DNA of 43,533 bases from the NCBI GenBank assembly GCA_025923195.1, contig JAICGJ010000022.1, positions 1 through 43,533 on the forward strand, read 5' to 3'. The translations under genes and the position numbers were made by a program. The notes under the pieces are model-generated. The model was not told the DNA's origin. It worked only from the letters and a program-made list of their open reading frames with translations, and did not search any database. Source of the stretch: Chryseolinea sp. (GTDB lineage: Bacteria > Bacteroidota > Bacteroidia > Cytophagales > Cyclobacteriaceae). Shown here piece after piece: positions 1-43,533 of this stretch. Within the stretch, counting starts at the first letter, position 1. Every line of letters begins with the position of its first letter.

Positions 1-392
1 AAAACTGGTATTTTACTTCTGCGAATGGCGTTATAGGTGTTGCTTCCCCTGAAGAATTCCATTAGATTTTCCACGCCATGGGTACCCATTACAATCATTG
101 AATAGTCATCACCCCGATGAGCAATAGCATCGCTCAATAGACTGCCGGATTGAAGGATCTCGGCGTCGCTGGAAATCTTGAAGAACGAGCGAACTTCTTT
201 GCCAAGTTCTTCTAACCTTTCGGCAACGGCGTTGAGCACCAATTCGTTTTCAGCGGCCAATACCGGCGAGCTGGATGGCTGGATATTCAGTAACGTAAGC
301 GCAGATCCACTGGCTTTTGCAAGTTTTGCTGCATAAGCGATTCCATTTTGCGCAGTATCTGAAAAATCGATGGGGCAGAGAATTTTTTTCAT
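1..392 (-). CDS. Universal stress protein (UspA family), C-terminus cut by window edge
   Basis: The reading frame starts at an ATG at 390-392 (MKKILCPIDFSDTAQ) and runs off the left edge, leaving about 130 residues of one Usp domain. The ATP-binding signature G-2x-G-9x-GS is visible in VMGTHGVENLMEFFRGSNT, so this is an ATP-binding type Usp. It lies 13 bp after the mlaD stop codon on the same strand and probably ends the mlaE-mlaF-mlaD transcript, which would put it under the FNR-type sites at 2968-3003. Usp proteins bind ATP and help cells survive starvation or low oxygen; the exact partner is unknown. Whether a second Usp domain follows cannot be seen. Confidence 0.9.
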   Translation of the reverse strand, partial: MKKILCPIDFSDTAQNGIAYAAKLAKASGSALTLLNIQPSSSPVLAAENELVLNAVAERLEELGKEVRSFFKISSDAEILQSGSLLSDAIAHRGDDYSMIVMGTHGVENLMEFFRGSNTYNAIRRSKIPV

Positions 393-405
393 AATATTTT
401 TATTT

Positions 406-1395
406 TTATTGAACAGCAGCGCTGGCGGAATTTTTTTTCTTCTGCTTTTCAAGTTTTTTGTAGTGTTTCTTAAAAAGAAAGTTCGATTTCAACGCTTCCA
501 TATTTTCATTGAACCGACCGGTGCCCTCCTCGACATTAGTCATAGTTTTGATAAGGGAATTTCTTAAAAGGGTATCAGTAAGTATCAGCCCAGCAGTACC
601 CTCTCCTTGTTTCATATCTTCAATTACTTTTTTTAAGTCTTCCATCATCACCGACGTTTGCTCGCTTGCATGTTGAATAGTTGCAAGCGAGTTGTTGAGC
701 TGTGTTACCATCAGTGTATCGGTAAAGAGGGCCGATACTATTCCGCTCCCTTCATCCAGGCGTGTTACAATATGTTCTGCATTGCTAGTGAGTCTGGCTG
801 TGTTGGACCCAGCCTCGCGGAAATTCACAATTGTCCTTTTAAGATCATAGGTGATCACTGTATCGGATAGAAGATTCCAGAGGCTATTGCTGTTGTTTAA
901 CTTGAGGGTGATTTCCCGCAGGTTATAGGTGATGCGTTCAATGTTCTTGTTGGTTGTATTTAATGTCCGGAGCATTTCATCGGTTTCAACAGGTTTAAGA
1001 GAAATCAAAATACTGCCTTCGCTCACAGGTTCTGAAGCTCCAGGCGATGAATTAATGTTAATTAATTTACTCCCCATTAATCCATCGGTGCCGATCGTGG
1101 CGACTGCATTTTTTTTGATGTGACGTTTAATCTTGGTGTCTATAACCATAGTGACATAAATCGCTGTATCGTTAACGATATCGATGGACCTTACGGTTCC
1201 AACGTCAATGCCTTTAAACCGTACATTATTGCCTGGTACCAAGCCATTCACATTGTTCACGACAGCTTTTACGGTAAAAGAAGAACCTAATAGATTTCGA
1301 TTCTTACTCATCATGTACAATGTGAACACCAGAAAAACGATTCCGGCCAGCACAAACAAGCCAAGTTGAACATTATGGATTCTTTTCGTTTTCAT
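406..1395 (-). CDS. mlaD: MlaD-type MCE-domain lipid transport protein
   Basis: This 329-residue protein has a single N-terminal membrane helix (about residues 10-28), then an MCE domain (about 38-115, with the NVRFKGIDVGTV and GLMGSKLI blocks), then a long helical C-terminal part of about 200 residues ending in a lysine-rich stretch. MCE proteins form hexameric rings that bind phospholipid in the periplasm and work with the MlaE permease and MlaF ATPase. The ATG overlaps the mlaF stop codon by 4 bp, which supports one operon mlaE-mlaF-mlaD-usp. As is usual in Bacteroidota, no mlaB or mlaC lies next to it. Direction of lipid transport cannot be read from the sequence. Confidence 0.9.
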   Translation of the reverse strand: MKTKRIHNVQLGLFVLAGIVFLVFTLYMMSKNRNLLGSSFTVKAVVNNVNGLVPGNNVRFKGIDVGTVRSIDIVNDTAIYVTMVIDTKIKRHIKKNAVATIGTDGLMGSKLININSSPGASEPVSEGSILISLKPVETDEMLRTLNTTNKNIERITYNLREITLKLNNSNSLWNLLSDTVITYDLKRTIVNFREAGSNTARLTSNAEHIVTRLDEGSGIVSALFTDTLMVTQLNNSLATIQHASEQTSVMMEDLKKVIEDMKQGEGTAGLILTDTLLRNSLIKTMTNVEEGTGRFNENMEALKSNFLFKKHYKKLEKQKKKNSASAAVQ

Positions 1396-2141
1396 GTCGT
1401 TAGAAAAAATTCATGGATTTTTGGATCATCATAATGTTGCAGGGCAGCGAAGGTATCTTGTGCATATCGCATACCATCAATTAGCATGATAACACTATTG
1501 GAGGTGATGTTGATGCAGTTCATGTCATGTGAAATAATGATTGACGTAGCGTTGTACTTCTTTTGCACTTGAAGGATCAAGTGACTTATTTCGCGCCCTG
1601 TGATGGGGTCTAAACCTGTGGTAGGCTCATCATATAAAATAATTTGAGGTTGAAGGATGAGTGTACGAGCCAGGGCGATTCGCTTGCGCATACCTCCTGA
1701 AAGTTCGGAGGGCATCATATCTATAGTGTGGGCGAGTCCTACATCTTCAAGCACTTCCAATACAGCCTGTTTAGCGCTCTTGGCACGTTGCTCTTTATTC
1801 CAATGTCTCCGCAGGGGAAATTCCAGGTTGTCACGCACCGTCATGGAATCATAGAGCGCATTGCTTTGGAAAAGAAATCCTATTCGGGCACGCAATTTAT
1901 CCAGCGCATCTGAATCGTACGTTGAAACATCTTCACCGAAAATTTTTATCAAGCCATCATCCGGAGTCATCAGGCTGATTATACATTTTATTAATACCGA
2001 TTTTCCAGAACCCGACTTCCCCAGGATCACTAAGTTTTTTCCTGCGGGTACCTTCATGGAGAAGTTTTTCAATACACGATTAGTACCGAATGATTTGGAA
2101 AGATTTTCTACTTCAATAACAGGTGCTTCCATCTTACTCAT
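1392..2141 (-). CDS. mlaF: MlaF-type ABC transporter ATP-binding protein
   Basis: This 249-residue ABC ATPase has a complete Walker A (GKSGSGKS, residues 41-48), an ABC signature (LSGGMRKRIALA), a Walker B (ILYDEPTTGLD) and the switch histidine (IIISHDM). GGMRKR in the signature is typical of the MlaF branch. The protein powers lipid exchange by the MlaE permease on the cytoplasmic face of the inner membrane. Its ATG shares one base with the mlaE stop codon (TAATG), and its stop overlaps the mlaD start, so the three genes are translationally coupled. Confidence 0.93.
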   Translation of the reverse strand: MSKMEAPVIEVENLSKSFGTNRVLKNFSMKVPAGKNLVILGKSGSGKSVLIKCIISLMTPDDGLIKIFGEDVSTYDSDALDKLRARIGFLFQSNALYDSMTVRDNLEFPLRRHWNKEQRAKSAKQAVLEVLEDVGLAHTIDMMPSELSGGMRKRIALARTLILQPQIILYDEPTTGLDPITGREISHLILQVQKKYNATSIIISHDMNCINITSNSVIMLIDGMRYAQDTFAALQHYDDPKIHEFFLTT

Positions 2142-2914
2142 TAGGTTAGGTTTAATAAGTCTGATATTTGTACGGCTATCAAATCAATGATAAAGACCAG
2201 AAGTGAAGCGACTACAACGGCGGAGTTAGCCGATCGTCCAACCCCTTCAGTACCATGTTGGGTATTGTATCCTTTATAGCATCCTATAATACCTATGGCA
2301 AATCCAAAAAAGAATGTCTTGATCAGCGAAGGCATCACGTCGCCAAAGCTAAGGGAGTCAAAAACCTGCGTCCAGTATAAACTCCAGCTCACTTGTCCTC
2401 GTAAATTCACCCCTATGTAACCCCCGAAGAGTGCTATGGCATTTGAAAGGTTAGACAGGACTGGTAGCATCAGAGTTGCGGCCAGAACACGTGTAACTAC
2501 CAGGTATCTGAATGGATTCGTTCCTGAAACATCCATAGCGTCGATCTGTTCCGTCACCCGCATGGATCCCAGTTCGGCGCCCATACCTGATCCAACTTTG
2601 CCGGCGCAGATCAGCGCAGTTATAACGGGTGAGATTTCCCGAACAAGCGACACAGCTACCATTGCGGGTAACAGTGACTGCGCCCCAAACTCCACTAGCG
2701 TTGGCCGCGATTGGATGGTAAGCACCAATCCCATAATAAACGCTGTAATGGCAACCAACGGCAGAGATTTATAGCCAATCCAATAACACTGACGGAAAAA
2801 TTCCTCAACCTCCTGCCTCGGTTTGACAATTTCTTTGAAAAAACGCCCCGTAAACCTGGCAATATCACCCATCTCATTCAAAAATTTGAAACGATTCAAG
2901 AATGAACTTTCCAT
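2141..2914 (-). CDS. mlaE: MlaE-type lipid ABC transporter permease
   Basis: This 257-residue membrane protein of the MlaE family has about five hydrophobic segments and the conserved loop GMGAELGSMRVTEQIDAMDV, which contacts the ATPase. It is the first gene of the mlaE-mlaF-mlaD-usp operon. It starts at an ATG at 2912-2914, and the 152-bp gap to the divergent VIT gene contains two FNR-type palindromes centred at 2974.5 and 2996.5. No well-formed -7 element lies at the 23-nt spacing found at other promoters in this island, so activation here may differ in geometry or be repression. Confidence 0.92.
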   Translation of the reverse strand: MESSFLNRFKFLNEMGDIARFTGRFFKEIVKPRQEVEEFFRQCYWIGYKSLPLVAITAFIMGLVLTIQSRPTLVEFGAQSLLPAMVAVSLVREISPVITALICAGKVGSGMGAELGSMRVTEQIDAMDVSGTNPFRYLVVTRVLAATLMLPVLSNLSNAIALFGGYIGVNLRGQVSWSLYWTQVFDSLSFGDVMPSLIKTFFFGFAIGIIGCYKGYNTQHGTEGVGRSANSAVVVASLLVFIIDLIAVQISDLLNLT

Positions 2915-2967
2915 TGCTCTATGAATTCATTATTCATCGAATTTGCTACTAAGGGCGAGCATTTACC

Positions 2968-3003
2968 TTGATGAAGATCAATTCAGAGAATGATAATTGT
3001 CAT
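2968..3003. promoter_or_regulatory. Tandem FNR-type operator between mlaE and the VIT gene
   Basis: Two palindromes lie 22 bp apart centre to centre. The first (2968-2981) reads TTGAT-GAAG-ATCAA, a perfect match to the E. coli FNR consensus. The second (2990-3003) reads ATGAT-AATT-GTCAT. They sit in a divergent promoter region and could act on either side. A TACCTTTA box at 3040-3047 could be the -7 element for the VIT gene, but it is 14 bp further away than at the best-matching promoters in the window. That the sites bind an FNR/CRP-family regulator is inference from sequence and repetition. Confidence 0.65.
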
Positions 3004-3066
3004 AATGGCGGACGAATAGGCAGAAGTGTCATAAGGTGTTACCTTTAGCATCAAAATTTCAGATCA

Positions 3067-3798
3067 ATGGAAAACAATGTTCAGGAAAATTGGCATTCCC
3101 GGAATAGCTGGATGTCGAAGTTTGAACTTTATTTACCTGAGTTGGTCTATGGCTCCATGGACGGAATTGTTACTACGTTTGCGGTAGTGGCGGGCTCGGC
3201 GGGCGCTGACCTTACAATAAATATTATATTAATTCTGGGACTGTCGAATCTTATCGCAGACGGGTTGTCGATGTCCATTGGAAGCTATCTGTCAAAAAAG
3301 TCTGAACAAGATAACTATAACAAGCACCTGCGAATAGAGGAATGGGAAATTGAAAATATGCCTGAGGATGAAAAACAGGAAATAGTAGATATCTATAAAG
3401 CGAAGGGTTTTTCAGGCGCTGAGCTCGAAATGGTTGTAAACCGGATCACGGCAAATAAACAAGTCTGGATCGATACGATGATGAAGGATGAACTTGGCCT
3501 CTCTATAGAGAAGAAATCGCCGTTTCGGTCGGGGCTTTCTACACTTATGGCCTTTGTTGTCGCAGGCGGAATACCGTTGATTGTCTATGTTTTTGCTTAC
3601 TCAGGCAAAGTTGGGCTAAATCCGTTTTTTTTATCCTCAGTTGTGACATTGCTGGCGTTCATTCTTATAGGATACATCAAGACATATGTTACAAAAATAG
3701 GTCTCTTGAGGAGCATAGTTGAAACCTTAGTACTTGGTGCATCAGCTGCTACCGCGGCCTACTTTTTGGGCGATTATCTGGAGAAAATTCTTACATAA
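3067..3798 (+). CDS. VIT1/CCC1-family metal transporter
   Basis: This 243-residue protein has the VIT1/CCC1 opening (PELVYGSMDGIVTTFAVVAG) followed by a second helix with the DGLSMSIGSYLS block, a charged cytoplasmic stretch (residues about 80-150, rich in Glu/Asp/Lys) and three C-terminal helices. Eukaryotic members move Fe2+ or Mn2+ into vacuoles; bacterial members are thought to export or buffer iron or manganese. It is divergent from mlaE across a tandem FNR-type operator. Its last 8 bp overlap the end of the convergent DUF6544-like gene. Substrate is not known. Confidence 0.85.
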   Translation: MENNVQENWHSRNSWMSKFELYLPELVYGSMDGIVTTFAVVAGSAGADLTINIILILGLSNLIADGLSMSIGSYLSKKSEQDNYNKHLRIEEWEIENMPEDEKQEIVDIYKAKGFSGAELEMVVNRITANKQVWIDTMMKDELGLSIEKKSPFRSGLSTLMAFVVAGGIPLIVYVFAYSGKVGLNPFFLSSVVTLLAFILIGYIKTYVTKIGLLRSIVETLVLGASAATAAYFLGDYLEKILT

Positions 3799-4966
3799 GT
3801 TGAGCGCGAAGTTCTTCACTTACCGGCTCAGACGCCGTCATAATAAAATATGGCTCACAATTATATTTAATATCCGTCACTTCAATCTGGAGCCATGTGA
3901 AGTTACCTTTTTTTAACTTCCACGTCACCTCACTCTTGTTGCCGATACGTATTCCCTCAAACTCTTGGTAACCAGTTACGGCAATGGACCAGGTTTCCAA
4001 CGAATAATGATCATCAAATTCACCGTAACGTTTTCCCTCAAACCCTTTTATATCGCCATCTTTATCAAAGCAAAAATGACCAGAAATGGTAGCATTATTG
4101 CAATTCATAAAAGCGCGTGCGCTTGTGTCGCTTACATATTCCCAGCGTATGTAATCTTTTAATGCGGCACTAGGGTTCCAGATTATCTCAGCAAGATATC
4201 GCATCATCGCCCCCTGATCAATCTCCTTCCCAGTGCTGCTGGCCATCGGGATGGTATGCAAGGCTTTGATGATCATGCTACCTCGGCCTTCTGTGAATTT
4301 ATCGCGACCGTTAATGGTCATAAAAGGATTTGCCTTAATATCGGCATTCCAGACAAAACCGGGATTGTCAGCGGTAATGAATTGTTCCGAAGTCATTTGC
4401 ATCCAATTTCCTTCCGCACTTGTCCGCATCATCCCCTTTTGTTTAAGATGAAGTGAATACACGCTTTTCTTTCCTATTACGTTGGATTTCACTAACCATT
4501 TTTGAACGATGAGAGGCAAATCCTTTATCGATTCATGCGTTATTATAGACTGACTTGTTTTCGACTGAGAGGCGATTAATTCATTGATATCCTTTCTTAT
4601 TTCGCTATAAAATCTGTGTTCATGGTATAACAACAATACCGCAATTAAGATTATCAGGTTGACCAGGCTTCCGTATTTTGCATCAGACCAATACAGAATA
4701 ATGAGTGACTGCGATAGAACCAATGCGATCGTCGCTATAATCCACCACCAATGCTTCCCAATCAGAAAACTAATTGTAGAAACTATCATTGCGAGGCCAC
4801 CAATGAGCCATAATACACCCAGGACTTTGGAATCCAGAGCTGAAATAGGAATCATAGCTTTGACAAGCAATTTTTTCGTCATCGGGATATTGACTTCCCG
4901 TACGAATCCAATTAAATGGATCAGCCCATGGATGATCACAAAGATTGAAAAGACAATTCGCAGCAT
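3791..4966 (-). CDS. DUF6544-like membrane protein
   Basis: This 391-residue protein has four hydrophobic helices in its first about 115 residues (starting MLRIVFSIFVIIHGLIHLIGF) and then a soluble domain of about 270 residues rich in beta strands, with a PGFVWNADI block and a GRGSMIIKAL block. I recognise it as resembling the DUF6544 family, for which no function is established. The start is the ATG at 4964-4966, 31 bp after the stop of the two-domain Usp gene on the same strand, so the two probably form an operon. It ends inside the convergent VIT gene (8-bp overlap). Confidence 0.6.
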   Translation of the reverse strand: MLRIVFSIFVIIHGLIHLIGFVREVNIPMTKKLLVKAMIPISALDSKVLGVLWLIGGLAMIVSTISFLIGKHWWWIIATIALVLSQSLIILYWSDAKYGSLVNLIILIAVLLLYHEHRFYSEIRKDINELIASQSKTSQSIITHESIKDLPLIVQKWLVKSNVIGKKSVYSLHLKQKGMMRTSAEGNWMQMTSEQFITADNPGFVWNADIKANPFMTINGRDKFTEGRGSMIIKALHTIPMASSTGKEIDQGAMMRYLAEIIWNPSAALKDYIRWEYVSDTSARAFMNCNNATISGHFCFDKDGDIKGFEGKRYGEFDDHYSLETWSIAVTGYQEFEGIRIGNKSEVTWKLKKGNFTWLQIEVTDIKYNCEPYFIMTASEPVSEELRAQLM

Positions 4967-4997
4967 CTGGAATTAGATTTACTATGTAACGATACGT

Positions 4998-5840
4998 TCA
5001 GCCACCAATGGAATAAGTCCATACCGGGCATTGAATATGATTGACAACATTTTCTGTGATGCTGCCGGTCAACCAATGAACCAGGCCCTTGCGACTGCGG
5101 GTAGGCATGAATAGCAATCCGGCCTTTATGTCGCGGGCGAATCGCATGATACCTTCCTGTTCGGAATAGTCGCTTCGAATATTTAGTTTGTAGTTGTGAA
5201 AATGATGATGTTCTGCAAACTCCTGAAGATCTTCAAGGGCATCGGAATCAGATTTGAAGACATGGGGTGTGTTGATCCACAATATTTGAAGTTTTGCCTC
5301 GTACAGATTTTGTATGGCTTTGACCTCATGAATGAAACCTGCATCGTGCAGCCGGGGAACAACAGGGAAAACGATGTCTTCAATGGAATCGAATTGCGAC
5401 CCGAGAGGGACAGCTACCACAGGAACCTTGGAATACCGGACAATTTTTTCTGTATTTGATCCTACAAAAAATTCTTTTAGCCCGCTGGCACCATGTGTAC
5501 CCATTACCACCAGGTCAATTTTCTTATCAAGGATATAAGATTCGATCGCCTGCGTGAGCTGTCCGATTTGAATCTTGAAAGTTACTTTGCTGCCGGCGGG
5601 GGCATGTTCCAATTTCATGTCGTTGAACTTTTCATGGAGTTGTTCTTCCAGTTTTTGCATAAATACTCCGTTGAATGCGGTAACATGCGACTGATCCGAA
5701 CCGCCTCCATTGCCAAATGAACTGTCCACTACATAAAGTACAAAGATTTCACTTTTGTTTTTCTCTGCGATATTCACTGCGAATTTAAATGCCTCTTTAG
5801 CCGTCGCAGAGAAGTCACATGGAACTAAGATTTTTTTCAT
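4998..5840 (-). CDS. Two-domain universal stress protein
   Basis: This protein of about 280 residues holds two tandem Usp domains. The first keeps the ATP-binding signature G-2x-G-9x-GS (GTHGASGLKEFFVGSNT). The second is degenerate: the two glycines are replaced (PTRSRKG) while the final GS is kept, so probably only one domain binds nucleotide. I chose the ATG at 5838-5840 (MKKILVPCDFSATAKEAF) over a TTG 18 bp upstream because Usp domains begin this way. Two FNR-type palindromes lie in the divergent gap at 5908-5921 and 5953-5964. It is probably cotranscribed with the downstream DUF6544-like gene. Confidence 0.88.
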   Translation of the reverse strand: MKKILVPCDFSATAKEAFKFAVNIAEKNKSEIFVLYVVDSSFGNGGGSDQSHVTAFNGVFMQKLEEQLHEKFNDMKLEHAPAGSKVTFKIQIGQLTQAIESYILDKKIDLVVMGTHGASGLKEFFVGSNTEKIVRYSKVPVVAVPLGSQFDSIEDIVFPVVPRLHDAGFIHEVKAIQNLYEAKLQILWINTPHVFKSDSDALEDLQEFAEHHHFHNYKLNIRSDYSEQEGIMRFARDIKAGLLFMPTRSRKGLVHWLTGSITENVVNHIQCPVWTYSIGG

Positions 5841-5907
5841 CGCTTTTTGTTTCTCCAAATATTCGTGCTGAAGAGCTACTGGTGAATGAGGTTTATCAAG
5901 GGCAACA

Positions 5908-5921
5908 CTGACTTTTATCAG
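5908..5921. promoter_or_regulatory. FNR-type palindrome upstream of the two-domain Usp gene
   Basis: The sequence CTGAC-TTTT-ATCAG matches TGAY-N4-RTCA, with one extra paired base on each side. Its centre is 74 bp upstream of the usp ATG. It lies exactly 44 bp (twice 22) from the next palindrome at 5953-5964. No -7 element of the TAnnTTT kind lies at the preferred 23-nt distance on the usp strand. Confidence 0.6.
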
Positions 5922-5952
5922 CCTATTTTCTATAAAATGATTGTGGTTTGCT

Positions 5953-5995
5953 TGACAAGCGTCAGCATTTTGTTCTTAACTGATCCTTAGCTTCA
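5953..5995 (+). promoter_or_regulatory. Candidate FNR-type class II promoter of the SRPBCC gene
   Basis: The palindrome TGAC-AAGC-GTCA (5953-5964) is followed after exactly 23 nt by TAGCTTCA (5988-5995), a partial match to the Bacteroidota -7 element. If the site is centred at -41.5, transcription would start at about 6000, which is the A of the ATG, implying a leaderless mRNA. The palindrome may also serve the divergent usp gene. Confidence 0.45.
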
Positions 5996-5999
5996 CTCC

Positions 6000-6665
6000 A
6001 TGATTAGGAAATCGTATCACAGGCTCTTCCGATGGGTGGGCATTCTTTCGGCTGTCTTCGCACTCTACCATTTTGCGTTTCGGCCATGGATGCTTGACTG
6101 GGGGGCTCCACAGAAAATTCAGAGTTTAGAATTGCCGGGTGATCATTTCACCAAGGGGCAATCTCATACCCGAGCTGTTTTGATTCGAGAAACGCCCGAA
6201 AAAATTTGGCCGTGGATTATTCAATTAGGTCAGGAACGCGGCGGTTTTTATAGTTATGCATGGCTCGAGAATATATTTCGTGCCGACATGAAAAATGTTT
6301 ATGTACTAACCCCGGCTTTACAGAAGCCAAGAATGTCAGGCGACACGATCTGGCTGGCAAACAAAAAGAATTATAATGGCAAAGGATATCAGATACTTGT
6401 GCAAGTAATACCTAACAGCGCCTTCGTAATGGTTGGCGGTGAGGATTATCAGCGGATACTAAGCGATGAAAGTGCTGTTGGGTCGTGGAGCATTTATCTT
6501 TACCCGGAGAGTCAATCATCCACATGGCTCATCGCGAGATCCTCGGGAGATGAACCATTGGGGAATAAAATTTTGCGCTATTTCACGTTTGAACTTCCAC
6601 ATTTTATTATGGAGCAGAAAATGCTTAGAAAAATTAAATCTTGCGTCGAAAATAGTGAAGGGTAA
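6000..6665 (+). CDS. SRPBCC-like protein with N-terminal membrane anchor
   Basis: This 221-residue protein has one hydrophobic N-terminal segment (about residues 11-28) and then a domain that looks like a START/SRPBCC lipid- or ligand-binding fold: the RAVLIRETPEKIWPWIIQLGQERGGFYSYAWLENI stretch and a late STWLIARSSGD strand are typical of this family. No catalytic motif is recognisable. The predicted FNR-type promoter places the transcription start at the start codon itself. Divergent from the two-domain usp gene. The function is unknown. Confidence 0.7.
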   Translation: MIRKSYHRLFRWVGILSAVFALYHFAFRPWMLDWGAPQKIQSLELPGDHFTKGQSHTRAVLIRETPEKIWPWIIQLGQERGGFYSYAWLENIFRADMKNVYVLTPALQKPRMSGDTIWLANKKNYNGKGYQILVQVIPNSAFVMVGGEDYQRILSDESAVGSWSIYLYPESQSSTWLIARSSGDEPLGNKILRYFTFELPHFIMEQKMLRKIKSCVENSEG

Positions 6666-6698
6666 TTGCTGTCCCGATGTTGTCTGAAGGTGTGCTAC

Positions 6699-6763
6699 TG
6701 ACAAAAGTCATAAATCGCATTGAATTCCATCATATCGGATCGCAACTAAGCGCTCTATTTTTA
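6699..6763 (+). promoter_or_regulatory. Tandem FNR-type sites with -7 element upstream of the CDP-alcohol phosphatidyltransferase gene
   Basis: The distal site TGAC-AAAA-GTCA (6699-6710) is a perfect palindrome. The proximal site TGAA-TTCC-ATCA (6721-6732) is exactly 22 bp downstream. After exactly 23 nt comes TATTTTTA (6756-6763), a good TAnnTTT -7 element. With the proximal site centred at -41.5 the transcript would start at about 6768. This leaves either a 25-nt leader to a 33-codon ORF at 6793 or a leader of about 135 nt to the phosphatidyltransferase. Confidence 0.6.
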
Positions 6764-6792
6764 TAGCATAATTTACCCAATGACAATAGTAA

Positions 6793-6894
6793 ATGAGACT
6801 GACATTACGAGCAGGACCATGCGGCATGTCTATTAGGCGAAAAATTAAAATGGAAGACGTCAAAAAGCTTTTGGTAAGATCAATAGCACCATAG
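6793..6894 (+). CDS. Possible 33-residue small protein upstream of the phosphatidyltransferase
   Basis: A short frame begins MRLTLRAGPCGMSIRRK and ends at a TAG 8 nt before the next gene. It is basic and has no recognisable domain. It deserves mention only because the predicted promoter would start the transcript about 25 nt upstream of this ATG, much like the leader lengths predicted for ppsA and osmC. It could equally be a leader peptide or not translated at all. Confidence 0.25.
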   Translation: MRLTLRAGPCGMSIRRKIKMEDVKKLLVRSIAP

Positions 6895-6902
6895 AATTTC
6901 AA

Positions 6903-7550
6903 ATGGCGCTTAACACTACTTCTGAGGATAATCGCAAGTTTGGTAAAAGTTATTACCTGATCAACGGCATAACGATGTATCGGCTTGTTTCAGCTCCCTT
7001 TTTACTATTGCTCGCATCGGAAGGGTTACTAGATTGGTTTCGATGGCTCGTAGGCCTGAGTTTTTTAACCGATGCAATTGATGGTCCACTGTCCAGAACG
7101 TTTAAGTTCGCCAGCACTTTCGGCGCACGACTTGATTCTGTTGCTGACGATGCAACGGTATATATTTTTATTATAAGCCTATGGATTATCCGTCCCGAAT
7201 TTCTGCTTGATCATTGGATCCCAATAGTGTGTGTTTTTTTGTTATTTGGCATCCAGACCATTGCGGCGTTGGTTGCTTATAAAAGGATCACAAGTTTTGA
7301 TACTTACATGGCTAAGACAGCCGCTGTAGCGCAGGCAGCGTTTTTTTTGCTTATTTTTTTCCAGATAGGTCCCATGTACTTGGCATTCTATTGTGCCATT
7401 GTTATTACCGGACTTCAACTGGTGGAAGAGATCATCTTGGTAATCTTATTGCCAACGTGGAGACCAGATGTTAAGGGACTTTACTGGGTTTTAAGAGAAA
7501 ATAAGAAAAATGAATTGATTAAATCAGAGACTTTTTCTTTCAACGAATGA
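6903..7550 (+). CDS. CDP-alcohol phosphatidyltransferase family protein
   Basis: This 215-residue membrane enzyme keeps the full CDP-alcohol phosphatidyltransferase motif: D57, D60-G61, R65, G74, D78 and D82 in the pattern DxxDGxxSRx8GxxxDxxxD, with Ser where Ala is usual. Such enzymes use the two aspartate pairs to hold metal ions and join a CDP-activated lipid to an alcohol such as glycerol 3-phosphate or serine, or make cardiolipin from two phospholipids. The acceptor alcohol cannot be told. The C-terminus after about residue 195 is charged and soluble. It lies downstream of a tandem FNR-type promoter, suggesting membrane lipid adjustment under the same signal. Confidence 0.85.
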   Translation: MALNTTSEDNRKFGKSYYLINGITMYRLVSAPFLLLLASEGLLDWFRWLVGLSFLTDAIDGPLSRTFKFASTFGARLDSVADDATVYIFIISLWIIRPEFLLDHWIPIVCVFLLFGIQTIAALVAYKRITSFDTYMAKTAAVAQAAFFLLIFFQIGPMYLAFYCAIVITGLQLVEEIILVILLPTWRPDVKGLYWVLRENKKNELIKSETFSFNE

Positions 7551-7643
7551 TAAGGATCGTGAAAACAATAAGGAGACGACTAAGTTAAATTATCAGGGAA
7601 GTTTTGTCAATTGTGATAAACATACAAATAAATAATAAACAAG

Positions 7644-8039
7644 ATGAAAGGCTACAAAACAGAAATTGAAAAAGTCACCTTGGGAAACAATAATTTTCGA
7701 AAGGTATTGTACACAGCAAAAAATCTTCAGCTCGTGTTGATGAGTCTCAAGGCAAGGGAAGAAATTGGTGAAGAGATCCATAAAAATGATCAATTTTTCC
7801 GCTTCGAAAGCGGGAAAGGAAAAGTCATGATCGACGGAAACGAATATGAAGTAACTGACGGTGATGTCATCATCGTTCCGGCTGGCTCTAAACACAACGT
7901 TATGAATGTTGACAACGCCGCCCCTCTGAAGATGTACACAATCTATGCACCTCCTCACCATAAGGATGGAATTGTCCATGCTACCAAAGCGGAAGCTTTA
8001 CAAGACGAGGAGGAATATGACGCAGTAACAACTGAATGA
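7644..8039 (+). CDS. Cupin-domain protein
   Basis: This 131-residue single-domain cupin shows motif 1 (EIHKNDQFFRFESGKGKVMIDG, with His and later Glu) and motif 2 (PAGSKHNVMN, with His). The bound metal and substrate are unknown. It follows the phosphatidyltransferase gene by 93 bp on the same strand. I see no FNR-type palindrome in that gap, so it may be read through from upstream. The last about 20 residues are acidic and probably unstructured. Confidence 0.8.
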   Translation: MKGYKTEIEKVTLGNNNFRKVLYTAKNLQLVLMSLKAREEIGEEIHKNDQFFRFESGKGKVMIDGNEYEVTDGDVIIVPAGSKHNVMNVDNAAPLKMYTIYAPPHHKDGIVHATKAEALQDEEEYDAVTTE

Positions 8040-8113
8040 GGAGAAGAATCGGTTCCTCGACTATTTCGCTTATTGTTATGCCAACTCCGGTTTACGGATT
8101 GTTATGAAGTATG

Positions 8114-8140
8114 CCGTTACGCATAACGTTACCGTAACGG
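8114..8140. repeat. Inverted repeat with nested palindrome
   Basis: Arms CCGTTACG (8114-8121) and CGTAACGG (8133-8140) are perfect inverted copies around an 11-nt loop that contains the palindrome TAACGTTA (8124-8131). No T-run follows, so it is not an intrinsic terminator. It could be an operator or a transcript-end hairpin behind the cupin gene. The rest of the 311-bp gap (8040-8350) holds one FNR-type palindrome and no convincing gene. Confidence 0.4.
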
Positions 8141-8229
8141 TGGAGAAATGCCGCAGCAGGGTTACAGTGAAACCAAATAAGGCCGGTCAAGGAGCCATAG
8201 TTTGAGAATGTCCGAAGTCATTTCGAATC

Positions 8230-8243
8230 CTGATTGAAATCAG
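8230..8243. promoter_or_regulatory. FNR-type palindrome upstream of the flavodoxin gene
   Basis: The sequence CTGATT-GA-AATCAG is a perfect 14-bp palindrome and a strict match to TGAY-N4-RTCA. Its centre is 114 bp upstream of the flavodoxin ATG. A degenerate copy (TGTC-CGAA-GTCA, 8209-8220, one mismatch) lies exactly 22 bp upstream. A -7 element is not present at the 23-nt distance, although a TA-plus-TTTG sequence occurs at 8287-8295. Confidence 0.55.
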
Positions 8244-8350
8244 CCGCGTGGGATATAGTTATCATTTTTTTCTTGCCGCGTTAAAGTAAACTTTGGAGTA
8301 AATCTTTCTGTTAGTTTTTGGGTAAGGTCACATTATCAAGTATAAAAAAA

Positions 8351-8911
8351 ATGAAGACCCTCATCACTTATTTTTCATTTTCAGGCAACAACGAACTTCT
8401 AACCAACGATATACAGAAGAGATTGCATTGCGAGACGTTCCAAATAGTGGAATCCAAAAAGAGAAAAGGGTTCACTATTTTATTGGATGTGTTGTTTAGC
8501 AGAACACCCGGGATTCAGCGTGATGGGAAAGATCTTAAACAATATGATCATATCATTTTTATTGCCCCGATCTGGGCTGGAAAAATTGCTACCCCCTTGA
8601 AATCCTTTCTGCTTTTGGAGAAAGAAAATATCCGGGGCTATTCATTTATTACTGCATGTTCAGGGAGTAAAGCGCAAAAGGACAAAATTCAAAATGAACT
8701 GACCCGGTTGGCGGGTAAAAGCCCGGCTATGGTGACTGAGTTATGGATAAATGATTTGTTGCCCGCGCATAAAAAGAACAAAATTAAGTACGTAACACCG
8801 TACCGGCTTCAGCCTAAGGACTTTGCAGTCTTTGCGGATAAAATTGAAAAGCATCTCGAGGCGATATCGAAATCCATTGTTCCAACCCTAATCAACGTAA
8901 AAGAGCAATGA
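8351..8911 (+). CDS. Flavodoxin-family protein
   Basis: This 186-residue protein begins MKTLITYFSFSGNNELL, with the flavodoxin P-loop-like FMN phosphate-binding stretch (YFSFSGNNE). A typical strand (HIIFIAPIWAGKIATPLKSFLL) follows, near residues 70-95. I chose the ATG at 8351 over a TTG 33 bp upstream because the flavodoxin core begins here. Flavodoxins carry single electrons or act as NAD(P)H:quinone reductases. A strict FNR-type palindrome lies upstream. Confidence 0.8.
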   Translation: MKTLITYFSFSGNNELLTNDIQKRLHCETFQIVESKKRKGFTILLDVLFSRTPGIQRDGKDLKQYDHIIFIAPIWAGKIATPLKSFLLLEKENIRGYSFITACSGSKAQKDKIQNELTRLAGKSPAMVTELWINDLLPAHKKNKIKYVTPYRLQPKDFAVFADKIEKHLEAISKSIVPTLINVKEQ

Positions 8912-9305
8912 ATAACTCTATTCTGTCACATCAAAAATTTTGTTGATTTAACGGATGGAAGGCTTAGTGTTGCTTTATGGTGCTTGCTCAGCGGCATTTA
9001 TTTTCGCCACAATGTCACCAGTTCCGAACGTTCAAAAAGACAGGTGAATATATTTGAGCATTGTTTTGCTAGTCGAACGTCAATATGACAAAATAGGATG
9101 ACAGTTAATGGATAACGGACAATTGCTAACAGATAACAAATTCCATACAATATCCCCTCAACTTTGACTTCATATAGCATTATATTGAATGCGAGCTTAA
9201 ATAAACTAATTTGGCAAAATGGTGGCTAATCCTGAAGTCCCGTCCTTAATGGAGACTTTCGGTAACGCTCATCAATGGCAAACCACTCCCAATAACTAAG
9301 CACAC
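8912..9305. other. 394-bp gap without a supported gene
   Basis: This gap separates the flavodoxin gene from the metal-efflux operon. I found no convincing coding frame, no terminator with a T-run and no TGA-N6-TCA palindrome. A 60-codon minus-strand frame exists but lacks recognisable protein features. The promoter of the efflux operon must lie here, but I cannot point to it. Confidence 0.5.
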
Positions 9306-12300
9306 ATGCTTAATTCCATCATTAACTTTTCCATACGTAATAAGCTGCTTGTTGGCATATTCATATTGGTGCTTATTGGATGGGGCAGCTATTCCGTTAC
9401 ACAACTTCCGATTGATGCTGTGCCCGATATTACCAATAATCAGGTATTGGTTATAACAACCGCTCCCTCACACGCAGCACTCGACATTGAGCGGTCAGTA
9501 ACCTTTCCCGTAGAACAAACCATGGCGACGATACCTGGTATTCAGGAGATCCGATCGTTTTCGCGTTTTGGTTTGTCAGTTGTCACCATTGTATTTTCAG
9601 ATGCAACGGATGTCTATTGGGCCCGCCAACAAGTCGGTGAGCGGCTTACGGAAGCAAAAAAGCAAATTCCGCCGGGAGTAGGAACTCCTGAAATTGCACC
9701 TGTCACGACCGGGCTGGGCGAAATTTATCAATATGTCCTCAGGGTGAAACCCGGATATGAAGAAAAGTATTCTATCATGGAACTGAGAACAATTCAAGAT
9801 TGGATCGTCAGGAGACAGTTGCTTGGGACAGAAGGAGTAGCGGATGTGAGTAGCTTTGGTGGATATTTGAAACAATATGAGATCGCACTCAACCCCGAGA
9901 AACTTAGAAGCCTGAATCTTTCTGTCAGTGAAGTTTTTCAGGCACTGGAGGAGAATAACGAGAATACTGGTGGAGCGTACATTGAAAAAAATACAAGTGC
10001 CTATTTCATTCGAAGTGAAGGACTTATCGAATCAATCGACGATATTAACAACATCGTAGTCCGTAATCTGCCTACCGGGGTACCACTGTTGATCCGCGAT
10101 GTGGCAACCATAAAACTTGGCCATGCCATCCGGTACGGAGCCATGACTGAGAACGGAAAAGGCGAAACGGTAGGGGCAGTGGTGATGATGTTGAAGGGAG
10201 CAAATTCATCACAGGTCATCGCCAATGTGAAAGATCGAATTGAACAAATAAATGTCACGCTGCCTGACGGCGTGACGATAGAGCCTTTCCTGGATCGCAC
10301 TAAACTGGTCTACAATGCAATCACAACGGTTACTAAGAATCTGGCTGAAGGTGCGTTGATCGTCATCTTTGTTCTTGTCCTGTTATTGGGAAATCTGCGT
10401 GCGGGCCTGGTGGTGGCTTCGGTGATTCCGCTTTCGATGTTATTTGCCTTCAGCATGATGAACTTGTTTGGAGTTTCCGGCAACCTCATGAGCTTGGGAG
10501 CAATTGATTTTGGTTTGATCGTAGACGGTGCCGTCATCATTGTAGAAGCGACGTTGTTTCACATCGTCTCATCAGGATTTAAAGTCAGGCTCACGCAATC
10601 ACAAATGGATTCAGAAGTTGAGGCTTCTGCCAAGAAGATGATGAGCGCTGCAGCATTCGGTCAGATCATTATTCTCATTGTGTATTTGCCCATTCTTTCC
10701 CTGGTTGGAATCGAGGGAAAAATGTTTAAACCAATGGCTCAAACCGTGATCTTTGCTATATTAGGAGCCTTTCTGTTATCACTAACCTATGTACCGTTAG
10801 CATCATCACTTTTTCTTAGCAAAAATCCTGTACACAAAAAAAACATTTCTGACCGTATCATTGCAAAATTGCATCAGTATTATGAACCTATCCTTCGTTG
10901 GTCGCTTGAGAAAAGAGCAATCATCATCGTGGCTTCGGTTATTCTGCTCGCTGGAAGTCTTTTTGTTTTTTCAACCCTGGGAGGTGAATTTTTACCGGAA
11001 TTGGATGAAGGAGACTTTGCTGTAGATACTCGAATTCTCACGGGAAGCAGCTTAACGTCAACAATAGAGGCTACCCTTCGTGGTGAGGAAGTGCTGCTGA
11101 AAAATTTCCCTGAAGTTGAAAAAGTGATCGGTAAGATCGGATCAGGTGAAATCCCAACGGATCCCATGCCCATTGAGGCGGCCGATATGATGGTTGTGAT
11201 GAAAGACAAATCGGAATGGGTAAGCGCAGAAACGAAAGACGAATTGATTGAAAAAATGCAAAAGGTTTTGAGTCAAAATGTTCCTGGCGTCTGGTTTGGA
11301 TTTCAACATCCTATTCAAATGCGTTTTAATGAACTTATGACGGGTGCACGTCAGGATGTCGTAGTAAAAGTTTACGGTGAGGATCTTAATGAACTAACGC
11401 GGTATGCCTCTAGCATTGGTAAACTCGCTGCCACAATTGATGGAACCGAAAGCCTGTTTATTGAAAATATCACTGGACTTCCGCAGATAATCATCCGAAT
11501 GAAACGCGACCAGCTTGCCAGATACGGCCTTACGGTTCAACACGTCAATGAAACCATTAACACCGGTATGGCTGGACAAAGTGCTGGTTTATTGTTTGAA
11601 GGAGAGAAACGTTTTGATATCGCCGTAAGGCTTGACATTGAGAACCGTCAATCGATTGATGATGTGCGCAATCTTTATGTAACAACAGGCGACGGTCGCC
11701 ACGTACCCTTGACGCAAGTGGCAGATATTTCGCTGGAAGTCGGCCCAAATCAAATTCAGCGCGATGATGCCAAGCGGAGAATTGTTGTAGGATTCAATAC
11801 GAGAGGCAGGGATGTCGAGAGTATTGTGAATGAGCTTCAGGAAAAAATTCAGTCCTCCATGAGTTTCGCGCCTGGTTACTATGTAACGTATGGTGGAGCA
11901 TTTAAAAATTTACAAGAGGCAACCGAACGATTAACAATAGCTGTTCCGGTAGCACTGTTTCTTATTTTTACTCTACTGTATTTCACGTTCGGATCCATTA
12001 AGCAAGGCCTGCTCATCTTCACGGCTATTCCGCTGTCAGCTATCGGAGGTATTCTGGCATTATGGATACGTTCTATGCCATTCAGTATTTCCGCGGGCAT
12101 TGGCTTCATTGCGCTTTTTGGTGTTGCTGTGCTGAACGGAATAGTCCTGATCGCAGAGTTTAACCGCCTGAAAAAAGGAGGGACAGGCAACCTTCGGGAA
12201 ATTATCATGCGCGGAACGTCAACTCGGTTACGGCCTGTTCTCATGACCGCCACGGTAGCCTCACTTGGTTTTTTACCTATGGCGCTGTCGCATGGAAGCG

Positions 12301-12443
12301 GAGCAGAAGTACAGAAACCCTTGGCAACCGTCGTTATCGGAGGCTTGATCAGTGCGACCCTACTGACGTTGATTGTTCTGCCGGTATTATACTATGTGGT
12401 TGAAAAGTTTTTGATGAAATCTCGCCTTGCAAAGGTCAAGTGA
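9306..12443 (+). CDS. Heavy-metal efflux RND transporter (CzcA/CusA family)
   Basis: This 1045-residue inner-membrane pump has the length and layout of heavy-metal RND proteins: twelve membrane helices in two halves with two large periplasmic loops. The proton-relay motif DFGLIVDGAVIIVEA (D401, D407, E414) in helix 4 matches the essential acidic residues of CzcA. From memory of the family, the methionines that bind Cu(I) in CusA appear to be replaced here (VDTRIL and RFNELMTG regions), which favours divalent cations such as Co, Zn or Cd over Cu/Ag. It is the first gene of a three-gene efflux operon. No FNR-type site was found upstream. Confidence 0.92.
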   Translation: MLNSIINFSIRNKLLVGIFILVLIGWGSYSVTQLPIDAVPDITNNQVLVITTAPSHAALDIERSVTFPVEQTMATIPGIQEIRSFSRFGLSVVTIVFSDATDVYWARQQVGERLTEAKKQIPPGVGTPEIAPVTTGLGEIYQYVLRVKPGYEEKYSIMELRTIQDWIVRRQLLGTEGVADVSSFGGYLKQYEIALNPEKLRSLNLSVSEVFQALEENNENTGGAYIEKNTSAYFIRSEGLIESIDDINNIVVRNLPTGVPLLIRDVATIKLGHAIRYGAMTENGKGETVGAVVMMLKGANSSQVIANVKDRIEQINVTLPDGVTIEPFLDRTKLVYNAITTVTKNLAEGALIVIFVLVLLLGNLRAGLVVASVIPLSMLFAFSMMNLFGVSGNLMSLGAIDFGLIVDGAVIIVEATLFHIVSSGFKVRLTQSQMDSEVEASAKKMMSAAAFGQIIILIVYLPILSLVGIEGKMFKPMAQTVIFAILGAFLLSLTYVPLASSLFLSKNPVHKKNISDRIIAKLHQYYEPILRWSLEKRAIIIVASVILLAGSLFVFSTLGGEFLPELDEGDFAVDTRILTGSSLTSTIEATLRGEEVLLKNFPEVEKVIGKIGSGEIPTDPMPIEAADMMVVMKDKSEWVSAETKDELIEKMQKVLSQNVPGVWFGFQHPIQMRFNELMTGARQDVVVKVYGEDLNELTRYASSIGKLAATIDGTESLFIENITGLPQIIIRMKRDQLARYGLTVQHVNETINTGMAGQSAGLLFEGEKRFDIAVRLDIENRQSIDDVRNLYVTTGDGRHVPLTQVADISLEVGPNQIQRDDAKRRIVVGFNTRGRDVESIVNELQEKIQSSMSFAPGYYVTYGGAFKNLQEATERLTIAVPVALFLIFTLLYFTFGSIKQGLLIFTAIPLSAIGGILALWIRSMPFSISAGIGFIALFGVAVLNGIVLIAEFNRLKKGGTGNLREIIMRGTSTRLRPVLMTATVASLGFLPMALSHGSGAEVQKPLATVVIGGLISATLLTLIVLPVLYYVVEKFLMKSRLAKVK

Positions 12444-12481
12444 GGAACGCGGTTTCAAACCTAACTTAATGCTTTAGCTAT

Positions 12482-13717
12482 ATGAAATATTTTGCCATTC
12501 TTACCATAGGTCATTTTCTGTCATCCCCTGTTATGGCACAAAATTCCGTACCAACATTAGCGGAGGTCATAACATTAGCGCTTGAAAGAAACCCAGGTGT
12601 TCAACAGAAAGCATTGGAAGTCGAAAAACAATCAGTTTTAAAACGATCCGCTTTTGAAATTCCTAAAACAGACGTATCGCTGGTTTACGGGCAATATAAC
12701 AGCATTGACAAGAATGATAACAATATTACCATCTCCCAAAGCATTCCCTTTCCTACTGTCCTTGGTAGACAGCATGCATTAAACAATATGCTTGTCAGGC
12801 AAGCGCAGCTCCATGAAAGTATCTCAAAAAATGAGTTGACGTTCGAAGTGAAACAAATCGTCAACCAACTCCATTATCTGAAGGCTCGTCAGCAAATACT
12901 ATTAAGGCAGGATTCGTTGCTTTCTCATTTAACAAGAATTGCTGACTTGCACTATAGAACCGGTGAAGGCACGCTACTGGGTAAAACCTCCGCAGAAACG
13001 CAGCTTGCCGAAATGAAAAATCAACTGTCGCGAAATTATGCAGATATAGAGACTACGATCAGGCATCTGCAGCTTTTATGTCAATCACCGGAAATTACTG
13101 ATATCGCAGGAGGTCTAGAGAACCCTGCACAGGTTGTGGATTTGGATTCAGCGGCCCTAATGGAAAACCCGGCGATTACTCTGGCAAAACAAAATACTGT
13201 AATAGCCAATCAGCAAAAGAAGGTTGAAGCATCGCGGATGATGCCAGACCTGCGTTTCGGATATTTTAACCAGACATTGATCGGCTATCAAAATGTAGAT
13301 GGACAGGAAATTTACTACAGTTCCGACAAGCGATTTCAGGGTTTTCAGGTCGGTCTCTCATTTCCACTGTTGTTTGGACCCCATGCATCGAGAATCAAAG
13401 CTGCTGATGTTGCGACAGAAGCAGCGCAAAAACAGCGAGAGGCTTCGGAGCTCCATATTAAGCAGCAATACACACAGGCTGCTCAGGAACTACTTAAGAA
13501 TAAAAACAGCGTGGAATATTTAAGGAGTACGGCGTTGGTAACGGCTGAATTAACCACAACACAGAGTAAAAAATCTTTTGAAAGCGGAGAACTCGAGTAC
13601 AGTGTTCTTTTACTCAACCTTCGTCAAGCCTTAACCATTCGCGAAGAATATCTTTTGGCACTCTTTCAATACAACAACAGTATCATTACACTAGAATTCC
13701 TTAATGGAAATAAATAG
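12482..13717 (+). CDS. TolC-family outer-membrane efflux protein
   Basis: This 411-residue protein has a signal peptide (cleavage after about residue 19, PVMA-QN) and the long alpha-helical hairpins of the OEP/TolC family, with TLAEVITLALERNPG as the typical first helix. It forms the outer-membrane channel of the metal pump encoded just upstream (38-bp gap) and of the adaptor encoded immediately downstream (stop TAG directly followed by ATG). Confidence 0.87.
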   Translation: MKYFAILTIGHFLSSPVMAQNSVPTLAEVITLALERNPGVQQKALEVEKQSVLKRSAFEIPKTDVSLVYGQYNSIDKNDNNITISQSIPFPTVLGRQHALNNMLVRQAQLHESISKNELTFEVKQIVNQLHYLKARQQILLRQDSLLSHLTRIADLHYRTGEGTLLGKTSAETQLAEMKNQLSRNYADIETTIRHLQLLCQSPEITDIAGGLENPAQVVDLDSAALMENPAITLAKQNTVIANQQKKVEASRMMPDLRFGYFNQTLIGYQNVDGQEIYYSSDKRFQGFQVGLSFPLLFGPHASRIKAADVATEAAQKQREASELHIKQQYTQAAQELLKNKNSVEYLRSTALVTAELTTTQSKKSFESGELEYSVLLLNLRQALTIREEYLLALFQYNNSIITLEFLNGNK

Positions 13718-14857
13718 ATGAGAAAGATTATTCTATCAGCGATAACCGCAAGTATTCTTGCGTCTTGTGGGCAAAATCAAACTGCGAATTCTCCTGAAAA
13801 TATTGCCGAGGTCTCTCCTAATACGCTTACACTGTCCACAGATCAGTTGCGAGCCGCTGATGTGAAACTTGGACATGTAGAGCGCCAAATGATAGGTACA
13901 TCATTGCAAGTCAATGGAATGCTTGATGTACCGCCTCAAAATCTCATAACGATTGCAGCACCCATGGGGGGATTTGTTAAGTCAACAAAGTTGTTGCAAG
14001 GCATGAAAGTAAAGAAAGGTGAGTTGCTAGCAACGCTTGAAAGTCAGGAATTTATCCAACTTCAACAAGATTACCTGGACCATAAAAGCAAACTAGAGTT
14101 TCTGGAAAGCGAGTACAAACGACAACTCGAATTGGCTAAAGAGAATGTAAATGCACAGAAGACCTTACAGCAGGCTAAATCCCAATACCAGAGCGCTGAA
14201 GCTATTGTAAAAGGTCTCGAAGCGAAACTTGGAATGATCAATATTTCTCCTGCTTCACTAGCTCATGATAAAATCCGGTCGACGATAAATTTGCACGCGC
14301 CATTGAATGGTTACGTAACCGTAATAAATGTCAATATTGGACAGTATGTAAATGCCGCGGATGAGATTTTTAAACTCGTTAACCTTGAACACCTCCATGC
14401 TGAATTGCAGGTATTCGAACGTGATATCCATAGTTTGCGCATCGGACAAAAAGTAACTTTTAAGTTAGCGAATGAAAATAATATCCGTACGGCTACTGTT
14501 CACTTGATTGGAAAAGAAATTGGCCCTGAAAGGACCGTGCGTGTCCATTGTCATCTGGATAAAGAGGATGAGAATTTACTTCCCGGAATGTACATTACTG
14601 CAAATATCGAAAGCGATCCCCGGGAAGTTGATGCATTACCTGCAAATGCTATTGTGACTTATGAAGGCTCCGATTTTGTCTTCGTTCAGAATGGAAGCAA
14701 TAAGTTCACAATGACGAAAGTAAAAACCGGGACAAACGCGGGTGATATTGTTGAAGTACAGTTCCCTGACACTTTTGACGGGAACTCCTCTATCGTGACC
14801 AATGGCGCTTTCGATTTGCTTGGAATGTTAAAAAACACAAAGGAGGAGGATGAATAG
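13718..14857 (+). CDS. RND efflux periplasmic adaptor lipoprotein
   Basis: This 379-residue membrane-fusion protein has a lipoprotein signal peptide ending in SILASC (Cys about residue 18). A lipoyl-like beta hairpin (IAAPMGGFVKS), an alpha-helical coiled coil (about residues 115-165) and a second lipoyl half (LHAPLNGYVTVINVNIGQYV) follow, then the beta-barrel and membrane-proximal domains. It links the pump and TolC-like channel. No histidine-rich metal-binding tail is seen. The ATG directly follows the TolC stop codon, showing coupling. Confidence 0.9.
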   Translation: MRKIILSAITASILASCGQNQTANSPENIAEVSPNTLTLSTDQLRAADVKLGHVERQMIGTSLQVNGMLDVPPQNLITIAAPMGGFVKSTKLLQGMKVKKGELLATLESQEFIQLQQDYLDHKSKLEFLESEYKRQLELAKENVNAQKTLQQAKSQYQSAEAIVKGLEAKLGMINISPASLAHDKIRSTINLHAPLNGYVTVINVNIGQYVNAADEIFKLVNLEHLHAELQVFERDIHSLRIGQKVTFKLANENNIRTATVHLIGKEIGPERTVRVHCHLDKEDENLLPGMYITANIESDPREVDALPANAIVTYEGSDFVFVQNGSNKFTMTKVKTGTNAGDIVEVQFPDTFDGNSSIVTNGAFDLLGMLKNTKEEDE

Positions 14858-14912
14858 TGTCAAGATTTGCCGTGCATAAGCGTCGTGAATTGACACTTCG
14901 CACTGTAAAAGG

Positions 14913-15326
14913 TTACATGACTTTTTCAATAAATTCAAAGAGCTCTTCCTTATACTCTACGAACCTGCTATTGAAAGCTTCAAGTTCCTGCATAAGAGCC
15001 TCATGTTCCTTGAAGTATCCTGTCTTCAACTCGTCTTTAGTTTTTAGCATGTCTGCCAAACGGTTTTCATGATCGCGAAGTTTTTTTTGGAGTTCGATTA
15101 TTAATTCACTGTTGTAGTAAAGGATCAGATTTTGAAAATGGTCAACCTTCTGCTTTTCTTCAACCTCCGTAAACTTTGAGGCGTTCTTATCCAGGAGTTT
15201 TTGAAAAAAGTGGAACTCGCGCTGCCATAGCAATGTAGCTGAAAGCCAACTAAGCGTTTTGCGATGCTTCTCCAATAAGGAGGGTTGCAGTATATAGCTG
15301 CCTGTAATCGATGTAGGAGAAATCAT
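14913..15326 (-). CDS. Uncharacterised helical protein, family A copy 1
   Basis: This 137-residue, almost entirely helical protein has no signal peptide or membrane segment. I do not recognise a named domain. It is clearly related to the 148-residue protein at 24066-24512: both share an E-F-x-F-F...L-L/F-D-K block in the first third and an EH-AL...L..F...F...K-ELFE..E block near the end. The pattern suggests a helical bundle, perhaps a hemerythrin-like or coiled-coil fold, but the histidines needed for a di-iron hemerythrin site are not obvious. It is divergent from ppsA and has a strict FNR-type palindrome at 15397-15408 upstream. Confidence 0.75.
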   Translation of the reverse strand: MISPTSITGSYILQPSLLEKHRKTLSWLSATLLWQREFHFFQKLLDKNASKFTEVEEKQKVDHFQNLILYYNSELIIELQKKLRDHENRLADMLKTKDELKTGYFKEHEALMQELEAFNSRFVEYKEELFEFIEKVM

Positions 15327-15396
15327 TTTCGTGAAGTTTTATGTAAAACCATTCGTTTTGTAACACTAAAATGCTAATCGTTTATAGATCTCCGGC

Positions 15397-15408
15397 TGAT
15401 TAATGTCA
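15397..15408. promoter_or_regulatory. FNR-type palindrome upstream of helical family A copy 1
   Basis: TGAT-TAAT-GTCA fits TGAY-N4-RTCA. On the minus strand a TAGCATTTTAG sequence follows 20 nt later (15366-15376), three bases short of the spacing seen elsewhere. It is 57 bp from the ppsA pair and likely serves the minus-strand gene. Confidence 0.5.
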
Positions 15409-15452
15409 TATATAGCAATTTTTTTTTGGGGAAACTGTAAACCATTGAGAAT

Positions 15453-15518
15453 CTGACTTTAATCAGGGTTACTTCTGATTGGAATCATGGGAGTGCAAGC
15501 CGCCCGAAAATAGTTTTA
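15453..15518 (+). promoter_or_regulatory. Tandem FNR-type class II promoter of ppsA
   Basis: The distal palindrome CTGAC-TTTA-ATCAG (15453-15466) and the proximal palindrome CTGAT-TGGA-ATCAT (15475-15488) are spaced exactly 22 bp. Exactly 23 nt after the proximal TCA comes TAGTTTTA (15511-15518), matching the Bacteroidota -7 element in all but its last base. A site centred at -41.5 puts the start of transcription at about 15523, with a 26-nt leader. This is the clearest example of the architecture in the window. Confidence 0.7.
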
Positions 15519-15548
15519 CACATCCGCTATTGCTAACAGCGGGCTACC

Positions 15549-17948
15549 ATGAGCCGATACATAATACCTTTTGGTAATTTAACGATGGCCAATCTCGCAG
15601 AGGTTGGTGGAAAAAACGCTTCATTAGGGGAGATGATTCAAAAGCTTTCTTCTCTTGGTATCCAGGTGCCGGACGGCTATGCTATCACGGTCAGAGCTTT
15701 TGCAGAGTTTTTGAGATACAATAATATTTCCGAATTACTTGAGAGGACGTTGAATGAACTTGATCGCGAGGGACTTTCCAACCTTTCAGATATTGGTCAG
15801 AGGTGCCGCGATATTATTCAGCGCTCCAGGTTTCCTGACAAAGTTAAAGAAGCCATTGAACAAGCACACAATCAACTAGTGGAAAGGCATGGCTTGAATC
15901 CATCGTTTGCCATTCGAAGCAGTGCGACAGCGGAAGATTCACCTACTGCCAGTTTTGCTGGCCAGCACGACTCTTTCCTCAACATCCATGGGACGCGTGA
16001 AGTCCTTCAGGCGGTACAACAATGCTATAAGTCCTTGTTCAATGACAGGGCTATCAAGTATCGCATTGATAATAACTTTGCTGATATGCAGGTCGCGATT
16101 TCAGTTGGGGTGCAGATTATGGTGCGCTCGGATCGGGGAAGTGCTGGCGTTGCCTTTACAATCGAACCAGAAAATGGTAATGAGAACCTGATCTATGTCA
16201 CAGGCGCATGGGGCCTCGGTGAAAGCGTCGTACAAGGGGCCGTGAACACAGACGAATTCTACCTTTTTAAGCCCGCCCTGGCAGCCAACAAGAATGGATT
16301 GATTTACCGGCAATTGGGTAGCAAACAACAAATGCTCGTTTACGGCGATGGTGTCGACGGGAAAAATACGGTTTGGCAGGAAACCACACCCGCACAACGG
16401 GACCAATATGTGCTGACAGACGCAGAAGTGAAGAAGATCGGATCATGGTGCGCCGAGATTGAGAATCATTATGGAATGCCTATGGACATAGAGTGGGCTA
16501 AGGATGGGATAACGCATCAACTTTACATTGTGCAAGCCAGGCCGGAAACGGTGCATAGCCATCAAAGAAAGCTGTCTGTAAAGGAATATACCCTTGATAC
16601 AAACGCTTTGCCGATTCTTTCTGGAAAGGCCGTGGGGAGCAGTGTCGTCTCCGGAAAAGTAAAGATTGTCAAATCTCTGGCCGATGGACACAAAGTGGAG
16701 AATGGCGATATAATTGTGGCCGATATTACCAACCCCGACTGGAATGCATTGCTTCGACGCGCGATATGCATAGTTACAAATAAAGGGGGTCGTACAAGTC
16801 ATGCATCTATTATTGCCAGAGAATTGGGAATCTCTGCTGTCGTGGGTACACTGAATGCCACTGAGATTTTGATGGATGATCAGGTCGTAACTGTATCATG
16901 CGCCAATGGCGACGTCGGACTTGTTTACAATGGCAAGCTGGATTGGGAAGAAAAAGAAACTCCCGTCAGAGCATTATCGGATATCCATACCAAACCGATG
17001 TTTATCCTTTCAGATCCTCAGAAAGCGTTGTTCCTGGCTACTTATCCTAGTGCTGGTGTCGGTCTCCTCAGAATGGAATTTACCATCAGTAACAGTTTGC
17101 AAATTCATCCGATGGCATTGGTGAAGTTTGATTCGCTACCCAACAATACGGAGAAGAAGCAGATTGAAGCCCTGACCAGGCATTACGCAAATAAGAAAGA
17201 GTTTTTTGTCGACAAACTGGCTGAATCCATTGCGTTGGTTGCCGCCGCGTTTTATCCAAAGGAAGTAATCGTGCGCATGAGCGATTTCAAAACTAATGAG
17301 TACGCTAAACTCCTAGGCGGAAAATTGTTTGAGCCGCATGAAGAAAATCCTATGTTGGGTTTCAGGGGTGCAAGCCGTTATTACAACGAACGATATCGCG
17401 AGGGTTTTGGACTCGAATGTGCGGCAATTCTGAAAGTCAGAGATGAAATGATGCTAACGAATGTGAAAGTAATGATTCCGTTCTGCCGAACGCTGGAGGA
17501 AGGAAGGAAGGTTATTGAGGTAATGAAGTCATTTGGATTAGAACGTCGAAAAAATGGACTCGAAATCTATGTAATGGCCGAGATTCCTAGCAATATCTTG
17601 CAGGCTAAACAGTTTGCGCAGATGTTTGACGGATTTTCAATAGGTTCCAATGACCTTACGCAACTGACGTTGGGACTGGATCGAGATTCAGAAATTGTAA
17701 GTGACATTTTCGATGAAAATAATGATGCCGTGAAACATCAGATCAGGCATTTAATTGACCGGGCTCATGAGCAGGGTGTAAAGGTGGGTCTTTGCGGCCA
17801 GGCGCCCAGTGATTATCCGGAATTTGCCGCCTTCCTGGTACAACATGGTATTGATTCCATTGCCTTCAATCCAGATGCAATTATAAAAGGGATAGAAAAT
17901 ATCGCCCTTGCAGAGGTAATGATTCAACACACTGTCGACATCCCTTAA
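15549..17948 (+). CDS. ppsA: Phosphoenolpyruvate synthase
   Basis: This 799-residue enzyme makes phosphoenolpyruvate from pyruvate, ATP and water through a phosphohistidine. It has the N-terminal pyruvate-binding/ATP-grasp domain (FGNLTMANLAEVGGKNASLG; FAIRSSATAEDSPTASFAGQ), the swivelling phosphohistidine domain with catalytic H418 in GGRTSHASII (E. coli uses H421), and the C-terminal TIM barrel with the catalytic cysteine in GLCGQAPSDYPEF. Length matches the family. It heads a probable operon with a TerB-like gene (26-bp gap) and an AI-2E family permease. The upstream tandem FNR-type sites suggest induction under low oxygen or a similar signal. Confidence 0.95.
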   Translation: MSRYIIPFGNLTMANLAEVGGKNASLGEMIQKLSSLGIQVPDGYAITVRAFAEFLRYNNISELLERTLNELDREGLSNLSDIGQRCRDIIQRSRFPDKVKEAIEQAHNQLVERHGLNPSFAIRSSATAEDSPTASFAGQHDSFLNIHGTREVLQAVQQCYKSLFNDRAIKYRIDNNFADMQVAISVGVQIMVRSDRGSAGVAFTIEPENGNENLIYVTGAWGLGESVVQGAVNTDEFYLFKPALAANKNGLIYRQLGSKQQMLVYGDGVDGKNTVWQETTPAQRDQYVLTDAEVKKIGSWCAEIENHYGMPMDIEWAKDGITHQLYIVQARPETVHSHQRKLSVKEYTLDTNALPILSGKAVGSSVVSGKVKIVKSLADGHKVENGDIIVADITNPDWNALLRRAICIVTNKGGRTSHASIIARELGISAVVGTLNATEILMDDQVVTVSCANGDVGLVYNGKLDWEEKETPVRALSDIHTKPMFILSDPQKALFLATYPSAGVGLLRMEFTISNSLQIHPMALVKFDSLPNNTEKKQIEALTRHYANKKEFFVDKLAESIALVAAAFYPKEVIVRMSDFKTNEYAKLLGGKLFEPHEENPMLGFRGASRYYNERYREGFGLECAAILKVRDEMMLTNVKVMIPFCRTLEEGRKVIEVMKSFGLERRKNGLEIYVMAEIPSNILQAKQFAQMFDGFSIGSNDLTQLTLGLDRDSEIVSDIFDENNDAVKHQIRHLIDRAHEQGVKVGLCGQAPSDYPEFAAFLVQHGIDSIAFNPDAIIKGIENIALAEVMIQHTVDIP

Positions 17949-17974
17949 TATTAACATTTTAAAAACCTATTCTT

Positions 17975-18388
17975 ATGAAAACCGATAATCGAGAATTTTT
18001 TGAAAGACTTGGAGATCTATTTTATTCATTGGCTGTTGACCGTTCAATAAAGCCGATAGAATTTTCCGAGCTTAAAATGATCATCAGCAAAGATTGGATG
18101 TCACAGCCACAGGATTCTGATTTGCCCATACCCGAAAATGTGCACCTTATGTTCGTTGAAATGGATACCTTGAAGGCCACAGATGTTCCCTCCACGGAGG
18201 CCTTCTATAATTTTGCCAGTTTTTATGGCTTGCATCCTGAGATTTTTACAACTGAATTAATGGACAGAATAAAGGAAACAGCCAAGTGCATAAATGCTTT
18301 TTTCCCGCCCGATAGTCCCTATAAGAATAATCACATGGGCGATTTGATTTTATTATTCCAAAAGAAAAAGAATATTGCGAACTACTAA
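17975..18388 (+). CDS. TerB-like helical protein, family B copy 1
   Basis: This 137-residue protein begins KTDNREFFERLGDLFYSLA and is all-helical, with the pattern FF..LG.L.Y..A.D....P.E..EL of TerB-like (tellurite-resistance B) folds. It is related along its length to the 130-residue protein at 23290-23682 (shared EKLG-L-YY, P-E-EL, W, EA-FA-Y, F...L..RI..TA..I..AF). It lies between ppsA and the AI-2E permease in one operon. No metal site is evident. Assignment to TerB is by pattern only. Confidence 0.7.
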   Translation: MKTDNREFFERLGDLFYSLAVDRSIKPIEFSELKMIISKDWMSQPQDSDLPIPENVHLMFVEMDTLKATDVPSTEAFYNFASFYGLHPEIFTTELMDRIKETAKCINAFFPPDSPYKNNHMGDLILLFQKKKNIANY

Positions 18389-18426
18389 ATATTACTGGTA
18401 GGTCACTGCCGGCTATAAATTCCAGC

Positions 18427-19485
18427 ATGAACATCCGTGGAACATTGGTACATACTGACACAAATATTCTGCGTATTCTTCAGTACGTGGTTTTTGGTTC
18501 TTTGATTTTATATTTCGGCAGAGATGTTTTTATACCCATAAGTTTTGCCTTGTTGATCAGTTTTGTTTTGTACCCAGTTTGTGTTTGGATGGAAAAAAAA
18601 GGTGTAGGCCGGCTGACTGCGATAATAATTGCTGTCATTTTATTGATCTTGGTCGGGCTCTTGGTAATGGCACTTTTAGTATACCAATTCCTCAGTTTTA
18701 TGAACGAGTGGCCTATTCTTCAGGGCAAGTTCATTAAATCGATACACGATTTAAGCAAAATGCTGATCGATGTTTTCGGAATTTCACTGGAACGTCAACA
18801 GGAGTGGATAACAAAATTAACCAACCAGTCAGGCTCCGGCATTTTGTCATTTCTCCAAAATACGCTGGCTGCCTCGGCCTTTTCAGCCGTGCTACTGGTC
18901 CTAATCCCCGTATATTCTGTGCTGATTTTGTATTACCGGAGACAATGGATGAAGATCGTTCACCGACTCTTTCCAAATGAAAACAAGGATAGCCTTCGAG
19001 AAATCATTAGCCTTACTATTAATACATATTATAATTTTATCAAAGGCATGGCCCTCGTCTATCTCATAGTGGGGATTTTGAACAGCATCGGTCTGCTCTT
19101 ACTCGGTATACCTCATGCAATCCTTTTTGGGTTTGTTGCATCAGTGCTCACCTTTATACCCTATGTTGGAATTATGGCCGGCTCCTTACTGCCCATAGCC
19201 ATTGCGTGGATCACATACGATTCAATTTGGTATCCGCTGGGGATCATTGGCGTTTTTGCATTTGTTCAATATCTGGAAGCAAACCTTATATTTCCAATCG
19301 CGGTTAGCAACAGGCTGAATGTAAATGCACTTGTTATGTTGGTCGCAATTTTTGTCGGCGGAATTCTCTGGGGAGTCGCAGGAATGATTCTGTTTGTGCC
19401 TTTTGTTGGAATTGTTAAGCTGATCGCAGACCACAACCCCAGTTGGAAAACATTATCCATGGCACTGGGGATGGATGGTAAATAG
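18427..19485 (+). CDS. AI-2E family transporter (PerM/TqsA type)
   Basis: This 352-residue membrane protein has the family layout: two N-terminal helices, a third long helix, a soluble segment (about residues 95-140) and then four or five helices, with the typical GIPHAILFGFVASVLTFIPYVG and GILWGVAGMILFVPFVGIVK blocks. Members are linked to export of autoinducer-2 or, in other lineages, ion or osmolyte transport; the substrate here is unknown. It lies 38 bp after the TerB-like gene and is likely the last gene of the ppsA transcript. A short GAAA-loop hairpin (19517-19530) follows without a T-run. Confidence 0.88.
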   Translation: MNIRGTLVHTDTNILRILQYVVFGSLILYFGRDVFIPISFALLISFVLYPVCVWMEKKGVGRLTAIIIAVILLILVGLLVMALLVYQFLSFMNEWPILQGKFIKSIHDLSKMLIDVFGISLERQQEWITKLTNQSGSGILSFLQNTLAASAFSAVLLVLIPVYSVLILYYRRQWMKIVHRLFPNENKDSLREIISLTINTYYNFIKGMALVYLIVGILNSIGLLLLGIPHAILFGFVASVLTFIPYVGIMAGSLLPIAIAWITYDSIWYPLGIIGVFAFVQYLEANLIFPIAVSNRLNVNALVMLVAIFVGGILWGVAGMILFVPFVGIVKLIADHNPSWKTLSMALGMDGK

Positions 19486-19619
19486 CGTATTGCATACTCG
19501 TAAAAGTCTAAGGCCTCGTCAGAAATGACGGACTAAATCACTGGTTGATGTGTTTCAATGTTGATGATCTAACAGAGGTATCGCCGTTCGCCGAATTTAT
19601 TTCATTGACGACCGACAAT

Positions 19620-20108
19620 TCATCCTGTGATTTGTGCTGATCTTTCGGTCAATGCTTCATGTATCCTAATTATAGACTTCGCGCTTACTTTGGATTTCAC
19701 GGAATTGGTAATGAGACAATTCATTTCGGTTCGCTCCAGAATTCGTGAGGTTCGGTCGCGGTCTCTTTCATGCATAATCGTGACTTGTGGTTCCAGCAAG
19801 ACTTCGGTCATCAGAAATTTGCCTTCCACCTGTTCCAGAATTCCGATCGCTTTACAATCAAAGGACTTAAAATCCAATTTCGAATTTTCGGCAATAGCAA
19901 GAAAAGTTGTCATGAAACAACTGCTTACTGCGGCTGTAAATAAATGTTCGGGAGACCATATTCCGGCTATGCCTTTTGGAAACTGAGGGGGTGTAGCTAC
20001 TTCAATGCACCCATTTCCCGTCTGCGATACCGTCAGTTCAGGCGAGCACATTACCCCTCTTCGATCCTTATCCCAATGAATATCGACCGTGTATTGATGA
20101 CGTTCCAT
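19620..20108 (-). CDS. OsmC-family peroxiredoxin-like protein
   Basis: This 162-residue protein has both redox cysteines of the OsmC/Ohr family: C64 in AAVSSCFMTTF and C131 in EMNCLITNSVK. These cysteines reduce organic hydroperoxides. The phrase GIWSPEHLFTAAVSSC is typical. The ATG at 20106-20108 has a predicted leader of about 18 nt from the FNR-type promoter at 20131-20195. It is divergent from the L,D-transpeptidase gene. Confidence 0.9.
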   Translation of the reverse strand: MERHQYTVDIHWDKDRRGVMCSPELTVSQTGNGCIEVATPPQFPKGIAGIWSPEHLFTAAVSSCFMTTFLAIAENSKLDFKSFDCKAIGILEQVEGKFLMTEVLLEPQVTIMHERDRDRTSRILERTEMNCLITNSVKSKVSAKSIIRIHEALTERSAQITG

Positions 20109-20130
20109 AGGCGTGTTGCATTTTTCAGTA

Positions 20131-20195
20131 TAAACTTAGTAGAACGATGCATGGGGTCGCATGATGTTAATCAGGATTTAAAATGATTCACCTCA
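20131..20195 (-). promoter_or_regulatory. Tandem FNR-type class II promoter of the osmC-family gene
   Basis: On the minus strand the distal site is relaxed (20184-20195, TGA-N6-TCA). The proximal site (20162-20173, TGAT-TAAC-ATCA read on the minus strand) lies exactly 22 bp further on. After exactly 23 nt comes TAAGTTTA (20131-20138), a strong -7 match. The predicted transcription start is near 20126. The same geometry is seen at ppsA. Confidence 0.65.
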
Positions 20196-20247
20196 TAGAA
20201 TCACAGAGGCACAATAAGTTGCTTTAGGACTAAATTGATTGGCGGCA

Positions 20248-21699
20248 ATGAAGCCAAGACTATTCTCATTTGTTAATATATCCTTATTCGGTCTGCTGAT
20301 CGTCGTTGTCACAGCATGCAGGCACAACCTTTCCCCGTCGGTCTCCATGACACACAGCGTACAACAGTATGACATCCACATTGAGCCCCTTCTCATACCA
20401 GATGATACTTCCAGCGTCGTTTTCGAGGATCTCCGGTATTCGCGCGCAGTCCGTGATCTCTATCGCTATGAGCACTACGCACCAGTCTGGTTGGAGAATG
20501 ATTTAAGAACCGATAAAGCTGATTCGATGATCCTGATGATCATGTCTGCAAGGAAGTATGGGCTTCTGCCGCACCGTTATCATTTTCATGAGATTCCCGA
20601 CCTGGTTTCAGCACCAAGAGATAGAATGAAGATGATCAGACTTGATGTAATTCTGACAGACGCGTTCATAGCGATGGCATATGACCTTAAGCATGGCTGT
20701 TTGCAAGAACAGAAGGCGAATGTAAAATCCGACAGCCTTGAACTTGTAAACCTGACGGAATCTATTCGAACGTCGGGGGTCAGGGTTGTACTGGAGTCCT
20801 ATGAACCAATTCATGCTGGATATAAATCCTTGAAACAGGCACTTAATTCTTTGTTAGATTCTGTCAATTCAAGCGATCATAATCTGCTAATGTCTGGAAT
20901 CACTGTTGACTCCAGCGAAGTTCATCGCAAAGTACAACGGATTGAGATCAACCTTGAGAGATGGCGCACTGAAAAGGAACCGCTTGATAAGCTTTACACC
21001 TGGGTTAACATTCCTGCGTATATGTTTTACGTTATTGAGAATGACGAGATTGTGATGCAATCACGAATCGTAGTGGGCACAGCAGCGAGGCAAACACCGC
21101 AGTTTAGCAGCGATATCGAGTGTTTTACGATCTTCCCTTATTGGTACGTCCCGCGCAAGATTACTGTAGAGGAGTATTTGCCCGTTATACGAAAGGACAC
21201 AAGTTTTATTACCAGAAATAATTTTGATGTATTGGATAGGAGTGGCAAAATTCAAAAGCCGGCATCCATTGACTGGAAAAAGTATAACACTAACAATTTT
21301 CCTTTTACACTTAGACAACGTGAAGGACCTGGAAATTCGCTTGGGATTATAAAGTTTGTCTTCGATAATCCTTACGCTGTGTTCCTTCATGATACGAATG
21401 CTAAGAATTTGTTTAGCCGCAAGGTTCGAGCCCTCAGCCATGGTTGCATACGCTTGGAAAAAGCTTATGAGTTTGCACATTTCCTGATCAGGGAAAATCG
21501 CGCAACCATATCTTCTCAAATGCTTGATAAATACTTAACCGAGAAAAAACGACGTACCATAAGTCTGTCAAGCACTATCCCCATTCATATTCGCTATTTC
21601 ACGTGTGAGGTGCGCAACGACACACTTATATTTTATGACGATGTTTACCAAAAGGATCATGGCCTTATACGACAACTTTATAAGGGAAATGTTTTTTAA
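20248..21699 (+). CDS. L,D-transpeptidase (YcbB/LdtD-like) lipoprotein
   Basis: This 483-residue protein has a lipoprotein signal peptide ending in VVTAC (Cys about residue 25). A scaffold region follows with repeated helices (residues about 60-250). The C-terminal YkuD catalytic domain contains H398-G-C400 in SHGCIRLEKA; the cysteine is the nucleophile. It forms 3-3 cross-links or attaches proteins to peptidoglycan. I chose the ATG at 20248 over a TTG 9 bp upstream. Divergent from osmC; no clear -7 element lies at the preferred distance on this strand. Confidence 0.88.
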   Translation: MKPRLFSFVNISLFGLLIVVVTACRHNLSPSVSMTHSVQQYDIHIEPLLIPDDTSSVVFEDLRYSRAVRDLYRYEHYAPVWLENDLRTDKADSMILMIMSARKYGLLPHRYHFHEIPDLVSAPRDRMKMIRLDVILTDAFIAMAYDLKHGCLQEQKANVKSDSLELVNLTESIRTSGVRVVLESYEPIHAGYKSLKQALNSLLDSVNSSDHNLLMSGITVDSSEVHRKVQRIEINLERWRTEKEPLDKLYTWVNIPAYMFYVIENDEIVMQSRIVVGTAARQTPQFSSDIECFTIFPYWYVPRKITVEEYLPVIRKDTSFITRNNFDVLDRSGKIQKPASIDWKKYNTNNFPFTLRQREGPGNSLGIIKFVFDNPYAVFLHDTNAKNLFSRKVRALSHGCIRLEKAYEFAHFLIRENRATISSQMLDKYLTEKKRRTISLSSTIPIHIRYFTCEVRNDTLIFYDDVYQKDHGLIRQLYKGNVF

Positions 21700-21909
21700 G
21701 GTATCAGTTTGTTCAAGGGGCAAGGCGATAAGGGGCAGAGGAGGGTGTGCTTGATCTTGTTTAAATTTCCCAAGATAGGATGATAACGACTAACGATTAC
21801 TAATAAAGTTTGAAGAGGTTGTCCCATATTATCGATGGTTGACTGCAGTGATATCTTATATGATATTTGCAACTATTGAAGCAATTCATTTACCAAAAAC
21901 TCTCTGATT

Positions 21910-22356
21910 ATGCTTGGAGTACTAACCCGGGAACAAAGTGAACACGTGCTAAGAAGTGAAATTATCGGACGGATCGGCTGCTATGCTGCCGGCAAAGTCT
22001 ATATAGTTCCCGTTTCATACGTGTACCACAATAATTTCATTTACGCGCATTCCAAGGAGGGACTTAAGATTAAAATGATGCGTAAAAATAGCAAGGTTTG
22101 TTTTGAGGTCGAGAGCCGAGACAGCATGATAAGTTGGAGAACCGTAATCCTATGGGGTACGTATGAAGAGTTGAGTACTTTAGCAGAACAGAAAAAAGCC
22201 ATGAAAATTTTAAATGACAGATTCCTTCCTCTCAGACTCAGTGAATCACTGTTGCAAACAGGGTATATGCACTTTCCACGCGAGGTTGAAAAAGCCCGCA
22301 AGCCCGTTATCTACCGGATTTCAATCGATGAGGTTAGCGGAAGATTCGAGAAATAG
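21910..22356 (+). CDS. Pyridoxamine 5'-phosphate oxidase-like flavoprotein
   Basis: This 148-residue protein resembles the Pyridox_ox_2/FMN-binding split-barrel family (RIGCYAAGKVYIVPVSYVYHNNFIYAHS). The family binds FMN and is often found among stress genes; it is not a true PdxH by length. It follows a 210-bp gap with one weak TGA-N6-TCA palindrome (21877-21888) that lies too close to the ATG for class II activation. It converges with the second transpeptidase gene. The substrate is unknown. Confidence 0.8.
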   Translation: MLGVLTREQSEHVLRSEIIGRIGCYAAGKVYIVPVSYVYHNNFIYAHSKEGLKIKMMRKNSKVCFEVESRDSMISWRTVILWGTYEELSTLAEQKKAMKILNDRFLPLRLSESLLQTGYMHFPREVEKARKPVIYRISIDEVSGRFEK

Positions 22357-22399
22357 CTGCTAAAGTGGATTTGAATTTCGGCACTAATTTTAGGTTATA

Positions 22400-23119
22400 T
22401 TAAGAAGGATCAGAGACGCTGCGGAATGTGGAGTTTGCAATGTAATGGGGATCTGGGTAATAAATAAACAAACAAGTCCCATCCGCCAGTTGGGGGATTA
22501 TTTTTTTATGCAGTTCCATTGGGACAGCCGGGCATCCGAAACTTCTCCCCAATCTCCCAAATTTTTTGATGTGCGACTCGCTCACATAATTTGCCCCATG
22601 CATCACGATAGCGCGGGCTTCGGCTTTATCGTTAATTCCAGATTCCACCCCATGCAGCTTCAACGAAATTCCATGCTTCCCAACATACGTCTTACCTGTA
22701 ACAAAAAAGCCAAGGCTGCTTTGGTTGGAATTGGGCGTGTTGGAAAAAGTACGGGCAAATACGTCACCGCTATTACGGCCATGCGCAGCAAGGGAATGAT
22801 ATAATAGCTTCTTGTTTCTTAAATCCAATACCCATAGCCTCTTGTCATTGGCCGATCTTCTGAAATCAATCAGTGTAAGAATTCCCTTGGTCGAGAGTTT
22901 GTTAGCCTTGTCAAGATGCCGGTACCCAACGAATGCACGCTCGAACAAGTCGTATGGTGGAGGCTCATTTTTATTGAAGTCAATGTCGTGATAAAGCACG
23001 GATATTTCTGTACCTGCATCACAATCTTCCGTTGAACAAGAGTCTTCGTTAAATGCAAAAAATAAGATAGAAATTAGAACAACCCAGGCTTTAGAGGCAT
23101 TCAATGCAGTTTTTCTCAT
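22400..23119 (-). CDS. Murein L,D-transpeptidase catalytic domain protein (YkuD_2 type)
   Basis: This protein of about 239 residues begins MRKTALNASKAWVVLISILF, a signal or anchor sequence followed by a Cys-rich short stretch. The catalytic domain has the YkuD_2 motif HGANYVSE...GRSFGCPAVP, with C196 as nucleophile. This family is distinct from the YcbB-like transpeptidase at 20248. I chose the ATG at 23117-23119; another ATG 12 bp upstream and a GTG further up are possible. It lies downstream of the TerB-like gene 23290-23682 on the same strand, 170 bp away, and may be cotranscribed. Confidence 0.82.
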   Translation of the reverse strand: MRKTALNASKAWVVLISILFFAFNEDSCSTEDCDAGTEISVLYHDIDFNKNEPPPYDLFERAFVGYRHLDKANKLSTKGILTLIDFRRSANDKRLWVLDLRNKKLLYHSLAAHGRNSGDVFARTFSNTPNSNQSSLGFFVTGKTYVGKHGISLKLHGVESGINDKAEARAIVMHGANYVSESHIKKFGRLGRSFGCPAVPMELHKKIIPQLADGTCLFIYYPDPHYIANSTFRSVSDPS

Positions 23120-23289
23120 CAATGGCGGCATTATGGGTAAGGATGTTTTAGAGGGACAAATTTCCACATTTATAAGTTCCACCGCAATATCCTGTCGACA
23201 CGCATCAGCTTTTCTCGGATTGTCCGTTTTGAACAGTGTGTTTGGCGCTGTTAGTCAATTCGTTGCATGTTTTGGGGTCCGTTCAAGTT

Positions 23290-23682
23290 CTAATTCAGCA
23301 AACGACGCAATTGATCAAGGTATTTTTGCTCATTCTTATTCCTGGCAGCAAACGCATTAGCAATGGCTGAGGCAGTTGTCGAAATCCTTTTCTTCAGATC
23401 TTGCGAAAAGGCGGCCGTATGCTGTTCATAATAATCTGCAAAAACGCCGTAGGCCTCACTTGCAGGGATACTTTCACTCAACAGGTATTCAAACGCGATA
23501 GAAATATAATGAGCAGCATCGGTTCCGTATTTATCTATTGAATTCTCCAGTGGGAGCCATTCTCTGGCTATCAGACCCCTTAATTCTTCAATCTCCGTCG
23601 GATGTACCTGCTTATCGGCAGCTGCAATCGCGTAATATAAATACCCCAGTTTTTCATAGATGTTTTGATAGTTAATTTTCAT
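23290..23682 (-). CDS. TerB-like helical protein, family B copy 2
   Basis: This 130-residue all-helical protein begins MKINYQNIYEKLGYLYYAIAAADKQVHPTEIEEL, the classic TerB-like first helices with a conserved D and PxE. It is paralogous to 17975-18388. It is divergent from the helical family A copy 2 operon, with two FNR-type palindromes in between (23780-23814). In the other copy of the pair, family A and family B are also on opposite strands of an FNR-type promoter region. Function is unknown; TerB folds are often stress-linked metal or membrane sensors. Confidence 0.75.
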   Translation of the reverse strand: MKINYQNIYEKLGYLYYAIAAADKQVHPTEIEELRGLIAREWLPLENSIDKYGTDAAHYISIAFEYLLSESIPASEAYGVFADYYEQHTAAFSQDLKKRISTTASAIANAFAARNKNEQKYLDQLRRLLN

Positions 23683-23779
23683 AAAGAAGAGTGTGTTTTA
23701 GGCATTGAATTAAGGTCTAATATAAAGCAAAGTTATGTGTTGAACTATGAATGAACCTTTAGTAACAACGGGGCTCGAA

Positions 23780-23845
23780 ATGATTTTAATCATCGGGCAG
23801 GTTGACGAACTTCATAGTATAGCCACTCTGAATAGGATAGTTTCA
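23780..23845 (+). promoter_or_regulatory. Tandem FNR-type class II promoter of the helical A2/P-loop/APH operon
   Basis: The distal site ATGATT-TT-AATCAT (23780-23793) is a perfect palindrome. The proximal site TGAC-GAAC-TTCA (23803-23814) is exactly 22 bp downstream. After exactly 23 nt comes TAGTTTCA (23838-23845), a partial -7 element. The predicted start of transcription, about 23850, lies 20 nt upstream of a 60-codon ORF and about 215 nt upstream of the helical protein gene. Confidence 0.6.
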
Positions 23846-23869
23846 CATGGTATTGACGATTTGTGACCG

Positions 23870-24052
23870 ATGGGAAAAAGAGAGATTAACAAAAACCTCC
23901 TGGTTGAGTTTAGGAATAAAGTCGGTTGTATTTCTCGAAACAAAAACGTCAGGAACAATATTCAGTACATAACAATTTGCCCTGAGGTAGACCAGGGTGG
24001 AGCAAATGATGGATTTCGAAAACGCTACCAAGTTATATTTGACGTAATCTAA
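23870..24052 (+). CDS. Possible 60-residue hypothetical protein
   Basis: The frame begins MGKREINKNLLVEFRNKV and ends 13 bp before the helical family A copy 2 start. There is no recognisable domain, signal peptide or membrane helix. Its credibility comes from context: it begins about 20 nt after a predicted FNR-type promoter start and ends where an operon gene would. The composition is not obviously coding, so it may be a long leader instead. Confidence 0.35.
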   Translation: MGKREINKNLLVEFRNKVGCISRNKNVRNNIQYITICPEVDQGGANDGFRKRYQVIFDVI

Positions 24053-24065
24053 ACTTTAATGCAAT

Positions 24066-24512
24066 ATGGAATTTAGAACGCGACCAAAAAGCAATTATCT
24101 GCTAAACGCAGAATGGCAAGAGCTTCACGTCCTTACTACGCATTGGCAATCTGACATGATTTTTTTCGAAGATGAATTGCGTTTTATCGACGTTTTATTC
24201 GACAAGTATTTTAGCGCCCTTATCGAAAAGGAAAACATCGAAAAAACAAAGGCGATTGCAGGTAAACTTTCGAATGTTAAGGCTAGCCGCGGTTCCCTCG
24301 CAATACGCATTGAGAAGCATCTGCATCACATTGAAGAATTGATGATAAATCCATTTCCTCAAGATGCTTCGGAATTTAGAACCGAGCATGCGGCCTTGGA
24401 AGATGACCTGACTATGTTTGTCAAGTCTTTCAGAGAAATGAAGCGTGAGTTGTTTGAATTGACGGAACGCATTGCAAGAACTGAAAAAGCAAAGCATTTA
24501 ATATCAAATTAG
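24066..24512 (+). CDS. Uncharacterised helical protein, family A copy 2
   Basis: This 148-residue helical protein is paralogous to 14913-15326 (shared EL/EF-x-F...DK block and EH-AL...F...K-ELFELTE block). There is no signal peptide or named domain. It is followed after 23 bp by the P-loop kinase gene and then by the APH-like gene, all on the same strand, so the three probably form an operon under the FNR-type promoter at 23780-23845. The order helical A, P-loop kinase, APH-like suggests a shared stress function, but none is established. Confidence 0.75.
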   Translation: MEFRTRPKSNYLLNAEWQELHVLTTHWQSDMIFFEDELRFIDVLFDKYFSALIEKENIEKTKAIAGKLSNVKASRGSLAIRIEKHLHHIEELMINPFPQDASEFRTEHAALEDDLTMFVKSFREMKRELFELTERIARTEKAKHLISN

Positions 24513-24535
24513 ATTGCTGCTTTCTGTCTTGAGAA

Positions 24536-25042
24536 ATGGTTAAGATCATTATCGTGTTTGGGCTGCCAGGGTCCGGTAAGAGCTTCTTTGCTGAAGCTTT
24601 ATCGCGGCGCCTGGCAGCGGTGCATATTAACAGTGATCAGGTGCGCACTGCCTTGAGCGCGCGAGGGAAATATGCTCTGGAAGATAAATTAGGTGTGTAC
24701 CAGGCAATGGCCGAACAATCGAACGACATACTGCTCGAAGGTAAATCTGTCGTTGTCGATGCCACTTTCTATTTGCGCGTCATGGTTAATGTATTCACAG
24801 GACTTGCGAAAAAGCGCTCATGTCCGATTTTCTTCATTAAAATTGTCGCAGAGGAAGGTCTGATCAAGGAGCGGTTAAGTAAACCACGGAAGGACAGTGA
24901 GGCGGATTATGATGTTTACCTTAAAATAAAAATGCAATTCGAGGAAATGCAAGAACCCTACTTTACCGTGCGATCTGAAAACAGCAACATCGATGACATG
25001 ATTAAGTTAGCACTCCAACATATTGGCTCGCCACATGGTTGA
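24536..25042 (+). CDS. P-loop (AAA/COG0645-like) kinase
   Basis: This 168-residue P-loop NTPase begins MVKIIIVFGLPGSGKS, with Walker A at residues 9-16. It resembles the small-kinase domain that in many bacteria is fused behind an aminoglycoside-phosphotransferase-like domain (COG2187 plus COG0645; the DosR-regulated mycobacterial protein Rv2004c has both). Here the two halves are separate genes in the reverse order. The end overlaps the start of the APH-like gene by 8 bp. The substrate is unknown. Confidence 0.8.
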   Translation: MVKIIIVFGLPGSGKSFFAEALSRRLAAVHINSDQVRTALSARGKYALEDKLGVYQAMAEQSNDILLEGKSVVVDATFYLRVMVNVFTGLAKKRSCPIFFIKIVAEEGLIKERLSKPRKDSEADYDVYLKIKMQFEEMQEPYFTVRSENSNIDDMIKLALQHIGSPHG

Positions 25043-26036
25043 AAGCGAAGTGACAATGCTCGCGGAAGAAGGTCGCTTCCTGGGTCATCGCATTAAAGGC
25101 CACATCGAAGAGACACATATCTCATGGGTGATCCTGTCAAAAGGGAATGTATTCAAAATAAAGAAACCGGTAAAACTCTCGTTCCTTGATTTTTCAACGC
25201 TGGCTAAGCGGAAAAGATATTGTATTAGAGAACTGAGCCTCAATCAGCGATTTTCACCCATATATCTTGATGTCTTGCCGGTTCAGAAGGACGGGGAAAA
25301 ATGGACTATTGGTCAAGGCAGTGGCAGCATTGTCGAGTATGTTGTCCGCATGAAGCGTATGATAAGTGCCAGGAGAATGGACAAGCTTCTTCAAACTAAG
25401 AAAGTGTCTTCGAACGACATACTGCTGCTCGCGAAGGTGGTTTCTTCATTTCATTCCGGATCCGAAGTAATAATGGCTCCATTTCTTCTTGCGAAAGCCA
25501 AATCCATGTTCAATGACATCCGTTCGATAATCCGCGTAGCAAACGATCATCTCGGAGATGAATATTCGGAAATTATCAAGAAGTCAATCAAATGGAGCAA
25601 TACATTTTTGAGCAAACACGCTGATCGTATACGAGAGAGAATTGCTCTTGGATTTAAGCGGGATGTTCATGGTGACTTGCACAGTGGTAACATCTTTCTC
25701 TATAAGCAACCTATCTTATATGACTGCATTGAGTTCAACGATAGTTACAGGCGCATGGATGTTATAAACGAAGTCGCATTTTTCTGCATGGACCTTGAGG
25801 CCTATCGCGAAGGCAGGCTGGCCAGGTTGTTTCAAAGAGAATATCAACGGCATTTCGACTGTTTTCAGAATAATGCGGATAGAAGATTATTTACGTATTA
25901 CAAATGTTATCGGGCGAATGTCAGGGCCAAAGTTCACGCTCTCAGCATAGGGCAGGCGCATGATGCTGAAAATTCTCAATTGCATATTAATGCGTTGCGT
26001 ACGTATTTGCGCCTCATGCGACGTTACATGAAGTAA
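25035..26036 (+). CDS. Aminoglycoside-phosphotransferase-like kinase (COG2187 type)
   Basis: This protein of about 333 residues has the APH/choline-kinase catalytic loop RDVHGDLHSGNIFLY (catalytic D214) and the following metal-binding stretch LYDCIEFND. Early residues VFKIKKPVKLSFLDFSTLAKRKRYC match the COG2187 N-terminus. I chose the ATG at 25035, which overlaps the stop of the P-loop gene (ATGGTTGA), over a TTG 12 bp upstream. It likely phosphorylates a small molecule, but antibiotic resistance should not be inferred. It converges with the HPF gene, leaving only 6 bp. Confidence 0.8.
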   Translation: MVESEVTMLAEEGRFLGHRIKGHIEETHISWVILSKGNVFKIKKPVKLSFLDFSTLAKRKRYCIRELSLNQRFSPIYLDVLPVQKDGEKWTIGQGSGSIVEYVVRMKRMISARRMDKLLQTKKVSSNDILLLAKVVSSFHSGSEVIMAPFLLAKAKSMFNDIRSIIRVANDHLGDEYSEIIKKSIKWSNTFLSKHADRIRERIALGFKRDVHGDLHSGNIFLYKQPILYDCIEFNDSYRRMDVINEVAFFCMDLEAYREGRLARLFQREYQRHFDCFQNNADRRLFTYYKCYRANVRAKVHALSIGQAHDAENSQLHINALRTYLRLMRRYMK

Positions 26037-26042
26037 ACTTGC

Positions 26043-26363
26043 CTACGCATTTGGACCAGGAACGTTTTGGCCCTTATAATTCTTCTTCAGATCAGTTAGC
26101 TGACGTTTCAATGCTGCACCGACATTGACCACTGCAGCTTCAAACGTTTTGTTTTGTCGGGTGGCGAACAAATCCTTACCTGGAATTCCCAACTTGATTT
26201 CGCACACCTTATTTTCCTGAGTATTAGAGTTGTCAAGTCGAAGGCACACATTTGCATTCACAATGGAATCATGAAGCTTGGCCAATCTGTCCAATCTCTT
26301 CTTTATGAATTTCAAGAGTTTAACGCCCGCTTTAAATCCCGGGGTTTGAATTATGATCTCCAT
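26043..26363 (-). CDS. Short HPF/RaiA ribosome-hibernation factor
   Basis: This 106-residue protein has the beta-alpha-beta-beta-beta-alpha HPF/RaiA (sigma-54 modulation/YfiA) pattern (LKFIKKRLDRLAKLHDSI, EIKLGIPGKDLFA, AAVVNVGAALKRQL). It binds the small ribosomal subunit and shuts down translation in stationary phase. It lacks the C-terminal dimerisation domain of long HPF. A relaxed FNR-type palindrome (26414-26425) lies 51 bp upstream of the ATG. The hsp20 gene lies upstream on the same strand. Confidence 0.83.
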   Translation of the reverse strand: MEIIIQTPGFKAGVKLLKFIKKRLDRLAKLHDSIVNANVCLRLDNSNTQENKVCEIKLGIPGKDLFATRQNKTFEAAVVNVGAALKRQLTDLKKNYKGQNVPGPNA

Positions 26364-26413
26364 CTTGCAGAAGCTTGCGAGTCACGGCATATAGGCCAGA
26401 GTTGCTATTTCCG

Positions 26414-26425
26414 TGATAAGATTCA
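26414..26425. promoter_or_regulatory. Relaxed FNR-type palindrome upstream of the HPF gene
   Basis: TGAT-AAGA-TTCA keeps TGA-N6-TCA but not the full strict pattern. On the minus strand a TATGCCGT sequence starts 22 nt later, one base off the preferred 23-nt spacing and a poor -7 element. Assigned mainly by context. Confidence 0.35.
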
Positions 26426-26518
26426 TCCTTAAGGTTAAATAAATTTCTGGCCAAGCAACTCCCTAGTTTCCGCATTTGTAAATTGCGTTAAGTGCTTGAC
26501 CAGAAACAAAAGCTTCCG

Positions 26519-26977
26519 TTATGATACCTCGATCCTCTTTACTGTTTTTGATGCACTTTCCTTTGATTTTGGCAAAGTCAATTTCAGGATCCCATTCTCA
26601 TACTTCGCATCAATGTTGCCTTCTTTTGTATCTTCTGGTAATGTGAAAGAACGGCTAAAGGAATTGAAGGAGTACTCTCTTCTGGAATAACCATTGTCTT
26701 CACTTTTCTCTTCTTTCTTTTCTTCCTTTTCTGCGCTGATCGTTAAAGTACGGTTATCAACTTCAATGTTAAAGTCTTTTCTTTCCAGTCCAGGAGCAGC
26801 AACTTCAAGGATATACTCCTTTGGTGTTTCTTTAATGTTTACGGAAGGAACATTCACACCTAAGCGCGCGGGCGATCGGCCGGATTCTATGTCAAAAAAA
26901 TCACGGTCAAATAAACTGGTTGGCCAATCTGACAAAAACCTGGACAAACTGGTCATTGGTCTTAGTGTTAAACTCAT
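26519..26977 (-). CDS. Hsp20/alpha-crystallin small heat-shock protein
   Basis: This 152-residue chaperone has a short N-terminal arm (residues 1-45), an alpha-crystallin domain (about 48-140, ending with the ENGILKLTLPK signature) and a C-terminal IxV motif (RIEVS) for oligomer contacts. It holds unfolding proteins in a soluble state. The 257-bp divergent gap to the alcohol dehydrogenase gene contains a run of seven C residues (27026-27032) and the FNR-type site at 27170-27181, which seems to face the dehydrogenase. No obvious FNR-type promoter faces hsp20. Confidence 0.93.
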   Translation of the reverse strand: MSLTLRPMTSLSRFLSDWPTSLFDRDFFDIESGRSPARLGVNVPSVNIKETPKEYILEVAAPGLERKDFNIEVDNRTLTISAEKEEKKEEKSEDNGYSRREYSFNSFSRSFTLPEDTKEGNIDAKYENGILKLTLPKSKESASKTVKRIEVS

Positions 26978-27169
26978 AAACGTTAATGTTTTATTGTTAA
27001 ATTGTTTACACTGCTAATGTATGCGCCCCCCCTGTAAATGGCCATGTAATTTGTTAGGAGAAAAAATGACTTTTGGCAGTTCGTCCTAATCTGCTTTGTC
27101 TTAACTATTGTGATCTTTTATAGACGGTCCAGACTTAAATCGAACAAACATTTTGAATATCTTGAATTT

Positions 27170-27212
27170 TGAATGTTGTCATTAACATGCACTTCTAACT
27201 GCGATAAACGAC
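27170..27212 (+). promoter_or_regulatory. Candidate FNR-type class II promoter of the alcohol dehydrogenase
   Basis: The relaxed site TGAA-TGTT-GTCA (27170-27181) is followed after exactly 23 nt by TAAACGAC (27205-27212), which shares only the TA of the -7 element. The predicted start near 27217 leaves an 18-nt leader to the ATG at 27235, similar to osmC. No distal site is present 22 bp upstream. Confidence 0.45.
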
Positions 27213-27234
27213 TAACGCCATTTTGACTACAGAT

Positions 27235-28266
27235 ATGAGAGCCCTGATCCTAAAAAAAGTTTGTGATTTGGATTATGAGAATTCACCACTCGAAATGGTA
27301 GAATATTCTTTGCCTGAGCCAGAATCAAACGAAATTGTCATCAGAGTTTCTTGTTGTGGTGTATGCCATACGGAGTTGGATGAAATTGAGGGACGGACAC
27401 CGCCATCAGAATTTCCGATGATCCTGGGTCATCAAGTAGTAGGCTTTGTTACGGATCTCGGCCCGAGTGTATCAAATTTTCGTGTTGGGAGTCGAGTAGG
27501 AGTAGCATGGATATTTTCATCGTGCGGTAAATGTGAGTATTGTATTAAAGGGATGGAAAATCTTTGTCCGGAATTTAAAGGCACGGGAAGAGATGCGAGG
27601 GGAGGATATGCCGAATACATGATTGTTCACGAAAAATTTGCCTATGTAATACCAGGAATTTTTTCAGATGCCGAAGCAGCACCATTGTTATGTGCCGGAG
27701 CCATTGGTTATAGGTCGCTTCAACTAACGAATTTAACTAATGGGCAAACTTTAGGTCTAAGTGGATTTGGGGCCTCCGGACATCTGGTGCTGAAGATGAC
27801 TCGTTATCTATATGGCGACTCCAAGATTATTGTCTTTGCCAGAAACAAGCACGAACAAGATTTTGCGAAGAACCTTGGCGCGGTCTGGGCTGGTGAAATT
27901 GACGACACTCCGCCTTACAAAGCAGATGCTATCATTGACACAACCCCAGTGTGGAACACGATTGTAAAATCACTCGGGCATCTGAAGGCTGGCGGACGGC
28001 TAGTCATCAATGCGATCCGAAAAGAAAGCGCAGACAAAAACAAATTACTCGACCTGAGCTATCATGATCACCTGTGGATGGAAAGAGAAATAAAGAGCGT
28101 GGCCAACATCACTCGACACGACGTTGAAGAATTCTTGCAGCTCGCAGCGAAGATTCCTATCAAACCAGAGATTGAGATCTACCCATTTGCTCAAGCAAAT
28201 CAGGCACTGCATGATCTTAAGCACAAACATGTGCAAGGCGCCAAGGTTTTGGTGATGGATTCCTAA
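27235..28266 (+). CDS. Zinc-dependent alcohol dehydrogenase
   Basis: This 343-residue medium-chain dehydrogenase has the catalytic zinc ligands C44 and H66 and all four structural zinc cysteines (C97, C100, C103, C111). The Rossmann segment GLSGFGASGHLVLKM binds NAD(P). The usual GHE is GHQ here (Q67), as in the propanol-preferring AdhA-like subfamily. I chose the ATG at 27235 over a TTG 12 bp upstream. Under low oxygen it could regenerate NAD by reducing aldehydes. It overlaps the convergent small membrane protein gene by 4 bp. Confidence 0.92.
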   Translation: MRALILKKVCDLDYENSPLEMVEYSLPEPESNEIVIRVSCCGVCHTELDEIEGRTPPSEFPMILGHQVVGFVTDLGPSVSNFRVGSRVGVAWIFSSCGKCEYCIKGMENLCPEFKGTGRDARGGYAEYMIVHEKFAYVIPGIFSDAEAAPLLCAGAIGYRSLQLTNLTNGQTLGLSGFGASGHLVLKMTRYLYGDSKIIVFARNKHEQDFAKNLGAVWAGEIDDTPPYKADAIIDTTPVWNTIVKSLGHLKAGGRLVINAIRKESADKNKLLDLSYHDHLWMEREIKSVANITRHDVEEFLQLAAKIPIKPEIEIYPFAQANQALHDLKHKHVQGAKVLVMDS

Positions 28267-28544
28267 TTAAGTTGGTCCTCTATCATAGTGATCGGTGAGA
28301 TTTCTTTTTTTGAACCAAAGCTGGTTGGCGACTTTGTTTCACCCTGACTACTTTCCCAGCGGCGCACGAAGAGGAACATTAGGACAATGATCAGAATAAG
28401 GACGAAGTAAGTGAATATGCGGGTTATGCGTTTCAATTTTGCATCCCGTTCGTGTCGTGCTATAATATCTCCATAGTTCCGGTGTTGCGCTATTCTGCCG
28501 GAAGTCATGCGATGCCTTCTCAATCGTATTTCATTCCTTCCCAT
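28263..28544 (-). CDS. Small single-pass membrane protein overlapping the sigma factor gene
   Basis: This 93-residue protein has a basic, Arg/His-rich N-terminal half (about 42 residues), one membrane helix (about 45-61, IFTYFVLILIIVLMFLF) and a short C-terminal tail of about 30 residues. The basic half is predicted to stay in the cytoplasm. Its ATG lies 14 bp inside the end of the sigma factor gene, indicating coupling. There is no zinc-binding anti-sigma motif. It may anchor or inhibit the sigma factor, but this is inference. Confidence 0.75.
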   Translation of the reverse strand: MGRNEIRLRRHRMTSGRIAQHRNYGDIIARHERDAKLKRITRIFTYFVLILIIVLMFLFVRRWESSQGETKSPTSFGSKKEISPITMIEDQLN

Positions 28545-29097
28545 CGTACTTGATTCGTAAATTAAAATTTTTTCTCAACCTGTCCAGAGCCCTGTAAGTT
28601 CTCATCTTAGCACCGCTTTCTGTTATATCCAGTATGAAGGCGATTTCTTTAAAATCTTTATCCTCGAAGAACCGGAGCTGGAGAACATGAAGCATGTCAG
28701 TAGGCAGTTCCTTTAAATACTCCAGAAGCCGTTGAATAACTTCTTCGGTATATTCCTCGTTGGCCTGTTCAATTAATTCTCGAACCCGGATTTCCTCTAT
28801 GCTAAATACCTTTGTCCGCTTTTTTCTTCGATAATGTTTATTTACTTCGTTGCTGGCGATCTTATACAGCCAAGCCGAAAAGGGTACACCACGGAATTGG
28901 TAACGCTCCACATTTTTGAGCGCTATCAGAAAAGTCTGCGAAGAGAGATCTGCCGTAAGGTCTTCATCGTCTGTTTGCCGGTATATAAAGTTAAATATTC
29001 GGTCAAAGTATTTTTCGTAGAGCTCGCCAAAAGCCTGTGGGTTTTTTTTGGATCGGTCTAGGATGGAGTACTCCTGCAGGATTTCAGCTTCTGACAT
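28531..29097 (-). CDS. ECF-type RNA polymerase sigma factor
   Basis: This 188-residue sigma-70 family protein has region 2 (FGELYEKYFDRIFNFIYRQTDDEDLTADLSSQTFLIALKN and the FSAWLYKIASNEVNKHYRRKKR core-binding/-10 block) and region 4 (LQLRFFEDKDFKEIAFILDITESGAKMRTYRALDRLRK). It is missing regions 1 and 3, as ECF sigmas do. The following gene for a small membrane protein overlaps it by 14 bp. Upstream lies the divergent sensor kinase. No FNR-type site is in the 202-bp gap. Confidence 0.92.
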   Translation of the reverse strand: MSEAEILQEYSILDRSKKNPQAFGELYEKYFDRIFNFIYRQTDDEDLTADLSSQTFLIALKNVERYQFRGVPFSAWLYKIASNEVNKHYRRKKRTKVFSIEEIRVRELIEQANEEYTEEVIQRLLEYLKELPTDMLHVLQLRFFEDKDFKEIAFILDITESGAKMRTYRALDRLRKNFNLRIKYDGKE

Positions 29098-29299
29098 GCG
29101 GCAGATTTAACCAAATAATCCAAAAGTAGTTTTAAAGTCACAAAACCTTGCAGATAGCTATTCTTTGACGGCTAATGTTCGTTTTGGCAGGCTTCTTTAC
29201 GGCCGATTGGCATTAGACACGAGAATAGAATTAAATTATCACGCATATAGGGGTATTACGTATCTTAGTTATAACCTCAAACTTTGTGATGTGTAACGT

Positions 29300-32290
29300 A
29301 TGAGCAGGGTATATTTTTGGGTATTCGTCTTTTGCCTTTTTTCGCCATTGCTTAAGGCGCAAGACCGTTTTTATTCCACCGTAAACTACACAATTAAGAA
29401 CGGTTTGCCCCAGTCCCAGGTAACAAGTTTGCTGGAGGATAAAAACGGGTATTTATGGGTAGGCACCCACGGAGGAGGTCTGGCGAGGTTCGATGGCCGC
29501 GAATTTAAGGTATACACAACGCTGGATGGTCTGCTGACCAATCAAATCATCCATGTTAAAATGGATCGCCATGACAATCTTTGGATACTGCATTCGAGGG
29601 GTGTAACAAAATTTAACGGACGTGATTTCAAGAGAATTGAAGCACCGAAAAATGCTTCGATGGCCACGAGACAAATGTGGAAGATGTATGAAGTACAGGA
29701 TACATTGTTTATCCTCTCAGATCGCGACAAAATCAGCAAGCTTTATAACGATTCCATTTACTATTGGGAGATGGAGTTGAAAAAGGAGGTTAGAAGGGTT
29801 CACGTTGGACCTAATGGGGAGCCATGCTTTTACATGGCAGACGGAACATTCAAAATTTCCCTTCCAGGAAAAACGGTAACATTCAAACGTGAACCAAAGC
29901 TTGGGGTGGCATTTAATTTCTTCAATTATAAAGGTAATATACTCTTTCGCACCAAAGAGGAAGTGTTCAAGCTTGATGTCGCTGAAAACAAAATTGTCAA
30001 AATGCCGTGGACCACAAGTAATTTCGTCTTGTTCTACGATGATGCGGACGATGTGTTCTGGACTGCCAACTCAACCGGCTTACTAAAAGAAAAAGTCTAC
30101 TCAAGCGAACTGATAGGAGATACGATTCTGCGCGATAGTCAGGAGACCACTGAGGTGCTTCGCGATTCAGAAGGGAATATCTGGATAGCTACGAATGGAG
30201 ATGGCTTGTACAAATATTTTGTACAGGACTTCCGACGTATGTCTCCCGACAATATGCGGGGCGTCATGGCGATCGAAAAAGACGTTGACAACAGTTTGTG
30301 GATCGGAACCATGCTAAAGGGCTTGTGGAAAATTAAGGACGGCAAGGTGACGTCCTATGCTGACGAGAAGGAGCCTTATCGGAACACGGTAAATTGTATC
30401 AGGCAATCACCGCAAGGAGAAATATGGGTGGGTACAAGTTTTGGTTTGGGACGATATAACCGGGAAAAGGATTCATTCCAGTGGTTTATTCCTCGCGACG
30501 GCCTTGCTGGCCCTGCTGTTTTATGTATGGAGTTTGAAGAGAACGGATTATGGATCGGAACAAACAACGGATTGAGTTTCTATGATGGAAAGTCATTCAC
30601 GAACTTCCGGCAAAAGGATGGATTGAATGACAATAGGGTGCAGGCGTTGCACTATTCGAAGAACCGGAAAACACTTTACATCGGTACTCCGGCCATGCTG
30701 AATACGTTTGATGGTGAATTTAAATCCGTACATATTCCTGAGCTTGTCAACGCTCCGATTCTCACTTTGCGGATGTACAGGGATTCTCAATTAGTCATGG
30801 CGACTGGAGGCAACGGAACCGTGCTATGGAATATTGAAACCAATCAGCGGAAAGTAATAACGACAAGAGAAGGCCTGCCTTCTGATTTTATATACTTCAC
30901 CGGCGTTGATGACAAAAATTATTTATGGATTGGAAGTGAAAAAGGCATAAACCGGATCTTGCTGGATGAACAAATGGAAATCGCGGAAAATCTCCATTTC
31001 AATGACGACAATGGTTTGGCGGGGCTGGAGACAAATCAAAATGCGATTTATCTCACGCCCAACGAAAAATATTTCGGCCTGATCGATGGATTATACGAGT
31101 TTAACCATGCCATGGATGAAAAGCCAAGATCATTTGATCTGCATCTTTCGGATGTCCAAATCTTATACGGTGAGTACACGCCGCGTGATTATGCTGACAG
31201 TACCGTTGGATTTTTCAAAATACCACATACACCATTGCTACCACCGGATAAAAATCACCTGACATTCCATTTCAATCGTGTCGATAAGCGCTATTCAAAA
31301 TCGGTTAAATATAAATACCTCCTGGAAAATTTTGATACGAAGTGGTCTCAGCCCTCCTCTCTAAATGCCGTTACGTACAGCAATCTTCCGCCTGGCGAAT
31401 ATAATTTTCGGGTCATGGTAACCAATAATATGGGGAGTTGGTCAGAATCGAAAATAGCATATCCCTTTACCATCAAATCCCCCTTCTATAGGACAAAGTC
31501 ATTCTATGCCGGGGTGATAATATTTATTGCGGGCATGATAACGCTCATCTTTTATATCCGAGTTAAACAGCGCATCGATCGGGCAATGATAATGGAACGA
31601 ATTCGGCAGCGGGAGCAGGAGGCAGTAAGAAAAGAAATTGCCCGAGACTTTCACGACGAAATGGGGAACCAATTAACACGTATAATAAATTACATTAGCC
31701 TTTTGAAGCTGAATGGCAATGGATACGCGAATGGAGCTGCCAAGGGTAGTACGGACCTTTACAGCAAGGTTGAAGATTCGGCCAAATATCTTTATTCAGG
31801 TACCCGTGATTTTATCTGGTCGATCGATCCGGTAAACGATGAGTTGTCCAAACTTTTTTTATATGTCCGTGATTTTGGTGAAAAACTTTTTGAAGAGAAG
31901 AACATAAACTTCAGGGCATTTAACGAACTGAAGGAGGAGGTGAAGTTGCCTTATGGGTTCTGCCGTCAGGCCAATCTTATTTTTAAGGAAGCCATGACGA
32001 ACGCCTTCAAATATTCGCAGGCAAAAAACGTGACGTTAACCCTGAAACGCAGCGATAATGACGGTTTTGAAATGACTTTTGAAGATGATGGTATAGGTTT
32101 TTATACCGGTGACATACAAAAACTGAATGGTCTTCAAAATATTCGAGAAAGGGCCGATAGAATCAACGCCGTCTTACGTATACACAGTGAAAAGAATCAC
32201 GGAACCAGAATATTGTTAAACTTTAAACCAACCAAATCCTTAAAATATGGCGCTACCCTTCAAAAAACGGGTTATGATCGTGGAGGATGA
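29300..32290 (+). CDS. Propeller-type sensor histidine kinase
   Basis: This 996-residue membrane sensor has a signal peptide (about 1-21) and many two-component-regulator propeller repeats (NGYLWVGTHGGGLARFDG, EGNIWIATNGDGLYKY and others). A Y_Y_Y domain (PPGEYNFRVMVTNNMGSW) and one membrane helix (about 735-756) come next. The cytoplasmic part is a HisKA_3 dimerisation domain with H785 (RDFHDEMGNQ) and a HATPase_c domain with N-box (EAMTNAFKYSQ, about 897) and G-box (DDGIGF, about 930). The propeller is periplasmic and probably senses a nutrient or glycan. The end overlaps the response regulator start by 44 bp. Confidence 0.92.
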   Translation: MSRVYFWVFVFCLFSPLLKAQDRFYSTVNYTIKNGLPQSQVTSLLEDKNGYLWVGTHGGGLARFDGREFKVYTTLDGLLTNQIIHVKMDRHDNLWILHSRGVTKFNGRDFKRIEAPKNASMATRQMWKMYEVQDTLFILSDRDKISKLYNDSIYYWEMELKKEVRRVHVGPNGEPCFYMADGTFKISLPGKTVTFKREPKLGVAFNFFNYKGNILFRTKEEVFKLDVAENKIVKMPWTTSNFVLFYDDADDVFWTANSTGLLKEKVYSSELIGDTILRDSQETTEVLRDSEGNIWIATNGDGLYKYFVQDFRRMSPDNMRGVMAIEKDVDNSLWIGTMLKGLWKIKDGKVTSYADEKEPYRNTVNCIRQSPQGEIWVGTSFGLGRYNREKDSFQWFIPRDGLAGPAVLCMEFEENGLWIGTNNGLSFYDGKSFTNFRQKDGLNDNRVQALHYSKNRKTLYIGTPAMLNTFDGEFKSVHIPELVNAPILTLRMYRDSQLVMATGGNGTVLWNIETNQRKVITTREGLPSDFIYFTGVDDKNYLWIGSEKGINRILLDEQMEIAENLHFNDDNGLAGLETNQNAIYLTPNEKYFGLIDGLYEFNHAMDEKPRSFDLHLSDVQILYGEYTPRDYADSTVGFFKIPHTPLLPPDKNHLTFHFNRVDKRYSKSVKYKYLLENFDTKWSQPSSLNAVTYSNLPPGEYNFRVMVTNNMGSWSESKIAYPFTIKSPFYRTKSFYAGVIIFIAGMITLIFYIRVKQRIDRAMIMERIRQREQEAVRKEIARDFHDEMGNQLTRIINYISLLKLNGNGYANGAAKGSTDLYSKVEDSAKYLYSGTRDFIWSIDPVNDELSKLFLYVRDFGEKLFEEKNINFRAFNELKEEVKLPYGFCRQANLIFKEAMTNAFKYSQAKNVTLTLKRSDNDGFEMTFEDDGIGFYTGDIQKLNGLQNIRERADRINAVLRIHSEKNHGTRILLNFKPTKSLKYGATLQKTGYDRGG

Positions 32291-32879
32291 TCAGGAAATT
32301 CGAAATAGTTTTAGTTTAATCGTAAACAGCTCGCAGAAATTTACAGTAGTCAACGCTTACGGCAATTGCGAGGAAGCTATTGCAGCGCTGCATCGGGATA
32401 AACCCGAGATTGTATTAATGGACGTTGAGCTGCCAGGGATGAACGGCATACAGGGTACCAAAGTAATTAAAGACAAGAGCCCTCATACAGATATAATTAT
32501 GGTGACAGTGTATGAAGACAGCGAACTGGTATTCGAAGCCTTGAAAGCAGGGGCGTCTGGTTACATTACCAAAAGCGCCAATTATATGGAACTATTATCC
32601 GCGTTGGAAGAAATTGTGAAGGGTGGTGCCCCTATGAGTAGCCGTATAGCCAGAATGGTTATAGATAATTTTCATGTGAACCCAAATTCGCCGCTTACTA
32701 AAAGAGAGACTGAAATTTTGCAGCTCATATCGGAGGGGAAGACATACACCCAGATCTCGGAGGAACTTTTTATCTCCAAAGAGACGGCAAAAACTCATAT
32801 AAAAAACATTTACTCCAAGCTTCAGGTCAACAGTAAATCAGAAGCGATCGCTAAAGCTAACCTTGAGAAATTGATCTGA
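32247..32879 (+). CDS. NarL/LuxR-family response regulator
   Basis: This 210-residue protein has a receiver domain (about 8-125) with acidic pocket (VEDDQE) and phospho-acceptor D59 (VLMDVELPGMNG), then a LuxR-type DNA-binding domain (about 148-205; LTKRETEILQLISEGKTYTQISEELF). It is the cognate partner of the overlapping HisKA_3 sensor. The first ATG, eight codons before a second possible start, overlaps the sensor by 44 bp. The SusCD locus begins 501 bp downstream and is the likely target. Confidence 0.94.
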   Translation: MALPFKKRVMIVEDDQEIRNSFSLIVNSSQKFTVVNAYGNCEEAIAALHRDKPEIVLMDVELPGMNGIQGTKVIKDKSPHTDIIMVTVYEDSELVFEALKAGASGYITKSANYMELLSALEEIVKGGAPMSSRIARMVIDNFHVNPNSPLTKRETEILQLISEGKTYTQISEELFISKETAKTHIKNIYSKLQVNSKSEAIAKANLEKLI

Positions 32880-33014
32880 TTCGTATAGGGTTACCGATAG
32901 GAGCGGAGTAACCAAACTAACGCATGTCAGTAAAGAATTTTCCCTATAATTTTTTTTTGGATAAATCATCCGTGCTGGGTGAATAAAAATTCAATTAAAC
33001 CGCATAACTTTATA

Positions 33015-33090
33015 GCAAATCCTTCAACACAAATGAGTAGATTTTCTTCATAAGTTTAGGTTAATGAAAAATTTTCTCTGAAGGATTTGC
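33015..33090 (+). repeat. 12-bp inverted repeat forming a long stem upstream of a terminator
   Basis: GCAAATCCTTCA (33015-33026) and TGAAGGATTTGC (33079-33090) are perfect inverted copies around a 52-nt loop. The last two bases of the second arm are also the first two of the terminator stem. The layout suggests a short RNA of about 100 nt or an attenuator. A TAACTTTA -7-like box lies at 33005-33012, close to where such an RNA would start. Confidence 0.5.
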
Positions 33091-33117
33091 CCCCTAGGTG
33101 AGGGGGCTTTTTATTTT
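33089..33117 (+). terminator. Intrinsic terminator 260 bp upstream of the susC-like gene
   Basis: GCCCCCT (33089-33095) pairs with AGGGGGC (33101-33107) around a 5-nt loop, followed by TTTTTATTTT. It is a strong plus-strand terminator. It is 210 nt downstream of the response regulator, so it either ends that transcript or a separate short RNA. Confidence 0.75.
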
Positions 33118-33380
33118 ATGCCTCTTTAGAGGCCCGATTCTGCCTTCTATCTGCTACCGCAAGCTCAAACAATTGCATGCTCAACTCTTCAGACCCGATT
33201 TTTTGGGTTCGGCCGCGCTGATGCACATAAAGATCCGCAAATAACCCATTATGCGTTAATTCAAAATCAATAATATACCATTGATTAGGTCATTCTTTTA
33301 GCAGGTGCATTTGGGACTTTTGATTAACATCCTCCCAACCGTTAGGATGGATATGAATAACTCAAACAAACCTAAAGCAC

Positions 33381-36300
33381 ATGAAGAAGATTCTACTAGC
33401 AAGTTTTTTATGCCTTGTTCACATCAGCGTGATCTGGGCGCAAGAACGAACGGTTACCGGAAAGGTAACTGCAGCGGAAGACGGGGTCCCTCTTCCGGGA
33501 GTTAATGTTGTCGTCAAAGGCACTTCATTGGGGACGGTGACAAACAACGAAGGCATCTATACCCTGAACGTTCCGCCCGGCAGTACAACATTGATTTTTT
33601 CTTTCATTGGTCTTCTCTCCCAAGAGGTTGAGATTGGTAGCCGTTCAGCTATCGATCTTCAGATGAGTCAGGATATACAACAACTAGGTGAAGTTGTTGT
33701 GACAGCAGTGGGTATCCAACGCGAGCGCCGGGCGCTTGGCTATTCGGTAGAGACCGTTAGCGGTGATAAGGTTCAGCAAGTTTCAGAACCGGATCCGTTG
33801 CGTGCTCTCACGGGAAAGGTCCCAGGCTTGAATATTATCTCCTCGAGTGGTGCACCCGGCAGCTCGACCCGAATAACGATAAGGGGCAATTCCTCCTTGC
33901 TAAACAACAATCAGCCGCTTTTTGTAGTGGATGGAATTCCCTATAACAATGACTTGGTCACCACCGAGGGTACTAACCTCAATACAGGCGGGCTTACACA
34001 GGGCGGAGCGTTTTCGAGCCGCATCTCGGATCTTGACCCGAATGATATCAAGTCGCTGTCAGTTTTAAAAGGAGCTACCGCGGCCGCGTTATACGGTGCG
34101 CGTGCTGCAAATGGTGTGATCGTCATTACGACAAAGTCAGGATCAGCCTCGGCCTCCCGAAAGGGTCTTGAAGTAACTTATAGCGGTACGTATGGTATAG
34201 AAAATATTGCAAACATCCCGAATTTTCAAAACAGTTATGGAACAGGTTCCAATTTCAATTACACCCCGGCAAACGGCTCGTGGGGTGCGCCTTTTATTGG
34301 AGCAACCCCTTATGCTACGATAGATTCCATCCCCCACTGGTATTCAGGTAGACCGGGGATGGGCGAATTCGATGGCCAGAGAGTTCCATACCGCGCGTAT
34401 CCTAATAACGTAGAAGACTTTTTTGAGACCGGTAGAATCTTTGAGAATTCCGTGTCGATAACTGGCGGAAATGAAAAGTCGGTTGTATCCGTCACACTAT
34501 CCCAACTTTCGCAAAAAGGTTTTGTTCCGGAAACAGAATTCCTAAGACATAATATCAGCATGGGCGGAAAAACAACGCTCGCCAACGGTCTGGTTATTGG
34601 TGCCAACCTGGCCTACACCCGTTCCTCCCAAGACGGTGTGCTCAGTGGTGCCCCAACCGCTACATCCGGTGATGCTTCAGCCTTTGCGCGCACGATGTAT
34701 TTTGGACGTAATTGGGATGTCCAGGGACAGCCATTCCAAAATCCAGTGGACATGGGAAGTGAATTTTTCATTGGAAGAGCGACCGCGAACAATCCCTATT
34801 GGGCCGTATATAATTCAGGTATTCGATCTAAGGTGGATCGCTATGTTGCAGCCTTTAACGTTGCCTATGATTTCAACGATTGGCTAAACTTATCTTATAG
34901 AGTTGGAATAAACGGCTTTGCCCAAAGTCAATATGAATTCCAGCGCCCTAATGGCGCCGGAAATCCCCTGGGTACCATGACTACCGTCGATGTTTTCACG
35001 GATGAAATCAACTCAGACCTTATCCTTACAGCATCCCGCGATATAAACGAAGACTTCTCCGTTCGCGCGTTAGTGGGATGGAATGTAAATCAGCGGACCA
35101 ACAAAGTCAGGTCATTAGATGGGGTGAGCTATGTTGTGTTTGATATTGACGAATTGACAAACCTCAACGACATAACTCCGAATCCAAATACAGGATATTC
35201 GAGAAGGCGCCTGTTTGGTTTTTATGCCGATGTTAATTTCGGATACAAGGACTGGGCATTTCTTACGCTGACTGGACGAAATGACTGGTCTTCGACATTG
35301 CCTGTCGAGAACAGGAGTTTCTTCTATCCGGCAATCAATGCGTCAGTCATTCTAACAGACGCGCTGAATATGTCTTCCGGATTTTTTAATCTCATTAAAT
35401 TAAGAGCGGGATGGGCGTCGGTAGGAAATGATACCAGTCCTTATTTGCTCAGCAATGTATTTGTCGTCAACGATTATGATAATGTTACTGAAAGTGCAGT
35501 TGCGCGGCCCTTCACTCCAACGGGCGGGCCGGCTGCAGGAGCAACAATTCCGACGGCAGGACAAAATTTCCTCTCGACGGATCCTGACCTTAAGCCGGAA
35601 AGGACAACCGAAATTGAGGCTGGAGTTGATTTGCGTTTCTGGAATGACAGAGCGGGAATTAATTTTACTGCTTATAACAAGGAATCAACAGATCAAATCG
35701 CTCAGATATCAGTGCCTGAAGAAACCGGTTTTCAGGCTCAGCTGACAAACTTTGGTTCGGTAACCAATAAAGGTATCGAGCTAGGTGTTGATTTTACGCC
35801 TGTGAAGACCCCCAGCGGATTTACCTGGACGATCATGGGTTCATTCACGAAAAACGAAAACCGGGTGAAGGAGCTACGTGCCGGTGTCAACGAGATTCAA
35901 TTCGGCTCGGGCTTCGGCGGATCCGTTGCTACCGTTCATAGGCCTGGTCAACCGTATGGCATTCTAACGGGTACGGTAGACGTCAGGGACGACGAGGGCA
36001 ATATGTTGATTGATCCAGCCACAGGCACATTTATTCAGGCGCTCGAGCCCCAGATCATCGGCGATCCGAACCCTGATTTTATATTGGGTATTACAAATAT
36101 GATTTCATTTAAGGGTATTACACTTTCCGCCGTCTGGGATCTTCGTCAAGGTGGTGATATATTTTCCACCACCGCTAACTCTATCTTGGGTCGTGGCGTG
36201 TTAGCGTATCAAGCTGATCGTGAACAAAATTCAATCATAAGAGGCGTTTATGGTAACCCCGATACTTTCGAGCCGTATTTGGATGACGCGGGTAATAAGA

Positions 36301-36644
36301 TTCCGAATCAAACCATGATTGAGACCAACTCACTCTATTTTGGAGAAAGTTTTGCCGTCGGCGGTGCGGATGAATGGTCAGTTTTCGATGCAACGACGTA
36401 CCGCCTGAGGGAAGCTTCCATAGTTTACTCCTTTCCCTCATCCCTGTTACAAAAAACACCTTTCGGCGCTATGAGTATTGGTGTAACGGGCAGAAACCTT
36501 TGGAATTACTCTCCTAACTTTCCAAAGGATCTGAACTACGATCCCGAAACCAACCAGTTCGGTGCGCGGAACGGACAAGGTATTGAGTATAGTACAACTC
36601 CGTCTGCAAGACGTTTTGCTGTTACGCTAAGAGCTACTTTTTAA
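33381..36644 (+). CDS. SusC/RagA-family TonB-dependent outer-membrane transporter
   Basis: This 1087-residue protein has a signal peptide (about 1-20), a carboxypeptidase-regulatory-like N-terminal domain (VTGKVTAAEDGVPLPGVNV), the plug domain with the SusC signature (LGEVVVTAVGIQRERRALGYS), a 22-strand barrel and the C-terminal Phe (LRATF) typical of barrel insertion. It imports ligands delivered by SusD, powered by TonB. The susD-like gene follows 19 bp later. Confidence 0.95.
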   Translation: MKKILLASFLCLVHISVIWAQERTVTGKVTAAEDGVPLPGVNVVVKGTSLGTVTNNEGIYTLNVPPGSTTLIFSFIGLLSQEVEIGSRSAIDLQMSQDIQQLGEVVVTAVGIQRERRALGYSVETVSGDKVQQVSEPDPLRALTGKVPGLNIISSSGAPGSSTRITIRGNSSLLNNNQPLFVVDGIPYNNDLVTTEGTNLNTGGLTQGGAFSSRISDLDPNDIKSLSVLKGATAAALYGARAANGVIVITTKSGSASASRKGLEVTYSGTYGIENIANIPNFQNSYGTGSNFNYTPANGSWGAPFIGATPYATIDSIPHWYSGRPGMGEFDGQRVPYRAYPNNVEDFFETGRIFENSVSITGGNEKSVVSVTLSQLSQKGFVPETEFLRHNISMGGKTTLANGLVIGANLAYTRSSQDGVLSGAPTATSGDASAFARTMYFGRNWDVQGQPFQNPVDMGSEFFIGRATANNPYWAVYNSGIRSKVDRYVAAFNVAYDFNDWLNLSYRVGINGFAQSQYEFQRPNGAGNPLGTMTTVDVFTDEINSDLILTASRDINEDFSVRALVGWNVNQRTNKVRSLDGVSYVVFDIDELTNLNDITPNPNTGYSRRRLFGFYADVNFGYKDWAFLTLTGRNDWSSTLPVENRSFFYPAINASVILTDALNMSSGFFNLIKLRAGWASVGNDTSPYLLSNVFVVNDYDNVTESAVARPFTPTGGPAAGATIPTAGQNFLSTDPDLKPERTTEIEAGVDLRFWNDRAGINFTAYNKESTDQIAQISVPEETGFQAQLTNFGSVTNKGIELGVDFTPVKTPSGFTWTIMGSFTKNENRVKELRAGVNEIQFGSGFGGSVATVHRPGQPYGILTGTVDVRDDEGNMLIDPATGTFIQALEPQIIGDPNPDFILGITNMISFKGITLSAVWDLRQGGDIFSTTANSILGRGVLAYQADREQNSIIRGVYGNPDTFEPYLDDAGNKIPNQTMIETNSLYFGESFAVGGADEWSVFDATTYRLREASIVYSFPSSLLQKTPFGAMSIGVTGRNLWNYSPNFPKDLNYDPETNQFGARNGQGIEYSTTPSARRFAVTLRATF

Positions 36645-36663
36645 CCATTAATCCTGAAAGTTT

Positions 36664-38349
36664 ATGAAATCGAAATTCTATAGAATACTTGCAGTATTGG
36701 CCTGCATTACCTTGCTAAGCTGTGAAAAGGATTTTCTGGATATAAATGATGACCCCAATAATCCATTGGACGTTTCCCTCGAGTTACTGCTTCCGTCTGC
36801 TCAATTGGATCTGGCAGGCACCCTGGGGACGAATGGCGGCGGATTGTCGTACATAACCACAATATATATGTCTCAGTGGGTTGAGCGTAGACCTACTACG
36901 AACGATTATGCCATTCAGGGATCCGATTTTGGAAATACAGCACCTTGGCTGGTTCTATATACACGCGCATTGGCCGATATGGAAATTATCATCAAAAAAG
37001 GCACCGAGCTGGAGGCGCACCCTTATGTGGGAATGTGTCAGGTGATGAAGGCATATGCATATAGCTTAATGGTTGATATTTGGGCCGATGTGCCATTCAG
37101 TGAAGCTCACAAAGAGGATATCTTGTTACCTATTTATGATCAAGGTGAAGACATTTATCCTCAGCTCTTTGCATTACTGGATCAAGGAATTGAGAACCTT
37201 GAAAGAGAATCGGTCTTTGAAGTTGGAAATGATGACCTGTTCTATGGTGGTGACACAGAATTGTGGGTGAAGTTTGCGAATTCAGTGAAGCTGAAAATGT
37301 ACAATCAGATCCGCAAGGTTCAGAATGTTTCGGCTGAAGTGACAGCATTACTGAGCGAGGGTAATCTGATCAGCGATGAATCCGAAGATTTTCAAATGGC
37401 TTATGGTACAAGCGCTGGTCCGGACAATCGAAATCCAGGGTATGCCCAGGAATGGAACGCGGGTGGAGCTAACTATCAAATCAGTCCGTTTTTCTACGAA
37501 ACCATGGCCAACATGAATACTTTTAACCATCGCAACTACGGCGGTGATATAGACATCGAAGATCCGCGGATTCCCTATTATTTCTATAATCAGATAGCCG
37601 AAGTAAGCGCTGATGATTCACCTGGAAATCCTTGCAGCTATTGCTACGGATATGTTGATGCGGCCTCTGGAAATTTTATCACGATGGTTCCTGAACTGGA
37701 AGGTACAGGAATGGTGTCGATATTTAGCTTTTCGCTCAATATTGATCCCAATGAAGGTTATGACCAGGGAGCGTCTCAGACGGTTTCCGGATTGTATCCG
37801 TTGGGTGGTGAATATGATGACGGCGAAGGGGGCCCATCCTCGTTCGACCGGGGCAATCCACAAGTTCCCCAGCGTTTGTTGACGCATTATGCACTCAAAT
37901 TTATCGAAGCGGAGCTTTACTTGACAAACGTTGTTACTGGAGACCATCGCGCAGCGCTGGAGGAGGCAATTTGGGCTTCGTTCTCTAAAGTGAATGAGAT
38001 CGCCGGGAGCGTAGGATCACCGTTAATCGCAGATGATGACATCGCCGACTATGTGGACGCAGTACTGGCGGACTATGATACCGATGACGACGCGGGAAAG
38101 CTCGAGCATATTATGACGCAGAAGTGGATTGCCAGTTTTGGTTGGGGGGCGGATTTATACACCGACTATCGAAGGACAGGCTTTCCAGTGTTGCATGATG
38201 CCAATACCGACGATCTGACCTTTACGGTCCGAAACAGGGAATTTCCCAACTCATTTCCCTGGCCCACGGCAAATTTACAAGTCAATAGCAATGCACCCGA
38301 TCAGAAGGTTGTAGCCAGCGAGGACGCCAAACCATTTTGGATGAATTAA
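36664..38349 (+). CDS. SusD/RagB-family nutrient-binding lipoprotein
   Basis: This 561-residue lipoprotein has a signal peptide ending in ITLLSC (Cys about residue 20). The TPR-like helical fold and the C-terminal block QKWIASFGWGADLYTDYRRTGFP indicate the SusD-like_2 subfamily. It caps the SusC channel on the cell surface and binds the ligand. The substrate is not visible from the sequence; no glycoside hydrolase lies in the window. Confidence 0.93.
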   Translation: MKSKFYRILAVLACITLLSCEKDFLDINDDPNNPLDVSLELLLPSAQLDLAGTLGTNGGGLSYITTIYMSQWVERRPTTNDYAIQGSDFGNTAPWLVLYTRALADMEIIIKKGTELEAHPYVGMCQVMKAYAYSLMVDIWADVPFSEAHKEDILLPIYDQGEDIYPQLFALLDQGIENLERESVFEVGNDDLFYGGDTELWVKFANSVKLKMYNQIRKVQNVSAEVTALLSEGNLISDESEDFQMAYGTSAGPDNRNPGYAQEWNAGGANYQISPFFYETMANMNTFNHRNYGGDIDIEDPRIPYYFYNQIAEVSADDSPGNPCSYCYGYVDAASGNFITMVPELEGTGMVSIFSFSLNIDPNEGYDQGASQTVSGLYPLGGEYDDGEGGPSSFDRGNPQVPQRLLTHYALKFIEAELYLTNVVTGDHRAALEEAIWASFSKVNEIAGSVGSPLIADDDIADYVDAVLADYDTDDDAGKLEHIMTQKWIASFGWGADLYTDYRRTGFPVLHDANTDDLTFTVRNREFPNSFPWPTANLQVNSNAPDQKVVASEDAKPFWMN

Positions 38350-38369
38350 AGTACTTAAAGTAAGACATC

Positions 38370-39281
38370 ATGAAACAGTTATTATTTTCATTTTACATAT
38401 TTGCTTTTGCTTGTATCTTATTCTCCTGCGAGGATCAGGAAGAATATGGGATAGACCAAGCTGACAAAGCATTTAACCTAAGAATGGCTCCAGACAAGAA
38501 CTCGTTTGATATTTCCGCTGGCGACCCTGAAATTAATTTTACGATCTATTCCGATACAAGAACCATCGATCACGTCGATATTTTTGTCGACTTGGTACAA
38601 TTCGGCAGTGGTGGGCCTACACCCCGCGCGTTGTTGAAACAAATCCCGGGAAATACACTTGGTAATTCTCCGTCTACTACGGTGGCGATAAAACTATCTG
38701 AATTTGTTGGTGCCGTAGGGTTCACGTTGGATGATTTGGGTGGTGGTGATCTCTTTAACATATACAACGAAGTAGTCATGAGCGACGGAAGGATCTATCC
38801 AGACACGCTGGAACTTGGTGATGAGCAGTTTGTAAATGTTGAAAACAGTTTCTTCACAGCTGCCGGTACCACAAGTTTCACATCAACGCTGGCGTTTCCT
38901 GTGCTGTGCCCTTTCGTTACTGCCGACGCAGTGGGAATCTACAGCATTTCACGTGACGACCTGGAGGTGGCCTACGATCCTGCTTACCAGCCTGAGGTCG
39001 TTGCCGGGCCCGGTCCCAACCAGGTGACCGTTGTCAATATGCTGGGGCATCCTCAGGGATACGACATTATTGTCGACGTAGATCCTGCGACAGATGTGGC
39101 TACGGTTAGTTCGCAAGTAGGATGGCATTCCGTCAATTTCGGACTTCCATTTGGGGAAATTTTTGTAGAGGGTGGAGGCTTTTATTTTTCCTGTACCGGA
39201 TTTCTCAGCCTCGACCTCGATCATAACCTCGCCGACGGCAGAACATTTGGGACGTTTCGCATCGAATTCACGAAAGAATGA
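38370..39281 (+). CDS. Uncharacterised surface lipoprotein of the SusCD locus
   Basis: This 303-residue protein has a lipoprotein signal peptide (ACILFSC, Cys about residue 20) followed by acidic residues (EDQEE), a pattern linked to surface export in Bacteroidota. The rest is beta-rich with no named domain I recognise. It is the third gene of the susC-susD transcript (20-bp gap) and is followed by a terminator. By position it resembles the SusE/SusF type of accessory binding proteins, but that is inference. Confidence 0.75.
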   Translation: MKQLLFSFYIFAFACILFSCEDQEEYGIDQADKAFNLRMAPDKNSFDISAGDPEINFTIYSDTRTIDHVDIFVDLVQFGSGGPTPRALLKQIPGNTLGNSPSTTVAIKLSEFVGAVGFTLDDLGGGDLFNIYNEVVMSDGRIYPDTLELGDEQFVNVENSFFTAAGTTSFTSTLAFPVLCPFVTADAVGIYSISRDDLEVAYDPAYQPEVVAGPGPNQVTVVNMLGHPQGYDIIVDVDPATDVATVSSQVGWHSVNFGLPFGEIFVEGGGFYFSCTGFLSLDLDHNLADGRTFGTFRIEFTKE

Positions 39282-39334
39282 GGTTGGTTGAACCATGTTA
39301 GTCTTTTAACATAAAAAGTAAAAGCACAACTGAA

Positions 39335-39371
39335 AGAGGTTGCCGCAGGTTCGCGAGCAGCCTCTTTTTTT
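39335..39371 (+). terminator. Intrinsic terminator of the SusCD operon
   Basis: AGAGGTTGC (39335-39343) pairs with GCAGCCTCT (39357-39365), nine pairs including one G-U, and is followed by six T residues. It ends the susC-susD-lipoprotein transcript about 55 nt after the last stop codon. Confidence 0.8.
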
Positions 39372-39544
39372 GATCGACAGGTTCATGATTTGCAAGCATT
39401 TCACGACTAACGGCGGGCTTTTCACGGTTTTCATGAATTTTTTTCTGCGAATCAGGATGTAGGTTTTATGCGGTGATTAAATAAAAATTCCCCCAACCCT
39501 TTCCGAAGTTGCAAGACAATGCCAAATCCCAGGTAGAATCAATT

Positions 39545-41491
39545 ATGGTACTTCGGACACTTATTAGTGCCTTTTTGCTTTCCGGAACACTATTTTGTTA
39601 TTCGCAACAGAATAAAATTGACAGTTTGGAGAATTTGGTAAAGACAACACCCAATGATACAACCAAGGTGTGGCTCCTGAATCGACTTGTGACGATGCTG
39701 AGGGAGGGCGACAACAACAAGGCCCTGGTTTATGGTTATCAAGCGAAGGAACTGGCAGAACTGTTAAATTATCAACGGGGCCTCGCTTGGGCTCTCGAAA
39801 ATTTGGGATGGCTTTCGTATAGAAAGGGCGACCAATCGGCGGCCTTTCAAATGTCAACGCAGGCACTGAAAATCAGTGAAAGTTTTGGAGACTATCCGGC
39901 CGTTGCCAAATGTTTGAATAGCATCGCGGCCATCTACTATGAGCAGAATCAGTACGATGCAGCTCTTGTCAATTTTAACAAGGCGTTGCTCGCTGCGAGG
40001 CGAATAAATGATCTGGTTTTAATTGCCAGAAGCCTGAATAATATCGCCTTGACTATGTTTCAACTCAACCAGAACGATTCGGCTTTAATTTACGCCGAAC
40101 GCGGTTTAAGGGCTAGTCAACGGGCGGGCAGTACGTACCTGGTGGGTTACGCCTGCCGTACCCTGGGAGATATTGATGCCAGGAACAAGAAATTACATAG
40201 CGCACTGGAAAAGTTCAGGGATGCGATCTTATTGGCCGAGAGGGTCCAAAATAAGTTCCTGAAAGTTTCTACGTTACACCGGATGGGCAAGGCTTATATT
40301 TTACTCAATCAGCCGGATACGGCCCTAAGATATCTTCTGCAAAATATCCAGTTGGCCTCGCAGTATGGGTATAGCGATGAACTTGAAATTGCGCTTAGAC
40401 TAGCTTCGGAGGCCTACGCCCTCAAGAATGCAGTAGCAAAGGCGTTCGAATATCAGTCGCAATATGTGCGAGTTCATGATTCCCTTTACGATCAGCGGAA
40501 TAGCGAACACCTTGCGCTCATGCAGACGCGTTTTGAGTCACAACTAAAAGAAGCAGAAATTGAATTGCTTAAAAAAGATACACAGATCAAACAAGGGGAA
40601 ATTAATAGTCAGCAGATCTGGATGTATTTTACCGTAGGTCTTCTGACCTTGACCGCAATTCTTGTATTTGTATTATTGTACAGTAATTTGCTTAAACGTA
40701 AAGCAAACCATCTTCTTGGTGTTAAAAATCAAGAAATACAAGCACAGGCTTTACAGCTTACTAATCTGAATGCGACAAAGGATAAATTATTGTCGATCAT
40801 TAGTCATGACGTCAGAGGACCGTTGGCAAGTTTGAAAGGATTGATTAACATCATTTGCAAAGGCGAATTAACCCAGCAGGAATTTATAAAGAATTCAGTG
40901 AGGCTTCGAAATAATCTTGATTTGGTTCAGGAAGACGTTGATAACCTTCTGTATTGGGCACAATCACAACTTAATGGAATGCAGATCAAGTATGAGGAAA
41001 TAAAACTTCGCAATATTGTAAACGAAAAAATCAATCTTTTCAAAGATGCCGCGGATCGAAAAGGGATTAATATGATCAACGACATTTCTGAAGACTTGGT
41101 GGTTCTGGCAGACAAAAATCATCTTAGCCTTATCGTACGCAACCTCCTGGCGAACGCGATTAAGTTCAATACACGCGGCGGTTCCATCTGGATCCAGGAC
41201 AAGACAAAGGATGACCGCGTCGAGATTTCCGTTACAGATTCGGGGATTGGAATGAAGTCAGCTGATTTAAAGAAATTGTTTAATGCGCAAACTCACTTTT
41301 CAAGTGTAGGGACTGACCAGGAGAAAGGCGTAGGTATCGGGTTGCTTTTGACAAAAGAATTTATCGAAAAGGGCGGCGGATCGATTTGGGTAACAAGTGA
41401 AGAAGGTAAGGGCTCCACATTTACTTTCACAGCAAAGCGCGTGGTTATCCCCGCGACCAATGAGCAAACCGCACTAAGTTCTACATTATAA
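39545..41491 (+). CDS. TPR-domain sensor histidine kinase
   Basis: This protein of about 648 residues has a signal peptide (about 1-20), a periplasmic region with six or more tetratricopeptide repeats (about 45-330), one membrane helix (about 358-382), a coiled coil, a HisKA domain with H421 (IISHDVRGPLASL) and a HATPase_c domain (N-box VRNLLANAIKFN; G-boxes DSGIGM and GVGIGLLL). I chose the ATG at 39545 over a TTG 36 bp upstream because the signal peptide begins here (MVLRTLISAFLLSG). No response regulator lies beside it, so it is an orphan. Confidence 0.9.
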   Translation: MVLRTLISAFLLSGTLFCYSQQNKIDSLENLVKTTPNDTTKVWLLNRLVTMLREGDNNKALVYGYQAKELAELLNYQRGLAWALENLGWLSYRKGDQSAAFQMSTQALKISESFGDYPAVAKCLNSIAAIYYEQNQYDAALVNFNKALLAARRINDLVLIARSLNNIALTMFQLNQNDSALIYAERGLRASQRAGSTYLVGYACRTLGDIDARNKKLHSALEKFRDAILLAERVQNKFLKVSTLHRMGKAYILLNQPDTALRYLLQNIQLASQYGYSDELEIALRLASEAYALKNAVAKAFEYQSQYVRVHDSLYDQRNSEHLALMQTRFESQLKEAEIELLKKDTQIKQGEINSQQIWMYFTVGLLTLTAILVFVLLYSNLLKRKANHLLGVKNQEIQAQALQLTNLNATKDKLLSIISHDVRGPLASLKGLINIICKGELTQQEFIKNSVRLRNNLDLVQEDVDNLLYWAQSQLNGMQIKYEEIKLRNIVNEKINLFKDAADRKGINMINDISEDLVVLADKNHLSLIVRNLLANAIKFNTRGGSIWIQDKTKDDRVEISVTDSGIGMKSADLKKLFNAQTHFSSVGTDQEKGVGIGLLLTKEFIEKGGGSIWVTSEEGKGSTFTFTAKRVVIPATNEQTALSSTL

Positions 41492-41501
41492 AATTAGATG
41501 T

Positions 41502-42407
41502 TCACTGTTCGTTGTTGCGAAAACCTTCAGGAACCAATACCGCGAGAGATGCAGGCTTGATTTGGATGAAGAAACTATCCGCCGAACCACAAGACTCACC
41601 ATCCACATGATAGGGTACGGGCCTTGAGGTTTTTATCAGGGCTTCCGTTGCAACCACCATGTCACATAGCACTGATTTTTCAAGTTTTCCCTTCAGGAAT
41701 GAGTAGATAAACCCCACGTTGTAAAGCGGCACTTTTCTCATAATTGTAAGATCAAGCAGCCCGTCGCACACCGATGCGGAGGGAGCAACCTTGATGTTAT
41801 TACCGTATTGCGATGAATTTGCCACCGCGATAATGAACGCCTTGGCAGTAGATGTTTTTCCATCAATTGTAATCTCTGAGCCAAACTCAGAAAAATTGAA
41901 GAGTTCTTTTACGGTAAGCCTCGCATAACCGAATAGTCCCCGAATTTTTCTATTGGCAAACAAATTGGCAACATGACCGTCGAAGCCAATGCCTGAAACA
42001 TTCAAGGACAGTCTGTTATTGATCGTTAACGTGTCCATTCGAATAACGGTATTGGTAAACAAATTATCAATTGCGCCGGGAAGGTATGCAGGTATTCCAA
42101 AGTGTCTAGCTAGTCCGTTACCTGAACCCCTGGGTAGAATACCCATAGGTGTCGCAGTGTCTAATAGACCCTGTGCTACCTCATTTATTGTCCCATCGCC
42201 CCCCACGGCAACAACGTAATCAAATCCGTTTGTAGCAGCATCCCTAGATAACAAAATAGCATGCCCTCTGCGCTTCGTATGCTCAATGGTACACTGCGCA
42301 TTATTTTTTGCACATATGTCCTGAATTCGATCTTCAACCGAAAAAGAATAACCCGTACCGGAATAAGGGTTAACGATAAAAAGGACTTTTTTACCTTGAG
42401 CAAGCAC
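41502..42407 (-). CDS. Diacylglycerol/lipid kinase family protein (YegS/DgkB-like)
   Basis: This 301-residue protein has the DAGK catalytic motifs NPYSG (13-17) and GGDGTINEV (69-77), and the C-terminal VDGE block. It phosphorylates diacylglycerol or a related lipid using ATP. The only in-frame start is a GTG at 42405-42407, directly preceded at two codons by a stop. It converges with the TPR kinase gene (10-bp gap). Confidence 0.88.
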   Translation of the reverse strand: MLAQGKKVLFIVNPYSGTGYSFSVEDRIQDICAKNNAQCTIEHTKRRGHAILLSRDAATNGFDYVVAVGGDGTINEVAQGLLDTATPMGILPRGSGNGLARHFGIPAYLPGAIDNLFTNTVIRMDTLTINNRLSLNVSGIGFDGHVANLFANRKIRGLFGYARLTVKELFNFSEFGSEITIDGKTSTAKAFIIAVANSSQYGNNIKVAPSASVCDGLLDLTIMRKVPLYNVGFIYSFLKGKLEKSVLCDMVVATEALIKTSRPVPYHVDGESCGSADSFFIQIKPASLAVLVPEGFRNNEQ

Positions 42408-42536
42408 AGTTCAACATTACAAATTTTTACCAACAAGCATATTAAATCTGTGAGAACTTGAGATCCAATGGTTAATAATCGGACCGGGATATTGTGTCGT
42501 AGCGAGTATAGCGGAACTTAACAGTAGCGGACGTGA

Positions 42537-42776
42537 TTATTTCTTTATTTTGTCTTCGATGTATTTTACGGCTTGTCCGAAGGTTTGCATCTTTTCCGCA
42601 TCATCGTCAGGGATACGAATGTCAAAAGTCTGTTCAAATTCCATTACAATTTCGGCGTAGTCGAGGGAATCTATTCCAAGGTCCTTAACAAAATTTGCGT
42701 CTGGGGTTATTTCTGATTCTGCAATGCCTAGTTTTTCAGTCAATATTTTTGTGACTTTCTTTGGGATATCTTGCAT
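42537..42776 (-). CDS. Acyl carrier protein
   Basis: This 79-residue acidic protein has the phosphopantetheine attachment serine S37 in LGIDSLDYAEIV and the typical four-helix ACP pattern. It carries acyl chains as thioesters. No fab genes lie beside it, so it may be a secondary ACP rather than the main fatty-acid ACP. The neighbouring lipid kinase may be functionally linked. Confidence 0.92.
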   Translation of the reverse strand: MQDIPKKVTKILTEKLGIAESEITPDANFVKDLGIDSLDYAEIVMEFEQTFDIRIPDDDAEKMQTFGQAVKYIEDKIKK

Positions 42777-42871
42777 AGAGCCATTAACTGTTTGGTAAAT
42801 GTATTAAATCCGTTTTTGCCCCACAAGTATCGCATTTTTTGAGATTGGAGACTGTTGGATATCTGCTCGGT

Positions 42872-43533
42872 TTAGAATCGCATGAAGAACTCGGTGCCTT
42901 TGCCTACCGTTGACTTTACAGTTAATGTCCCCTGGTGTTGGCGCATAATCTGACGAGAGAGACTTAGTCCGATGCCGGACCCTGTTTTCTTTGTCGTGAA
43001 GAATGGGATGAATATTTTTTCCATGGCTTCGGGATCAATGCCGCTACCATTGTCTTTTATTGTAATCACCGGTCGGGACTTCTCGTTGACGTAGGCCTTA
43101 AGCTCTATTGTTTTGTCCGGCTGATCTTCGAACGACTGTATTGCGTTTCGTATCAAATTGATCATTACCTGTTCAATCATATTTTTATCAGCGGAAACGG
43201 TAAGATCCTCGGGATAAACGGACGTAATCAATTGTATTTCACGGTCGGCCAAGTCGCGCTTGTGCAAAATTGTAAGCTCATCAAAAAGGCACCTCACCTC
43301 TATTTGCGCCGGTCGTGGTTTTGGGATCGCGGTAAGGCTTCTGAATTCTTTCACAAAATGTATTAGTCCTTCACTTCGCTTGCTTATGGTCTGCAATGAA
43401 AGGTGGATATCTGCCAGCTGGTCCTTTGACAAGGGAGCGGGATTTAATTCATTGACGTGAGGCTTCAATTCTTCTTCAACTATCCCGGCCAGCGAAGATA
43501 TGGGCGTAACCGAATTCATGATCTCATGAGTAA
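42872..43533 (-). CDS. Sensor histidine kinase, N-terminus cut by window edge
   Basis: The frame runs from the right edge (THEIMNSVTPISSLAG) to a stop at 42872. The phospho-acceptor histidine is encoded at 43526-43528, just inside the window. About 220 residues are visible: the HisKA region, N-box (VMINLIRNAIQSF), G-boxes (DNGSGID, GSGIGLSLSRQI). The sensory part lies outside the window. The internal ATG at 43517-43519 is not the start, because it would remove the histidine. Confidence 0.9.
   Translation of the reverse strand, partial: THEIMNSVTPISSLAGIVEEELKPHVNELNPAPLSKDQLADIHLSLQTISKRSEGLIHFVKEFRSLTAIPKPRPAQIEVRCLFDELTILHKRDLADREIQLITSVYPEDLTVSADKNMIEQVMINLIRNAIQSFEDQPDKTIELKAYVNEKSRPVITIKDNGSGIDPEAMEKIFIPFFTTKKTGSGIGLSLSRQIMRQHQGTLTVKSTVGKGTEFFMRF

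Follow-up and report, generated by a model that had tools for sequence, protein, structure and literature searches.

A predicted small RNA antisense to susC start regions, encoded between a response regulator gene and susC in Chryseolinea

The stretch of DNA analysed here (the window, 43,533 nucleotides) is contig 22 of a 6.57-Mb genome of Chryseolinea sp., whose nearest named relative, judged by the response regulator (98% identity), is Chryseolinea sp. H1M3-3 (locus L018). A sensor kinase gene, a response regulator gene, a structured intergenic element, susC and a susD-like gene follow one another in this order, with the following features:

29300–32290, plus strand: sensor histidine kinase with Reg_prop and Y_Y_Y domains, the candidate signal input (ORF and domain search)
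32247–32879, plus strand: response regulator of the LuxR/NarL type (ORF, domain search and homologue search)
32966–32982, no strand: palindrome TCATCC-GTGCT-GGGTGA, a candidate regulator-binding site by its position
33017–33114, ends approximate, plus strand: predicted small RNA (covariance model match at 33014–33114, 103.1 bits; fold)
33017–33026, plus strand: 5' arm of the outer stem, AAATCCTTCA (covariation, helices 1–3)
33047–33068, plus strand: core hairpin, made up of TTCAT (33047–33051), the loop AAGTTTAGGTTA (33052–33063) and ATGAA (33064–33068) (near-invariant in alignments; stem conserved without covariation; target pairing)
33055–33062: proposed seed TTTAGGTT, accompanied by CTTCAT, which pairs with ATGAAG
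33079–33088, plus strand: 3' arm of the outer stem, TGAAGGATTT (covariation, helices 1–3)
33089–33117, plus strand: intrinsic terminator, GCCCCCTAGGTGAGGGGGC and a T run (terminator prediction and covariation)
33369–33376, plus strand: AACCTAAA in the susC leader, 4 nt before the ATG, the predicted target site of the small RNA
33381–36644, plus strand: susC, encoding a SusC/RagA TonB-linked outer-membrane protein (TIGR04056, 605.8 bits)
36664–38349, plus strand: susD-like gene (PF12771)

Between the regulator and susC the plus strand holds no open reading frame of at least 80 amino acids, the shortest length considered, in agreement with an earlier note on this DNA. The minus strand carries a decayed frame without a start codon at 33119–33289 (QWYIIDFELTHNGLFADLYVHQRG...), which has no Pfam match and of which the first part alone is kept in L018 (61.5% over 26 amino acids). 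A small hairpin, CATCCT..AGGATG, occupies 33328–33349 of the susC leader, and the susC promoter may lie around it; parts of this leader (query positions 392–497 of a DNA search) have matches in two other genomes, G093 and G136. The response regulator itself is 80–98% identical across 46 homologous loci, including those of relatives in which the element comes after it. Because the protein is so strikingly conserved over these loci and the RNA does not lie close behind it in most of them, its role is probably wider than the control of a small RNA.

From the letters of the window, the earlier note had described the element as a -7-like box, a perfect 12-bp inverted repeat, a strong terminator and a small hairpin in succession. 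The first three are indeed there: the box reads TAACTTTA at 33005–33012, the repeat spans 33015–33026 and 33079–33090, and the terminator consists of a hairpin at 33089–33107 followed by TTTTTATTTT. No other perfect pair of 12-mers in the window is separated by 70 nt or less (block shuffling of the window, done 50 times, produced 0.2 such pairs on average and never more than 2), and the fold of 33005–33133, at -37.1 kcal/mol (z -3.05), was matched in stability by none of 200 shuffles. The small hairpin at 33120–33133 has to be struck from the element, being missing by eye from the other rows of the alignment and lying inside the decayed minus-strand frame. The most conserved part, which had gone unmentioned, is the loop core at about 33046–33066: the outer stem encloses a nearly invariant CUUCAUAAGUUUAGGUUAAUG.

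A DNA search of 148 genomes of the family found 17 places in 13 genomes, 13 of them within 33006–33128, two longer and two confined to the susC leader. One of these 13 genomes, G085 (L012), is a chance match from which the core is absent. In alignments the core, TTCATAAGTTTAGGTTAATG, is almost the same in every sequence, and the arms vary. A covariance model built from 10 homologues, picked for good alignment, had matches at E 0.05 in 25 of the 146 family genomes searched (3.4e-4 or lower in 12 of them) and, at E 0.005 under strict filters by which weak matches are lost, in six genomes of a phylum sample of 395. Two phylum matches outside the family (G503 and G212) do not have the core and were dropped as chance. 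The genomes that bear the RNA belong to one family of Cytophagales, within which the 12 genomes span six genera. Short fragments of the core also stand behind the regulator at two loci, L060 and L061.

Among 19 sequences aligned by fitting to the covariance model, a procedure that favours the structure, 93.2% of cells pair, and changes on both sides occur in 15 of 21 pairs, in the outer stem and the terminator (6.3 in shuffled alignments, 2–5 in slid structures, and no value as high in 500 shuffles). The paired arms, on whose conservation the earlier note had made its proposal depend, are kept through covariation. The short stem that closes the loop has no covariation among these 19 sequences and is itself conserved. 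It had also been proposed that the long stem and the terminator compete for two shared bases. The bases are common to both stems in the window, but relatives do not preserve the shared outermost pairs (33015/33090 and 33016/33089): covariation in the stem begins at about 33017, and the outermost modelled pair forms in just half of the sequences.

Upstream of the stem there are signals suggestive of separate transcription. A TTT(A/G) box stands 4 nt 5' of the outer stem in the window and, by eye, at the same position in 16 of the 19 sequences; the 5' end of the RNA was placed from this -7-like box and the 3' end within the T run. Some 22–25 nt further upstream of the box lies the palindrome, TCAWCC-N5-GGGTGA, the exact form of which occurs in 24 of 410 loci, 23 times in the upstream region of the element (10 distinct elements, some repeated) and once as an off-match (L078). 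Its position suggests that the promoter of the small RNA is controlled by the adjacent response regulator through this site. No promoter of the sigma-70 consensus was found in 32800–33500. A putative promoter of its own, a conserved structure and an intrinsic terminator, the marks by which intergenic small RNAs are recognised, appear to be combined in the element.

What such an RNA might bind is indicated by its core, which is the reverse complement of UUAACCUAAA-CUU-AUGAAG and is thus antisense to a translation start region. The susC leader of the window reads AACCTAAA-GCAC-ATGAAG, and the duplex of the core with this leader, start codon included, is predicted at -14.6 kcal/mol (-8.3 for the loop alone). 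Of 14 susC leaders adjacent to the element, five have the full site (the window, L018, L025, L030 and L032), six have a near site by eye (L019, L020, L022, L023, L026 and L028) and three have no clear site (L027, L029 and L039).

The preference extends to susC genes elsewhere in the genome. Pairing of the core with 23 susC start regions of the window's own genome averaged -9.74 kcal/mol, against -7.42 for 639 other genes of that genome (P 2.5e-5); 22 susC start regions of G084, which also has the RNA, averaged -11.39 (P 3.3e-6). In G136 the 18 susC regions were barely better than other genes (-8.71, P 0.048; two of the 18 had been picked by pattern and 16 had not), and in G010, a relative without a model match and the sole control genome, 15 susC regions revealed no preference (-7.53, P 0.25). 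The comparison set behind the P values of all four genomes was genes of the window's genome. That genome contributed 23 of its 56 TIGR04056 matches, namely those, among 30 with loci, that reached the N terminus and a start; G084 contributed all 22 matches over the cut-off and G010 all 15. For each gene the ATG furthest upstream was used as the start, a choice that is surely wrong for some (e.g., L380). None of 300 shuffled cores reached the real preference in the window's genome and G084 pooled, and 23 of 100 did so in G010. The earlier note had advised a search for copies of the element before other susC genes; the sites that stand there are complementary to the small RNA and are not copies of it.

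Sites of this kind are also enriched when whole genomes are searched by pattern. In the 12 genomes with the RNA, TTAACCTAA-N(0-12)-ATGA occurs 115 times against 47 for the reversed control, and 94 against 47 (P 1e-6) once 21 copies of the RNA gene, whose reverse strand fits the pattern (13 identified by the model and 8 by eye), are removed. The same genomes contain a permuted motif 11 times and the reversal of that motif 46 times; because chance levels differ so much between such motifs, the reversed control is the fairer yardstick. The 134 genomes without the RNA gave 704 occurrences against 857 for the reversed control (RNA copies being subtracted only in the 12), and this lack of enrichment led us to reject the idea that the pattern is a general motif of start regions. 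Before genes of the window's genome in general, the motif is unremarkable (AACCTAAA ranks 25th among 168 permutations, AACCTAA second among 105). Since the 12 genomes are closely related and the counts are uncorrected for phylogeny, common descent may account for part of the contrast between genomes with and without the RNA.

Apart from 11 that were already known as copies of the RNA, all of the 115 places were examined, and 78 of these 104 open a frame of at least 100 amino acids. SusC-like proteins make up 20 of the 78 frames, a count that leaves out two loci (L258 and L271) that look SusC-like and missed the text criterion. The background, 641 genes of the window's genome, yielded 1 by the same criterion, a rate that may be too low given the 26 TIGR04056 matches over the cut-off in that genome. 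For genomes lacking the RNA, 25 places were looked at; a frame opens at 13 of them and is SusC-like at one, a proportion not significantly different from the 20 of 78 above (P 0.28). Secreted proteins are frequent behind the sites (58 of 78, against 217 of 641 in the background), and this feature is not specific to the RNA, as 8 of 13 frames in genomes without it are also of this type. In one genome with no listed model match, G019, there are repeated sites of the form TTAACCTAAACAAAAAA(AA)TGA (found 17 times with the pattern and twice with its control), which are perhaps a repeat family or the mark of a different small RNA.

The reading that we favour, with a probability of about three in four, is that the element is the gene for a free-standing small RNA of about 100 nt that blocks translation of susC, both of the adjacent gene and of others. 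The earlier note had raised a short RNA of this size controlling the SusCD operon, and this option is strengthened by the promoter-like box, the covarying stem and terminator, the near-invariant seed and the complementarity to susC. In the predicted transcript, the 5' end of the RNA would pair with the sequence immediately 5' of the terminator to form a stem-loop. What this stem-loop would expose is antisense to the start region of a transporter message: UUUAGGUU, which can pair with the leader motif AACCUAAA, and, 5' of it, CUUCAU, which is the complement of AUGAAG. The RNA would then most likely bind the start regions of several susC mRNAs, the adjacent one included, and thereby block the initiation of translation. 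We infer repression as the outcome because of the analogy with FopS (RF04319), 14 paralogous small RNAs of Bacteroides thetaiotaomicron that base-pair close to the start codon of messages for SusC-like transporters and so repress their translation, an effect antagonised by the protein RbpB (PMC11697453).

The same system supplies the grounds for supposing that the small RNA acts mainly by another route, either by binding or titrating an RRM protein or by activating its targets instead of repressing them. In B. thetaiotaomicron, RbpB binds FopS and also binds susC mRNA directly (PMC11697453), and the window's genome encodes a single RRM protein, of 115 amino acids, which may have a role under the favoured reading too. 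Yet the core is antisense to start regions down to the start codon, which fits occlusion, and it prefers susC regions, so that we consider it unlikely that another route predominates.

If the element were instead the structured 3' end of the regulator's mRNA, any small RNA would be merely a processed tail, as the earlier note had also envisaged. The element does come after the regulator gene, in the same direction and with one strong terminator, and one member of FopS is described as derived from a 3' UTR (PMC11697453). This origin is nevertheless quite unlikely, for the conserved palindrome and the -7-like box lie immediately 5' of the stem; most regulator loci are without the element (the core lies within 650 nt behind the orthologous regulator in 14 of 52 scanned loci); and at L021, in genome G093, the element with its palindrome and box stands 3.7 kb behind the regulator with other frames in between. 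Very improbable is the cis-acting leader or attenuator of susC that the earlier note had offered as well, with the long stem competing against the terminator: the element lies upstream of susC and the two stems share their two bases in the window, but the mutually exclusive pairing is not conserved in relatives, the 3' side (33120–33270) is unconserved and contains the decayed frame, the match to the susC leader lies 3.1 kb (G093) and 2.6 kb (G136) beyond the element, and L065 retains the element with a different gene next to it and no susC within the 3.5 kb listed. Because of the palindrome and box upstream, the distance at L021, the remoteness of the susC leader in G093 and G136, and the case of L065, the element is best regarded as a unit of its own.

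The free-standing small RNA that we propose resembles FopS in several respects. Both are terminator-ended, of similar size and devoid of an open reading frame. The R1' consensus of FopS contains TTTTTCAT and TTTAAGGTTAA, where the RNA described here has TTCTTCAT and TTTAGGTTAA (PMC11697453). TTCAT and AGGTTAA are common to the seeds of the two, and the local alignment is weak, 103 of 5000 shuffles being as good. The target class, translation initiation regions of susC, is the same, by in silico pairing in the present case, and several seed-bearing copies per genome are likely here too: the window's genome has one match to the covariance model and, by eye, two more RNA-like copies of the seed (L108 and L113). 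The differences are of architecture, setting and distribution. The 5' part of FopS is described as single-stranded, whereas here the 5' end belongs to a covarying stem and the seed sits in a hairpin loop; the RNA described here has a constant genomic setting, flanked by a response regulator gene and susC and preceded by a palindrome; and it is found in one family of Cytophagales, whereas the conservation reported for FopS is in Bacteroidaceae (PMC11697453).

Rfam yielded no match in the window at the gathering score. The FopS model scored 19.1 bits against the element (E 1.8), below its gathering score of 56, and was one of 13 matches in a permissive search of 32880–33380. Across the window's genome it had no match over the cut-off and seven weak ones, none of which is the element; at 11 loci where the copies are weaker or look like paralogues, no FopS match appeared up to E 10. 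Because the Rfam threshold is missed and the architecture differs, we do not class the RNA as a member of FopS, although on present evidence it would work like one. A comparable logic is known from Escherichia coli, where the small RNAs OmrA and OmrB are under the control of EnvZ/OmpR and act against outer-membrane proteins; the scheme proposed here, in which a regulator would control an RNA that represses outer-membrane importers, is likened to theirs by logic alone, the organisms being unrelated, and the control by the regulator is in our case suggested by position. GibS of B. thetaiotaomicron, as described in the paper on FopS, shares the R1 seed with FopS and differs in having a second seed, R2, and other targets (PMC11697453). 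At the level of search results, the literature on SusC and TonB-dependent transporters and small RNAs in Bacteroidota, including Cytophagales, Chryseolinea and Flavobacterium, contained no earlier report of this small RNA.

Bacteroidota import nutrients mainly through SusC/SusD systems. Their control by small RNAs is known from B. thetaiotaomicron (PMC11697453), and an RNA of Cytophagales that has a structure of its own, a seed like that of FopS and targets of the same class would carry such control beyond gut bacteria. It would also be a case in which cultured strains, such as Ohtaekwangia koreensis DSM 25262 (L023), combine a constant genomic position with a candidate regulator, and would make an ancient origin of FopS-type control in the phylum testable. 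A wider reading, tentative and on balance doubtful, is that the control spans the phylum: FopS in gut Bacteroides and the present RNA in environmental Cytophagales would descend from, or have converged on, a sequence antisense to both the leader and the start codon of SusC, displayed here in a hairpin loop, in several architectures (a long stem, a seed in the loop of a terminator, or a plain seed followed by a terminator) and under two-component control. Were this so, one signal could shut down a set of SusC importers jointly.

Among weaker matches to the covariance model and the hits of seed searches, further RNA-like sequences bearing the seed were noticed by eye. The two copies in the window's own genome, each at about position 1501 of its locus, end in a terminator, and that of L108 comes after a tRNA-like 3' end, which ARAGORN does not recognise. 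At the centres of L201, L202, L204 and L218, an RNA-like TCTCATAGGTTTAGGTTTAGGTAAC with a doubled TTTAGG precedes a terminator, the version of L218 being slightly longer; for three of these four, Rfam gave nothing convincing at a permissive threshold. On the minus strand at the centres of L256, L257 and L311, TCATAGGTTTAGGTTAA lies in the loop of a terminator-like hairpin, GGGTTC..GAACCC, followed by a T run, which by eye looks like an alternative presentation of the same seed.
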